Positions 1-64,000 of a stretch of DNA of 64,000 nucleotides are shown here, in pieces. Both the position numbers and the translations under genes were made by a program. Source of the stretch: Medicago truncatula (taxonomy: Eukaryota > Streptophyta > Magnoliopsida > Fabales > Fabaceae); contig NC_053043.1 of assembly GCF_003473485.1 (NCBI RefSeq), forward strand, positions 19,966,001-20,030,000. The letters run 5' to 3'. The notes under the pieces are model-generated. The model saw only the letters and a program-made list of their open reading frames with translations. It was not told the DNA's origin and ran no database searches. Numbering within the stretch: position 1 is the first letter of the stretch; every line of letters begins with the position of its first letter.

Positions 1-113
1 GAAAAAAAACAATTATAAAGAAAAATGAATGGTATTTTTAATGGTTATATTAAAAATAGAGAAAAATCAAATGAAAAATACAATAGAGATGATTCAAATA
101 AGAATACTTTTTT

Positions 114-247
114 TTAAAATAGACGAGATGACAAAGTCATCATAAACTCACACACAAAGTAGAGGTATCGGGGTTCGAACTCCGATCATGACATCCGACT
201 TAACAATTTCGACATATTCTTTAGTTGAGCTGGGATTTGTGGGATAA
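114..247 (-). repeat. tRNA-derived SINE (family 2)
   Basis: On the minus strand it reads an A-box-like CCCAGCTCAACT stretch, then a B box (GGAGTTCGAACCCC), then a tail that ends TTTGTCATCTCGTCTATT. An imperfect direct repeat, TAAGAATACTTTTT, lies on both sides (about 99-113 and 249-261), as expected for a target-site duplication. The same family recurs on the plus strand at 12949-13084 and, degraded, near 13690-13970 and 30690-30810. Confidence 0.7.
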
Positions 248-268
248 CTAAGAATACTTTTTAAAGTC

Positions 269-433
269 TTGTTAACAAGTGCCTTAAGAGCATTGTTTAA
301 GGAACCCACAAAAAGAAATTATGTTTTGAAAATACAAATCAAACACTTGTTAAAGTCATAATCATATAATTTCCAATAAAAAAGTTGCTACTTTTATATG
401 CTTAAATAATACCTTTAGAATACTTGTTAACAT
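269..433. mobile_element. MITE with TTGTTAACAAGT ends
   Basis: The left end (TTGTTAACAAGTGCCTTAAG) and the reverse complement of the right end (ATGTTAACAAGTATTCTAAA) match over about 35 bp as terminal inverted repeats. The interior is AT-rich and has no coding potential. It resembles the GTTAACCGGTGCCCCGG element at 40115-40285. The superfamily is not assigned because no clear target duplication is seen. Confidence 0.5.
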
Positions 434-1599
434 TTTTATATTTTTTAATGGTGACATTAATAAAAATAGTGACTCACACCCTAATCAAAGGTTCCCACCT
501 ATTTTCTACCTGCCATGTGTCCTTTGATTCTTCTCTCTCCCACAATCTATTTTCTTCCAATCTTATCTCTCTTCTCATCCTTATATTTTTGGCTGTAGAA
601 GCAAACCTATGATCAAGTCTTTGTTGTTTTTATTGCTGATGATGCAAGGGACTTTGCTTCTCTTTTCCATCTTTCTAAAATGCAATCTCCATGTCACTTT
701 TGTCCACTATATCCAAAAAAAGTCATATTTGTCAATTATCCAAAAAAGAAAGACTTGTACAAATTCCAATTCAAACAAGAAAAGAAAACGTGTGTTAAAA
801 ATAAGTGATGAAATCTATTACCAGCCTTTTTCTAAAAAACAAATCAATTAGGTTGTTAAGTAAAATTATATCACGTTTTTCTCTTTAGAAATAGTCGAAT
901 ATTTTTTACTCTTATGCATTATTATATCCAACACACACTCTTTAATGAGTCATGACATTTACGGATATCGCTTAACATGAAGCAACCGCACGAATCATGT
1001 TCCAAAGTTGAAACGTGAAAGCTTAGTATGGTTACGTGTGGGGAATCACATGTTGAACCAATCAAAAATTTAGAATGGTTTATTTAAGTATTTAACCATT
1101 TAATTTAATGCAATTTGTTGTAAATAAAAATGGTTAAATAATCTCTTTGGGAATACGTCTCCTTGTACTTCCATAAATAAATCCTTTGCCTATGGAAAAA
1201 TAAATAAAAATGGTTAAATTACAGTTTTTTACTTTATTTCTTTTAGTTTTTTAAATTGGTCTTTCTAAATTTTTAAGTTTCAAATTTATGTTATTGTTTC
1301 CTAAAACAAAGTTTAATATATGTTTAGCTCCAACAATATAGGCGAATTTTGATTTACCTTTTTCACCCTATAATATGAACATTATTTGGTTTTGGACCCT
1401 GATGTCATCTGACTAGATAAAAACGTTGACATTGCATGCTGACTGTGTAATTTACTGATGTGAAATGATGAGTAATTAATTTTTGATGACGTGGTGTGGT
1501 AATTGTATAATTAATTTTCTTTTTCATTTTTTTGGGGTACACGTGGCAGTCTCAGTATCCTCCTGCACTTCTGAAGCGTCTTCATTCGTCCTTTTCACC
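434..1599. other. intergenic, nothing recognised
   Basis: AT-rich DNA with only short open frames of low complexity and no motif or splice structure that supports a gene. I see no repeat ends or RNA gene in it. Confidence 0.5.
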
Positions 1600-2340
1600 T
1601 TCATTTGAATCACCCCCAAAGGATCACTCTAGACAGGATCATCCTTTTTCCCAGCCTTTTTGTCACGAGACTTCTCCAAAAACTGCTCTCCTCTCAACGG
1701 CTGACATATGAGCCATATACTCTGCAAAGAAATGAAGGAAACGAGTAAGCATAGAATTCAATCAAGAAAAACAAAGGCATAAAGATAAATACTCACGTAA
1801 ATAAGACTCAAGCTCTACTGTGTCCATTTCCTTATTCATTAACTCTCGAATATTGAGAGGTACCACCCTCTTAAGAAAAAAGACCACGTCCTTCTCGTAG
1901 TCGTTTAACTTCTCGAAATCATAGCCAGTCCAAGAAGTCGGGTTGCTTGTCCAACATAAAGGAAATTATCGTTCACCATTGATAGTCACAGCCACCTCTG
2001 GACAATCCTTAGCTCCACGAACACGAAACTCGAAAGTATCTCTGCTTCTAGTTTATATAATAGGAGGTGTAAGTTGGAAACAAACTCTTGTTGGGGTGCA
2101 AGCTGATAAATACCCAACATTGTCGGTAAACTCCTTTAGTCCCATAAAAGAATAAGAACATGCCCATTGAAAGTTGGAACCCTAAACTTTCATATAGGAT
2201 CTCAAGTCCGCGCATGAATCCCGAGTTGTTAGGCTGAAGTTATGAAGGGGCAACATTGAGCCCTATCAACATGTCCACCTCGAAGGGGGTAAAATGAAAC
2301 ATTACCCCAGGTCCTAAAAAACTACCAAATACATATGGAA
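1600..2340 (-). mobile_element. gypsy-type transposon coding fossil (Transposase_28-like)
   Basis: Minus-strand translation gives short blocks typical of the 'putative gypsy type transposon' family (Pfam Transposase_28) that abounds in legumes: a FHFTPFEVDMLIGLNVAPS block, then a block like FMRGLEILYESLGFQLSMG. Intron-like AT-rich DNA near 1740-1800 interrupts a further block (EYMAHMSAVERRAVF). It is broken in several places and has no LTRs that I can pair, so it is an old remnant. The family call rests on remembered family patterns, not a search. Confidence 0.5.
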
Positions 2341-3295
2341 GATGTCGTTCCTAACTCCCCGAGGGCGTTGGAAGCAAACCTTCTCGCTCGGTCAGCAAAG
2401 GTTCCAGGACGACATTCTCTTCCCGCCTAGTAAAGGAGATGTCTATCTTACTCCTAAAGAAGGTGATGTGCTTCACATCCGTATAAAAAGAATCCAAACG
2501 AAGGACTGCCAATATTTAGATAAGGGCCTGCTAGCCCTTAGCCAGGGCGTCGCCTATTCCTACATTAAGGCGCCCCTCTTTCCCTATCCTCCGAAACCGC
2601 CAAACCCAAATCTTAAGGCTAAATATTCGGCCGAAATATTTAGGTATAGGGATATGCGGGTTTTCCTTATCTTAAGTGAGTTAGGGAGTAAGTCGCAAAA
2701 TAAGGGACCCAAAAAGGCTATAAATGACACCCTTGTTTCAATATTGTACTCGGTGCAAGGACAATTATTATTTTTTTGCACAAGAAGTGCAAGTACAATT
2801 CTTAAATGCTTTTCAATTCATTTGTAATTTGTTTTAATTTTTCTAAAATATAAGTTTATGATTGATTAAATCTAATGACTTTTTAAGAAAAAATAGAAGT
2901 TTTTTTTTTCTTTTTTTATATTTTGTGAAACTATTATTATGATAAATGATTTTTTTTTGTTTTTTATTAAAATATTTTCAAATTAAAAATAGTTATGTAA
3001 GTGGGTATTTTTTCACGATTTCATTAAAACTCATAAAATGTCAAAAAATGGGACCAACTATCATATTAGTTAAGTTTCTAACCTAACCCATCTCCAAGAA
3101 TTTAATTAGATTTAAAAATATCATAAAGTAACATGATTAACATGTTTTTTTTGTTACAAGAAAGGGGATCAACATTTTTTTTTACAGGTAACTTACCAAA
3201 AAAAAAAAAACTTATCATTTTTTATTATCTTTTCGAAAATCAAATATCAAACTGAAAAAAGATATAATAACATCAATAAGTCATATCCATAGTTT
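2341..3295. other. spacer: end of the fossil, then AT-rich DNA
   Basis: The first 350 bases have higher GC than their surroundings and an open plus-strand frame of about 160 codons. That frame has no recognisable domain and lies antisense to the neighbouring fossil, so I treat it as non-coding transposon DNA. From about 2800 the sequence is AT-rich with A and T runs and holds nothing I recognise. Confidence 0.4.
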
Positions 3296-3311
3296 AAAGG
3301 AATTAAAGCGA

Positions 3312-3448
3312 GTCCCCGTGAGCTTAGCTCAGTTGGTAGGGACATTGCATAATTTATATTGGGGTCGGGGTTCGAGGCTACCCACCACTTCTCCACAATT
3401 AATTGTGTGAGCTCCAGCCACTAAGCTACTAGACAAAAAAAATAAAAT
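3312..3448 (+). repeat. tRNA-derived SINE (family 1) with 16-bp TSD
   Basis: A box (TAGCTCAGTTGGTAGGGAC) and B box (GGGGTTCGAGGC) are followed by CCACTTCTCCACAATTAATTGTG and an A-rich tail. The flanks carry a near-perfect duplication, AAAGGAATTAAAGCGA at 3296-3311 and AAAGGAATTAAAGTGA at 3449-3464. It sits about 240 bp upstream of the CIPK TATA box. Confidence 0.8.
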
Positions 3449-3684
3449 AAAGGAATTAAAGTGAAACTAAAAAAAAGTAAGATAAATAAAAAAAAAAAAA
3501 AACACATTTTTAGTCTTGTTTTCTTAATTGCTGTCAACAAAAAATATAATTTTTTCCCTCAAAAAAACAAAAAAATATTATATTTAATTTATTTTGAAAA
3601 TAACATTAAATTATTTTTGACAAAAACATAACATTATTATATATGGTTGATTATGTATCCAGCCACAAAATGGCTTTTGAAGTG

Positions 3685-3692
3685 TATAAATA
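3685..3692 (+). promoter_or_regulatory. TATA box of the CIPK gene
   Basis: TATAAATA lies in the sequence context GAAGTGTATAAATAGCCC, about 450 bp before the start codon. A transcription start near 3715-3720 would give a 5' leader of about 420 bases. There are no competing TATA-like words in a better position. Confidence 0.5.
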
Positions 3693-4135
3693 GCCCTTTA
3701 GTTCAAAGCAACAAAAAGCATATACAAACAAAACAAAGGCTGCCTACAACAAAAGAAAGCAAAGAAAAGTGTTGGGTTGAGTTGTGTTTATTTTCTTCAA
3801 CCATTTGATCCATTCCTATTCCTACTAATCCTATTAATAATCATTTTTTTTTTCTTTCTCAATTTAATATTTTCACATGTTATTTTTATCCTTATTTATA
3901 GCCGATTCGTTTTCCAATACCATTTCCACCTGTTTCTTTGTTTCCCCGTTGTTACTTAACTCACAATTACTACACAGTTAATGCAAATAAATTACCATAA
4001 ATCAAGCATTGCATAGAACAAAAAACCAAGATGCCAGAAGAAATAAAATCACAAAAAGAATAGAATTTTGTGATTATTTTCATTGGTTTTGTGTTATAGA
4101 GAAAGAGGGTCAAAGAGAGAGAATTTTTGTTGGGA

Positions 4136-6406
4136 ATGGTGATCATAAATCAAGCAAGGAGGATTGAAGGAAAAATAGTGCGATTAGGGAAATACGAATT
4201 GGGAAAAACACTTGGTGAAGGAAATTTTGGAAAAGTGAAATTGGCTAGGGATACTGATTGTGGACAATTTTTTGCTGTTAAGATTCTTGAAAAGAATAAG
4301 ATTGTTGATCTTAATAACACTGATCAGGTTTGTGTTTCATTCTTTAATTTCATGTTTTTCTTTTTAATCTCTTTTGTGTTTTTATTACAAATTGATTTAA
4401 TTAATTGGGTGCAATTTTCACTGTGTTTGGTTTTGATTTATGAAACTTTATGTTCTTGTATACATTATGGCTTTTTGGAATTAAACATGTTAATCTTCAA
4501 TTATGTTTTATTTTGTTTCATAGAAAGGTTGAAAAACTAAGTTTATTTTGATTTGTGATGGTTGAAAATTTCAGATAAAGAGGGAGATATCAACCTTGAA
4601 GCTTCTGAAACATCCTAATGTTGTTAGATTATACGAGGTAACATCCTATGATTCATCTTACTATGTCCCTGCAATTATCTGGAATCAATAAGAAATCTTA
4701 AATGAATGGTTTCTAATTTTACATCGATTTTATGTCGAATCTTAGGTCGGATATCGAGTTTAAAAAAAATTAATTTTCAGTTTATGAATGGATGAACAGA
4801 TTTCTAGTATAAAATAACAGGTGGCACCGAAAAAGAAACACGGTTTTGTGTTTCTCCCACGTTGCTTGTTTTCTTCCTTAATGACACTGTTTTGATGCAC
4901 AAGTGAATCCTAAATTATTGCTTATTTTTATCTTATTTTTTGTACCAAAATTCAAAAGTGTTTATACAGACATTAACCTTTATATATATGTGTTAATTAT
5001 TCATATATAAAGAACATAAACAGACACGCTGACATCGTTAATAATTTGACAAAATCACATAATTCAATATATACATGTGTGTCAATGTTGTATCGATGTC
5101 AGACACGACAAGTGTCCGACACCGAGACGCGTCTAATCCAAAGAGTATCGGTGCTTCATAGTTCCTCACTGTTAAAAACTATAATCTTATTTTAGCAGTC
5201 TTTTACACTTTACAGGCTGGTGTTTTTTATGTCTAATTTTCTTTTAAGAAGTACTTTATGTTGATTATTATGGCTGAAATTTGAAGATTTTAAGGATCAA
5301 CGTAAAATTTATGTCTTATCAGGGACAATTGTCTCCCTTTATGGATAATTTATTCTTTCCAGGGTGCAAAAAAATATTATTGTACTGGTTTTGCTAAAAT
5401 TGTTAAAATTTCAACCACATAAGCAATTTATTGCTAGCTTTTTATGTGTTGTTCTTTAAAAAACTATGCATACAAGTGCATGTGATTTTCAGATTCCAGA
5501 AATAGGAAAGGTGTGAAAGAAGCATCTATGCCCTTCATAGACAATGTCACACTCATTAATTTGCATTTAATGCAATTACTCTTCCATAAATTCGGTGTCC
5601 GTTCGGTCAAGATCGATCGTTCAAGATCAGTCGGTCCAAATTTAGATTGATATTTCAGTGTCTTTTAAAATCCAAATATTCTTTAAAAATACGAACTATT
5701 TGATCTGATCCAACGATGTCCGGTCGGTCAAGATCGTTCTGTCCAAGTATTCATTAAAATATAAACTGTTTGATCTGATCCAACGGCGACCAACGTAACC
5801 TACCTACTTGAAAGTCCAACTCCCATTAATAGTGAACAATCCAAGCATCTAGGTCCACAATTCAAACAATTATTGCTTCTCCTATGTCTAAAATACATAC
5901 ACTCATGGATGCACGTTATGTGTGACCCATTTGCCCCTAAGTTTAGATCATGTGTTTTGTCTTTGTCTTCAACCGAATATGAAAATATGAATGAGATGTT
6001 ACAACCAAGATAGTTACTTCCAACACCCCAATTAACTCATTTCTTGCATTTTGTTATAACTACAAAGACTTTTCTTTTTAATTGATTGAGTTATATATAT
6101 TTGTGGACCCATAATAATGTGCCGTTTTGTAAAGGGATATGAATAATAAAATTTTGTGGTGATGCTAAATTTTGGTTCAAAGTTATCTACCAAAACACGT
6201 TAGGAATCCATAATTTTTTGAACCTTCGAGTACACCTTTAGACTTTATGCTTTTTTTAATTATTGGTTAGGTTCTTTTCAAGGTAACATGAATAATTGAA
6301 AGCCTACACAGTTGGCACATCTAGTCATACCTTTCTAGACTAGTTGTGGATAATATTTTTTTTCCTTGTTGATAATTTGTTTTTACCTGTGGATAATTTT
6401 TTTTTA

Positions 6407-6446
<40 letters not shown>

Positions 6447-7236
6447 AGATGTCATTTTCCTATCAATTATAGTATATCATGGAAATCTAATAATTTATGC
6501 TCAAATTGAAAAATAAACAATTTAGTCCCATTCAGAGCTTTCAATATTTATTTGTTTGGTCTGTGGACACATATGGCAGCAAGGTTACTTTCTTTGATTT
6601 TTTTTAAATGGTTCAAATACATTTTTACAAAAAAATAAATATATGTTAGTTTATACTGAAAATTGTTTTCATATTTGTCCACGTAATTGATGTTATTTGA
6701 ATACCGTAAGATTAGTATAAGGTAAAACGTGAAGGAACAAATTACTTGCTTATATCATTGGTCTATGTTAGTGGCATTTATTGATTAGTTTAATCTCTTC
6801 ATAGTTTATTGTGATATAGAGTTTCCAGCTGTCAGCAAATCACAGCCATTTAAATGGATGTGATCGAAAAAATATTTATGATTAAAGTTAAATTTTTAAT
6901 AATTTAATAGTCATGATTGATTGACAGTGTAAAAAGTTACGCACTATTCGTATAAAAATATTTTTTACATATATTTAATCATATTTCACCATATAGATAA
7001 CTGCGATCATATTTAGAATATGTATTAAACTCTTAAAACTGTATATTTAAACAAAAGTATATTTTAATCTTGTGCTAATCATGAAGTTTCCACCCATAAT
7101 AAAAGATTTAGTGGTTCACCATCAACTAGTGTATCACAAAGATACAATATTAATCAATGAAAGGGCCCCAATTTGTATCTGATTATGTCACCACTCACAA
7201 ACATTTATCTAATACACAAAATAAAATATCACTCTT

Positions 7237-7269
<33 letters not shown>

Positions 7270-9869
7270 TTAATTTTTTTTGCTCTTATCTGTTGCATGT
7301 GTAGCTTGGATAGAAATATCAAATATGTATAAAGCCCCTTTGTAACATTTTTAAATGGTTAATGCAATAACTTAACCAATGCAAGTGCAACTTGTCTTTG
7401 AAGCCTTGGTGTTCTAATTATTATATTATAATTATGATGATTATGCAGGTCTTGGCTAGCAAAACCAAAATTTATATGGTACTTGAGTATGTGAATGGAG
7501 GAGAGTTATTTGACAAAATTGTAAGCAAACTTTGCCTTTTAATTTAATTATACACCTTAAATACATTATTTTATAATTTATATGGCTATCAAAAGCCACT
7601 TTTTATTAGCTCAGATCGAAGACATGTATAGTGTCCGACACGTCTAGTGTTGGATATGTGTCTGTGTCCAACACCGGTACATGGACATCTTCTCAAATTA
7701 CTATCGGTGTCAGTGCCAATGGCGTGTCTTGTGTCTGTGTCGGTGCTTCATGACACCGACACGACACATGTTGTTACATTCAATTATTCCATTTTTCAAG
7801 ACTTGTCCGTGTTGTGTCCTTGTTTGTGTCGATACTTGGTATGCATGATCTTATTGGATATGAACTAAATGAGGTGCCTAATTGTCTCTAACAGTCATCC
7901 AAAGGTAAACTTACTGAAGCTCATGGTAGGAAGATGTTCCAACAATTGATTGATGGTGTGAGTTACTGCCACAATAAAGGTGTCTTTCACAGGGATCTTA
8001 AGGTTCTTTCACAATCTTCTTAACAACTGTTGCAGCATTTACCCTACAATGTTTGCAGTTTTATCACAAATATTGTTTCTTATTGCAGCTAGAGAATGTT
8101 CTTGTGGATGCCAAAGGGAACATAAAGATAACTGATTTTAACCTCAGTGCTTTGCCTCAACATTGTAGGGTAAGAATATGATATTTGGATAATCATCTTA
8201 ATCAATTGTCTGTAAGCTGTTTTTCATATACTAAAGAGCTTATGGAAATAAGCCAAAAACAACTTAGGCCCGTAATGGCAAATTACATCATTTTGGTAAC
8301 TGATAAAGTGTGTGAAAATTTCAGGCTGATGGGTTGCTACATACAACCTGTGGAAGTCCAAACTATGTTGCTCCCGAGATTCTTGCCAACAGAGGCTATG
8401 ATGGCGCGAAATCGGATATTTGGTCATGCGGTGTTATCTTATATGTAATTCTAACAGGATACCTTCCTTTTGATGACAGAAATCTTGCAGTTCTCTATCA
8501 AAAGGTGAATATTCCGATGTTATTTCTTTGTTTTTTCGTATGTTGTGTAGTTTTGTAGACTAAATACGAATTGATGTGGTTTTACGTCTGGGGATCATAG
8601 ATTTTTAAAGCAGATGTTCAAATACCAAGATGGCTGTCACCTGGTGCTCAAAACATTATAAAGAAAATTCTTGATCCCAATCCGAAAACCCGAGTAACGA
8701 TGGATATGATCAAAGAAGATGAATGGTTTAAAGAGGGTTATAATCCTGCAAATCTAGAGGATGAGGAAGAGGAAGAGGATGTATTCATTGACGATGAAGC
8801 TTTTTCCATCCATGAAGTGGTATACCTTTGAACTCTAAGTTAGTTGTCATTAGTGCTAATTTATTAATAAATGTTGTCAAATTCCGCTATATCACTGTTA
8901 TTAATAAATGTTGTCAAATTCCGCTATATCACTTTTATTTATAGTTACCTTTCTTTATATCTTTCTATTATTGTAACACAACATTTATATTCGTTATAGT
9001 CCCTTGACGGAGACCAGAGTCCAAAATCACCAGCACTTATCAACGCATTTCAGTTGATAGGGATGTCTTCATGCTTAGACCTCTCTGGATTTTTTGAGCA
9101 AGAGGTGTGTATCAGCGTATAATCTTGTGTTTTAACGTCTAGAATTTCTTTACTACTTTTAGTGTAAAATTAAATTAATTTAATGAATAATATACTTGAA
9201 TTCTAGGATGTCTCGGAGAGGAAGATAAGATTTACGTCAAACCATTCACCGAAAGATTTGACTGAGAAGATTGAGGACATTGTAATAGAAATGGGATTTA
9301 AAGTTCATAAGAAAAATGGAAAAGTAAGTGACCAAGTAATTGTTGATTATATTTGTTAATCATAATTGAAAAACTGGTTTTGCTAAACATTGCATCTACA
9401 ACTTGAAATTTCAGTTGAAAGTGATACAAGAGGATAAAGCTCATAAAAGTCTAGATAGCCTCTCAGTCGCAGCAGAGGTAAATAAAAGCTTGTCGAGAAT
9501 GAGAGCTAAAATCTCGATTTTTCAATTTTCATATATAGATTGCTGACATTATGAAACTATTTTCACTTCAATTGCAACAGGTTTTTGAAGTTGGTCCATC
9601 TTTGTATGTAGTAGAACTAAGGAAGTCTTATGGAGATGCTTCTGTATATAGACAAGTATGTATATTACTGCTATCACTTTCTATGCACTCTTTCTGAGAA
9701 AATCTGAGGCTAACATGTAGTTTTTTTTCGATGATATTTGATGTAGTTATGCAAAAGGTTATCAAACGACTTGGGTATAGCCGAGGTGGCAGAGGTAAGC
9801 TCAGAAAGGCACGGCTTGGGTATAGCCGAGGCGGCAGAGCTAGTAAGCTCAGAAAGCCTAGACATATGA
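4136..9869 (+). CDS. CIPK1: CBL-interacting protein kinase, CIPK1/17 clade, with DFN motif
   Basis: Ser/Thr kinase of the SnRK3 family, which is recruited by calcineurin-B-like calcium sensors. Twelve in-frame exons: 4136-4327, 4575-4637, 7449-7520, 7895-8002, 8089-8169, 8325-8504, 8601-8819, 9000-9104, 9207-9323, 9415-9477, 9581-9655, 9747-9869; every intron is GT..AG. Product 465 aa. Visible motifs: glycine loop GEGNFG (27-32), Lys49, HRD 141-143, activation loop with Thr179/180, APE 188-190, NAF motif 320-322 and a PPI-type segment (RKIRFTSN). The ATG at 4136 opens a typical CIPK N terminus ([13 protein letters not shown]). The intron-rich structure and sequence match the CIPK1/CIPK17 clade; CIPK17 remains an alternative name. 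Oddities: DFG reads DFN at 161-163, and the last exon holds a tandem repeat ([12 protein letters not shown] / [13 protein letters not shown]). Intron 2 is 2.8 kb and repeat-laden. Confidence 0.95.
5073..5165. repeat. dispersed GACAC-rich repeat in CIPK intron 2
   Basis: Carries GACACGACAAGTGTCCGACA followed by CCGAGACGCGTCTAATCC and GGTGCTTCATAG. The same word order recurs at 7618-7760 and 25865-26010, each time inside an intron. Confidence 0.6.
5598..5790 (+). repeat. imperfect tandem duplication in CIPK intron 2
   Basis: Two units share CGGTCAAGATCG, then TATTC(T/A)TTAAAA, then ACTRTTTGATCTGATCCAAC. They are about 100 bp apart. Non-coding. Confidence 0.6.
6410..6446. repeat. (TA)n(TG)n microsatellite
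   Basis: About 15 TA units followed by three TG units, in CIPK intron 2. Confidence 0.95.
7236..7268. repeat. (CA)n(TA)n microsatellite
   Basis: About eleven CA units followed by five TA units, in CIPK intron 2. Confidence 0.9.
7618..7765. repeat. dispersed GACAC-rich repeat in CIPK intron 3
   Basis: Contains GTGTCCGACACGTCTAGTG, GTGTCTGTGTCGGTGCTTCA and ACACCGACACGACACATG, the same family as 5073-5165 and 25865-26010. It lies between the exons encoding the GGELFDKI and SSKGKLTEA segments. Confidence 0.6.
8861..8934 (+). repeat. two 37-bp tandem units in CIPK intron 7
   Basis: TTATTAATAAATGTTGTCAA plus ATTCCGCTATATCACT is present twice in direct succession, differing only in the last base. 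The near identity implies a recent duplication. Confidence 0.9.
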
Positions 9870-10208
9870 AGAAAATACATTAGAAGCCAGATAATGTAAA
9901 TTTCCCCTTTTTGTTTTCTGGATAGGTTAGCTATATTAGATGTCCTAGTTTTGAATCAAGCCATTGAAACTCTTTAGGGAGTGATTTGCTTCCTACTATG
10001 GTCCTATGGCTCTAGGAATTAGTCTTAGTCTTTGCAGTTACGTGCAGAGGATATCTGATTTACAGCAAAAAGATGTGTCCGATATCAATTGTATACATAC
10101 CATTTGAAATTGAATTGGTGAAACATGATATATGCATATATGATGAATTTCATAATTATAAATATAGTATACTTTGTAACAACTACTAGTAATAATATTT
10201 CATTCTAC
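9870..10208 (+). other. 3' untranslated region of CIPK and spacer
   Basis: Follows the CIPK stop codon and has no open frame of note. The transcript end cannot be placed from sequence alone. Confidence 0.4.
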
Positions 10209-11030
10209 TTAGCCAATAACTATTTCATTAGACCGTGCACAAAACGGATACCAAAAGTATTTATAATTCATGGCAATGGCCATTGAGCAACATGAAGTCC
10301 CACCCATTTTCGTGCTCCCATAAATGGATGCGTAGTAAACAAAGAAAAGAGTGAGAGTGATGGGTTGAGATGTTGAGTCTGGTGTATCCATGGATACATG
10401 GTTTCCTTTCTTACTCACTCTTTCTATTGTATTCATATCATATGCAACACTTCTTTTAGCTGAGGCTTTGATACCAGACTGACCGGGAGCTTCACATATC
10501 ATGAGATTAGTATTAACTAAATCATCAAGCGAGATAATAGATAGCCAACCATAGGCATAAAAAAGTCTCAAGCACAAATTGTCAATTAAGACTGACATCC
10601 CATAATAGAGAGCACCGTAGCATGGATCTATAGTCAGATGTTTTTTAATCCACAAGATGATATGATCATAATAACTTAGAGCTTTCAGAAATAAGAGAGA
10701 AATTTAGAAGAACATGTTTTTCTTGAAACACACTAGGATTTTATTTGATTCAAGTTGTGAGAAAGATGTTACAATTCTTCTCCTTTTATAGCCAATGAGG
10801 TACACTAAAGACAAAGATAGAACTATTCACTCGCATGCCACTGAAAACACTATTGGCATGCATTATAACTATGGAAGACATTTTTATGACACTTTTGACT
10901 AAAATGTCACATTATTTTGCACACTTAATACTAAAAACAAATATACAACTAATCGTACATATTGCTATTATGCAAGACACGTTTTTGACACCTATGCCGC
11001 CTTAGATGTTTTCTGATACACAAGATCCTC
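10209..11030 (-). mobile_element. possible copia-type LTR fossil
   Basis: On the minus strand there is a promoter-like GGCTATAAAAGGAG, then ATCAAATAAAATCC resembling a polyadenylation signal. Further on comes TGGTATCAAAGCC, close to the primer-binding site complementary to initiator Met tRNA used by copia elements. An open minus-strand frame of 148 codons crosses this region and matches no domain I know. No second LTR or target duplication was found. It could instead be a small unknown gene; confidence is low. Confidence 0.3.
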
Positions 11031-12631
11031 GTTTCAAGGTATACGTGGCTTCCATCAAAAGTTTGAGTTGACAATTATTGTTCAGGACGCAGAAGATAAT
11101 GTTTAGTTAAAGAAAAATATGAAGAGAAAATTATAAAAGGATTCATGATTGGAGTAGACTATGTGCATGAAATCTTGATTGGAATAGCCTATATTCAAGA
11201 CTCCAAAATCACTCTCTATAGTTAAACATATGATTGGAATAACCTATATTAAAGTACCAAAGTTTAGAATTATCATCCAAATTCGTAGTTGCCATTAGCA
11301 AAATATCATCTAAATTAGATTCTTTTTCAGGTGCAAGTTGCACCTCGTCATTCTTTCCTTAATATTGAGAGAAATTTGGTGAAACTTTGTCAATACGATT
11401 TTGATTATTTCATGATTGAATATATACAATGAGTGAAAGTAGAGTAAAACATGATCTTAAAGACTTTCTTCTAACCGGATTTAGAGGCATCATCTAAGTT
11501 TAAGTAGAGTGAAAGATGATCATTCCTTCTACTTACTTTTTGTTAAGAGCATGTTTGTTATAGTTTTTTTTTAAATAATTTTTTTATACTATTTCATATT
11601 TTTGCTATAACTTTTTTAACAAAGAAGTTTTTAAAGAAAGTTTCAAATGAAAACTCTTTTGAATAGTTTATTTTAAAATATCATTCTAAATATTTCATCA
11701 TCTTGTAATTTTTTTTGGATAATAAAATTTAAAAAAATCTCTATCCCTTCGGTATGATGAACAAAGTCAGTATCTGGTAAAAAAGAAAATGTTGTTCCTT
11801 TATGTCTTGCAGATATTGGTAGATAATATTTTTGGATTGGACCACAATTTCTTATTGCAATATTGTTATTGGTAGATAATATTTTTGGAACAAACCTTTA
11901 TCCCTTTGAAAATGAAATGATAAATTTTGTTTATGAGAGGTAATTATTTAAATTAATAGTGGATCTATTTTTGTTTAATATTACTGAAATAGAAAATAAT
12001 AATTATACTGAATTCAATTATATGATTCGGCCTTTTCTTTTTATTGTGATTTATATATTTCAAATTATCATAAAGACATGCAACATGTAAAGATGTAGAG
12101 AAATAAATAATTGAAATCGGACTGAGTGAGCGTTTTTTTCCCATCAAAATTTAAGACCCCATGAGTCAACTCACCAACTTTGTATATTTTTTATTCATAA
12201 TAGTTTAATTGTTTAACTCACCAAATTTCTCAATTGGGTAAAATATAAACATATAAAAAAATATATTTTATGGCACGTCATAAATAAATTTTTTTTTTAT
12301 ATTAGTCTATACTATTATTTTATAAATATAAATCAAGTATTGAGTTTAAATGTTTGATGAACTTCGACTAAGAACTAACCGTGCAGAGAATTTAATTTGA
12401 TTTATCAATGAAGAAATTTGTATCCACCTTTAGTATCTTTCAATCGAACTTTTGATTGTAAAATTATTTTTATATCAAAATCAAAGGGTTAAAAAAATTG
12501 TACTTTCGATGTACTTATAACAACATTTATTTTATTAAATATTCGTTTGGTAATTTTATATATTTTGTCAATGTAAAAAAAAAAAAATATACATAAATCT
12601 AATGATATATTATCATATCAATGAATAATCC
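11031..12631. other. intergenic, AT-rich
   Basis: Contains two copies of GGTAGATAATATTTTTGGA near 11818-11895 that suggest a small local duplication. Otherwise I see nothing. Confidence 0.4.
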
Positions 12632-12711
12632 TCGTGAGCTTAGCTCAGTTGATATGAACAATGCATAATATGTGCAAGGTTCGGAGTTCAAACCTCGACC
12701 ACCACCCAAAA
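12632..12711 (+). repeat. short tRNA-derived SINE (family 1)
   Basis: CGTGAGCTTAGCTCAGTTGA (A box) and AGTTCAAACCTCGACCACCA (B box) run into an A tail. The copy matches 21363-21450 and 62257-62341. No clean target duplication is seen. Confidence 0.7.
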
Positions 12712-12948
12712 AAAAATAAAATATGATAAATTGTCCTTAAAAAAAAAGTATGATAAATTGTGTTTTTAATTTGTAAATAAAAAGACAATATATCATTTTT
12801 GACAGAAAAAAAAGACAATATATCATTGAATTTGTATTTAAAAAATTTGTACACCATCTTATGTATAAATTATATTTTATTTTAAAATAGACATTAATAT
12901 AATTAAAATTTAATGTTTTTATATCGTTGGGTAAAACTTTACTTTATG

Positions 12949-13084
12949 GTCTGTAAGTCCTAGCTCAACTGGCAAAATACCGAAATTGTTAAGCCGAACG
13001 CCATTATCAAGGTTCGAATTCCGATACCTCCACTTGCGTGTGTGAGTTTATAATGACTTTGTCATTTCGTCTATCTACAAAAGA
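12949..13084 (+). repeat. tRNA-derived SINE (family 2) with perfect 16-bp TSD
   Basis: A-box region TAGCTCAACTGGCAAAATAC and B box GGTTCGAATTCCG, with the family tail GACTTTGTCATTTCGTCTAT. AAAACTTTACTTTATG occurs exactly at 12933-12948 and 13085-13100. It lies about 170 bp before the leader exon of the ZBED gene. Confidence 0.85.
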
Positions 13085-13249
13085 AAAACTTTACTTTATG
13101 TTTTTTTTTTTTTTTTTCCAAACTTTACTTTATGTATGAACTTTAATGTTTTGGGTAAAACGTTATTGATTGCATAAAAAACATAAGAACTATAATAATT
13201 AATTTAGGAATTAATTTATTGTTAAGAAAATAATAAAGGAGTTAACGCG

Positions 13250-13416
13250 CCGGGTCGAGTTAAGAAGGTCTCACCCAGTAATTCAACCTCAACTCACGAT
13301 TCCTAACCGATTTTCGTCAACAACCGAACGATTCCACCGCCGTCGATCTTCCACCGCCTGAAACTCTATCTCCACCGCCGATTCCACTTCGATCTGGATC
13401 TTCTTCCGTACTTGAG
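13250..13416 (+). other. 5' untranslated exon of the ZBED gene
   Basis: A C-rich, unstructured leader (runs such as CCACCGCCGTCGATCTTCCACC) ends at GAG followed by a GT donor at 13417. The matching acceptor is probably TATGCAG at 15281-15287, 31 bases before the start codon. The exon's 5' edge is approximate. Confidence 0.5.
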
Positions 13417-15287
13417 GTTGTTTTCTCACTTTCTCTTATTTTTATGATCGAATTTCTTATTCTCGCAATTGGGAATAGTAGCAAAAGGAAATTTTGATTT
13501 TCAGGAAATTTAGGTATTTCTGAAATTTTTTGATGCAGTTGATTTTTCAGGTTATGTTTGGATGGAAGTAAAGTAAATTTTTTATTTTAAATTTATAATT
13601 TTTTTTTCACAGTTAGGGTTTAAGGTTTAGGGTAAGTCATTAGGATAAAAAATTATTAAAAAGAAGATTAAATTTTGCAATTTAGTTTGAAAGACCTAGG
13701 TCTACTGACAATGTCGATATTGATAGGCTGGACACCTTTATTCTAAATTACATGTTGCGTTTTGGATATCCAAAAACCGATCCAAATAAATATATTTGGA
13801 TTGGATCGGATATTTTTAGGATAGTCATCCAATTCAAACCGAACCGTGATTTTTATTTTGGATTGGATAACTTTTTGCCTCAAAACCGATCCAAACCGCA
13901 TTGCGAAGACCCTGATCATTCAGGTTTGAACCTTGGCCCCGCAGTTGTGTGTGTGAGTTTCGAGTTGTGCTTACCAGTTATCTACAGACGAAAAAATCCG
14001 TAATTTAATGATTTTGTAAATAAATAACTGATTATCATAAAATTTCCCTTTCCTTGCAAGATAGCATCGTAAGAGAAGTAAGGTGAGATAATTTTATAAA
14101 TAAACTCACCCACACTCAAATATATATAAGGGGAAGATGATATCTTTGAGTGTTGATGAGTTTGCCTCGACATCTTTGAGGAAATTGTGGTAAATAGTGA
14201 TATGTTCTTTTTATGTATTGCTTCGTGATAAGTAAATAAGAAAACTTAATGTGGTATTTAAGCCATGACTGATCTAATGGGTTGGTCTTTTTGGTTGGGC
14301 TCTCGGCTCTTCTCATGGGCTTAAGTCATATCATTGTTACTGTGAAAAACAAAGGTAGTAGAAATCTCAACATCCTTGTTGCTTATTAAGTAGATTAAAA
14401 GATTGGAATTGACATAGGTTATGAAGGAATGTAAATCTGAAGGTGAAGCAGATGCTGTGCTAATGAGTAATCAGTATTCACTTAATCATAATGAGTTGAT
14501 TCTTTTGTTGGTTTAATAATCTATATATGTTTGAAATAAATCCTCCTTGTGATTTTGTTGAGGGGTAGATAATTAGAGACATGAAAAGGAAATGAAGAAT
14601 ATCTTCAAGTTAGGTTTCCTTTGTTGCCTTTTAAATTTATATGGGCGTTTTCTAAAGCTCATAGGTAGAATACATGAGTTATTTTCGGATTGATGTGATG
14701 CGGAATTAGGGAAATATCTCTCGAGTCTCGGTGGTAGTCCCAACTTGGCATCGATAGGACATTTCAATTCAAAACTCTTGAAGATTATTGTGCAACTGTG
14801 TTTCTGTCGGTTGCTGTTTCTTAATGCCCTTTTGAGTGTTCAACAATGTGTGTTTCTATAATGTGGTTTGTGGTTATGTAGGCTCTATTGTAGAAGTTGA
14901 TGGTGCTCTTTTTATACAACATTAGGCCCTTCATTTTTATCTGAAAACTGCCTTAAAACTTGTTACAAAGTATTTCATATTGTTGACCTTTTTAATGTCA
15001 ACGAAGCAAAAGGTATTGACGTTTCTTTGGAATCATCCTACTCACCTTAGCTATACGGGGTTTTCTTTCTCTTATGTACTTTTTTTCTCGGTGTCTTTGA
15101 TGCCTATTGGCATGCTTCCTTTGCTTTAGTTTTCAAGCATCCTCTATTACTTGACAACTAGAGATTTCGGAGTTTGATGTATACGCTACGGGAACTGGGG
15201 AGGCTCTCGGATTATTTTATAATTTATACGCTATAGTAGTTAAATTTTTATGTGCCTTGTATTCATCCATCACATATGCTTATGCAG
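13417..15287 (+). other. probable 5' UTR intron
   Basis: AT-rich. It includes a degraded family-2 SINE-like stretch around 13690-13970 and, within it, a hairpin-forming run (AAAACCGATCCAAAT against ATTTGGATTGGATCGG near 13780-13815). No coding segment is seen. Confidence 0.45.
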
Positions 15288-15318
15288 GTAGAATTGTGAT
15301 ATCTCAGATTTGGATGTA

Positions 15319-18300
15319 ATGGCTCCAATACGCTCCACAGGATTTGTTGATCCTGGTTGGGATCATGGCATTGCTCAAGATGAGCGGAAAAAGAAGGTTA
15401 GATGCAATTACTGTGGGAAAGTTGTTAGTGGTGGGATATACAGATTAAAGCAGCATTTAGCCCGAGTTTCTGGTGAAGTAACATACTGTGAAAAGGCTCC
15501 AGAGGAAGTCTACCTAAAAATGAAGGAAAATCTGGAAGGGTGTCGTTCAAATAAGAAACAAAAGCAAGTTGATGCACAAGCATATATGAATTTTCAGTCT
15601 AATGATGATGAAGATGATGAAGAGCAAGTTGGGTGTAGAAGCAAAGGAAAGCAATTGATGGATGGCAGGAATGTATCTGTAAATTTAACTCCTCTTCGGT
15701 CCTTAGGATATGTTGACCCAGGGTGGGAACACGGTGTTGCTCAGGATGAGAGAAAAAAAAAAGTCAAATGCAGCTACTGTGAGAAAGTTGTTAGTGGCGG
15801 TATTAATAGATTTAAACAACATTTGGCTAGGATTCCTGGAGAGGTAGCACCTTGTAAAAGTGCTCCAGAAGAAGTTTATCTTAAAATAAAAGAAAATATG
15901 AAATGGCATCGCACTGGAAAGAGACATAGGCAACCCGAGGCTAAGGATCTGATGCCTTTCTATCCAAAGTCTGATAATGAAGATGATGAGTATGAACAGC
16001 AGGAAGATACTTTGCATCATATGAACAAGGAAGCTTTGATTGATATTGATAGGAGATACTCTAAAGATACAGGAAAGACCTTTAAGGGAATGTCCTCTAA
16101 TACTAGCCCAGAACCAGCGTTGAGAAGATCAAGATTAGATAGTTTTTACTTGAAACATCCCACGAATCAGAATCTTCAAACTTGCAAACAACTAAAAGTT
16201 AAGACAGGACCCACTAAGAAATTACGCAAGGAAGTTTTTTCTTCAATTTGCAAGTTCTTTTGCCATGCAGGAATTCCTTTACAAGCTGCAGACTCTGTAT
16301 ATTTTCATAAAATGCTGGAATTGGCTGGTCAATATGGACAAGGACTGGCATGCCCATCCAGCCAACTTATTTCGGGTCGCTTTTTGCAGGAGGAAATCAA
16401 TTCCATTAAGAATTACCTTGCTGAATATAAGGCTTCCTGGGCAATCACTGGTTGTTCGATAATGGCTGATAGTTGGAGAGATGCACAGGGTAGGACAATT
16501 ATTAACTTTCTTGTTTCATCGCCTCATGGTGTATACTTTGTTTCTTCAGTTGATGCCACTAATGTAGTAGAAGATGCAACATATTTATTTAAGCTTTTGG
16601 ACAAAGTAGTGGAAGAACTAGGTGAGGAAAATGTAGTGCAGGTAAAATGATTTTTTCTATTCTTGTGGCATCCTCCTTTGTCGTAAATATTAACTTGTAT
16701 CTGTTATTAATCTGGTTCTCCTATATCCCCCTTTTGATGTAGGTAATAACTGAAAATACTCCTAACTATAAAGCTGCTGGAAAAATGCTTGAAGAAAGGA
16801 GAAGGAATTTGTTCTGGACGCCTTGTGCTATCTATTGTATTAATCAGGTGCTTGAAGATTTTCTGAAGATTAGATGTGTAGAAGAGTGCATGGAAAAGGG
16901 CCAGAAAATTACAAAACTAATATACAATCAAATATGGTTGTTAAATCTTATGAAAAGTGAATTTACCCATGGGAACGAGCTTCTAAAGCCAGCTGGCACC
17001 CAGTGTGCTTCTAGCTTTGCTACATTGCAGAATTTGTTGGATCACCGAGTTAGTCTCAGAAGAATGTTTCTTTCAAACAAATGGATGTCATCCAGGTTCT
17101 CCAGTTCAAGCCAGGGGAAAGAGGTGCAAAAAATTGTTTTGAATGTCACATTTTGGAAGAAAATGCAGTCTGTGAGGAATTCAGTATATCCGATATTGCA
17201 AGTGTTTCAAAAGGTGTCTAGTGGCGAGAGCTTGTCAATGCCATATATATATAACGACTTGTACAGGGCAAAACTTGCAATCAAATCTATTCATGGCGAT
17301 GATGCACGGAAATATGAGCCATTCTGGAAGGTGATAGACAGGCACTGTAACTCTCTGTTTTGTCATCCTCTTTACTTGGCTGCTTACTTCTTGAATCCTT
17401 CATACCGATATCGTCAAGATTTTGTTTCGGTATGCCAGAATAATATTTTTCTAATGGTTGTGAATTTTCTAATTTTATTCAAGTTCTCTTCTGAAGTGAA
17501 TGTTTGATATGTCTGTAGCATTCTGATGTAGTACGTGGTCTGAATGAATGCATTGTTCGGCTAGAACTAGATAATATGAGACGAATATCTGCATCGATGC
17601 AAGTAAGATATCCTTAATGACTGCTATATGATATATTTTATTAAATATTTTCTAATTATTATATCTTATTCACAATGATATTATTTCCAGATTCCTCATT
17701 ATAATTCAGCTCAAGATGACTTTGGAACTGAATTGGCAATTAGCACAAGAACAGGTCTTGAACCAGGTAAATTACTGCGTTAGATGCTTCATGTAACAAT
17801 TAGATATGCGGAGTTGTGTTGCTAATTCTATGAGTTGATTGATTAATTTACCCTCTTTACCTCACTAGCTGCTTGGTGGCAACAACATGGAATAAGTTGC
17901 TTGGAGTTGCAAAGAATAGCCGTTCGCATATTAAGTCAGACATGCTCATCTTTTGCATGCGAGCATGATGGGAGCATGTATGATCAGATATATAGCAAAA
18001 GAAAAAATCGCCTATCACAGAAGAAACTTAATGACATTATGTACGTTCACTACAACTTGCGACTTAGAGAATGCCAAGTAAGAAAAAGGTCTAGGGAGTC
18101 AAAATCAACCTCTGCTGAGAATGTTCTACAAGAGCACTTACTTGGTGACTGGATAGTTGATACTACTGCACAAAGCTCTGACAGTGACAAGGTAATCAGT
18201 GCTTAGCATTAATTGCTGTTAATTGGATTCCTGATACATTTATAGTTGTCTTGGCGATTGTTAAGTTATATTTTTATGTTTACATGCACTATATATGTTT

Positions 18301-19187
18301 TATAAATTAAGGTAATCAAAATCAGACCTGATTAATGCATGGAAACATAAAAATCAGGATAGTCACCGTTTCAAAGTATAATGTTCTGAGCAGGGTTGGA
18401 CCGGTAGTAATTAAATATTTTTTTATTGATTTTTAAAATCTTATACTAAACAAAATACAGATATTAAACAATATATTTTTTTTTAATCTGATTCTAATTT
18501 ATGGAAAAAAGGAGGATTTGAGAAAAGAGACGACTAGTAAAGAACTTTCTTTAAAACTCCCAAGGGTCTTCGAGACCGGAAACAGATCCAGTTTCGGGCC
18601 CAACTTGTCAAACTGGCCTGTCTGGTTTTGATGACCTTGGAGTTTTATACAGTATAGTAATTGATCTGTAATAGTTCTTGATTCAATCTCTTGATTTCAA
18701 AGAATTCAAAAGTCTAACCCAATTTGGTCATAGATTGTATTTTTAATTATATGTTGAAACTGTTGGCATCACTTGCATGCGACTTTCAGTTACATGTTAG
18801 ATATTGCATTGTTACATGCACAACATAAATTGGGTATTTCTGTGTTTAAGATACTTATCCATATCCTCTCAAAAAATAAAAAAGATAATTCACCATATGT
18901 TTGTCAGCAGCGAAGCACCAACAATGTGGATATCTGATTGAATATCCCTTTTGTTTTGCCTTTTGTTTTTGTAGAATATCCCTTTTGGAGTTGAACTAGA
19001 CGATGAATATGAAAATGATTCAGTAGACTATGACGATGGTTCTGAAAGGCATCTAAAGGGTTCCCATGAGCTGGTTACTATGGCTGATGGAGCAGTAGGA
19101 TCTTCAGATGCAGATCATGCTAACATTGATGGTGCCAGTGACGATGAGTCGGATCTGAATTATTTTGATGATGATATGAGTGAGTAA
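15319..19187 (+). CDS. hAT-transposase-derived protein with two BED zinc fingers and DUF659
   Basis: Product 901 aa. Six in-frame exons: 15319-16641, 16743-17429, 17519-17602, 17691-17766, 17869-18191, 18975-19187. BED finger 1 uses C29, C32, H46 and C57; BED finger 2 uses C151, C154, H168 and C179. Each finger is preceded by the same motif (VDPGW.HG.AQDERKKKV). An acidic linker follows, then a DUF659-type region (about 330-480, with ADSWRDAQGR), then a hAT C-terminal dimerisation region (about 720-800; AAWWQQHGISCLELQRIAVR, 20 residues) and an acidic tail. It is full length, intron-bearing and open throughout, and no terminal inverted repeats flank it, so it looks like a domesticated host gene rather than an active element. 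Such proteins are presumed DNA-binding and nuclear; the target is unknown. Confidence 0.9.
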
Positions 19188-19895
19188 TCAGTTACACGGT
19201 TTTCCTTGTGGAGGAATAAGGATTTGGTTGCTGGTTGTGAGCCTGTATTATTGGCTTCCCTGTGAAAAATCAAGATGGTGCCATCGGTGTGTATAAAATC
19301 GTGTTCATTTCATCTATTGGAGCATGGAATATTGAATGTGTTAAGATCCCCTGGTAGCTATTTTTACCAATGATATTATTGTAAGATAAATTTTGACATT
19401 GAATTATGTACATAATACTAGATTTATGTGATCACAATTTACAAAGATTTATCTGTGTTTGTCATGGAAAGAAAAGCTGGGGTATATAGAAGGACTGTAG
19501 TTGCAACGCTCAACATCAAACGTTAGATTTTATTTTTCCTGGTTCGCTCGCTAACAAACAGTCTGAACAAATAAGTCGTACATCAATCACATCCTTCCTT
19601 CTAGTTATATACTCGCTAATTGGTTAAAGTTTAAACAAGTCCTGCAATTTTTCTGTAGATCCTTGATTTTGTAAAACTCATTTGAATTTCAATCAATTAG
19701 ACAATAGTGTATGCCCAGCACTCCTCATCATAGTTACATTTGCAACATTTAGTTCATTTTGATACTGCTGGGGATCCAAATCTTGTTCGGGTAATACCGA
19801 TACAATTTTCATTGATTTTAATTGCATATATATGATAAATTATTAGGATTGAAACTATAGTGATGGAGGGACTTTGACACTTTACGTGAGTGTAA
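19188..19895 (+). other. 3' UTR of the ZBED gene and spacer
   Basis: No gene seen. Transcript end undetermined. Confidence 0.4.
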
Positions 19896-19904
19896 ATTTA
19901 TATT

Positions 19905-20623
19905 GGCTTAAATGCAATTTTACCCCCCCTATTTTGATTGAATCTGAATTTTACCCCCCCTATTTTAAAACTCGGAATTTTACCCCTCCTATTTTTATTG
20001 ATTCTGGATTTTGCCTTCCCTATTTTAAAACTCGGAATTTTACCCCCCCTATTTTATGTTTTTCAGGATTTTGCCCCCTCCCTCTATTTTATCCACATAA
20101 TTAATTATTTGTATTAAATGTTTTTTAATGAAAAAATAAAAATAAAACCAAAAAAATACTAAAAAAAAAATGAATAAAAAATACTAGAAAAAAAATGCAT
20201 TAAACTAGTATAATCTCTAAAAATAAAATAAAAAATTAGTATGAAAATACATGAAAATAACAAATATTTAGAGGTGCAAACTAGTTTTTTCATGTATTCT
20301 TAATTGAATTTTTTCTTGTAATTACAAATTTTTTCTATTTTTTAGTTTTTTTTTGTGTTTTCTTGTTTTCCTTATATTTTTTTACCAAACTAATATTTTC
20401 TAATCGTTTCTTTATTTTTCTAGTATTTTTTGGTTCTTTATTTTAAAATAGGGGGTAAAATTCTGAAAAACGTAAAATAGAGGGGGTAAAATTTCGAGTT
20501 TTAAAATAAAGGGGGCAAAATTCCGATTCAATCAAAATAGAGGAGGTAAAATTCCGAGTTTTAAAATAGGGAGGTAAAATTCAGATTCAATCAAAATAGG
20601 GGGGGTAAAATTGCATTTAAGCC
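19905..20623. mobile_element. foldback Mutator-type MITE with 9-bp TSD
   Basis: Ends GGCTTAAATGCAATTTTACC and its exact inverse form terminal inverted repeats of roughly 190 bp. The arms are built from tandem units of the form ATTTTACCCCCCCTATTTT alternating with GATTGAATCTGA and AAAACTCGGA spacers. The duplication ATTTATATT is perfect at 19896-19904 and 20624-20632; nine bases is the Mutator signature. The interior (20100-20440) is AT-rich and non-coding. The folded arms would make a long hairpin. Confidence 0.9.
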
Positions 20624-20639
20624 ATTTATATTTATAGCT

Positions 20640-21346
20640 ATCGTTTATTCTGACAAAAATTATTTATTATTATTATTATTACTACTATTATTAACATGGT
20701 AGAAAAACATATACGATACAAAGGGGTTGTGATTTTTGCTAGGAACTTCCTACTTGCACGATACCATGCAAAACAACAAAGGTCTAAATTTATGTATACT
20801 ACCTTACCTTGTACAAATTTGTCACACTTGAGTTTTTATGTTATAACTTGTTTTGTTAAGGTAGAATCTTCTCATAAGCTTAATATTAAAATCATTCAGA
20901 AAAACTATCAAATGTTTGATAAGTTTCTAAAGTTGTCATTAAAAAAAAAAGACAAGTTTTTCAAGTCGTTAAAAGTTAAATAAAATCATTCAAAAAAACA
21001 ATAATTAATTTCTTCAAAATCGAGTAAAAGTTAGATGAAATCAAGCTGGTTTCTTCATATTCTACTCGATTTTACCCGATTTTAACTAGTATATACGAGT
21101 TAACTTCATATGAAATCATTTGAGTTTTGATTTAACACAAATTTCACAACTAGAATGTAAAATTCGGCAGTTTTACTTGTTAACACAGTCAAACTTCACC
21201 TTATGTGCTTCAATCACACTTCAATGCATTAACAAAATACTAAAAACCTCTATTTCATTTTGAAGATAAATAAAGAAATTTTTTATCTCCGAGTCGAAGC
21301 GTTGATAATTATTATATGTGAAATTTAGAATTCAATCCTTGCTACT
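20640..21346. other. intergenic, AT-rich
   Basis: Contains a short TTA/CTA microsatellite near 20664-20692 and an open frame of 95 codons (20696-20983) with no recognisable domain and lysine-rich composition. I do not call a gene. Confidence 0.4.
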
Positions 21347-21362
21347 AATAAACCCGCTCTCT

Positions 21363-21450
21363 GTTCTCGTGAGTTTAGCTCAGTTGGTATGGACAATGCA
21401 TAATAATATGCAAGGTCCGGGGTTCGAACCTCGACCACCACAAAAAAAAA
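21363..21450 (+). repeat. short tRNA-derived SINE (family 1) with TSD
   Basis: A box TAGCTCAGTTGGTATGGAC, B box GGGGTTCGAACCTCG and a poly-A tail. AATAAACCCGCTCTCT at 21347-21362 and AATAAACCCCCCTCTCC at 21451-21467 form an imperfect duplication. Confidence 0.8.
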
Positions 21451-21466
21451 AATAAACCCCCCTCTC

Positions 21467-21997
21467 CTTAACAAATTAACTATTAACATTTTTTTTCTAT
21501 CAAATACAAGAGAAAAAACGAGTAAAAGGATATACTTTATACTCCATCCGTTTCACAATACTCCATCCGTAACTTTTTGAGAAAATTACCCGTACCAAGA
21601 AATCAAATAAATTTTGGTACTTTTGATAAAATTATGTGTTTTTTTCTATAATACCCTTACCTATTTATTATTTTATTATATTATCTCTCTCTACAATAAA
21701 TAGATAATGATATTATTGATAAACTAATAATTAATGTTGCATTGAAACTTGAAAGTGACAAGTAAAATGAAACAAAATTATTTTCCAAAAACAATATATA
21801 TCGTGAATAAGGAGGGAATAATTTTTTTGAGGTAATAAATTTTTAATTATTTGATAGTAGAGAAAATAGGAAAAAGCTGGTGGAACAGTGTTTGGACACG
21901 AAAGTGGAAGGGAGGGACAAGAGGAAGAGGACATGTTGAAGAAAACAAGGGTAGGTTTAAATGTCACATTCAAGTATGGAGCAGTGCATTTGATCAA
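21467..21997. other. intergenic
   Basis: Includes ACTCCATCCGTTTCACAATA and a second ACTCCATCCGT, the wording typical of Stowaway-type MITE ends, at 21541-21571, but I could not find a matching inverted end. Confidence 0.3.
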
Positions 21998-22014
21998 GTG
22001 ATTAATGAGTTTTT

Positions 22015-22185
22015 TTTTTCTTTCGCACCGATTTCCGATTCATCAAAGGTGGGCGACTAATTCGACTTATGCGTAGAGACATGCGCACTGACCAAACGTT
22101 ATTCCCCCTGAAAATCGAACCCGGTATTCCCCGGATACGTCCTTGGAAAGAGCTACTTGCCACTGGAGCCCAAACAATTTGGTTA
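22015..22185 (-). repeat. tRNA-derived SINE (family 3) with 17-bp TSD
   Basis: Reading the minus strand: GGCAAGTAGCTC (A box), GGGTTCGATTTTCAG (B box) and a terminal poly-A, seen here as poly-T. The duplication GTGATTAATGAGTTTTT occurs at 21998-22014 and 22186-22202. It has no close match to the other SINEs in the window. Confidence 0.8.
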
Positions 22186-22698
22186 GTGATTAATGAGTTT
22201 TTTATATGAATAAAACGAACCAAAAGAACCGAGTTCAATTTTTGGTGGAAACAATTCTTGACCAACTTTTACTTACTTTCAACCGAACTCCAAATTACTA
22301 AGGTCTCTTTCGACTGACCCACTGAAATTCGAAGTTAATAAAATAAAATAAAATAACAAATTTAATTCCTCTTATTCTCTTACTGCAATAGTGATCATGA
22401 TCACTGAGTATGAAAAAGAAGTTATAATGAGTGGTTAATTTGGATTGGATTTTTTCAGGACCACATAGAGATGGGTCTCCATAGACATCAATTTCCTTAT
22501 TAATTCTAAGCAATAACAAAAGGACATATCCCCAAAGCTATATTGAAAGGCAAAACAACCTTATGTATGAATTATTTACAAGAAATTTCTTAATGAAAAA
22601 AATGCCAACGCATATGTCCTTTTTTTTAATGTGATTTTCCTACCACGTTCTTTCTTTAATGTTGCATACTGTGCCTTTTGAGTGTGACTGAAAAGTAA

Positions 22699-25600
22699 TC
22701 AAGGTAATGGCTCTTGTGAATCTCCCAAACGAGACAGATGTAGATATGCATCAGTCCCTACAAAGAAAAGGCAAAAAAAAAAAAAAATTAAACGAAACAA
22801 GTCAAAAAATATATTATAATAACAAACAAACTACTTTAAAATTTTATACAATATGACCCTCTTTGGATATAAAGTGCTTTTAACATAAACAGTTATCATA
22901 CACATGCTTATGTATAAGCTATTAAAAAAGGGTAATCTGGTGCACTAAAGCTCCCGCATACACAAGGCTCGAGAAGGGGTCCCACCATTTGGTGTATTGT
23001 ACGCAACCTTATCCTATTTTTTACAAAAGAGGCTGTTTCCAGAACTTGAACCCGTGACCTTTCGGTCACATGACAACAACTTCACCAGTTCCGCCAAGGT
23101 TACCCCCTACGCTTATGTATAAGCTATTGCTATAAGAAAAGATAAAACAAAGTCAAATTGTTTCTATAAGTTATAAATTGAAAGCTTTTGGAAATACATT
23201 GAAAATTGAAAACAACTTATGAACGTGTTATAAGTTGTTTCTATAAGTTCTCTCAAACAGTCTCGCAAGTGCTTATTTTAATAGATAAACTAAAATAAGT
23301 GAATCCAAACAAGTCTTATATTGGCAAGATGTATAAGTATGCTAATTCTGAGAAGATAAAACCTCAGCAAAATAGAACCTCACAAAGTCCTAAGGAAAGA
23401 ATAATATTTTATTTGACACTTTGCTAAAAGTAGTAATTATTCTTGTAGAAGTTCAAAAGGATCTTTAACTAAGAAAATGACAAATGAGATTATCATATCA
23501 ATCTTCAATCAGATCTCATATCTCAAATCTCACTCCTTTATGCTAAGGGGAGAATAGATACAAACAGTTGTCAAACAACGGTTATAGCGCTATAGCGTAG
23601 CAGAATTTGAACAAATCCTTGTTCTTATGCAATACACTATTTATATTTTATAATTATTGTCAAATAGTGGCTATAACAACACTATAGCACGGTTGTGTAG
23701 CGGACTTTAAACAAGCCACACGATTGATAACATTGGATACAAAAGGAAATATATTATAGTTATGAATTCAAAAGTCTACTCACCATAATTTTCCATAGAG
23801 ATTATTTGAAGATCGCCACCAAAATACCGAGCATATAGACGACTAATAGGAAGACCATATCCATATCCAGCCATTGTCACATTATCGCCAACTCCAAGAT
23901 CGGCATGCTCATCCAATGGATTTCTAGCAGTACTATACAGATATGTAAAAATCTTTCGCAGACCACTTCTTGGTATTCCACCTCCCTCATCCGAAATCTA
24001 CAATGCCGATTAGACCAACTACTTTAACAAAGAATCATGATAATAGCAAGTGAAAAGAACCGATGCATCATAAATTTTAACAAAGGTTACCTTTATGGTA
24101 ACATCCTCTAATCCATCAGCAACTATTATTCTTATGGGAGGTGGATCTTTGTCGGAATTCATATAACGCTCTTCAACGGCACGCAAAGAGTTCTTAACCA
24201 ACTCAAATACCATAAGATGCAAGTGTGCTGGAACATACCTATTGTAAAAACATCTATTTTAAATAACAGAACAGAAAATAACTTCTTGAGTACAGTTTAA
24301 AACTGTTATGAGATAACAGCCACTCCTAGCATAAAACATAAACAAACGAATTCATAGAAGTAAAAAGTATGCAACTCACGGAAAAGTAAAATCAGGATCA
24401 CCGTAGATATGTACGTCAGGGGCACTTCCATATTGACGAGAGCATATAGAGCGTGCATCGTCAACGGCATTCCTTGCTACCTCCACCGGAGACATTCTTG
24501 TATGTATATAACCTACGACATGAGGAGGAGGATTTGGACTGTGCAACTCAACATGCTGCCCTGAATCCAACAAAAATGAAAAACACACATAAGGTAACGG
24601 TGTATACTGCGACTGCACAGATTTAAAACGTTGTAGAAAATAAAAACAGCCAAGGAACTAACCTATGAGCATTCGGATTCCGATTCTTGACATGTAAAAA
24701 CGATCAAGGAACTGATGAATCTCAACAAAATCCTGATTAATAATCTTTGGGTCCACATCTTTTTTCAATTGCTGAACACCTAAGGCCATTGTAGGTACCA
24801 CATTGTTGTGTCTCACTTTTATGGCCTTGATCACTTCAGTGAATTCTTTTTCATCATTCATGTTCTTGATCTCAGAAAAGGATCTAATATCGCGGAACGA
24901 ATCCAAGTACCAATCTCTAACCTAAAATGATAAAAAATGTACACAAACATTTAATAGACATTTTTAAAAAATCAATTTTACAAGTCATTCTGCCAATATC
25001 GCTAAAATTGCCATATAGCACATGTTAAAACCTACACCAATCCAAGAGCATCATACACAGTTTTAAATAAAGGCCTACGACTGTGAAATTAGGCACATCA
25101 TAACAGTTTTTAATGTTTATGAAACTGAAATGTGCTCATGATTTAGGCGACAATGCCGCATTTCACTGTGATTCTCCACAATATCGAGAATCATGACGTG
25201 GCCGCAACTATTACCATGACTGCTATATAAAGCCGTGATCATAAAGCTCTCATTTTCAGGAACTCGGGATCTTAAAACAGGATCTCAGTCCCAATGAGTT
25301 ATAGTATCTGTCACTATAAAGAATCACTGAATTTAATAGCAGGAAATTTCCATTTTTTGGAACAAAAACCGGATGACTGTTATTTTTTATTGGTTGGTTG
25401 TTCCGGATAATATATTTTCAACTCTAAGAACATGTTAAGAAGTTCGTTTCTTCGAATTAAAAATTGCAATGCATTGTTACCATTCAAGTTTTGATGTTGG
25501 TGAAGGTTTCTGTTTAAAAAAATGTTCTATTAAACAATTCTAAAAAAATAAACATGGTACACATTGAAACAGAACAAAACATCTTCACATGCCAATTGCA

Positions 25601-26458
25601 AATATGGTTTAACACGACATGTTCATTATCCACAAATATTATAAACTAGAAACGTAAAGCAATAATCTACATTATATAATCTTAATGCCAATCCCCAAAA
25701 CCACATTTTTAGTTTTTTATTAATATTAAAATTCAATCAACTTAATGATTGCAAGACACATCCAAAACCAAAACACTAAAATAATCAAAATAACACTACA
25801 AATAACAGAAACTTGCAAGCAACATAAAAAAACTAAAATTAACAAAGTAACACTACAAATAATTGAAACTTGTAATCTATGAAGCACAGATACGGACACG
25901 GACACACCTAATCCGAAATTATATGTGTGAGTGTCGTGTCTGTGCCGGATATGACACATGTCCGACATCGAGACACACCTAATCCGAGAAGTGTTCATGC
26001 TTCATAGCTTGCAATAAACCTCAAAAACACTAATTAGCAAAATAACACTACAAAACAAGTAATTGAAACTTGCAAGAAACAACCAAAACTCATTTCAACA
26101 TAAACAGATAAGATCAAAGAATCATAACTATACTTATAATAAAAATCAACACAAATAGAAAACTAAAAACAACCCATTATTTCTTTCCATAAAACAATCA
26201 AAAGGGTACCTTCAAAACAGCAGGTTTTTGTGACAAATCACAAGGAAGCCTTTCAAGCTCAACAGCTCTTCTAGCAATTCTAATGGCAAGTTCCTTATGA
26301 AGAAACTGTGCAGAAATCAACAAATTCTTGGAAGTTGGTTTAGAACCAAAATCCATCATGTATCTTAAACTCACACCAGTTTGTTTGAAACAACCCCATT
26401 TGTGTACTTCTTCTATCAAGCTTTTGGAGAATGTTTCAATAGCTTTCTTTGCAGCCAT
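22699..26458 (-). CDS. PDK: mitochondrial pyruvate dehydrogenase kinase
   Basis: PDK phosphorylates the E1-alpha subunit of the pyruvate dehydrogenase complex and switches it off in the mitochondrial matrix. Six exons in order of transcription: 26458-26210, 24921-24663, 24560-24380, 24238-24091, 23997-23784, 22757-22699, all with GT..AG introns and consistent phases. The product is 369 aa, the usual size for plant PDK. Visible: a conserved His121 in RHNNVVPTM, N-box residues Glu242 and Asn246 in ELVKNSLRA, G1 box DEGGGIP (282-288) and G2 box GYGYGLPIS (323-331), all parts of the GHKL ATP-binding fold. The last exon encodes only 19 codons (TDAYLHLSRLGDSQEPLP then stop) and is separated by a 1.0-kb intron filled by a MITE and an SINE. 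The ATG opens MAAKKAIETFSKSL, which fits plant PDKs. Confidence 0.96.
22855..23315. mobile_element. MITE in the last PDK intron, split by an SINE
   Basis: Inverted ends GACCCTCTTTGGAT and ATCCAAACAAGTC enclose words such as GCTTATGTATAAGCTATT, TTATAAGTTGTTTCTATAAG and CTCAAACAGTCTCGCAAGTG. This is a pattern I recognise from an abundant Medicago MITE family (CCTGTTTGGATAAACAGC type). Without the nested SINE and its duplicated site it would be about 255 bp. Confidence 0.7.
22924..23110 (-). repeat. Au SINE, reversed, with 18-bp TSD
   Basis: The minus strand reads CTTGGCGGAACTGGTGAAG, ATGTGACCGAAAGGTCACGG and GTTCAAGTTCTGGAAACAGC, then GGTTGCGTACAATACACC and GCGGGAGCTTTAGTGCACC, which is the Au SINE consensus order. 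GCTTATGTATAAGCTATT is repeated exactly at 22906-22923 and 23111-23128. Confidence 0.9.
25865..26010. repeat. dispersed GACAC-rich repeat in PDK intron 1
   Basis: GAAGCACAGATACGGACACG and GTGTCCGACATCGAGACACA, then CCTAATCC, related to the copies in two introns of the CIPK gene (5073-5165, 7618-7765). Confidence 0.6.
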
Positions 26459-26655
26459 GGTTAACAAAAAACTTTTTTTTCTTGTTCTAACCAAAGAATT
26501 TGAATTGAACAAACAATTGTAACAGAAAAACAGAATCTGAAACTAACAAGTAACAATAGCAATAACAATAACAAGCATGTTGAAGAAAGAGAGAGAAATT
26601 GTACTATACTTTGAATAAGAATAATAATGAATTGTGATAGTGAATGAAAGAAAAG

Positions 26656-26662
26656 TATATAG
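26656..26662 (-). promoter_or_regulatory. possible TATA box of PDK
   Basis: The minus strand reads CTATATACTTTTC about 200 bases upstream of the start codon. This is the only TATA-like word in the expected range, but it is weak. Confidence 0.3.
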
Positions 26663-26699
26663 TTATCATCATAGAGATGAAAAGATTGAGACTTTGGTT

Positions 26700-29333
26700 T
26701 TGCCGCAAAGTGGGAAATGTGAATTGTTAGTTTTGTTGAGAATTGATTTGTTACATGATATGTTTATAAACCCGTTTTCTTGAAATAATTAGCACATGCT
26801 TTGGAAATTTTTTAATAATGATTTTCAAATATAAAAAAGATTGATTATTTTTGTTGATAAAAAATTTTGTTGTCTTTTTTTTTTACGTGTAAACCGGATA
26901 TCCTCTACCTGCAATAGAGACTCATTTCTTAGTATAAATTTGAAGTTATAATTGATTATTGTTAAAGAGTCCTTCATCACACAAAAGATGATCTAAACAT
27001 GTATTTATAAATGGAGGAATCCTCACTTCACAAGCAAGTTTTATAGAGTTGTGTTATACTCAACTACGATTTCGAAGATGATATCAGAACCTCTCTTAAG
27101 ATCCATTGAGTCATCTTCTACTATCGGACCACCCACCATTTGTGTCTACGAACCAAACTCAATAGTGCTAATTGTGAGAGGGTGTGTTAAAGCTCATATG
27201 GCACAAAAGATGTCCCCCAAACTTGTTTATAAATTGGAACAGTCCTCACATCACGAGCCGGTTTTATAAGGACAAGTTACATGTAATTTCAAAAATTATA
27301 TCTAGAAAACCATTATTATTTAATTTCTTCAATAAATTTTTTATTTAGTATTTCTTTGTGCTATATGGCTGAAATAATTTTGTCAAAAAAAACGTATGAC
27401 TGAAATAATTAGGAGGAGAATAGTTTTCTAAGAGGAATATGTCCTTATTCTTTGGTTATTCTTAGGGTGTGGTTTTGTGTTCATCGCCATCAATGGTGGC
27501 CATTCAGTTTTGCAATGCGATTTCAAACAAATTTCACGTGTGTTTTCCTTTAGTAGTGTCGTGTGGTTCTTATAATTCACGAGCCTTGCCTATAACTTTT
27601 ATTATCACTATCAACTTTTTTAAAACCGTTGATTTAGTCCATATATAGTAATATAGTCTTAAGTTGAGACAATTTTTTGAATGAGCTTATATAATCAAAC
27701 AGAGATGATACTACACACTTTTATTTGTCATGATACAATATAGTTCTTTACTTCAAAAATATATTAAAATAGTCTTTGATTTTTTTTAAACGCTTTGGTT
27801 ATGAACAACATCGTAACGTGACGTTGACACTACAATATCATCTAAGTGTTGTCCTTTGGTTATTGTATAGGTTAATAAAGTTAGAGGGATTTTCATCACA
27901 TGTGTCATGTTACTTCAACAAGGTCAACCCACGAAAAAAAACATGACTAATTTTAATAAAGAACTTTTCATGACTATTGTACAAGTTTTTTATTTTGACA
28001 AAATTAAATTGATTAAAAAGTTATGATTTTAAGTTACACCTATATTTCAATTTTCTTACTAGTTACACCTGTATGTCAATTATTGATTTTTTGTTTGTTT
28101 GAAGAAATTAGTGACTTTATTGTTTTTAAATTTTGAGTATTGTGGCGTTGCAATGCAGTAGGAAGATTATTCCGAGTAAAATTGTTGCATACTCTAGCCA
28201 TTGATTTCATTGTATTAGAAATTTGTAACGGAGAAGTTGATGAAACCCAGTGTCATTCAATTTTTGGCTGTGATTAGGGGTGCGTTTCTTTCGGCTTTAA
28301 AAAAAAATAGATTTTGAGTTAAAAAAATTTAGAGATTTTTAAAAAAATCTAAAGTTATTTCTGTTTGTTTACTATCATAAAAATCATTTTCTTAAAAATA
28401 TGAAACCCTTACAATTGAGTTCCTTGCATTTAGAAAAAAAAAAAAAAAAAACAGATTTTGAAAAAGCTACTTGAAATAAATTTTCATTTTGAGGCTAAAA
28501 ATGATTTTATTAGCAAAATGGATTTTAAAAATCTAAAACAAACACGACAAAAATTAAAAAAGTGATTTTTTAGCTAAGGAGATGCACATATGTTCCGTTT
28601 TCCATTACATCTCCTCACGTCTAACACTATTAGGCTTGGTGCATGGATATTAATAATGGGTGAGCCGAAGTCGTTACATAATGATGGGCGAAGGAAAATG
28701 ATTAAGCATTCAAAGCAGAAGCTATTACACAGACTATAACCATAACAACTCATTACACTCTTGATTAGTAGTTTTTCTTTTGGGCACTTGATTTTATTTT
28801 TTTGTGTAATAGATGTTCAATCTTAGACTTTTGATGTAATGCACGAACTTAGTATGTACTTACCTATAGATATAATTGAGTTCTCTTTGGTTTGACACGA
28901 CTTATCACCAAATACTCTTTGTACTTGCATTGTTATTTGAATATAGTTTTTTTTTTTGTCTTTACTTTGTGCATTCACTTTATTTTTTTAGTTAAGCTCA
29001 TCCTTATGATGAGTGAGTAGTTAGTTTTTCTTAGTCTTCGATCATGGAATGCAGTCTTATGATAGTCTTTTCATAATCTCTATTTCTTTCTTTTGCTTAG
29101 GAAATGCATTCACCTGATTTAACTTTATTGCTTTTTGAATTATGGTATAGTTATCCAAGTTATGTTGGTCTAAGCACAACAAGAACTAACACGCATTTTG
29201 TCAATGTTATCAACAAAGGAACAAAAATTGTAGTTGATAATGAGAGGATTGAAAGATCTCAGACGTCATAATTCACTAAAATCATAGACAAACTTCCGAG
29301 GTACGAAAGAGAATGGAGATTGCTAGAAATATA
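26700..29333. other. intergenic
   Basis: AT-rich. A 28270-28565 stretch begins GGGGTGCGTTTCTTTCGG and ends with related words in reverse (AAACAAACACGACAAAA), possibly a degraded MITE. No gene structure is seen. Confidence 0.35.
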
Positions 29334-29994
29334 GAATTCTGCTCTTTATCAAAACAGTTTTGCTTATTCCTAATGTAAATGACCAAAATATCCTTGCCCA
29401 GCGTGAGTTAAGTCACGTTAGTTGAAAATTCACACCGAAATTCAACGTGAGTTAACTCACGTTATATTTGCTTTTGTTTTGATGATGAACTGCTGCTATT
29501 TCTTTTTCCTTGTTCCTTTGAAGCCTAGTATTAAAAGCAAACTTGAATAAACAAGGCATCGATTTATGGTGTTTCCTCCATAGAAACCTTCGATTCAAAT
29601 TTTAAAAAGAAATGAGATTATTAAAAAAAATAGAAGGAAAAGATGTTGTTGTAATTACAATGCACATGGAATACAAAATCATGTTACAAAATAATAAGCA
29701 ATCACTATAATTTCCATTTGTTTGTTTCTCTTCATCGCATGAATTGATTTCTTTCTTAGTTAAGGGCAGATAACATTGGAAAATCAATTGCACTCTCTAT
29801 GTTGATTAAACATAAAAATAAAGAGGACTTGAAGAAAGAAGTTTGTGTGGCAATCATATTTCACCATCAACAACAAAAGCAAATATTGAAAAACAGTGAG
29901 TTTTTAACATGATTGCGTGAGTTAACTCACGCAGGGGTATTTTGGTCATTTACTTTAGAAACGAGCATAACCGTTTGGGTAAAGAGCAGAATTC
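29334..29994. mobile_element. 661-bp MITE, Mutator-like, with palindrome-bearing TIRs and 8-bp TSD
   Basis: Inverted ends start GAATTCTGCTCTTTA and continue with GTAAATGACCAAAATAYCC, giving TIRs of about 85 bp. GAAATATA is exact at 29326-29333 and 29995-30002. Just inside each TIR is the palindrome CGTGAGTTAACTCACG or a close variant (29402-29417, 29443-29462, 29915-29932). No coding capacity. The same palindrome marks the end of the transposase-bearing element starting at 32743. Confidence 0.85.
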
Positions 29995-30002
29995 GAAATA
30001 TA

Positions 30003-32742
30003 AGGTTAGACAAAATGTTTGAAGCATGAGAATAGCCCAAGACTTTTCGGCATATAAAAATGGGTATTCAAGGGCCCATTGGGTCGCACCAACATGGTTA
30101 GCCACGAGAACAGGTAATATTGGTTGTAAGATACTTCTCTAGTACTAGAAATAGAGTAAATGATACAATAGAGGATACTTCATCCTTAGGCATGTATTAC
30201 TAAAGCAAAAGAAAGGAATATGATATTGAGCGCTCATTATAATGATGAACTCCGATGATTCTGAGACACTTTTAATTATTGCATATTTTCAAAACAATCA
30301 TCAAATTGTTTTTCAATCACCTTGCATCCTTTATAAAAAATACATTTTTTTTTCTTCATTTGCTTACCTAGGATAGAAAAAGGCTACCTTGAAGTGATAT
30401 TTTTATTACGATGATAAAATCGTGCATTTGAGGTGATATCAAAGTCATATGTTAATATTATAGCACAAAGAGACAAAATAGAGACAAAATAATGCGTTGA
30501 ATTAGTGTTTAGAAGTTAGATGTGTTCAAATGTCATTCTTAAAATTATTTACCCTTGATCTAAATAAACTTTGTGCATTTTTGGAATCAAACCGTAAACC
30601 TTCTCAAAACTTTTTCAACGCCTTTGCTCATCAACCTAAGTTTGTCGATAAATAAAACCAATTATTAATTAGTTGTTTTTGGTTGGTTTTTATAGATAGA
30701 CGAAATAACAAAAATCATTAAAAACTCATATGCACAAATGGTGAAGCTGAGGTTTGAACCCCATTTAAGACATCCTATCTAACAATTTTGAGATATGATT
30801 TATGGACAAATCAATTAATTAGATATGAGGGTCATTTAAATAATAGACTTAATTTTATTTATTAGAACTGCATAAATTATCTTGATTAACATGCATATGT
30901 ATCAATTATCATTCAAATTTTCCTAATATTTCATTTCAAAAGGAGCATAAATGATTTGCTATTAGTATATGTCCGCTTCTGCTTTCAACTAGTTGTGTTA
31001 TCTGCTACTTTTATTCCAATTTTTTAATGGAAAATGTTAATCTGTTTTACGAAAATATTGTTTGTTGATTGGTACGTTAGTTTATCTTCTTGCCAGAAAT
31101 TTAACTCTAAACTTTTAACTCTTCTACTCTACCTTTCAAGAAAATAACCTCTTCGACTCTTTTAACCCGTTGACTCAAACCAATTGTGCTACCCAACTGC
31201 TCCTTATTCAAAATTAATCTAATTCAACAAGATAAGATAGTTATAGTGGGTTTAATCAATAATGAATTGGTCCAATTAATAAAAGATTTAGATTTTTTAA
31301 GCAAGTAGTCAAAAATTGAAAATTTCAAATCTATGACATTATATGGTAAAAAAAAACTATTATAGGTTTTTCCTAACATTTTGTCAATGTAATTGTAAAG
31401 TGTGCATATTGAAAAAACTATTATAGGTTTCTCCTAACATTTTGTCAATGTAATAACACAAACATACAAACATATATTTCCCCATTTATTTTCAATATCA
31501 AGCATTTTCAACAAAATATAAGTACTATTATACTTATTCTAAAACTAAAACAATGGTTTTCTAATGCATATTTTAGCATATAAATTAAAGAATAAAATAT
31601 GCATTGTTTTTGTACCCAAAAAAAAGAATGCATTGTTCTCATTGAATTATCATAATTGCTAAGGATGAAAAATCAATATTCATTAAAACTTTAAATATCA
31701 ACCATTTTTTTTAATTAATTACTTCCATTTTATTAGTTAAAATATGCACCGTAGCTTTAGGAACACCCCTTAATAAAAAAAGAAAGAGAATACCATCCAA
31801 TGAGTATCTATAATATCTTAATAAATTAACAGAAAAATCATACAATACATTTGATAGAACATACGTATCATTCAAAGAAGAAAAAGAATAATATTCACAG
31901 TCTTTTGAGATGATTGAAGGTATGGTGTTTACCTTACTAGCATAATTAGAGAACCAATCCAATTGTGGTCCTCACTACACTATCAGTCAATTTCAAAAGT
32001 GATGGCTTTTCCTCATTATGTGAATCTAATCTACCAAGTACAATATTGAATTTGAATTTTGTGGTTGAAGATAAGAGATAGAGTTGTGCAGTCCTGATTA
32101 CCAGCACTTTTTATTGAAGCAAATGCTTTTTAAGTGAGAGGAGTAGCCAAGTAGGCCCATGATATATAATATGCTTCAATTGTTATATGAAAATCAACTT
32201 GTATTCTTCTTATTAGGAATTGATCGATCTTCCATCAATGAAAATTTCTTTTCTAACTTGAAGTTCCCCTAATGACACATGGAAATGGAGATGTTTAAAA
32301 TACTCTTAGCGGTAGTTAGTCACCGCTAACTTATAACTACCACTGAGTTTTTGATCATTTCCATATGTTTCTAGGAAACAGTGGATGCAAAAAAAAAAAC
32401 GATGATTTATCAATTGTCATGATCTATTAATCTTGTGACATCGTGTACATTGACTACAACAAATCTTCTAGTAAGTAGTAAAATCAAATAACCCAATTAG
32501 ATGAATTAACCTTCATAATTAGCCTCATGTATAGAAATGTATCTTCCACATATTTTTAACGAAATTTACCTTATAAGTTAAACACATGATACCCCACATG
32601 TCTCTTTATTGATAAGAAGAAGAGAGGGGACGAGGGGTATCCAAAGGAAAATTCAATTTTGCGATTTTCACCCTTGTTTTTTTGTCTAGTTTTGAATAGT
32701 ATAGGAATTTACACTTTAAAGTAATTAATCACGTTTTATATG
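30003..32742. other. intergenic, with a degraded SINE
   Basis: About 30690-30810 is a minus-strand family-2 SINE-like remnant (TAGACGAAATAACAAAAATC, then GAGGTTTGAACCCC). At 31340-31450 a short stretch ending CCTAACATTTTGTCAATGTAA is present twice. The rest is AT-rich and holds nothing I can name. Confidence 0.4.
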
Positions 32743-33210
32743 AGAAAATTGCTCTTCTCACGAACAAATATGCTCATTTCCATTCAAATTGACGAAAATA
32801 CTCTTACGTGACTTAAGTCGCATTCTGTATATATCAATGTGAGTTAAGTCACGTTGAAGGCAACGTGAGTTAAGTCACGTACAAAGCCAACATGAGTTAA
32901 TTCATGTTGCGATGCAGTACTTTTTTGGGACACATTTTCTTTCCCTCTTCACCTTCAAAAACTCAAAAAGTGGGAAAATTTGGAGCAAAATCTTGAGCTG
33001 AAATCATCGCAAATTGTCAGGAAGCAAGTTTCTACGCTCATGAAACGTAAAAAATTAGGTAATGTATCATCTAAGCTCTTTTGATCTTGCTGGTTTTTGA
33101 GCTTAGTTCATCAGTTTGGGAAGCATGTCTGGGCATGACTTAACTTATGCTAGAGCTCAACGAGAGTTAACTCACGCAGGTGTTAAGGCAACGTGAGTTA
33201 AGTCACATTG
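32743..33210 (+). repeat. left terminal region of a Mutator-like element, with palindrome array
   Basis: GAAAATTGCTCTTCTCACG through AATTGACGAAAATACTCTT aligns loosely with the TIR of the 29334-29994 MITE. It is followed by palindromes GTGAGTTAAGTCAC, ACGTGAGTTAAGTCACGT, AACATGAGTTAATTCATGTT and relatives at about 32805-32910 and 33136-33209. The transposase remnant begins just downstream. Confidence 0.65.
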
Positions 33211-33309
33211 GTGCCCAAGATTTGAATTTTTGCACCATTTTTTTCTTAGCTTGTTGCATAAGTTATTTATATTTTTTTCCTTATTACTTTTTTATTCAAT
33301 AGACATAGT

Positions 33310-35320
33310 GATGGTTGAAAATGTTGTGGATGATGGCGTTGAACCAAAACCGACCATAATTGAAGTTTCTGTCGAAGCTTTCTTTGATGCCAAACCTACC
33401 GTTGAAGTGAAGGTTAATGTCAAAATTCCCTTTCAAGCTCACATTGAAGAAAAACATAAACCTAACGGTGTTGTCAAGCTTCGCGATTATGAAGTAAACA
33501 CCGCCTCATTTTTTCAACAATTGATAGATGGAGAGAGCGAGATGATTTCCTTGGTTGGGTTCGTTGACAAGCGACAAGGGAAGGATTTACTATATCTATA
33601 TATAAATATAGTATAAAAAAATATAATGATTACGTTGCAATGTGAAAGGAGTAATGTATACAAACCACCAAAGAGGAGGAAGAAGTTGAATCTTGAAGGC
33701 ACAGGCTCAAGGAAATGTGATTGTCCGTTTAGGTTGCGTGGTTACTTTGAGAAGAATACAAATGATTGGTGGTTGGTCATGCTTAATTGAATTCACAACT
33801 ATGAGTAGGAGCCAAATTTAGGTGGTCACCTTCTTGCGGGTAGAATAAAAGTGGAGGAGAAGAAAAGAGTTGTCGACATGACAAAGAGCTCGGCGTTGCC
33901 TAGGAATAATCTCACGGATTTGAAGGAAAAAAAAAAGTGTGACGTGAACTAGTTGGAAAAATGGAAAAAGGGGATACGAGGTGACAAGATGGAGATGCAA
34001 TACTTGATTGTCAAGTTGGAGGAGCATAAACAAATATTTCTGACCATTTTGGTCATGGATTCCACTTACAAAACCAATTTTTACAAAATGCCATTATTTG
34101 AGATTGTTGGTGTCACCTCTACCAACATAACATATTTTGTTGGTTTTGCATTTCTCGCCTCTGAAAAAGAGGATGCACATGAGATGTTGGTTGGTCTTTT
34201 ATCCTCAAAACTCAACATTCATAAGGTGGTTGTCACTGACAGGGATGAATGTCGTTGCCAAAGTTCTCCCTGATACTTCTGCTTTACTTTGTTATTTTCA
34301 TATCGTGAAGAATGTAAGAGCTAAGTGCATCATAGATCGCAGAGTCAAAGCGAAGCCGAAGGATGTAAAAGTTGATGGGAAAGAAGTGAAGAAGGAGAAG
34401 GAAAGTGATGTTGTTGACAATACCATTAGCGGTTGGAAATATTTGGTTGAATCTCATACGAAGGATTCATATGAAAGTGCGGTAAAGCGATTCAAAAATG
34501 TGTGCAAACCATTTCCAAAGTTCCTTGCACAATATTGAACACCGTTAAGGAAAAATTTGTAGGGGCATGGAGAGATAAAGTCTTGCATCTAGGGTGCAGA
34601 ACCACCAACATTGTTGAATCGGCTCATGGAAAGTTAAAAAAAATATCTGAGGAGTAGTGTGAGAGATATGGCATCATGTTGGCACGAAATAGACAAAATG
34701 TTGGCTATCCAGCTTGTGAGATACAAGCAAGTTTTATGAGGAGTCGTACCGTGTTAGAACACAGATACAAATGCAACTTTTTGTACTCTGAGTTGGAGGG
34801 TTATGTATCTTCACCCACATTGAGTTTTATCTTTGAGGATGAAAAACGGTCCAAGACATTCGGCTTTGATAAGAAAGATTGTGGTTGTGTGCAAAAGACA
34901 TCGTACGGGTTGCCTTGTGCATGTATTCTTTCCATGAAGAGAAAAGTAAATTTTCCTATTCAATTAGATGACATAGACCCTCATTTGCAAAGGTTAAATG
35001 TATGTGGAGAAGAGGTTGATACTGATTTTTCCTGTGATGGAGGAGTGGAATGGCATTCAAGAACATCTCAAAAAAGTCCTTTACAAAATGAAACTCCACA
35101 TCAAAGAGGTGATGCGTCAACTAGCATTTCAACAAGACATAATGTTGTCTTCATCTCCAAGAAAAGTTGTAGCAAAGGGAGCACCTAAAAGGGTATGACT
35201 TACAAATAAAGAGTCATCCACATGTCAAATTATCTCTACGTGGGAGCGTGTTGAATCTCAATTTCCTGATAGCCAATTGATGCCAGGAAATACAGCTTCA
35301 AAAGTCTTAACTAGACTTTA
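33310..35320 (+). pseudogene. FAR1/MULE-type transposase remnant (element 1)
   Basis: Mutator-like transposase, decayed. From the N terminus: an unplaced leader (MVENVVDDGVEPKPTIIE); a FAR1-type zinc-finger block (RKCDCPFRLRGYF) near 33710; a MULE transposase core near 34050-34330 (VMDSTYKTNFYKMPLFEI, VVVTDRDE, LLCYFHIVKNVRAKC); and a SWIM-like CxCx..CxC segment (CGCVQKTSYGLPCACI) near 34880. Open stretches are broken by in-frame stops near 33610, 33785 and 33950, and the frame changes near 34260. The C-terminal reading continues in another frame to about 35318. The right TIR is missing, so the copy is dead but clearly of the family that could mobilise the nearby MITE. Confidence 0.75.
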
Positions 35321-35579
35321 GCTTTTTGTTAGGGACTTTTTCCTTTGCTTTGCTTTTGCTCTTAAAAGGGGAACTGTTTGTAATATTTTAAATTATTAAA
35401 TGAAACAATGTTCTTTATGCTGTTTACAATTACTTTGACAACTCCTTCGATAAAATAAAAATTTTCCATTTTTGCATAAGCGTCATGCATCATTTTGCAT
35501 TCATAGTTTCAAGTCTGAGTCTCACACATTGTTTTTCCAATCCAAAGGTCAATCCGTCTCAAAAGTGGCCCGACGTCCT

Positions 35580-36600
35580 CGTTCGAAGCCAACTCGCACT
35601 TACAACACTCGGTGATACTCACACAACAGAACAGTAGCCTCAGGGAAAACGGTATCCACAACATTCATCAAAGCATTTTCCCGATCCATGACAACTACTC
35701 TGAGGTAAAGATCTTTGGAATGCAACAATTCAAGACACCTCTCAAGAGCTCAAGTAACATTATCTTCCTTATCAGACATCATATAAGCTAGTCCAATGGA
35801 GAACGTCAGCTAGGTAGAAGTGTTACCGACAAACTCAAGAAACAGAAGACGGTACTTGTTGGTCTTATATGTGGAATCCAACACAAGCACCGTAAAGAAC
35901 GTGTTAAACAACTTGATACCATCTGGACGCACCCAAAATATGTCACCGACATCATCGGAATCATGATAATTCCTACAATGGTACACATACTCATTCTCAA
36001 CCAACAACTTCAAGAGATGTTGCATGTTATTTCTCGAACCCCTAATGGATTTCCTATATCTGTAACAAGAATTATAAACATGCTTGATTGTAGTTGAAGT
36101 GTTTATGTTCCTCTTCCTTAAGTTGGTAATCATTTGCCTCGGAGGAACGTTTGACTCATCAATCTCATAAAGGTGCACACATTCATTTGGGTTTAGACGT
36201 CTGAAAGTTTTATGACCTTTCAACACGTTTGACTCATCCATCTCTTAAAGGTGCACACATTCATTTGGGTTTAGACGTCCGAAAGTTTTATGACCTTTCA
36301 ACACATTTGCCATGTCATGGTAGTGTTTACCATCACCAACTTGGAGGATCCAACCACCAACAATCAACAAATAACCTCTTAGCCGAAACAAACCCACTCT
36401 AACAAATCGTTCCGTGTAACAAATTTTTGCTTGGTGGTAAAATGTTCTCCATGATCAATACAAACAGCACGAGGAATATGAGGAGGAGCATCATCTACTT
36501 TTGCATCACCTAAGGAAATATCAAGTTTCGGTTGGGGGGGGGGGGGGGGGGGGGGGGGGATCCTCGGCTTTGGCATTTTTGGGATCATCTACAACTTCAA
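35580..36600 (-). pseudogene. FAR1/MULE-type transposase remnant (element 2)
   Basis: Second Mutator-like transposase, on the opposite strand and facing element 1. N-terminal part near 36590-36380 (FTTKQKFVTRNDLLEWV), a FRLRGYLL-like block near 36370, a duplicated ~70-bp segment at 36160-36300 (VLKGHKTFRRLNPNECVHL read twice), and the transposase core (VLVLDSTYKTNKYRLLFLEF) near 35880-35810, continuing out of frame to VVVMDRENALMNVVD near 35690. The protein is internally deleted between LLEWV and the FRLRG block, and truncated after about 35600, where the sequence becomes unrecognisable. The N-terminal part contains a polyproline run encoded by the G26 tract. Confidence 0.7.
36534..36559 (+). 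repeat. G26 homopolymer
   Basis: Twenty-six consecutive G bases; on the minus strand the tract encodes the polyproline part of transposase remnant 2. Such a run can form quadruplexes and is also prone to sequencing length error. Confidence 0.9.
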
Positions 36601-36719
36601 GTGAAACAACCTGCAACACATTAGGAGGTTCAATATCAGGTGGAAATTCAATGGAGGCATCAACGGGAACATCCATTACTGAAACAGTGCGAGAGAAGGG
36701 TCAGAAAATGCACACATTT

Positions 36720-37300
36720 TTTGTACTGGTACTATTCGGATTCCACAATCCAAACTATATTGCTAGTTTTCGGATTTCATAATCCAAATTGCTCCAGTAC
36801 AGATTTGTTGATCTGGTCAAAACGAAAACGCCTAGAAATCGAATGAGGCAAGGTTTATATACACATTACCTTTGCATTCATTCGAAAATGATGATGTTAA
36901 CGCATCTTGATGACCAGATTGCTGCTCCAAATCACATTTTCGCTCAAAATGGTGTGTTTCTAAGGGTGAAGGGAGTCTTTGGAGAGAAAGGTGGTGAATT
37001 GCAACTAGGTTCTGGGTGAACCTTATATAATCAGGGTTTTTGGATTACGTAATCCGAAAAATCCCGTTACTTTTCCCGCTTTTTTTAAAAGTAGGGCTTT
37101 CAGAATATATAATCCCAAACATGTATATTTTGTCCGGAAGTTGTTATACCCTAATCTTGTCTAGGATTGAACGCATACATAGCCCAACACATGTTTTGAT
37201 TGGTTTCGAATTTCACGATCGTAAACGTGTCCGGATTGTATAATCCGGACAAAGGTTATTTTGGTAAAGTACATAAGGCGCGTGAGAATGGACAAGGGTG
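36720..37300. repeat. terminal region of element 2, with CGGATT..AATCCG palindromes
   Basis: Palindromes TCGGATTCCACAATCCA (36735), TCGGATTTCATAATCCA (36770), TTGGATTACGTAATCCGA (37040), a weak one near 37100, and GTCCGGATTGTATAATCCGGAC (37229-37250; written here as 11+11). Outside the last lies AAAGGTTATTTTGGTAAAGTAC, which mirrors the ACCAAAATATCCTTG spacer of the 29334 MITE. Confidence 0.65.
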
Positions 37301-39231
37301 GGAAAAGTAATATTTTAAAAGGTTCCTACAAAATGTTTGGGTAATATGACAAAAGGTTCCCACAAAATGGATGGGGCTGTTTAGGCCCCCATTTTTGCTT
37401 GAAAGCCTCCCAATTTATTACAATGTATCTTTTAAATAGGGGTGTGCATGTTTTAAAAACCTGAACCAAACCTAATTAAATATATGGTTCAATTATTAAA
37501 CCCATTTCATGATTTTTTTTTTGATTTTTGCAAAAAAAATAGTCCGGATGTGGGTTAGAACCACGTCGAAATCATATAAGACCAGGTTTACAATAAAAAT
37601 TGATTTCAACCCAAATCTCTTCTATCACCATTTCAATTTTGCAATCCATCACAAACATCAACATAGTTCTCCTTCACCAATTCACCAAATCAACAACAAA
37701 ATAAAAATCTGAACCTCTAAATCCCAAACCATATTCAACAATTTAAATTTTCGCATATTTTCTCAAAAACCTTCTTTACATTCCCTCTCCTCCGTCTCCA
37801 CTGCCTCACTCAGCGGCCTCATCCACTGTCTTCATTCCACCTCGTCGTTATCTTCTCTTTATGCTTCTACTGTGATTTCATCAAGATGAGTTAGAAGAAT
37901 ATTTTGAACTGCGATTTCATCAAGATGAGTTAAAAGAAAATTTCATCAAGATGAATTCAAAGGTGAGATTGAATAGCGAAAAGGGGCAGTAAACCACGAT
38001 TAGCAATAATTACGTTTGTGACAAAATAGATTTTTCAGAGAAGCTCGTTTGTAGAAAGAGAACATAAATATCTGAATGAGTTGAGAAATGTGACTTTTCA
38101 AAACCGGTTTGGTACCAAATAAATTAAATGGAAAACCGGTTTATTGTTTTTGTTCTTAGGGTCTTGCTAACCTAGTGCCTTAGGACACCGGTTAAGGAAG
38201 CCAAAACAAAAATGTTTAGGATTATTAATAATTTCTTGCTTATGTTTTCTGTATGATGTGAGAATGTTTAGGATTTGTAATTAAGTGAATTGACATTTGA
38301 TTGTGAAATATTACATCAATTGCGAGTCTCCTGTTCAAAATTGATATTGTTGTATTCATTGTTTTAGTTTGGTAATCTTAGTACTTAAATTCACATTTCA
38401 AATAGTCATAGTATTTTTGAAAAACCATTTTTGGGCATAATTTTTAGATGGAATCTATTCAACCCCCCCTAGATTCATAGTGTTCTCGTCATATTGATAA
38501 ACACTAATGGTTGAAAAATATATGCATGTAAAATTTGATGATAAAATCCCGACCATAAAAAGTTAGAGTAAGGAGAAACTTTTGTAGATTTGAAAATAAA
38601 AGCAAATTGTACATCATCTGCACCTAGTGACCTTGGAGATCAACAAGTTACTCTAGAAGTACTTCATCCATTGCTGATCAAGAAGGTAACTCCTGAAGGT
38701 GTCACTTCTTTTGATGGTCAAAAAGATTGAAATAAAGATAATTGTCAAAAGGAGGAGGGGTTTGGATTTTGACCCATTAAAAATTTTGTCAGCTTATCAA
38801 ACCTTGATAACATTTTTAAATTTGAGAGATTAAAGTATGTAACAAAATGAATTTGATACAAGATGAGATTGGTTGAATGTGCTTGCTTATGAACTGTCAA
38901 ATATAAAAGTTAAGGGATAGAGAAGATGACTCAAAACAATTTATCCTAATTCACCTAACTATGCTAGTCTAGTATATATACTGAATGTGAGATTGTCTAA
39001 TCTAGTGCCTGAGATACCCTCTCATAATCTACACACTTTCTCTTCTTTTCTGGTCTACCTAACAATACAAGATTTAGACAACCTCTTCAGATTTTAGCTA
39101 CCACACAATCCACCTTAATACCCTAAAGAGGATTAGTGAAGCTTTACATCTTATTATACAATTGTTCTTGTGATCTTGATCTTTAAAAAGAATCAATTAG
39201 ATCTCACAATGACCCCTCCCCCTCTCTCTCC

Positions 39232-39263
<32 letters not shown>

Positions 39264-40114
39264 GTTCAAATCGATCATACAAGGCGAGTATGAAATTTTG
39301 TTTCTCTAAGTTCAATCTAATTACGCAAAGGTGAATCTGAACTTTTGTTTCTCTAAGTTCAATCTGATCACACAAGACATATAGGTGAATCTGATCTTTT
39401 CAAATACACTATAAAATATATTCTAAAGAACATGTCAACATTTTTCGATATTAAGATCCCACAAAATACCAAAACTGGAGGAATTTGAAATAATAGAGGT
39501 TGAATTTTTTTATTTTTTTTTGCATGAAAGCGAATGACATTCGAAAACTAAATTGGGTTGTATTATAACATTAAACTAAGAGCAATCACACAAGTGAGAT
39601 TGACATTAACATCTTCTTTCAAAGTCTTAAGGCATTGTATATACGAGTCATCTCACTTATATATTGCTCACATCTACTCTTGCATACAATTTGAAATTTT
39701 AACTCACACTTGGGATAACACTTGACACATTAGCATCTCTCCATTAAGTGTCAGACTCTTCGTGTCCATGATCCACCATCAAAAACTACTTCCGCTCCTC
39801 CACAATGTTGAACCAGGATGTTATACCATTGTTGGGCTTTCCGGGGGAAGCTACATTCGTGTAGATCGACAAATCGGAGAAAGAACACCCACCTAAGTGA
39901 GAATGATACCACTACATACATCTAAAATTTTAAGGCTTAAGTATCTAAGTTTTTTTAACTGACACTATACATCACAATATTTTCTCCTTCAAATAGGACG
40001 AAATTCTAACATGTACTTGATACGGATATTTATATTAAGTTGGTCAATATTGAAAAATATCACCAAATATCTAGTAAAATGCGTGTAGAAAAAAAAAAAA
40101 TCTAGTATAATACT
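37301..40114. other. intergenic, repeats only
   Basis: 37438-38150 begins GGGGTGTGCATG and ends with ACCGGTTT words, wording typical of hAT-type MITE ends, but no matched pair was found. About 38160-38200 is a lone end (GCTAACCTAGTGCCTTAGGA) of the MITE family seen at 40115. A CT/TA microsatellite lies at 39214-39261. No gene structure. Confidence 0.4.
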
Positions 40115-40285
40115 TGTGAACTAGTGCCCCGGGGCACTGGTTAAAGAATCCAAAAATAGAAAAATTATCTTGGAAATATAAACTGTTACTTTTGACTAAC
40201 TAATTATTACATCACTTTTTAATAAATGCTTACCTCTTTTAACTGCTTAACCGATGCCCCGGGAACACCGGTTAACATTGTCCTA
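40115..40285. mobile_element. MITE with CCCCGGGG-centred ends
   Basis: The left end reads TGAACTAGTGCCCCGGGGCA then CTGGTTAAAG; the inverse of the right end reads TGTTAACCGGTGTTCCCGGG then GCATCGGTTAAG. Each end is itself a near palindrome. Interior AT-rich. Related to 269-433 and to the lone end at 38160-38200. Confidence 0.6.
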
Positions 40286-40474
40286 AAAACAAATCTTGAA
40301 TAGGAAATTAAACTCGTGCAAGTCAATAGAAAAATAGCCAAGTGAAACAATAAAAATAAAATTGAACAACATCACTTAGTAAAAAACAAAACAATGAAAG
40401 AAAAAAAACGAACGCAACACTATTAACATCGTATTTCACATAAGAAAAAAACAACTTTTTGAAAAAAAAAAATC

Positions 40475-40745
40475 ATATATCCCAACAGAAGAACTTATGG
40501 AAAAGCTCCAAAAGTGTAATCTGAAAATGCAAACACACAAGAACTTATCCATCTCCATCAGGATTAAGGAAGAATCAATGTGGAGACAGGAAAGCTAATC
40601 CAACACACAACTAAATTATTGATAAATGGAAAGAAAACAAAAAACAAATTTCATATATCTCCATAGAAGAACTTCTTGAAAAGCTCCAAACATGCAATCT
40701 GGAAATGCAAACACACAAGAATAGATCCATCTCCATCAGGAGTAA
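40475..40745 (+). repeat. imperfect tandem duplication
   Basis: Two copies, about 180 bp apart, share GAAAAGCTCCAAA, GCAAACACACAAGAA and CCATCTCCATCAGGA. They lie just downstream of the BAHD pseudogene. Confidence 0.7.
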
Positions 40746-40759
40746 GAATCCAAGTCAAA

Positions 40760-41746
40760 AAAGGATGGTCAAAGTTGATGTGATTTCTCCTATATACCCT
40801 TTTGCTGCTGCTTGTGCCAAAGCATTCCCAAAATAGTTTTTGGGAAGAGGTGGTATCATTCTTGCTCTAATATCAGAATTAAATCTAACAACACTTTGTT
40901 GATTCTCTTCAAGTTTACGTGCCTTAGATGCACATCTCCATATATATATGTGCACCTATTGCTTCAAATCTACTAAAAGGCCTCGATCCTTTTTTCTTCG
41001 TTGCAAAATTACCATTTTCATTTGCTTTTTTCTTCAACTTATCAACTTGTTCCGGTGAAAGCCTCAATAATGTTGATGAAGTTTTCTTCTTTTTTTCTTC
41101 ACTTGTGTCGGTTCTTCCTAGAATGAGTGGTAGTGGCTTCAACTCCATGTGTTCAAAACGTGGTTCCGATGGGGGTGTGTGAGAATTTGAGCATTGTTAT
41201 GTCCAAAAATGGTAACTCATTAGCCTCATGTGTTTCACCTCTTGCTATTTTGGCCCATGTGTTGATGAATCTAATGGCTCCTAGTCCATCTGATAAAGAG
41301 TGAGATCAAGCAATACTAATTGCAAGATGTTCATCTTTGTTTTGGAATTTTGTGAGTTGAACCAGAAACAATGGAATATCTTCCACAGGTTGACTGTAAT
41401 CAATTTTTGGAACAAGCTCCATGGTGGAGTCAGAAGGTGAAAAGTCACCATAATCATGAATTGTTTTTGTGGTTTCAACTTCAAGCAAAATTGCACCTTT
41501 TGCATTGCGATTCAGTTCTCTTCGACCACCTCTTGTGTAACAATAATGACCAGCTAATGGATAGTAGTGAACTAGGATTTTAATTTCTATGGCTTTTCCT
41601 GTATTCTGTTTCGGTTTGTAAATGTAAATGGTTCGTGTGTGGCGGGGACGTACCACTTGATCCATATCAGAAAGCCATAAACAACCTTGTGGAGTTGGTT
41701 CTTCTGGAATCACAGTGTAAGAAGCTGTAATGGTTACCATTGACAT
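40760..41746 (-). pseudogene. BAHD acyltransferase pseudogene
   Basis: BAHD enzymes transfer acyl groups from CoA to alcohols or amines. Recognisable blocks: SYTVIPEEPTPQGCLWLSDM near the start, ILVHYYPLAGHY, DYGDFSPSDSTMELVPK, HSLSDG (the HxxxD catalytic motif, intact as H-S-L-S-D), FINTWAKIARGETHEANELP, and LSPEQVDKLKKKANENGNF. It is broken: a TGA precedes HSLSDG (near 41307), the frame shifts near 41170, and an expanded ATATAT tract near 40940 shifts it again at AHI/WRCASKA. The C-terminal third, including the DFGWG motif, is absent; homology stops near 40770. It resembles the shikimate/spermidine hydroxycinnamoyl transferase branch, but the exact substrate cannot be told. Confidence 0.85.
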
Positions 41747-43100
41747 GTCATAACTTCTTTATCTAAGACAACAAATGACGAAAAACATGTAAAACACTCA
41801 CACCATCTTCAATCATTTTATTGATTGAGAGATAATCTCTTTGTACAGTAACTTAATGAAATCCATGTTGTTTGCATATCAAAAGACCTTAAGAAAATTA
41901 CAAGATGGAGATTATTTTATTAGAAGAAAATGTTGTATTTATATTTGTTTGACAACATTAACTTTGGGCATATCTTATAATTTCTTAATTTTTTTCATAA
42001 GTTGTACATTTAAAAATTTATTTTTTTCTTTAATAAATTGCAATTTTAAGTTTAGTTCCCCCTAACCCTAATTTCCGGCTCCGTATCTGAGTTTCATTAA
42101 GTATTAATTAATTATTAAGTAATATGGCATGAACACAAATTCATATTTCTGAATTTTAAACACAACTAGGTATTTTACATAAAATATGGAGCCTGGATTT
42201 TAAATACAACTAGCTATTTACATAAAATCATATTTGAAGATTTTTCTAATCCACTGCTTGTTTTATTTTTGTACTCTCATTCTACTCAATACTCATGTAT
42301 ATTTTCTCCATGCATACTTGCTCTACTCATTAATATTTTTCTAAGAAAAGTTATTGGATACACCGTTGCTTAACATGTTTCAACTGCTAGCTATACATAC
42401 ACCATTGCTTGACACACAAGAAACAAACAAGTCAATCAATTTGGGATTTGTTACTAAGAGTATTTAAGCTGTCAAGGCCTGAAAAGTTAATTGTCTCTTT
42501 GAAAAGGGTCATAGCATCTTGAAGACTAATAAATAGGTCATTGCATCCAAATGTATGCCAAATAGACTTGAAAGCCTGTCCAATGGAAGATAAATAGATA
42601 TTGCGGCCTATAGCGGCTGACATAAAATTCATCATGCCATAACACCATAGCACCACCATATGGAAATTTGACAAAATGTTATAAGTCAAACATTTAGACC
42701 AATGTGGTGGTTTCGGCTTTGGCATGTGAAGTGGCAGAATCCCTTTTGCATATTTTGTTCTGCAGGTTCTTGACTGATAAATCTAGCTTGTGTTGGGTGT
42801 GCACTACTACATTTATGACTTTTAGTAACACTCACCTTTTAGCATATATAAAATCGTTACTAATATGTGATTTCGTAACATTTTTCAAAAGGAAGTGTTT
42901 CATACTTTGTATGTGTTATGCAACTATGCTATTATGCGAACTATATATGTTTATGAATTGTGGAATGTGAAGCTTATGCATTTTATGTGGAGGTTCAATA
43001 TGAAAGACACCCCCCTTTCTGCACTCACTTCAATTTTTAGGGCATGCATGCAATTTAACAATGTACGAAACTGGCTTCTTCAAATGGGAAGGATAAAATG
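41747..43100. other. spacer containing flank duplicated with the bZIP units
   Basis: 42128-42235 (ATGAACACAAATTCATATTT, then CTAGCTATT) recurs near 62208-62257. 42595-42790 (TGCGGCCTATAGCGGCTGAC, then CATGTGAAGTGGCAGAATCC) recurs at 57509-57680. These mark copies of one duplicated unit. No gene is called. Confidence 0.55.
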
Positions 43101-43435
43101 GCACCATCAAAAAAGAGTAATATGCAGGGAGCTTCCGAATAGAAATAATTCGCACTCTAATCCTCCAGTTGAATTTTTCAGGCTGAATGTCATCGATGAC
43201 ATTTCTATAGCAGTGATGCTGGAACCACTAAACAGTAGTAAGTAGTTATTACTAATTAATTAAGTGTGTGAATTATTTGCAATATGCCAATGCTGATTTC
43301 ATGTAATAATTCAACCTGACTTATCAAAATAACAATGATAATTTGGATAACAAAGTACGCAGCTTACATCTGCAAAGATTTTAATGAGAAAAAGAAAAAG
43401 AACTTTTTTATTTCGATAACATAGTATGACAACAA

Positions 43436-43860
43436 TACTATGCGGATGGTAGTTTGGGTAACTGGGTTCAACAGCTTTCTGGGTATTGCCAATAATACTT
43501 ATGCGGAGCTTATGGCATTGTTTCTTTTTCTGAAGCTTGCTAAGAATATTGGTTGCAATCAAATTTGTTGCCATTCAGACTCAAAAACTATTATTGATAT
43601 TGTTACTAAGCCAGTTAACAAGTACCATTGCTATGCTTCTATCATTACTTGTGTTCAAAAGTTATTGAGAATGGATTGAGAGTGCAGTTATGTCACTCTC
43701 TCAAAGAAGGGAATGCAAGCACATATTTTTTCGCTAAATTGGGTGCCGCTTGGGACGGAAGGCTTGAATTCTTTTCTTTTAAGTGACTACTTGAGGGTTC
43801 TTTATCCTATGGGCTAAGCTTCTCGTTTCTTTTCTTTTTCACTTTTTAAGAATATGTACC
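43436..43860 (+). mobile_element. LINE 3' end with RNase H domain
   Basis: A type-1 RNase H block as found at the C terminus of plant LINE reverse-transcriptase proteins: TYAELMALFLFLKLAKNIGC, then HSDSKTIIDIV. After a short frame change near 43676 the reading continues as CHSLKEGNACTYFFAKLGA. The 3' end is the usual short U-rich trailer. 5'-truncated and dead. Confidence 0.65.
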
Positions 43861-44243
43861 AAAAAGAAATACAATATAGTGTGACACAAATGGTAAATAA
43901 ATATGGCCCTTGACTATTGGTCAAATAAACACATTTGTTGTGAGGTCAACCCCTTAAATGAATTTCAATTACCTCAATGAAATTAGTCTTTGTAGTTGTA
44001 TAAATTTTTAAAATCTCAAAACTTGATTTTACTAATGAAAGATATGTTGATGTTCATTTAAAAATGTAATCATGTTAAATGTCTAATATTGATTAACAAC
44101 TTAAAAGCAGGGTCAAAATTCAAGTTCAGGCCAAATAAAAAAAATTATACATTCTGATATGCTTCCTATCTTAAACTATATCTTGGCTATAATTCTGATA
44201 TGCTTCCTATCATAACCTGTTTCTTAGCTCCACCACAAAAGTT

Positions 44244-46171
44244 TCAAGTAGGCTTCATGTGCAATAGATCTGCAATTGATTCTGGTCCAAACATCCTAAC
44301 TAGCTCTTCCTGTTCCACCAACAAATCACACTCAAATTAGGAGCAATCTTGGAAAATAGAGCTTTAAGATATTATCTTTGTAAACAAATATTAAAAGCTT
44401 TGAATAAATAATTGTCATCTAACAAGATGAACTTGGCCACATTCATGTTATGTAACTTAGATAATTTGTTGCATTTCAAGTTTATTTAATTGTTTCTCAT
44501 ACAAATATTAGAAAACAAGATGGCCTTTTTCTAATTGAAAAAATATTTTCTCAAATCAAACAAGTATATATATCTTAATTTAATGAATGGTATAAGATTT
44601 ACCTCAAGAGAGTCGTTTTCATTGGTGAGCTCCAGACATTTCTCAGAAAGCTTAGCGAGCCTTTGTGTTAGGACGGAATTTTCTTCCTTAAGAGTGTCCC
44701 TCACTTTACATAGCTCTTCGTATTCTTGCTGGCAAGGCATATATAATGAGGACATCAAATAAAATACATAGTTGAATAGATCATCATATCATAACATTCA
44801 ATAATTTATTAAATAACATTAGAGTAAGGAGTTGAAAACAAAAAACTTTCTTGGACAGAACAATTACATCCAATAATCAAATATTTCTACAGATTATACA
44901 AAATTGCAGTTGAATCAAATTCCGATTAGCAATACTTCTACAGTGCAGCTATAGCTGCTAGCATATCACGGACAATAGTGATTTATTTAAAAAAATTATT
45001 ACGGTATTGATAAGGCGCTGCCTATAACATGTTTGTATGAGAGAACATGTAAAGTGAGATTTTCCAAGTATGTGCACATCCTAATGAATCAAAAGAGATT
45101 TTACAAGTTTAGCTAATCCAACAAAAAATAAAACTTTTCAAACATGCTACGAAAACAAACAATTTTTATAATTACCCTAAATTCAGTGTCAGAGTCATAT
45201 TCAGATTCATATTCAGATTCAGAGACGACTTTCCCTAAATTCTGAGCCAGCCCAGATGGATTTTCTACAAAGAAACAAGATGCAAGACTGTTAGCCACAT
45301 GAACGGCAGTCCATGGTGTTTGGTACTAGTCATTCTGAACATTCAAATTATTGATCAAAATAAAACATGAATTTTTATTATATGATAGTCAAAAGAGAAA
45401 AATCCATAATCTTACCATCCTCAGAAATTATGTTAGATTTCTGCTTCTTACTTAAAGGAGAATCCTGTCACAGAAAGGATGTAATTAGACTTTTTTGCCG
45501 AACACGTTATATTCATCAACCACATATTTATGTAAAAAATAATCGATAAACATACTTTGTTACTGTCATCTTGATCTCCATCTGTTGATCTCTTGCTTCG
45601 ACTTGCTGCACTGCACACATAAATTTTTTTGTTCAGTCTTTGGGAAAATGCTATTAACAAGTTTACCAGAAGAAAAAGAACAAACTGTACCTCATTGAGG
45701 TTCCATCCCTATCATTTTTCGGTGCAGCAGACTGGTTTGCATATTTTTTTGATTCGCCAGTAATTAAACATACACCAGGCTGTGAGTTTCCAGCAAATAA
45801 TTTGTTGAAATCTGGGTTTCTTCTGTGTACCATTTCTGAAAAAGCCTGCGCAGCATCCTGACCAAAATGCATAAACATTTTTATATGAAAATGAGTCAGT
45901 TTTTTTTTTCCTACGTAAAAGGCGCAAGTTACATGACCACAGATAACCATCACAAATTGGTTCAGAGCAGAAAATGTTTTACACCTGCCTAGTTGTATAC
46001 CAATGTGGTAGCATAGGTTTGTTTGGAGTTTGCTGCTAGAGAGAAAAATCAAAGAAAAATAGATCATATCAGCTATAAGAAGACTTCACATAAGGAAAAT
46101 TAATTAAGACTGCCATAACATGATTTACTGACATCTTGACTGCCAAATGGATTGGACTCTTTCTTTTCCAT
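44244..46171 (-). CDS. GBF-like bZIP paralogue A, lacking the basic-region exon
   Basis: Predicted 212 aa from eight in-frame exons: 46171-46133, 46032-45985, 45857-45691, 45610-45556, 45464-45416, 45264-45176, 44728-44603, 44309-44244. Leucine zipper exon: QEYEELCKVRDTLKEENSVL and TQRLAKLSEKCLELTNENDS; last exon EELVRMFGPESIADLL then HMKPT. Both match the C-terminal half of group-G G-box-binding factors. Copies B and C carry an extra exon (NRKSA.RSK basic region) between the last two upstream exons and the zipper; here it is gone, yet phases are all 0 at that join so the frame stays open. The exon ANNALLQYDALHDPTELS of copy B is also absent. An acidic ESEYESEYDSD repeat lies just before the zipper. 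Could be a functional dimerisation-only bZIP or an early pseudogene. A 5' UTR exon ends at 47032. Confidence 0.7.
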
Positions 46172-47208
46172 TAAACTTGAGAAACTTGTGAATCCCGTAG
46201 TTTCCTGAATAAAATATTTGCATTCAAATCAAACATCAAGATAATGTTCATAATGTCAAAGAACAAGCCTATTCTATATAAAGATAATTATGAACATAAT
46301 GTTAAAGAATATTTGGCAGACTATCTGGATATTTACATTAAAAGTTCATTAACTATACCACACCAGATAATGGTTTTATCAAGTTTGATAGGTTTAAACT
46401 TCGAAAAACAAAGAGATTTCATGTATAAATAAATAAAACCGATCTATTTCTTTTCAATCAATACCAAATTGAAAAATCTTGACCCTAATCCTTTTCTGCC
46501 AATCGCAATCGCAAACAATAGAGATCTGACAATCATAAATTATTTTCAACACTCTTGTAACATTAAAAAAAAAACTATTTTCTTACTATGCTTAATTTTT
46601 AGTACTTACTGCTAAACTAGTGTTCTACAATTACAAATCTCTCGATATTGGAGAAAAATCAAAATTGAATAGACATTATAAAAACTCTATAATCGCCTAT
46701 ATAATCTTCCACCAATCAAGCAAAATTTAATTTAAACCCAGTATCCAATTACACAATCCACTATCATTATCTACACGGAAACCCTATAAAGTAGCATAAT
46801 CCTATTCCATTTGAAACCGATTTTTTTAGATAAAACACGTATACATAATGAGTACAGTATTGTCATAACACATCTCTAACTATTTTGTGAAGTGTTAACC
46901 CTCCGATTTCGAGGAGAAAAGGTCCGGACAGTTCGGTGTTTATCCCATATGAAAGTAATAATAATAGGGTTGTAACCCCGACATATACAATAAAAGCAAA
47001 TTGAATAAAAAAGAAAAAGGTTGTAAATTACCGGAAGTGAACGTGAAGGAGTTGGCAAAAGTGAAAGGCCTCAACAATATAGGGGGTTTCAATAAAGAAC
47101 AAAGAGACGGTTAGGTTTATAATAAGATAACAATAGCATTACTGGTCAACATATATAATGGACTACTAACTTGAATTATAAAAGCCCAATAACTTAAGCT
47201 CAATAACT

Positions 47209-47216
47209 TTATATAT
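47209..47216 (-). promoter_or_regulatory. possible TATA box of bZIP copy A
   Basis: Minus strand GGATATATAAAG, about 180 bases upstream of the untranslated exon's donor (CTTCCG followed by GTAATT at 47031-47026). Confidence 0.3.
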
Positions 47217-47329
47217 CCTCCTTTCTTTAAAAAAAAAAAAAAAACTTTATATATCACACACACGATCTTCTTAATTTTATGTATCTAATGCTCATTTTAT
47301 AAAATATAAAACAAATTTACTTATCTATT

Positions 47330-47570
47330 AACAATATATATCTACTAATAGTATATAAAAATTGTACTCCACCAAAATTACATAATTGTTCTTTTAATCC
47401 ATGATCTTCTTAAATTTTTTTTGAAGGACGGTCTTCTTAATTTTATGTGTCTAATGCTTGTTTAATAAAATATAAAATTAACTTACTTATTTTTTAATTT
47501 TTTTTTTGTCTTTATCATCATAATTTATGGATAACTACAAAGTGTAACAAACTTCATTTTTCTAACTTTT
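47330..47570. repeat. duplicated spacer, copy 1 (continues 48490-48630)
   Basis: Words CATGATCTTCTTAA, TCATTTTATGT/TTTATGTGTCTAATG and ATGGATAACTACAAAGTG recur in order at 50280-50460. The continuation GTGAAATGCGGCGGTGACCA at 48580-48600 recurs at 50712-50731. In copy 1 a LINE sits between the two halves. Confidence 0.6.
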
Positions 47571-48489
47571 TTTTTTGAATAAAAGACAGACTTATATTAA
47601 TTCAATAAATCTTGAAAGTACACCTCATTAATAGAGGGGGGTATATCTTCAATCCATACGTTATCTGGATCGGATATAGCAAGTTGAGCCAATTGATGGG
47701 CCGGAACATTGTTTTCTCTATGGGTAAACATGAATTGACAGATGTCAAATTCTAATTGAATCCTTTGGATTTCCAGGATAACACTACCAAGGTAGGTTCT
47801 ATCTTCAGTATTGGACTTACGAACCATTTTCCAGATTGTTTCGTTGTCTCCTTCAAAAACAACTTTTCTGAATCCACACTCGCGAGCCATTGTCATAGAT
47901 TTAAGCAGACCAAAAGCTTCTGCAAGCATAGCATTTTCGGATCCTGGAACCTTCCATGTAGCAGCGGCCATAACAAGGCCCTCAGAGTTACAAACAATGG
48001 CGCCTAAACCCCACCAGCCTTGAACTTGAAGATTTGCATCGTGTTTACCTTCACAAGGTGCGTTTCTGGCTTCCTCCAACTAGTTGATTTAGTTCGTCTA
48101 TTGGATTGGGAGATTGGAGCATCACGATCAGCTTCATTAGAGTTTGTACTATTTGCTTGGCGGTAATCTGAGATGCTGGTGTAAGCCCGTTGAATAATCT
48201 CTACTTCAGGTAAGCTTCTATCTTTAAAGACGCTGAGATTGCGTGCATACCAAATATAGTATGTAATAGATACAATCTGGATGAGAACTTCTGGTTTAGC
48301 GTGTTGAATTTTGTCAATTAACCGCTCAGGAAAATTTTTAATGCGTTGGTCAAGAATTTTAAGGTTTAGAGAAGAACCAAACCAAACTCTGGACACCAAG
48401 GGGCATTCCATAAAAGCATGAGTAGAAGTTTCAATTTTAGAATAACATCTAGGGCAAAGTGGAGGACCATGAATGCCTCTTTTTTCCAT
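47571..48489 (-). mobile_element. LINE, 5'-truncated, zf-RVT plus RNase H
   Basis: Minus-strand protein starts in a zinc-binding zf-RVT block (PLCPRCYSKIETSTHAFMEC) and runs to an RNase H domain (VQGWWGLGAIVCNSEGLVMA, then EGDNETIWKMV). The frame changes once near 48050. The 3' trailer ends in a poly-A, seen as TTTTTTTTTT at 47569-47578. A fairly young copy given the long open frames. Confidence 0.85.
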
Positions 48490-48635
48490 TTTTTGGTAGT
48501 GATATATTAGGATAACTGACTATAACTAATCTTCTGCTAACAATATATTAGCCTAAAAAATTTATTTGCATCAATTCTATTGTGAAATGCGGCGGTGACC
48601 AAAATAACCTTAGTTTATTTATTTCTAATAACAAT

Positions 48636-50275
48636 ATATATATTTTTTAGCAAAATAAAATGAGATATATTACGAACAACAAAGTATCCTTAATAGCACA
48701 AAATGTGCCAATAAGGACCTCAATAGTATACAAGCGATCGAGCCACAAAGAAAGCAAAAATACAACAAATTAGCTAATGTCCAAACAAACAAACGGGCTC
48801 AACCACCACATATGAAAATTTAGACGAATATTACTATTAGTAGTCTTCATCCACCAAAAGGAATGTAGCTTCAATTTATCTAGCAACTGATGGATAGGAC
48901 TTTCGATGTTCTTAAATTTTTGGTTGTTCCATTCATTCCACAAAACTCAAACGCGACAAAGCTAAACAAGTTGCAAAAAGGAACGACAAGATCTCAAACC
49001 ACCTGAAGAATAAGTAAACTAAATAACATGCTCTTGAAGATGAGATGGACCGTCCGTAGAAATGCCAAGCCAAGACCGTGTAAGGCCCTAGAGAGAAGCA
49101 AAGCAAGGACAAGACAAGAACATATGTTGAGAAGTCTCTAACCCTTCACACCCAGTCACTCATAGCTGATCATCGTTAGAAATAATGTCGTGCGCCATCA
49201 TATTATCCTTCGTCGATAACTTGTTCCGAAGGAGTTTCCAAGCCAAAATCGAAACCTTCAACGAAAACTGTTTTTGCCAAATAAAATTTGTAATAACATC
49301 AGAGCTTGGGGCTTCCTGGCTAGTGAGCATCCTGTACAAACCCGTGTGCGAGTAACCACCAATAGGATCAAGCCGCCACTTTGATATGTAGAATTATACT
49401 GCAAAGAAATATCTTGAAGTAAAATCTTGCACTCCCTTAACAAATCATCTACCCATGCCCATAACCGACGATGCCACTGCCAAGCTGCCCCGCCTTCCTC
49501 CCAACCTAAATCACACATTGCCTCCGGCGAAATCAACATATTCATAGCTAAGTCGAAAAGGCAGCTATACCGCGCAGACAAGGAAGAATCTCCCAACCAC
49601 AGATTCGTCCAGAAGAAATTATCCACACCACTACCAACACTTCTCGTTTCTCCTCAAACTACTCACCCCCATCAACACCTCTACCAACACGAATTTTCAC
49701 AACCTCCCACCACCACGAAGAACAACTCCAACCCCCCATCCTCCAACCTCCCTACATCCTCACCGTAACCAGCCACCAATACCCTATACCACAAATCTCC
49801 CCTATCAACTAACATCCTCCAACACCATTTTTCTAACAAAGCAGTGTTAAACTCCCTCATCTTCCTAACCCCCAAACCTCCATGATCCTTATCTAAACAA
49901 ACATTTTTCCAAACAATCCGAAAAAAAAATTTATGTTCCTGACTCCCTCCTTCAAAAAAATTATTTAGAAGAGATTATACCTGATAGAGCTTTGAAGAAG
50001 GAGAGAGTATAGACAGGTAACGAAGTCAGGACAATCTTAAGGAAAATCAAACGACCACCAAAAGACAAAAAGTGAATCTTCCAACCAGACAATCTAGATT
50101 TAATGTGATTTAGAACCAGCTCCCAAAACTTCAAACGCCGCAGCTCACCACCTATATGAAGATCCAAATACAAAAAAGACACCTTTCCCACCTTACACCC
50201 CAAAACCGCAGCAGCCTCTCCCAACCAAGAATCGACAGCCTCCCCTAACAATATATTGAAATCGTTCTCTAGCAA
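48636..50275 (-). mobile_element. second LINE, 5'-truncated
   Basis: Minus-strand blocks of LINE ORF2 downstream of the reverse transcriptase: HIKSRLSGWKIHFLSFGGRL (the typical 'W....LS.GGR' block), MREFNTALLEKWCWRML, and a zf-RVT-like tail. Stops and frame changes break it throughout. It interrupts the two copies of the spacer described at 47330. Confidence 0.75.
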
Positions 50276-50745
50276 AATTTCATAATTGTCATTTTTTTAA
50301 ACCCATGATCTTCTTAATTTTGTGTCAAATGGTCATTTTGTAAAATAAAATATAATTTACTTATTTTTTGAAAACTTAATATATATATTTTTCTGTTTAT
50401 GACAATAATTACGGATAACTATGAAGTGCAACAAATTCTATTTTGCAAAATATAAGCTAGTATATTAGGATAACTGAGTGCAAGTATTGATTAAAAATTA
50501 CACGTGGTCTGTCACATAGGCATTGACTAAGTCAAAATTTTCCAAAAAACTATTATTGCAAAAGGGCTAATTCTTGAGGAATCAAATTTTTCATTTTTTT
50601 CACATGTATACAAAATGACAATTTCTTGAAACTTAAGGGGGAAAATGCACTTTAGCCTATATAAAAATCATAAGGCTAAATTTTTTGTTTGCATTAATAG
50701 TGTGCTATTGTGAAATGCGGTGGTGACCAAAATCACCTTAGTTTA
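50270..50745. repeat. duplicated spacer, copy 2
   Basis: Matches 47330-47570 and 48490-48630 in order without the intervening LINE, though 50470-50660 is unique. Confidence 0.55.
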
Positions 50746-50769
50746 ACCTGATTCCATCTGTAATCATTA

Positions 50770-50850
50770 ATTATTTTTTTTTTTGAATAAACTAAGCGAA
50801 TTATATTAAATGAATAACTAACAGCCCCTCAAGAACAAGTCGTGCTAGAG
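50770..50850 (-). mobile_element. LINE 3' tail fragment
   Basis: TTTTTTTTTTTTGAATAAAC followed by TATATTAAATGAATAACTAA resembles the 3' end of the LINE at 47571 (TTTTTTTTTTGAATAAAAGA, then TATTAATTCAATAA). Only the last about 80 bases are present. Confidence 0.5.
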
Positions 50851-50855
50851 GTAAC

Positions 50856-52355
50856 TGTAACACCCTATTTTATTATTTATTTATTTTATCGAGTTTAGTG
50901 TCTTTTTGTATAATTTATTTGAATAATTGTGATGTGTTATATGTTGGTAATTATTAGTAGCTTAATATGAGCATTATTAGTGAGGGAATATAATTAAATT
51001 AGATTAATGAGGCATAAGGGCAGAATTGGAATAAGAGAGAATATGTAAGTTAAGAATAGGAGAGGTTAGGAATAGAGATGCATAACACGTAAAAACAGTT
51101 TCTGGGAGAAAAAGAGAAAGTGAGAAGTCAGAGAAGAGAAGAGCTTTGTGAGAAGAAGGGAAAACTTGTAGAATTCAAAATTTAACCAATCTAAGGTAAG
51201 GGTGGGACTAGCCTTCTTTAATCATGAGTCTATAATTCTGAAAAAGGGTTTAATTTTGTTGTTGTTAATAATTTTGATGTTATAGAAGTTAGGTTTGAAT
51301 TGCAATTTGATTGTTGAAAGTGTAGGTAATCGAATGAATTAATATAAAAAAAATGATGTTCATGTTGTAGAATAACAATAGGTAATGTTTCCTATCAAAT
51401 TTGGGATTTGGGTAGTTGTAATTGGGGTTTTTGAGTGAAAATTGGTTTCTGCCCGTAGAGCTATCTATCATCGCTCGCCACGACGAGTGAATCTTGCTCG
51501 CCTAGCGAGTGGCTTAGATGTCAACTCGCAACGGCGAGTGTTGTTACTCGCCTAGCGAACTGTTCAGTGGTAAAAATAGTGATTTTGTAGAAATGATGTT
51601 TTGGTCCAAGTTTTATATGAATTCGAGTGCCTTTTCATGTTTAGAAATGTTCAGACAAGTTTTGGAATCAAATTTGGGCATTGAGAAGTTAAAATTAGGA
51701 TTTTTGGGTGAAAAATGTTGAGTTCCCGAGAGCTACCTATTCCAGCCCGCCACGGCGAGTGACTTGGTCGCCATGGCGAGTAGTTCAGATGGGAGCTCGG
51801 CACGGCAAGTGTTCATGCTCGCCTCGCGAATTGTTCAGTGGCAGCTTGCCCTGTTTCGCGTTCTTGCGTCTGCTTCACACGTTCTGTTTTGAGTTGGTCT
51901 TTGGTGTAAACATGAAAGTTGTTAATAATTGTATTATCTTTCTAGTAGTCTTGGTTTGACGGGAAAATCTTTTGTGGATAATTTAACATGTTTTTACGAA
52001 GATGTATGAATGAATTATTGTTGTTAAATATGATGTTTATATGATGTTATTCATGTTAATGAATTGTGAGATTATGATGCGAAGTTGATGTTGTTGTTGT
52101 TGCATTTAGTTGTATCATTGCATAATCATTGTCAAGAGAAGGGGGTTGTAGCCTGTCAAGCCGAATCACGGCAATAGCAAAGGGAGTTATAGCTCTGTTG
52201 TTTATAAGCGAAGGGGTTGTAGCTTGTCAAAGCCGAATTACGGCATTAGCGAAGGGAGTTGTAGCTCTGTTGGTACCACATGCGTAATCGCATGACATTG
52301 CATTTGTTGAGTCGTTGTTGTTGCATTGTTGAGTTGTTTTTGCTGCATTGTTGAG
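50856..52355 (+). mobile_element. LTR-type fossil (TGTAACACCC family), truncated
   Basis: Starts TGTAACACCCTATTTTATTA, the usual LTR start word of a large legume repeat family, and contains a leader-like segment ending AACCAATCTAAGGTAAGGG that corresponds to the minus strand of 58200-61122 (ATCTAAGGTAAGGGGGTTAG). A GC-rich patch (51470-51850) holds repeated CTCGCC..GGCGAG palindromes. It ends at a LINE fragment, so the right end is missing. Old and non-coding. Confidence 0.5.
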
Positions 52356-52369
52356 CGAAGTTAATTGAT

Positions 52370-52820
52370 GAAGCAAAAAAATCAGGCTACCAACAACCAA
52401 AGAAGCAAAAAATAAAATTACATCACAGCTTGAAAACAACATAAAGGATTTTGCCTCCAAAAGGGCTAGTCAAAGGCTTTCAACCACCAATATGTTTGGA
52501 GTTTATCCTTCTCAAGAAGTCCTGTAAACTAATCTAAATGATTATAAAGAATTCTATTGTTACGGTCTTTCCAGATAACAAATAAGACCGAAATCCAAAT
52601 AATAGAGAATGTTATCCTTGAATTTTTTGAGAACCCTCCAAGAACACAAAATTGATTTGAATGAGCATATAAGTCGCCATGAAGAACTATATCGATACCA
52701 AGCCAATGGGATATCAGAAGCCACAAACAACCGTAGTGATCACACTTAAAAACAAATGGTCTCTATCCTCTACAGAACCCACATGAAGCTACACAAGATA
52801 CCTGTGAAACATCTAGAACA
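52370..52820 (-). mobile_element. LINE fragment (zf-RVT tail)
   Basis: Minus-strand reading WLLISHWLGIDIVLHG, then FSIIWISVLFVIWKDRNNRI, is the tail of a LINE ORF2 protein. It is 5'-truncated and broken, and abuts the LTR-type fossil. Confidence 0.65.
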
Positions 52821-52887
52821 TTTATTTGTGTTTATTTCTTTAATTAAAATAAAAAGTGGGAATGGATCACGAAAAAAATGTAAAGTA

Positions 52888-53233
52888 CATTACTGGCGAG
52901 AAAATTTCCGTCAATAAAGCAAATCTGCATAATCATTACTGGTGGAAATTTCTCTCAGTAATGAAGAGGTGGTTTTGACAAAACATTAATGAGGGATTAT
53001 TTCGCCTGACGGATTGTTCAGCAGGGAATTACTAAAGGATTATTCCCTCAGTAATGCTTCGTCAGAACCATCTAATCATTACAGAGGGAAAATTCCGCCA
53101 GTAACATTACTGACGCCAGTATTACTAAGGGGTTTATTTTGTCACCAATCCGTCAGTAATGTGTATTACTGCGGGATTTTTTTTCATTATTGAGGGTTTA
53201 ATTCCGCCAGTAAAACACATAATTCTTGTGGTG
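52888..53233 (-). mobile_element. CACTA-type terminus with subterminal repeats
   Basis: Read on the minus strand the end is CACCACAAGAATTATGTG, a CACTA-type terminus (CACTACAAGAA). About nine copies of a word like ATTACTGGCGGAATT, in both orientations (ACTGGCGAGAAAATTTCC, TCCGTCAGTAATG, TTCCGCCAGTAAC), form the subterminal array to which CACTA transposases bind. Only one end is identified; no transposase is present. It sits directly beside the 3' flank of bZIP copy B. Confidence 0.7.
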
Positions 53234-53442
53234 TAAGTGATAAGATATTAAGATATGTATTATGTTAAATGTCTAATATTGATTAACAACTTAAAGCTTC
53301 CTATCTTAAACTGTTTCCTAAATATTTTAAATGTATAATTTCTTGAATAGGTTCAAAAATCAAGTTCAGCTCAAATAAAAAAATTACACATTCTGATATG
53401 CTTCCCATCTTAAACTGTGTCTTGGCTCCACCAAAAAAAGTT

Positions 53443-55925
53443 TCAAATAGGCTTCATGTGCAATAGATCCGCAATTGATTCTGGTCCATACTCCTTAACG
53501 AGCTCTTCCTGTTCCACCACCAAATTACCCTCAAATTAGCAACAATCTTGGAAAATAGAGCATTCAGAACCACAACACAATACTGAGAATTAACTTTTTT
53601 ATAAACCAATATCAAAAGCTTTGAATAAATAATTATCATCTAACAAGATGAGCTTGGATAATTTATGTTAGGTAACTTAGATAATTTGTTGCACTAGTTT
53701 ATTAGAAAGTTTGTTACAAAGAGAGATCAATAGAATCGTTTACATTAATGGACGTCTTCTGATTTTTGGATTCATAAGCATCTTAGTTTATTTAATTGTT
53801 TCTCATACAAATATTAGAATACAAGATGGCCTTTTTTTAATTGAAAAAATTATTTCTTAAATCAAATAAGTATCTTGTTTATTGAATGATAAAAAATTCA
53901 ACAAGTAAGAAGGGGAGTTAAAATGATTGACCTCAATAGAATCGTTTTCATTGGTGAGCTCGAGACATTTCTCTGAAAGCTCAGCGAGCGTTTGTGTTAG
54001 GACCGAATTTCCATCCTTAAGAGTGTTTATCTTTTGACATTGCTCTTCACATTCTTTCTGACAAGGCACAAATAATGATAACATCAAATGAAATACAAGT
54101 TAAATAGATCAACGGACAAACACATCAGAAGTTAGATAATCAGATCATCTTTTTCTTTACCTTTGATCTTTGAGCTGATTTCCTGTTTGACAGTCTTTTT
54201 CTTTCTTTTCTTATTTCATCTACTTCCTGTCAAAAGAAATGCTACTAAATAGGAAATGCTAGACATTGTGCAAGAGAGTTAAGAATTAAACTTGTCAACA
54301 TTAAGAAGGGATTTACTTTCTGAAATGTTTTTACCATACATATTTAGCTACGAAGTTAAGAAGGGATTTACTTTCTGAAATGTATGCACAAAAACTGATT
54401 TTAACTATGTGCACATCATAATGATTCAAAAAAGATTTTACAGGGTTGGCTGTTCTTCTAGTCTAGCTAATTCACAAAAAAAAAAAACTTTTCATTTATG
54501 CTACGAAAGCACATAAAACTTTATAATACCATATTTTTTAGTTGAGCATCAACATCAATGTCATTGTCAGATTCCTTGACGACTGTCCCTAAATTCTGAG
54601 CCATCCCAGATGGATTTTCTACAAAGAAACAAGGTGCAAGACTGTTAGCCAGATGAACTGCAGTTCATGTGTTTTGTATTATAGATCAAATAAAGAATGA
54701 ATTCTTATTATAAAATAATTAAAAGAAAAATCGATAATCTTACCATCACCAATAATCATGTTAGATCTTTTCTTCATACTTAAAGGAGAATCCTGCTAAA
54801 GAAAGGATGTAATTAGACATTTTTGTCGAAATTTTATATAACCTGTACTAAAGAAAAATTTCAAAGCTTTAATAAACTACTCATTTCCTAAGTGTTCTAA
54901 CTTCTTAAGATAACAGTGGCAGAACACATTACATTCATCAACCACATTTATATGAAAATTTATCGATAAACATACTTCGTTACTATCATCTTGATCTGCA
55001 TTTGTTGATCTCTTGCTTCCACTTGCGGCACTGCGCACATTAAGGATTTTGTTCAGGCCTTAGAAAAATGCTATTAACAAGTTTACCAGAAGAACAAGAA
55101 CAAACTGTACCTCATTAAGGTTCCATCCCTATCATGTTTTGGTGCCGAAGACTGGTTTCCATATTTAGTGAATTCCCCAGTCATTAAACTTAAGACAGGC
55201 TCTGAGTTTATAGTACCTAATATGTTGAATTCTAGGTTTCTTTCACGCACAATTCCTGAAAAAGCCTTTGCAGCATCCTGACCAAAATGCATAAACATTT
55301 GTATATGAATATACAAACTCGTACACAATTAAGTATGTAAGTTTCTCTAAGATGAAGAAACGCTCATCGAATCATTTCACTAGTAATTCTTAAGTACCCC
55401 AACCCCACCCCTAAAAAAATATGAAAATTCCACTAAATCCGCTAAATATATACTAACTATAATTTCGTAGAAATTATGATAGAAAAAATAAATGAATGTA
55501 GTGCAATGAATGTATCAGTTGAAAGGTTTTGACCCACCTTTGCTACACGAGGATTATAGGAGAGCTCCGTGGGATCATGTAGAGCATCATATTGAAGTAG
55601 TGCATTATTTGCCTACACCAAACAAAAAAGAGTGTGAAAACCAACCTAAAAACTAGTTACGGATCCTTTTGTCGTAGTTTAAAAACCAGCTGGCCATAAA
55701 AAGCAGTAATCTATGAAAACCAGCCCAAAAACCTGCATAGTTGTCTCCCAATGTGGTAGCAGAGCTTTGTTTGAAGTTCGTTGTTAGAGAGAAAAATCAA
55801 AGTAAAATAGATCATATCAGCTATGAGCAGTCTGCACATAAATAAAATTAGTTAAGACAGACATAACATCTTGCGGCGAAGATATTGGAAGGTCTGCCAA
55901 ATGGATTGGATTCTTTCTTCCCCAT
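53443..55925 (-). CDS. GBF-like bZIP paralogue B, probably splice-impaired
   Basis: Exons by homology with A and C: 55925 (ATG, MGKKESNPFGRPSN), about 55777-55733 (TSNKALLPHWETTMQ), 55612-55538 (ANNALLQYDALHDPTELS...), 55277-55111, 55030-54976, 54792-54744, 54618-54530, 54226-54161 (basic region ERKRLSNRKSAQRSK), 54057-53932 (zipper KECEEQCQKINTLK...), 53508-53443 (EELVKEYGPESIADL). All internal phases agree. Odd points: the acceptor of the second exon reads CTCTAACAAC where A has CTCTAGCAG, so its AG is lost. The donor after the basic region has moved four codons upstream (RSK then GTAAAG) because the original CAG/GTAC site is changed. Its status as a working gene is doubtful. A 5' UTR exon probably ends at 56464. 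Confidence 0.65.
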
Positions 55926-55929
55926 TGAG

Positions 55930-57330
55930 AAACTTGGGAATACCGTTATCAAAATACATTAAAAAATAATATCTGTAATTAATTATACAGTTCATCTTCC
56001 ACCAATCAAACACAATGTAATTTAAATCCTGTATTCATTTACACAATACACTATCAACAAGGAAACCCTAAAAAATATCATAATCCTTTTTTTGAAGAAG
56101 CAAAAAAATATCATAATCCTATTCCAATTGAAACTGAATTTTTAAAAATATAAAACGTATACATATTGAGTACAGCATAGTCACGAATTTTTCTAAAAAA
56201 ATAAAATCTGCTACTATTTTCTTAAATCTTAAACATCCAATTCGACGTGAAAAGGTCCTAGTAATCCGGTGTTCATCTCTGATGAAAGTAAAATCTTACT
56301 AAGAGTTGTTTTCGGTCAGCAGGTAAGTAGAGTCTTACAAATAATTGTTACAGACAGGTTGCAACTTGAAATCAATCAATAACAATAAGAAAACAGACCA
56401 AAAACTATAACACATAATAATATAAAAGCAAACAGAATATAAAAGAAAAAGGATGAAAATTACCAGAAGCAAAAGTGAAGGGAAGAAACTGTGAGAGAGT
56501 GTTTTTAGGAGAAGAGAAATCCTTCTGACTTTGTAGGTAATGTAAAAAAGAACAAAACTTAGCTGCATTTTTTATAAGCTCTTCGATTAGGGCTGGTCAA
56601 AATTTTTGAACCAGCCCAAGCCACCCAAACTTCATGGCCCATTACGACTCATTTGGGTCAATAGCATAAAATTAGCCCAACAGGTTGGCAAAAGCTTTCG
56701 GATGCGCAAATCCAGGTCAAATAAAACCGAACCCAACTAATAGCAGAGCAGTTCTATTTAGACCCGTCAATGTCTTTTAGATCTTCTAAAACATTCACCA
56801 AAGAATGTTATGTGGCGAAGAAAAGAGAAATTGTTGTGGCGTCAATGACACCTCAATTTTTTGAGCCTGAAAAATTAAAATTAAAATTGACCCATGGACT
56901 TTTTTTATAGAGACAAATTTGTTCTTGTATTACAATGAATCATATTATTATTTTTTCCTACCTAATAAAAAAAAGAGACTAATTTGAATTTTATTTTTGT
57001 CAAAAAAATATTGGGAATGTCAAAATATTTGTCGGTTGTATCATTTTTCAAGAGTGTTCGACACTTTTGAAAAATATAGTGAGAGATTATGAGACAAAAA
57101 ATATAGTGAGATTATGGAGTTTGCTTATGTTTGTTGAAGAGATTGATTGAGAAAATGATTGTTTAGAGAGATGGAAGCTTTTGTATCTCAAACTCTTAAT
57201 GTTTCCATTCAATTGTTCCTCTATTTATAGAAGATGTGAAACTTGGTGACCACTTCATAAAATAGTTGTTGGGACACGTTTTTCTATGTAGCATGTGCTT
57301 CATTTAGTTGTCTTTAGAGGAGGTGGGGGG
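55930..57330. other. 5' region of bZIP B and spacer
   Basis: Holds the untranslated exon near 56464-56530. At 56580-56860 there is a MITE-like stretch (AGGGCTGGTCAAAATTTTTG). A minus-strand TATA-like CTATAAATAGAGG lies near 57218-57232. No other gene is seen. Confidence 0.4.
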
Positions 57331-57334
57331 CTCA

Positions 57335-57500
57335 AATTGGTTCAAACAAAGGGTAGTGAGAAAATTGGGAAACGGAAGAAAAGCTAGTTTTTGGAAGGAT
57401 ATTATTTGGGTGGGAAATAAATAGGTGTCCTTTTGTTAGGAGATGGTATTGTGTCTTAGAGCCTAACATGACATAGGTGTCCTTTTAACTGGGAGAGAGA
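57335..57500 (+). mobile_element. short LINE-like fragment
   Basis: Forward reading IGKRKKS.FLEGYYLGGK resembles the 'G.G...SFW.D.WLG' block of plant LINE ORF2. Too short and broken to be sure. Confidence 0.3.
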
Positions 57501-57506
57501 TAAATA

Positions 57507-57700
57507 AGTGTTGCGGCCTAAAGTGGCTAACACAAAATTCATCATACCATAACGCCATAGCACCAACATAGTGGAAATTTGACAACATGTTCTAAGTTAA
57601 GGAATGTGAAGTGGTAGAATCCATTTTTATATTTTTGTCTCTAGGTTCTTGATTGATAAGTCTAGGTTGTGTGTGGTTCCAAACATATGGATATGTACTA
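57507..57700. repeat. duplicated flank of the bZIP unit
   Basis: Aligns with 42595-42790 (TTGCGGCCTAAAGTGGCTAA against TTGCGGCCTATAGCGGCTGA; GAATGTGAAGTGGTAGAATCC against GCATGTGAAGTGGCAGAATCC). Marks the start of the unit that carries copy C. Confidence 0.65.
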
Positions 57701-57842
57701 CAATAATTTAGTTACTATATTTCTTGAAGAAATGTTTGCAACTAAAAACTTTTCACGGTTTTAATTATTGTAATCAAACTTGAACCGCGACGAAATTCCA
57801 TTCTCACAACTATGAAACAAACTCTAAAGCTTTATTATAGAT

Positions 57843-58115
57843 TTGGAAGGTATGAAGAGATTCGAAGCATACGGGGATATTTTGACTTATATAAAATCAA
57901 AAGTGACCCTTAACTATACTGAAAAATTCATAAACAGAAGTATGGACTATATCCCTGAAACAACAGTATGCATAACCAGCAACAATCCTTTCCATATCAA
58001 ATACTTGCAAGAAGAGAAGGCATCTGAAGCAAATGAGATTACACTAAAGCATAAAAAGTCGCAATTGGATGGAAAGGACTCTCGCAAATTAATGGTTATC
58101 AGTCTGATACCTTGA
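57843..58115 (+). other. unassigned open frame
   Basis: An 80-90 codon frame (RFEAYGDILTYIKSKVTLNY..., TTVCITSNNPFHIKYLQEEK) lies just before the solo-LTR. I recognise no domain; the composition is not obviously random. It could be an exon remnant. Confidence 0.2.
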
Positions 58116-58199
58116 ACTCACTTTTTCTTGTTAATTGTCAAGACACTTGAGAACCTTCTTTGCTGATCAACTTGAGAACCTAATATACTAAGTGTACAG

Positions 58200-61122
58200 T
58201 GTAACGCTCCTATTTCTATTAAAGCAATTAAACATGCGGATAATACATTTATTCAAGAAATAGAGATTACGTCTTATTCAAAATTCAAAAACCGATAGAC
58301 ATGTATGTAAACCTTAACAGTTACAGCGGAATATAAATCAGAGTGATCAAATATATACATGCCATGAGCAAATAAATCATATCCCAAAGATAAATCTCAA
58401 AACCCAAACATACGGGTAGTCATCAACAAAATAATAATCCAAACGAAAATATAAACAACCTAATCTAGACCGACACGACAAGCCTAGATCAGAGCCGACA
58501 CGACACCGATATCGGAGGAAGCTCCCGATATCCCAAGCAAAGACTCACCGAGACTACTCCTGCACAACGTCTACTCCCCCATACAGGCAAGTAGGCGGTT
58601 AAAACCACTGGGGGTAAGCATTACATTATCATAATCCAGATAATAATCAAATTCAATAATATCATGTACTTGAATAATAATAGTCATGCATAAATACTTA
58701 TATCACAACTTGCTAGTTCATATCCACATATATCAATCACATGAATAATTATCCAATCATAAATATTCATTCACAACATCAGTCATAGACAATCATTAGC
58801 AACATTCATTCATCTCAATTCATCACCAATCACATAATTCACATAGGACTCATGCTATGATATGCACTTATGGACACATAAATGCATGCGGTACCAAATC
58901 TCAACAAGGTCGTCACCTCCGATGGACAAGTCAACATCGCATGTAAGGCTCACCTCTGCCTTACAATAATCTCGAAGTAAAAGAGTCATCCCTTTTACAG
59001 CAACAACGACTATGATGCATGGACATGTGTAAGGACTCGATAATGCGACAACAATCACCATTTCAAACTCAATATATAGGACAACACCCAATTATATTGA
59101 TTATCTCCACAACATTGCATTATCAAGAAAACATGCCCATACACAATTAAATCATAGTATTCACCATCACACTTCAACATAATTATCAATAGTCAACAAT
59201 GTCATGCAACATCAACTATATCATATAGTTTCACCATTTCAAGCATTCTCATATTCCAAGTAATAGGGAAAAACATCTCATGATAAACATCATATCCAAA
59301 ATATAATCACTCCTTCATACAAATTCACTTAGTCATACAAGAATAATCACAATAACTCATAAAACAATTTGCTAAAGAAACATTTCCGACAAAAATCCAA
59401 ATCATGTGGTAAACGGCCAACATTGATAATTTTCAAAGCTAGGCAACTTATTCAAGTTTGAAATCCTACAATTCAATCTTAATCAATCATATGAGTATGA
59501 GCATAGGCCACTTACGAACTATCGATAATTAGTTCAAAGGTTAGCCTAAGTTCGTATGAGAAAATCCCAAGTTTATACATTCCACATTCCCACCCGAAAA
59601 TCAAGTTTGACATGATTAAGACATTGTACCAACCTTACAAGCATTGCCTAAGCCCATAAGAACTGTAGACTAAGCTTGCAACTCCTTTTGTTCACCAAGA
59701 CCGAGTTCCAACAATTTCCGAAAAACCGAAACGACACAAACTCAAGTTTCAAACCAATTAGAAAATTGAAGTTCCGACAAAGCCAAATGTGTTCCAGTAG
59801 AAAAGTAGGTGAAAACAGCAAAGGAACACTTCAAAACGATCGCCTAGGACCCCTGCACGACCACCCCCAAGCACCCGGACACGGAACAACGTTCCCGTTG
59901 TCCTGTCATGGGCGCCTGGCGCTAGAGGTGCAGCGCCCAAGCGCTGACTCCCTGTAAGTGGGCGCCCAGCGCTCCACTATAGGCGCAGCGCTCCGTAAAC
60001 GTGCGTTTTCGCGTGTCTCGGCCGCGGGTTTTCGCCAATTTCGATCAAAAACCGAACGTTTAAAATCCTCAATCATCAAAAGTGATCCGAGGCATAACCC
60101 GAGGCTCTAACACATCGAACTCGCTCGTTTCGGGGCATTTGTACAAGTTATGAAATTGTTTAAAATAATTTTTCTCAAAACAATAAGTTCTCAAACAACC
60201 ACAATTCATCTCTTCAAATTCAACACAATTCTCAACAACATCTCAACATAAATCATACCTAAGTCATGAAATGAGATCAACATCATCAATCAACTACAAT
60301 CATAACATATAATCATACCCTCCATCATAATTCAACAACAACATGTCAAATTCATCCATTTTGCACAATTTTCATAACTTTTCATTTTCACATATTCAAA
60401 CATGTAATTTAACCAACAATCACACAATTATTATCAATTCATGCATGCAAACATATCATCAAAGTTGGAGCACGAATTTAGCAACAATTATCCATTCATT
60501 CATTTCAACCAATTTCATCTAAATCATGAAAAATTGCAAAGAATGAACATGATCATGATAAAGACTAACCCCCTTACCTTAGATGAAGATTAGACCAAAC
60601 CTAGGCTTCAATTTAGCTCCTAAGTTTTCCCAATTGGATTCTTCAAGTTCTTCTCTCCAAACCCTTATCTTCTCTTCCCACTTTCTCTCTCTAGAAATGT
60701 TTTGTGAAATGAAAATGATTTGGTTCTTCTAACACTACCCTAGTGTTATCTCTACTAATGGGCTTACTTAGTTTCTAGTGGGCTTAACCCGTTTCTATTC
60801 AAACCAAAAATATTATACACTCCAAACGATATTTTAATTAATAACGGTAAAATGTCACTAACGGTAAAATGTCACTAACGGTAAAATCTCGACTTTCTCT
60901 AGTAACTTAATGAAATAACCACTCTCACTAATTACTAAAAGCAATTCCCACTAAAAATTATAATTTTACTCATCCTCACAAAATTACCAAAATACCCTTC
61001 TAATACGAAAACCCATGAAAATGCACTCGATGACAATTAAATACACACAAGCACAAATAATCACACACAAACACATAATAAAAGTAATTAAAATAAACCT
61101 AGCTAAAAATCGGGCTGTTACA
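58200..61122 (-). mobile_element. solo-LTR-like element, 2.9 kb, with 5-bp TSD
   Basis: Bounded by TGTAACGCTCC and GGGCTGTTACA (TG..CA ends), with an exact five-base duplication TACAG at 58195-58199 and 61123-61127. On the minus strand it starts TGTAACAGCCCGATTTTTAG, and contains a leader-like segment with AGAGAGAGAAAG and ATCTAAGGTAAGGGGG, shared with 50856-52355. No coding region is seen. A GC-rich core (about 59830-60040) carries repeated GGCGC/GCGCC words. The structure fits a solo LTR left by recombination of a long-LTR retroelement, moderately young given its exact duplication. Confidence 0.75.
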
Positions 61123-61127
61123 TACAG

Positions 61128-62240
61128 GACCTGAGATCTAAGAACAAACATATGCAAAGTTAAATGCATTATTGGAGCATCAGTCACTAATGGTATTTCC
61201 TTTGTCTTGATTGTCTATTGTTTTTTAAATTTATGGTTATCATGCACTATTTAGGGTAACTTGCTATAACTTTCATAGGTAAGCAAAGAGAATCGTTCAT
61301 GTAATGTTTTTCCCTTTTCTAGGGTTTAAAGGTACTAGAAGCAGCTCACACTTGTTTGTTCCAAGAGAAGAGCAATGTAATAGGTATGTGTTTGGACTTT
61401 TAGACTCATTTAGGTTTGTTTCCCAAAAAAAGTTACTTTTATTGTTTTATATTCTTTAATATGCTCAACAAGAAGTTACGTCATTCTGTCATAGCCATAT
61501 TAATGTTTGCAAAAACTTCTTCAGTAACCTGCTTTGCACACCGGATAGCTATCTGTAAGTACCATGACACTATGTTATTTTCAATTCCCATTTTTAGGGA
61601 CTTATCATATCTAATTTATTCAGTTTCTTGATGGTTTATTACATGAAGATAAGCAAAGCAGAGTTTAAGTGTCCAAATTGTTTCCCAATATTTTTAGGGA
61701 AGCTATTGTGTAAGATGTTGGATTCAAATCCTAACCCTAGGATTTCTGTAGATAAAATTAAACAGATTTTTTTTTTTTTTTATATAAGTATTGACTAGAA
61801 ACAAAGAAATAAGCAAAAAGATTGCTAAGAGATTAGACGAACTTAGACGAACATAGCTGAAAATAAAGAAAAAGACTGCATATTTGTTGACATTATACGA
61901 GAGGAATTATTGCCTCGCTTCTTTTTCAAGCAAAAGAAACAACATAATAGTTTTTTATGAGACCTGCAGCAAAGCACAAAGTACTCCTAGAAATAGTAGC
62001 TGTACTTTCATGTTGCTCATGTTTCTGTTAGGGTACCCTTATCATTAATTAGACCCTGATAAATGGTCATGTCTTATTCTACAAATTAGATACTTGGAAG
62101 AGCAATATGGCTATCATCTCTACATGTTTCCCTTATCACCACATGAAAATGTATCAGAGATATGTAAGTTTCATTATGTTTTAATTAATGTTATTGTGTA
62201 ATATGACATGAACACAAATTCATATTTCTGGATTTTAAAT
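61128..62240. other. spacer
   Basis: AT-rich, with short frames only and a T14 run near 61769. From about 62165 it matches the flank seen near 42110-42240. Confidence 0.4.
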
Positions 62241-62256
62241 ACAGCTAGCTATACAT

Positions 62257-62341
62257 TTTTTTTGGGTGGTGGCCGAGATTTGAACTCCGGACCTTGCATA
62301 TATAATGCAATGTCCTTACCAGCTGAGCTAAGCTCACGAGG
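62257..62341 (-). repeat. short tRNA-derived SINE (family 1) with 16-bp TSD
   Basis: Minus strand CGTGAGCTTAGCTCAGCTGG (A box) and GGTCCGGAGTTCAAATCTCG (B box), then a poly-A seen as T8. ACAGCTAGCTATACAT (62241-62256) and ACAGCTAGCTGTACAT (62342-62357) are the target duplication. The orthologous flank near 42220 has no SINE, so it inserted after the unit duplicated. Confidence 0.85.
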
Positions 62342-62543
62342 ACAGCTAGCTGTACATATGTTCATAAAGATAGATTTACTTACCTTTTAGTAATATTAGT
62401 AATATGGAAATCAATTTTTGTGATAAGATATTATCTTAAATGTGTAATATTGATTAACAAATTAAAGCAGGGCCAAAATACAAGTCCAGCCCAAATAAAA
62501 AAAAACATTATACATTCTGATATGCTTCTTATCATAAACTGTT

Positions 62544-64000
62544 TCAGGTAGGCTTCATGTGCAAGAGATCTGCAATTGATTCTGGTCCATACATCCTAAC
62601 TAGCTCTTCCTGTCCACCACAAAATCACACTCAAATTAGTAGCAATATTGGAAAATAGAGCATTGAATACTACAATAAAAAAAATATGAAAAGCTTTAAA
62701 TAAATAACTGTCATCTAACAAGATGAACTTGGCTACATTCATGTTATGTAACTTAGATAATTTGTTGAACTAGCTTATTAGAAAGTCTGTTACAAATAAA
62801 GATCAAAGGATATAATGTCCCGTATACTATTTTGATTCCTCGCTTAACCATCGTTTCTTTGTTTAATTAAATATTTCTCATACAACTATTAGAAAACAAG
62901 ACGGTCTTTTTCTAATTGAACAAAAATATTTTCTCAAATCAAACAAGTATCTTAATTTAATGAATGATATAAAATTGAACAAATAAGTAGCGGAGTTAAA
63001 ATGATTGACCTCAATAGAATCGTTTTCATCGGTGAGCTCGAGACATTTCTCTGAAAGCTCAGTAAGCGTATGTGTTAGGACCGAATTTTCATCCTTAAGA
63101 GTGTTTATCTTTTGACATTGCTCTTCATATTCTTTCTGAGAAGGCACAAATAATGAGAACATCAAATGAAATACAAGTTAAATAGAGCAACGAACAAACA
63201 CATCAGAAGTTAGATAATCAGATCATATTAAACATTTAATAATTTAAAAAATCAGAGTAGGGAAAAAAAAAACTAGTTGGGAAAGAAGAAAAACAACATC
63301 TTTTTCTTTTTACATTTTAATCATATGCATCCAAAGCATTGTCGTATGTACCTGTTTCTTTATCTTTGATCTTTTAGCTGATTTCCTGTTCGACAGTCTT
63401 TTTCTTTCTTTTCTTCTTTCATCATCTTCCTGTCAAAAGAAATGCAACAAAACTTAGCAACATTAAGAAAGTAGGATTAATAAATGGTGGTAACATTTTA
63501 ACATAAAAGACTCATATATGACAGGAATGAAGCGTAGAAAGAAAAATATGCAAAATAAAACAAACGAAAAATTTTAGACAAGTTGAAAATTTATGTTCTT
63601 ACAAGTTGAAAAACTAACACAGGAATATGATTATAACTATAGTGGCCAACAAAGCTAAGCATATCTTGTCAATAAGTGCTGCGCATCATTGCTACGGCGC
63701 AGCTATAGCAACTAGCATATCACAAACAATAGCGATTTGTTTAAAAATTTAACTACTGTATAGGGCTACAGCGCCGCTATTTAACAACACTGCCTATCAC
63801 ATATTTGTTTTAGAGACCATGTTAAAGTGGCCTTTTCTAAGTATATGGACATCATAATGATTCAAAAGGGATTTTACAAGTTATCTTAATAAAAGACGGA
63901 TTGTTCCTCTAGTTTAGCTAATCCACAAAAAAAAACTTTTCATTTATACTATGAAAACGCATAAAACTTTATAATACCATATTTTTTAGTTGAGTATCAA
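62544..64000 (-). CDS. GBF-like bZIP paralogue C (partial, runs off the window)
   Basis: Four 3' exons are visible: 64000-63978 (end of ..QLKNM), 63429-63352, 63135-63010 and 62609-62544. The 78-nt exon encodes the basic region ERKRLSNRKSAKRSKIKKQ, with the bZIP signature N-x7-K and the correct spacing to the zipper that follows: KEYEEQCQKINTLKDENSVL and THTLTELSEKCLELTDENDS. The last exon is EELVRMYGPESIADLLHMKP then T and stop, like the ELVRLCGPEAVANL end of GBF1. By family it should bind G-box (CACGTG)-type sites as a dimer in the nucleus. It is the best-preserved of the three copies in this region; the 5' half lies beyond the window. Confidence 0.85.

Follow-up and report, generated by a model that had tools for sequence, protein, structure and literature searches.

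Three bZIP copies in a tandem array

The window analyzed here, a 64-kb stretch of Medicago truncatula DNA with no N bases, contains three bZIP gene copies, which we call A, B, and C, with zipper exons approximately 9.1-9.3 kb apart. A search with the A zipper as the query found no fourth copy in the window. The region 43800-46800 (minus strand) was compared with the rest of the window and aligned to the two paralogues, and exon models were built. Copy C runs off the window at position 64000 and is therefore known solely from the end of exon 6 onward. The exons of A are numbered 1 to 6, 8, and 9, with number 7 reserved for the basic-region exon present in B and C. The features are as follows; unless stated otherwise, exons come from the exon models.

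44244-46171, minus strand: copy A, a GBF-like bZIP paralogue without a basic region; eight exons, 212 amino acids, 7/7 introns GT-AG, open frame from ATG to TGA
46133-46171, minus strand: A exon 1, 39 nt; donor uncertain, with a second GT 13 nt downstream
45985-46032, minus strand: A exon 2, 48 nt
45691-45857, minus strand: A exon 3, 167 nt
45556-45610, minus strand: A exon 4, 55 nt
45416-45464, minus strand: A exon 5, 49 nt, encoding SKKQKS
45176-45264, minus strand: A exon 6, 89 nt, ending in an acidic 15-codon tail, ESEYESEYDSDTEFR (charge count), that adjoins the zipper
44729-45175, minus strand: A intron without the basic-region exon (exon 7 of B and C); no relic above shuffles, flanks align to C
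44858-44936, minus strand: stretch of A without a convincing counterpart, approximately 65-80 nt; C has approximately 400 nt there, including exon 7
44603-44728, minus strand: A zipper exon 8, 126 nt
44244-44309, minus strand: A last exon 9, 66 nt, with TGA
about 53443-55925, minus strand: copy B
55538-55612, minus strand: candidate 75-nt phase-0 exon of B, ANNALLQYDALHDPTELSYNPRVAK, between exons 2 and 3; predicted, without a counterpart in A
54161-54226, minus strand: B basic exon 7, 66 nt, 12 nt shorter than that of C (exon model and alignment)
53932-54057, minus strand: B zipper exon 8
62544-64000, minus strand: copy C, cut by the window end
63352-63429, minus strand: C basic exon 7, 78 nt (exon model and Pfam bZIP_1 match)
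63010-63135, minus strand: C zipper exon 8

The separate basic-region exons that an earlier, sequence-only reading of this DNA had assigned to B (66 nt) and C (78 nt) are both recovered by the exon models. The bZIP part of C aligns without gaps with the DNA-binding part of Jun in a PDB search (best E 0.0021); the 10 distinct sequences matched at E up to 1 include six Jun chains and no plant GBF. Against the Pfam bZIP_1 cut-off of 27.6 bits, C passes with 34.4 and B falls below with 19.1, the input for B starting at exon 3 and that for C being partial.

The basic exon of B is short because the donor present in C is gone: sequence 3′ of the exon, including that donor, is missing from the 54058-54226 region of B. 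The donor of B, GTAAAG, lies 12 nt upstream, adjoins the deletion, and arises from one base difference (ATA in C, GTA in B); as a result, the B hinge is 4 residues short. The basic region of B is out of register with its zipper, and the hinge violates the N-x7-R/K-x9 spacing given in the part of PMC4676100 consulted. In addition, the exon-2 acceptor of B is lost (TAACAA, versus TAGCAG in A), and B may be spliced alternatively with exon 2 skipped. The suggestion that A arose “beside its targets” fares poorly, given the shortened hinge, the score below the bZIP_1 cut-off, and the lost upstream acceptor of B, and the incompleteness of C in the window.

The candidate 75-nt exon of B is possibly a remnant of the GBF proline-rich exon. 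An imperfect tandem duplication surrounds CATTTCAGAAAGTAAATCCCTTCTTAA in intron 6-7 of B (54270-54390). Between the ATG and a conserved upstream block, A exceeds B by approximately 450 nt (46172-46700), and this extra sequence is possibly an intron of the 5′ UTR, with 46201 as the acceptor site.

The basic-region exon is absent from copy A

The earlier reading had placed no basic exon in A between 44728 and 45176, and had named a diverged one within 44729-45175 as evidence that would count against it. We looked for such an exon and found none. Specifically, the best local DNA score of C exon 7 against the A intron was 16, which was matched by 427/500 dinucleotide shuffles, and the score of B exon 7 was equalled by 495/500. 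When 20-nt flanks were added to C exon 7, 249/500 shuffles were as good, and in a protein-level comparison of the basic exon with the intron in three frames, 69/500 were. As a positive control, the B region compared with C exon 7 gave a DNA score of 128 and a protein score of 101. A scan of both strands across 13,300 bases surrounding A likewise revealed no relic: the top DNA scores, 34 and 30 for the two strands, lay below the highest shuffle scores of 36 and 32 (20 shuffles per DNA strand; the protein scores of 32 carry no shuffle control). With scores at shuffle level, a diverged basic exon in the intron or nearby is rejected.

These results bear on the possibility of an assembly error, or of a wrong gene model in which the exon is located elsewhere or a different set of exons is spliced. 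The intron does contain six in-frame AG..GT segments (one of 78 nt) that could mechanically serve as exons, which speaks for a wrong model, although none resembles a basic region, and a cryptic replacement exon was therefore rejected. The relic is absent from the surrounding DNA, the window is free of N bases, and the flanks are continuous on both sides. We regard either error as very improbable.

The A intron aligns to C until about 44937 and then again from about 44860. The segment between (44858-44936) has no convincing counterpart in C or B, its best match elsewhere in the window having an E of 0.14. As previously proposed, intron words matching C are present on both sides, and a segment was lost between them. 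The exon loss relative to C is real, but judging from the alignments it was not a single clean cut: either several events took place or filler was left behind. The basic region is a defining part of bZIP proteins, and hence A lost an exon rather than B and C having gained one. The claim that A was born by exon loss, with the exon present in B and C and absent in A, is thereby upheld.

Exons 6 and 8 of A have GT-AG borders and join in phase 0, and the donor of the new junction (exon 6) agrees with the consensus at 7/9 positions, compared with 5/9 in B and C. As the earlier reading had it, the phase-0 joins leave A open through a full zipper. Altogether, A lacks the exon, its flanking exons are in frame, and its eight-exon open frame encodes a complete zipper preceded by acidic residues.

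The zipper of A and its family membership

The d positions of the A zipper read L L L L L L M, with all six heptad leucines kept, and all three copies have Asn at the same two a positions. At the first zipper position, only A has Leu; B and C both have Gln. Leu at this position is typical of GBFs; if Leu is ancestral, A retains the fuller zipper. Of the two elements that define PF00170, the heptad leucine zipper is present in A, and the basic region, with N-x7-R/K nine residues before the zipper, is absent. Pfam returned zero bZIP family matches for A at E up to 1 and recognized no domain outside the zipper. The proline-rich MFMR domain was not found in A by Pfam, and tblastn of an approximate GBF fragment gave a best E of 1.4 in the window.

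In all three copies, exon 8 begins 5 residues before the first zipper position, at a phase-0 intron. We take the zipper and C-terminal sequence of A to resemble GBF1-type proteins. Based on the intron position, a pattern also found in group A, and on this presumed resemblance, A is provisionally assigned to group G (GBF-like). According to the part of PMC4676100 consulted, a phase-0 intron at −5 relative to the first zipper Leu is, in legumes, the intron pattern (a) that characterizes groups A and G, so that A shares its intron with group G bZIPs (GBF1/2/3, bZIP16, and bZIP68). Unlike these proteins, A has neither a detected MFMR nor a basic region.

The reading frame of A is intact while its amino acids change

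Exons 3-6, 8, and 9 of A and B have equal lengths, with 0 indels in 549 bases; the 666 intron bases that could be aligned contain 10 (Fisher p 0.0029). The zero count in exons depends on the equal exon lengths and on the chosen paralogue alignment. If gaps are made cheaper, an alignment of the exon 6 tail with a compensating pair of 1-nt gaps also becomes possible. The indel count and the A-B dN/dS omit exons 1 and 2, since their splice sites in B could not be recovered; in the paralogue alignment, exon 1 differs in length by 6 nt. The intron figures omit introns 2-3 and 6-8, with low-identity columns dropped.

A carries no disabling stop or frameshift, and none of its splice sites is lost. 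On a neutral branch with K set to 0.075, half the A-B intron distance of 0.15, the chance of acquiring no stop is 0.084 (simulation), that of keeping all 28 splice bases is 0.12, and that of acquiring no indel is 0.008. The product of the three, calculated by hand, is approximately 8e-5, for a gene that was selected for study for its open frame. By the same arithmetic, neutrality over more than about a third of the A branch is disfavored at the 5% level.

At the amino-acid level, the A-B dN/dS is 0.93 across 183 codons (95% interval 0.61-1.56) and falls to 0.85 (0.51-1.43) when the exon 6 tail is excluded. The earlier reading had named a dN/dS near 1 together with disabling changes in other accessions as evidence against it; the former is what we find between A and B, whereas no disabling change was found in A itself. 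It had also proposed computing dN/dS on the zipper, and for this exon we obtained 0.66 (0.30-1.70) for A-B, 0.47 (0.20-1.11) for A-C, and 0.51 (0.18-1.56) for B-C. Both values for A are below 1, yet both intervals include 1, and a firm claim of purifying selection on the zipper is rejected. Moreover, A and B differ more often in exons (99/549) than in introns (90/666; Fisher p 0.032), the intron figure being lowered by the filtering of columns for alignability. As such, amino-acid constraint is not visible. These comparisons make it look as if the reading frame of A is protected while its amino acids change freely, and protection of the frame may predate the exon loss and not have continued after it.

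A dN/dS near 1 is what would be expected if A were a decaying copy in an array under relaxed constraint, the exon loss being one of several degenerative events and the open frame a matter of recency and luck. The state of the sister copy B, with no exon-2 acceptor and without its original exon-7 donor, points the same way, as do the absence from A of the candidate 75-nt exon of B and an intron between exons 2 and 3 of A much of which cannot be aligned to B. However, if the gene has been neutral for most of its branch, it is improbable that A would show no stop, no frameshift, and no splice-site loss, and the state of the loss site, which is not that of one fresh cut, speaks slightly against the loss being very recent. 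We consider decay the main competing explanation and a serious possibility, although one that we would not bet on.

An acidic segment adjoins the zipper

The loss of exon 7 places ESEYESEYDSDTEFR directly onto the zipper. Among the 21 residues before the first zipper Leu, A has 10 acidic and 1 basic residue, for a net charge of −9, compared with +6 in C and +5 in B. Part of this acidity was pre-existing, since a hypothetical skip of exon 7 in B would give a net charge of −5. The exon 6 tail of A differs from that of B at 19/45 bases and 12/15 residues, far more than the rest of the exons (binomial p 2.3e-5), and despite this fast divergence it is still acidic. Random substitution of the B tail yielded a mean net charge of −0.8 and reached the value of A, −6, or lower in 0.32% of 5000 runs (P 0.0032), in a test designed post hoc, after inspection of the sequence. 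An exact 12-nt tandem repeat, GAATCTGAATAT, lies in A exon 6 (45180-45222) and encodes ESEYESEY.

An acidic stretch in place of the basic region beside a zipper is what characterizes the A-ZIP design. In A-ZIP53, as described in the part of PMC5662769 consulted, an acidic amphipathic segment takes the place of the basic region and, as a DNA mimic, pairs with that of the partner. Copy A has the same order of parts, a retained zipper with an acidic stretch immediately N-terminal to it. In contrast, A-ZIPs as presented there are designed and carry a glutamate-rich amphipathic helix, whereas the stretch of A is rich in Ser, Tyr, and Asp and is the natural sequence of a neighboring exon, the likeness being one of sequence. 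By this analogy, and given that the segment changed fast and stayed acidic, A might act as a natural A-ZIP, its acidic arm covering the basic region of a GBF partner while the zippers pair. We think this quite unlikely; if true, its action would be stronger than plain dimer sequestration, and A would be a natural counterpart of a laboratory design principle.

A putative dimerization-only relative of GBFs

The absence of the exon is thus confirmed, whereas its interpretation is supported in part; it is plausible, with the function of A putative. The explanation that we favor, with a probability a little short of even, is that A is a still-coding, fast-evolving GBF-like paralogue that is able to dimerize and unable to bind DNA. 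It would have originated in the tandem array and lost its basic-region exon in its own lineage. The gene would be transcribed, and its protein would enter the nucleus either with a partner or through SKKQKS, which fits the classical monopartite nuclear-localization pattern and which we take to be a putative signal. Because its Asn residues fall at a positions that also hold Asn in B and C, the A zipper would be expected to pair with GBF-type partners. A heterodimer with A would have one basic arm only and no stable DNA binding, and A would act as a naturally occurring dominant negative that lowers the amount of active GBF dimer. According to the parts of PMC4599898 and PMC4012195 consulted, members of group G, and of whole bZIP networks, dimerize freely with one another; GBFs are therefore the likely partners. 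An electrostatic case for A:C heterodimers was dropped, since the g-e′ pairs show no preference for A:C over A:A and include, for A:C, one KK and two EE.

Loss of a basic region need not produce an inhibitor. In the portion of PMC4188613 consulted, Nrf1beta without its basic region gave nuclear staining in ~5% of cells and was not dominant negative, so that such a loss can abolish nuclear entry. This precedent lends some weight to the alternative that A works without poisoning its partners, as a zipper-bearing cofactor or scaffold whose acidic region recruits proteins to GBF dimers or which acts outside the nucleus. A frame that is protected while the sequence evolves fast, and an exon 6 tail that diverged strongly from B and stayed acidic, would fit such a role, but Pfam found no domain beyond the zipper and no specific partner is indicated. 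We consider a role of this kind unlikely.

Relation to known systems

Dominant-negative relatives of transcription factors commonly stem from truncation or splicing. If the dimerization-only explanation holds, the loss of an internal DNA-binding exon with phase-0 joins shows how readily such a gene architecture yields an inhibitor, and the phase-0 hinge boundary is, according to the part of PMC4676100 consulted, common to group A and group G bZIP genes. Like LITTLE ZIPPER, KIDARI, and PAR1, as covered in the part of PMC5381583 consulted, A comes from a duplicated transcription factor, with the dimerization domain kept and DNA binding lost. The description “microProtein-like” nevertheless fails on size: microProteins are single-domain proteins of at most 120-140 amino acids, the limit of 140 coming from this miPFinder paper, and A, at 212 amino acids and with an internal exon loss rather than truncation to one domain, is rejected as a strict microProtein.

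The closest reported likeness is OebZIP35 of olive (PMC7288668), which has the Leu-zipper motif only and lacks the basic region; in the part of that family survey consulted, it is a gene-model remark without an exon-level origin or paralogue comparison. In a search of titles and the beginnings of abstracts in open-license PubMed Central, which holds little of the subscription literature, we recognized no plant bZIP paralogue made zipper-only by exon deletion. Surveys based on the bZIP domain would overlook genes of this type, as Pfam misses A.

Other features of the window include a BAHD-type transferase fragment (PF02458; 41306-41758) that adjoins copy A, remains of a non-LTR retrotransposon (RVT_3 and zf-RVT; 47597-48519) between A and B, and a hAT-transposase-like gene with BED zinc fingers and DUF659 (15292-17507).
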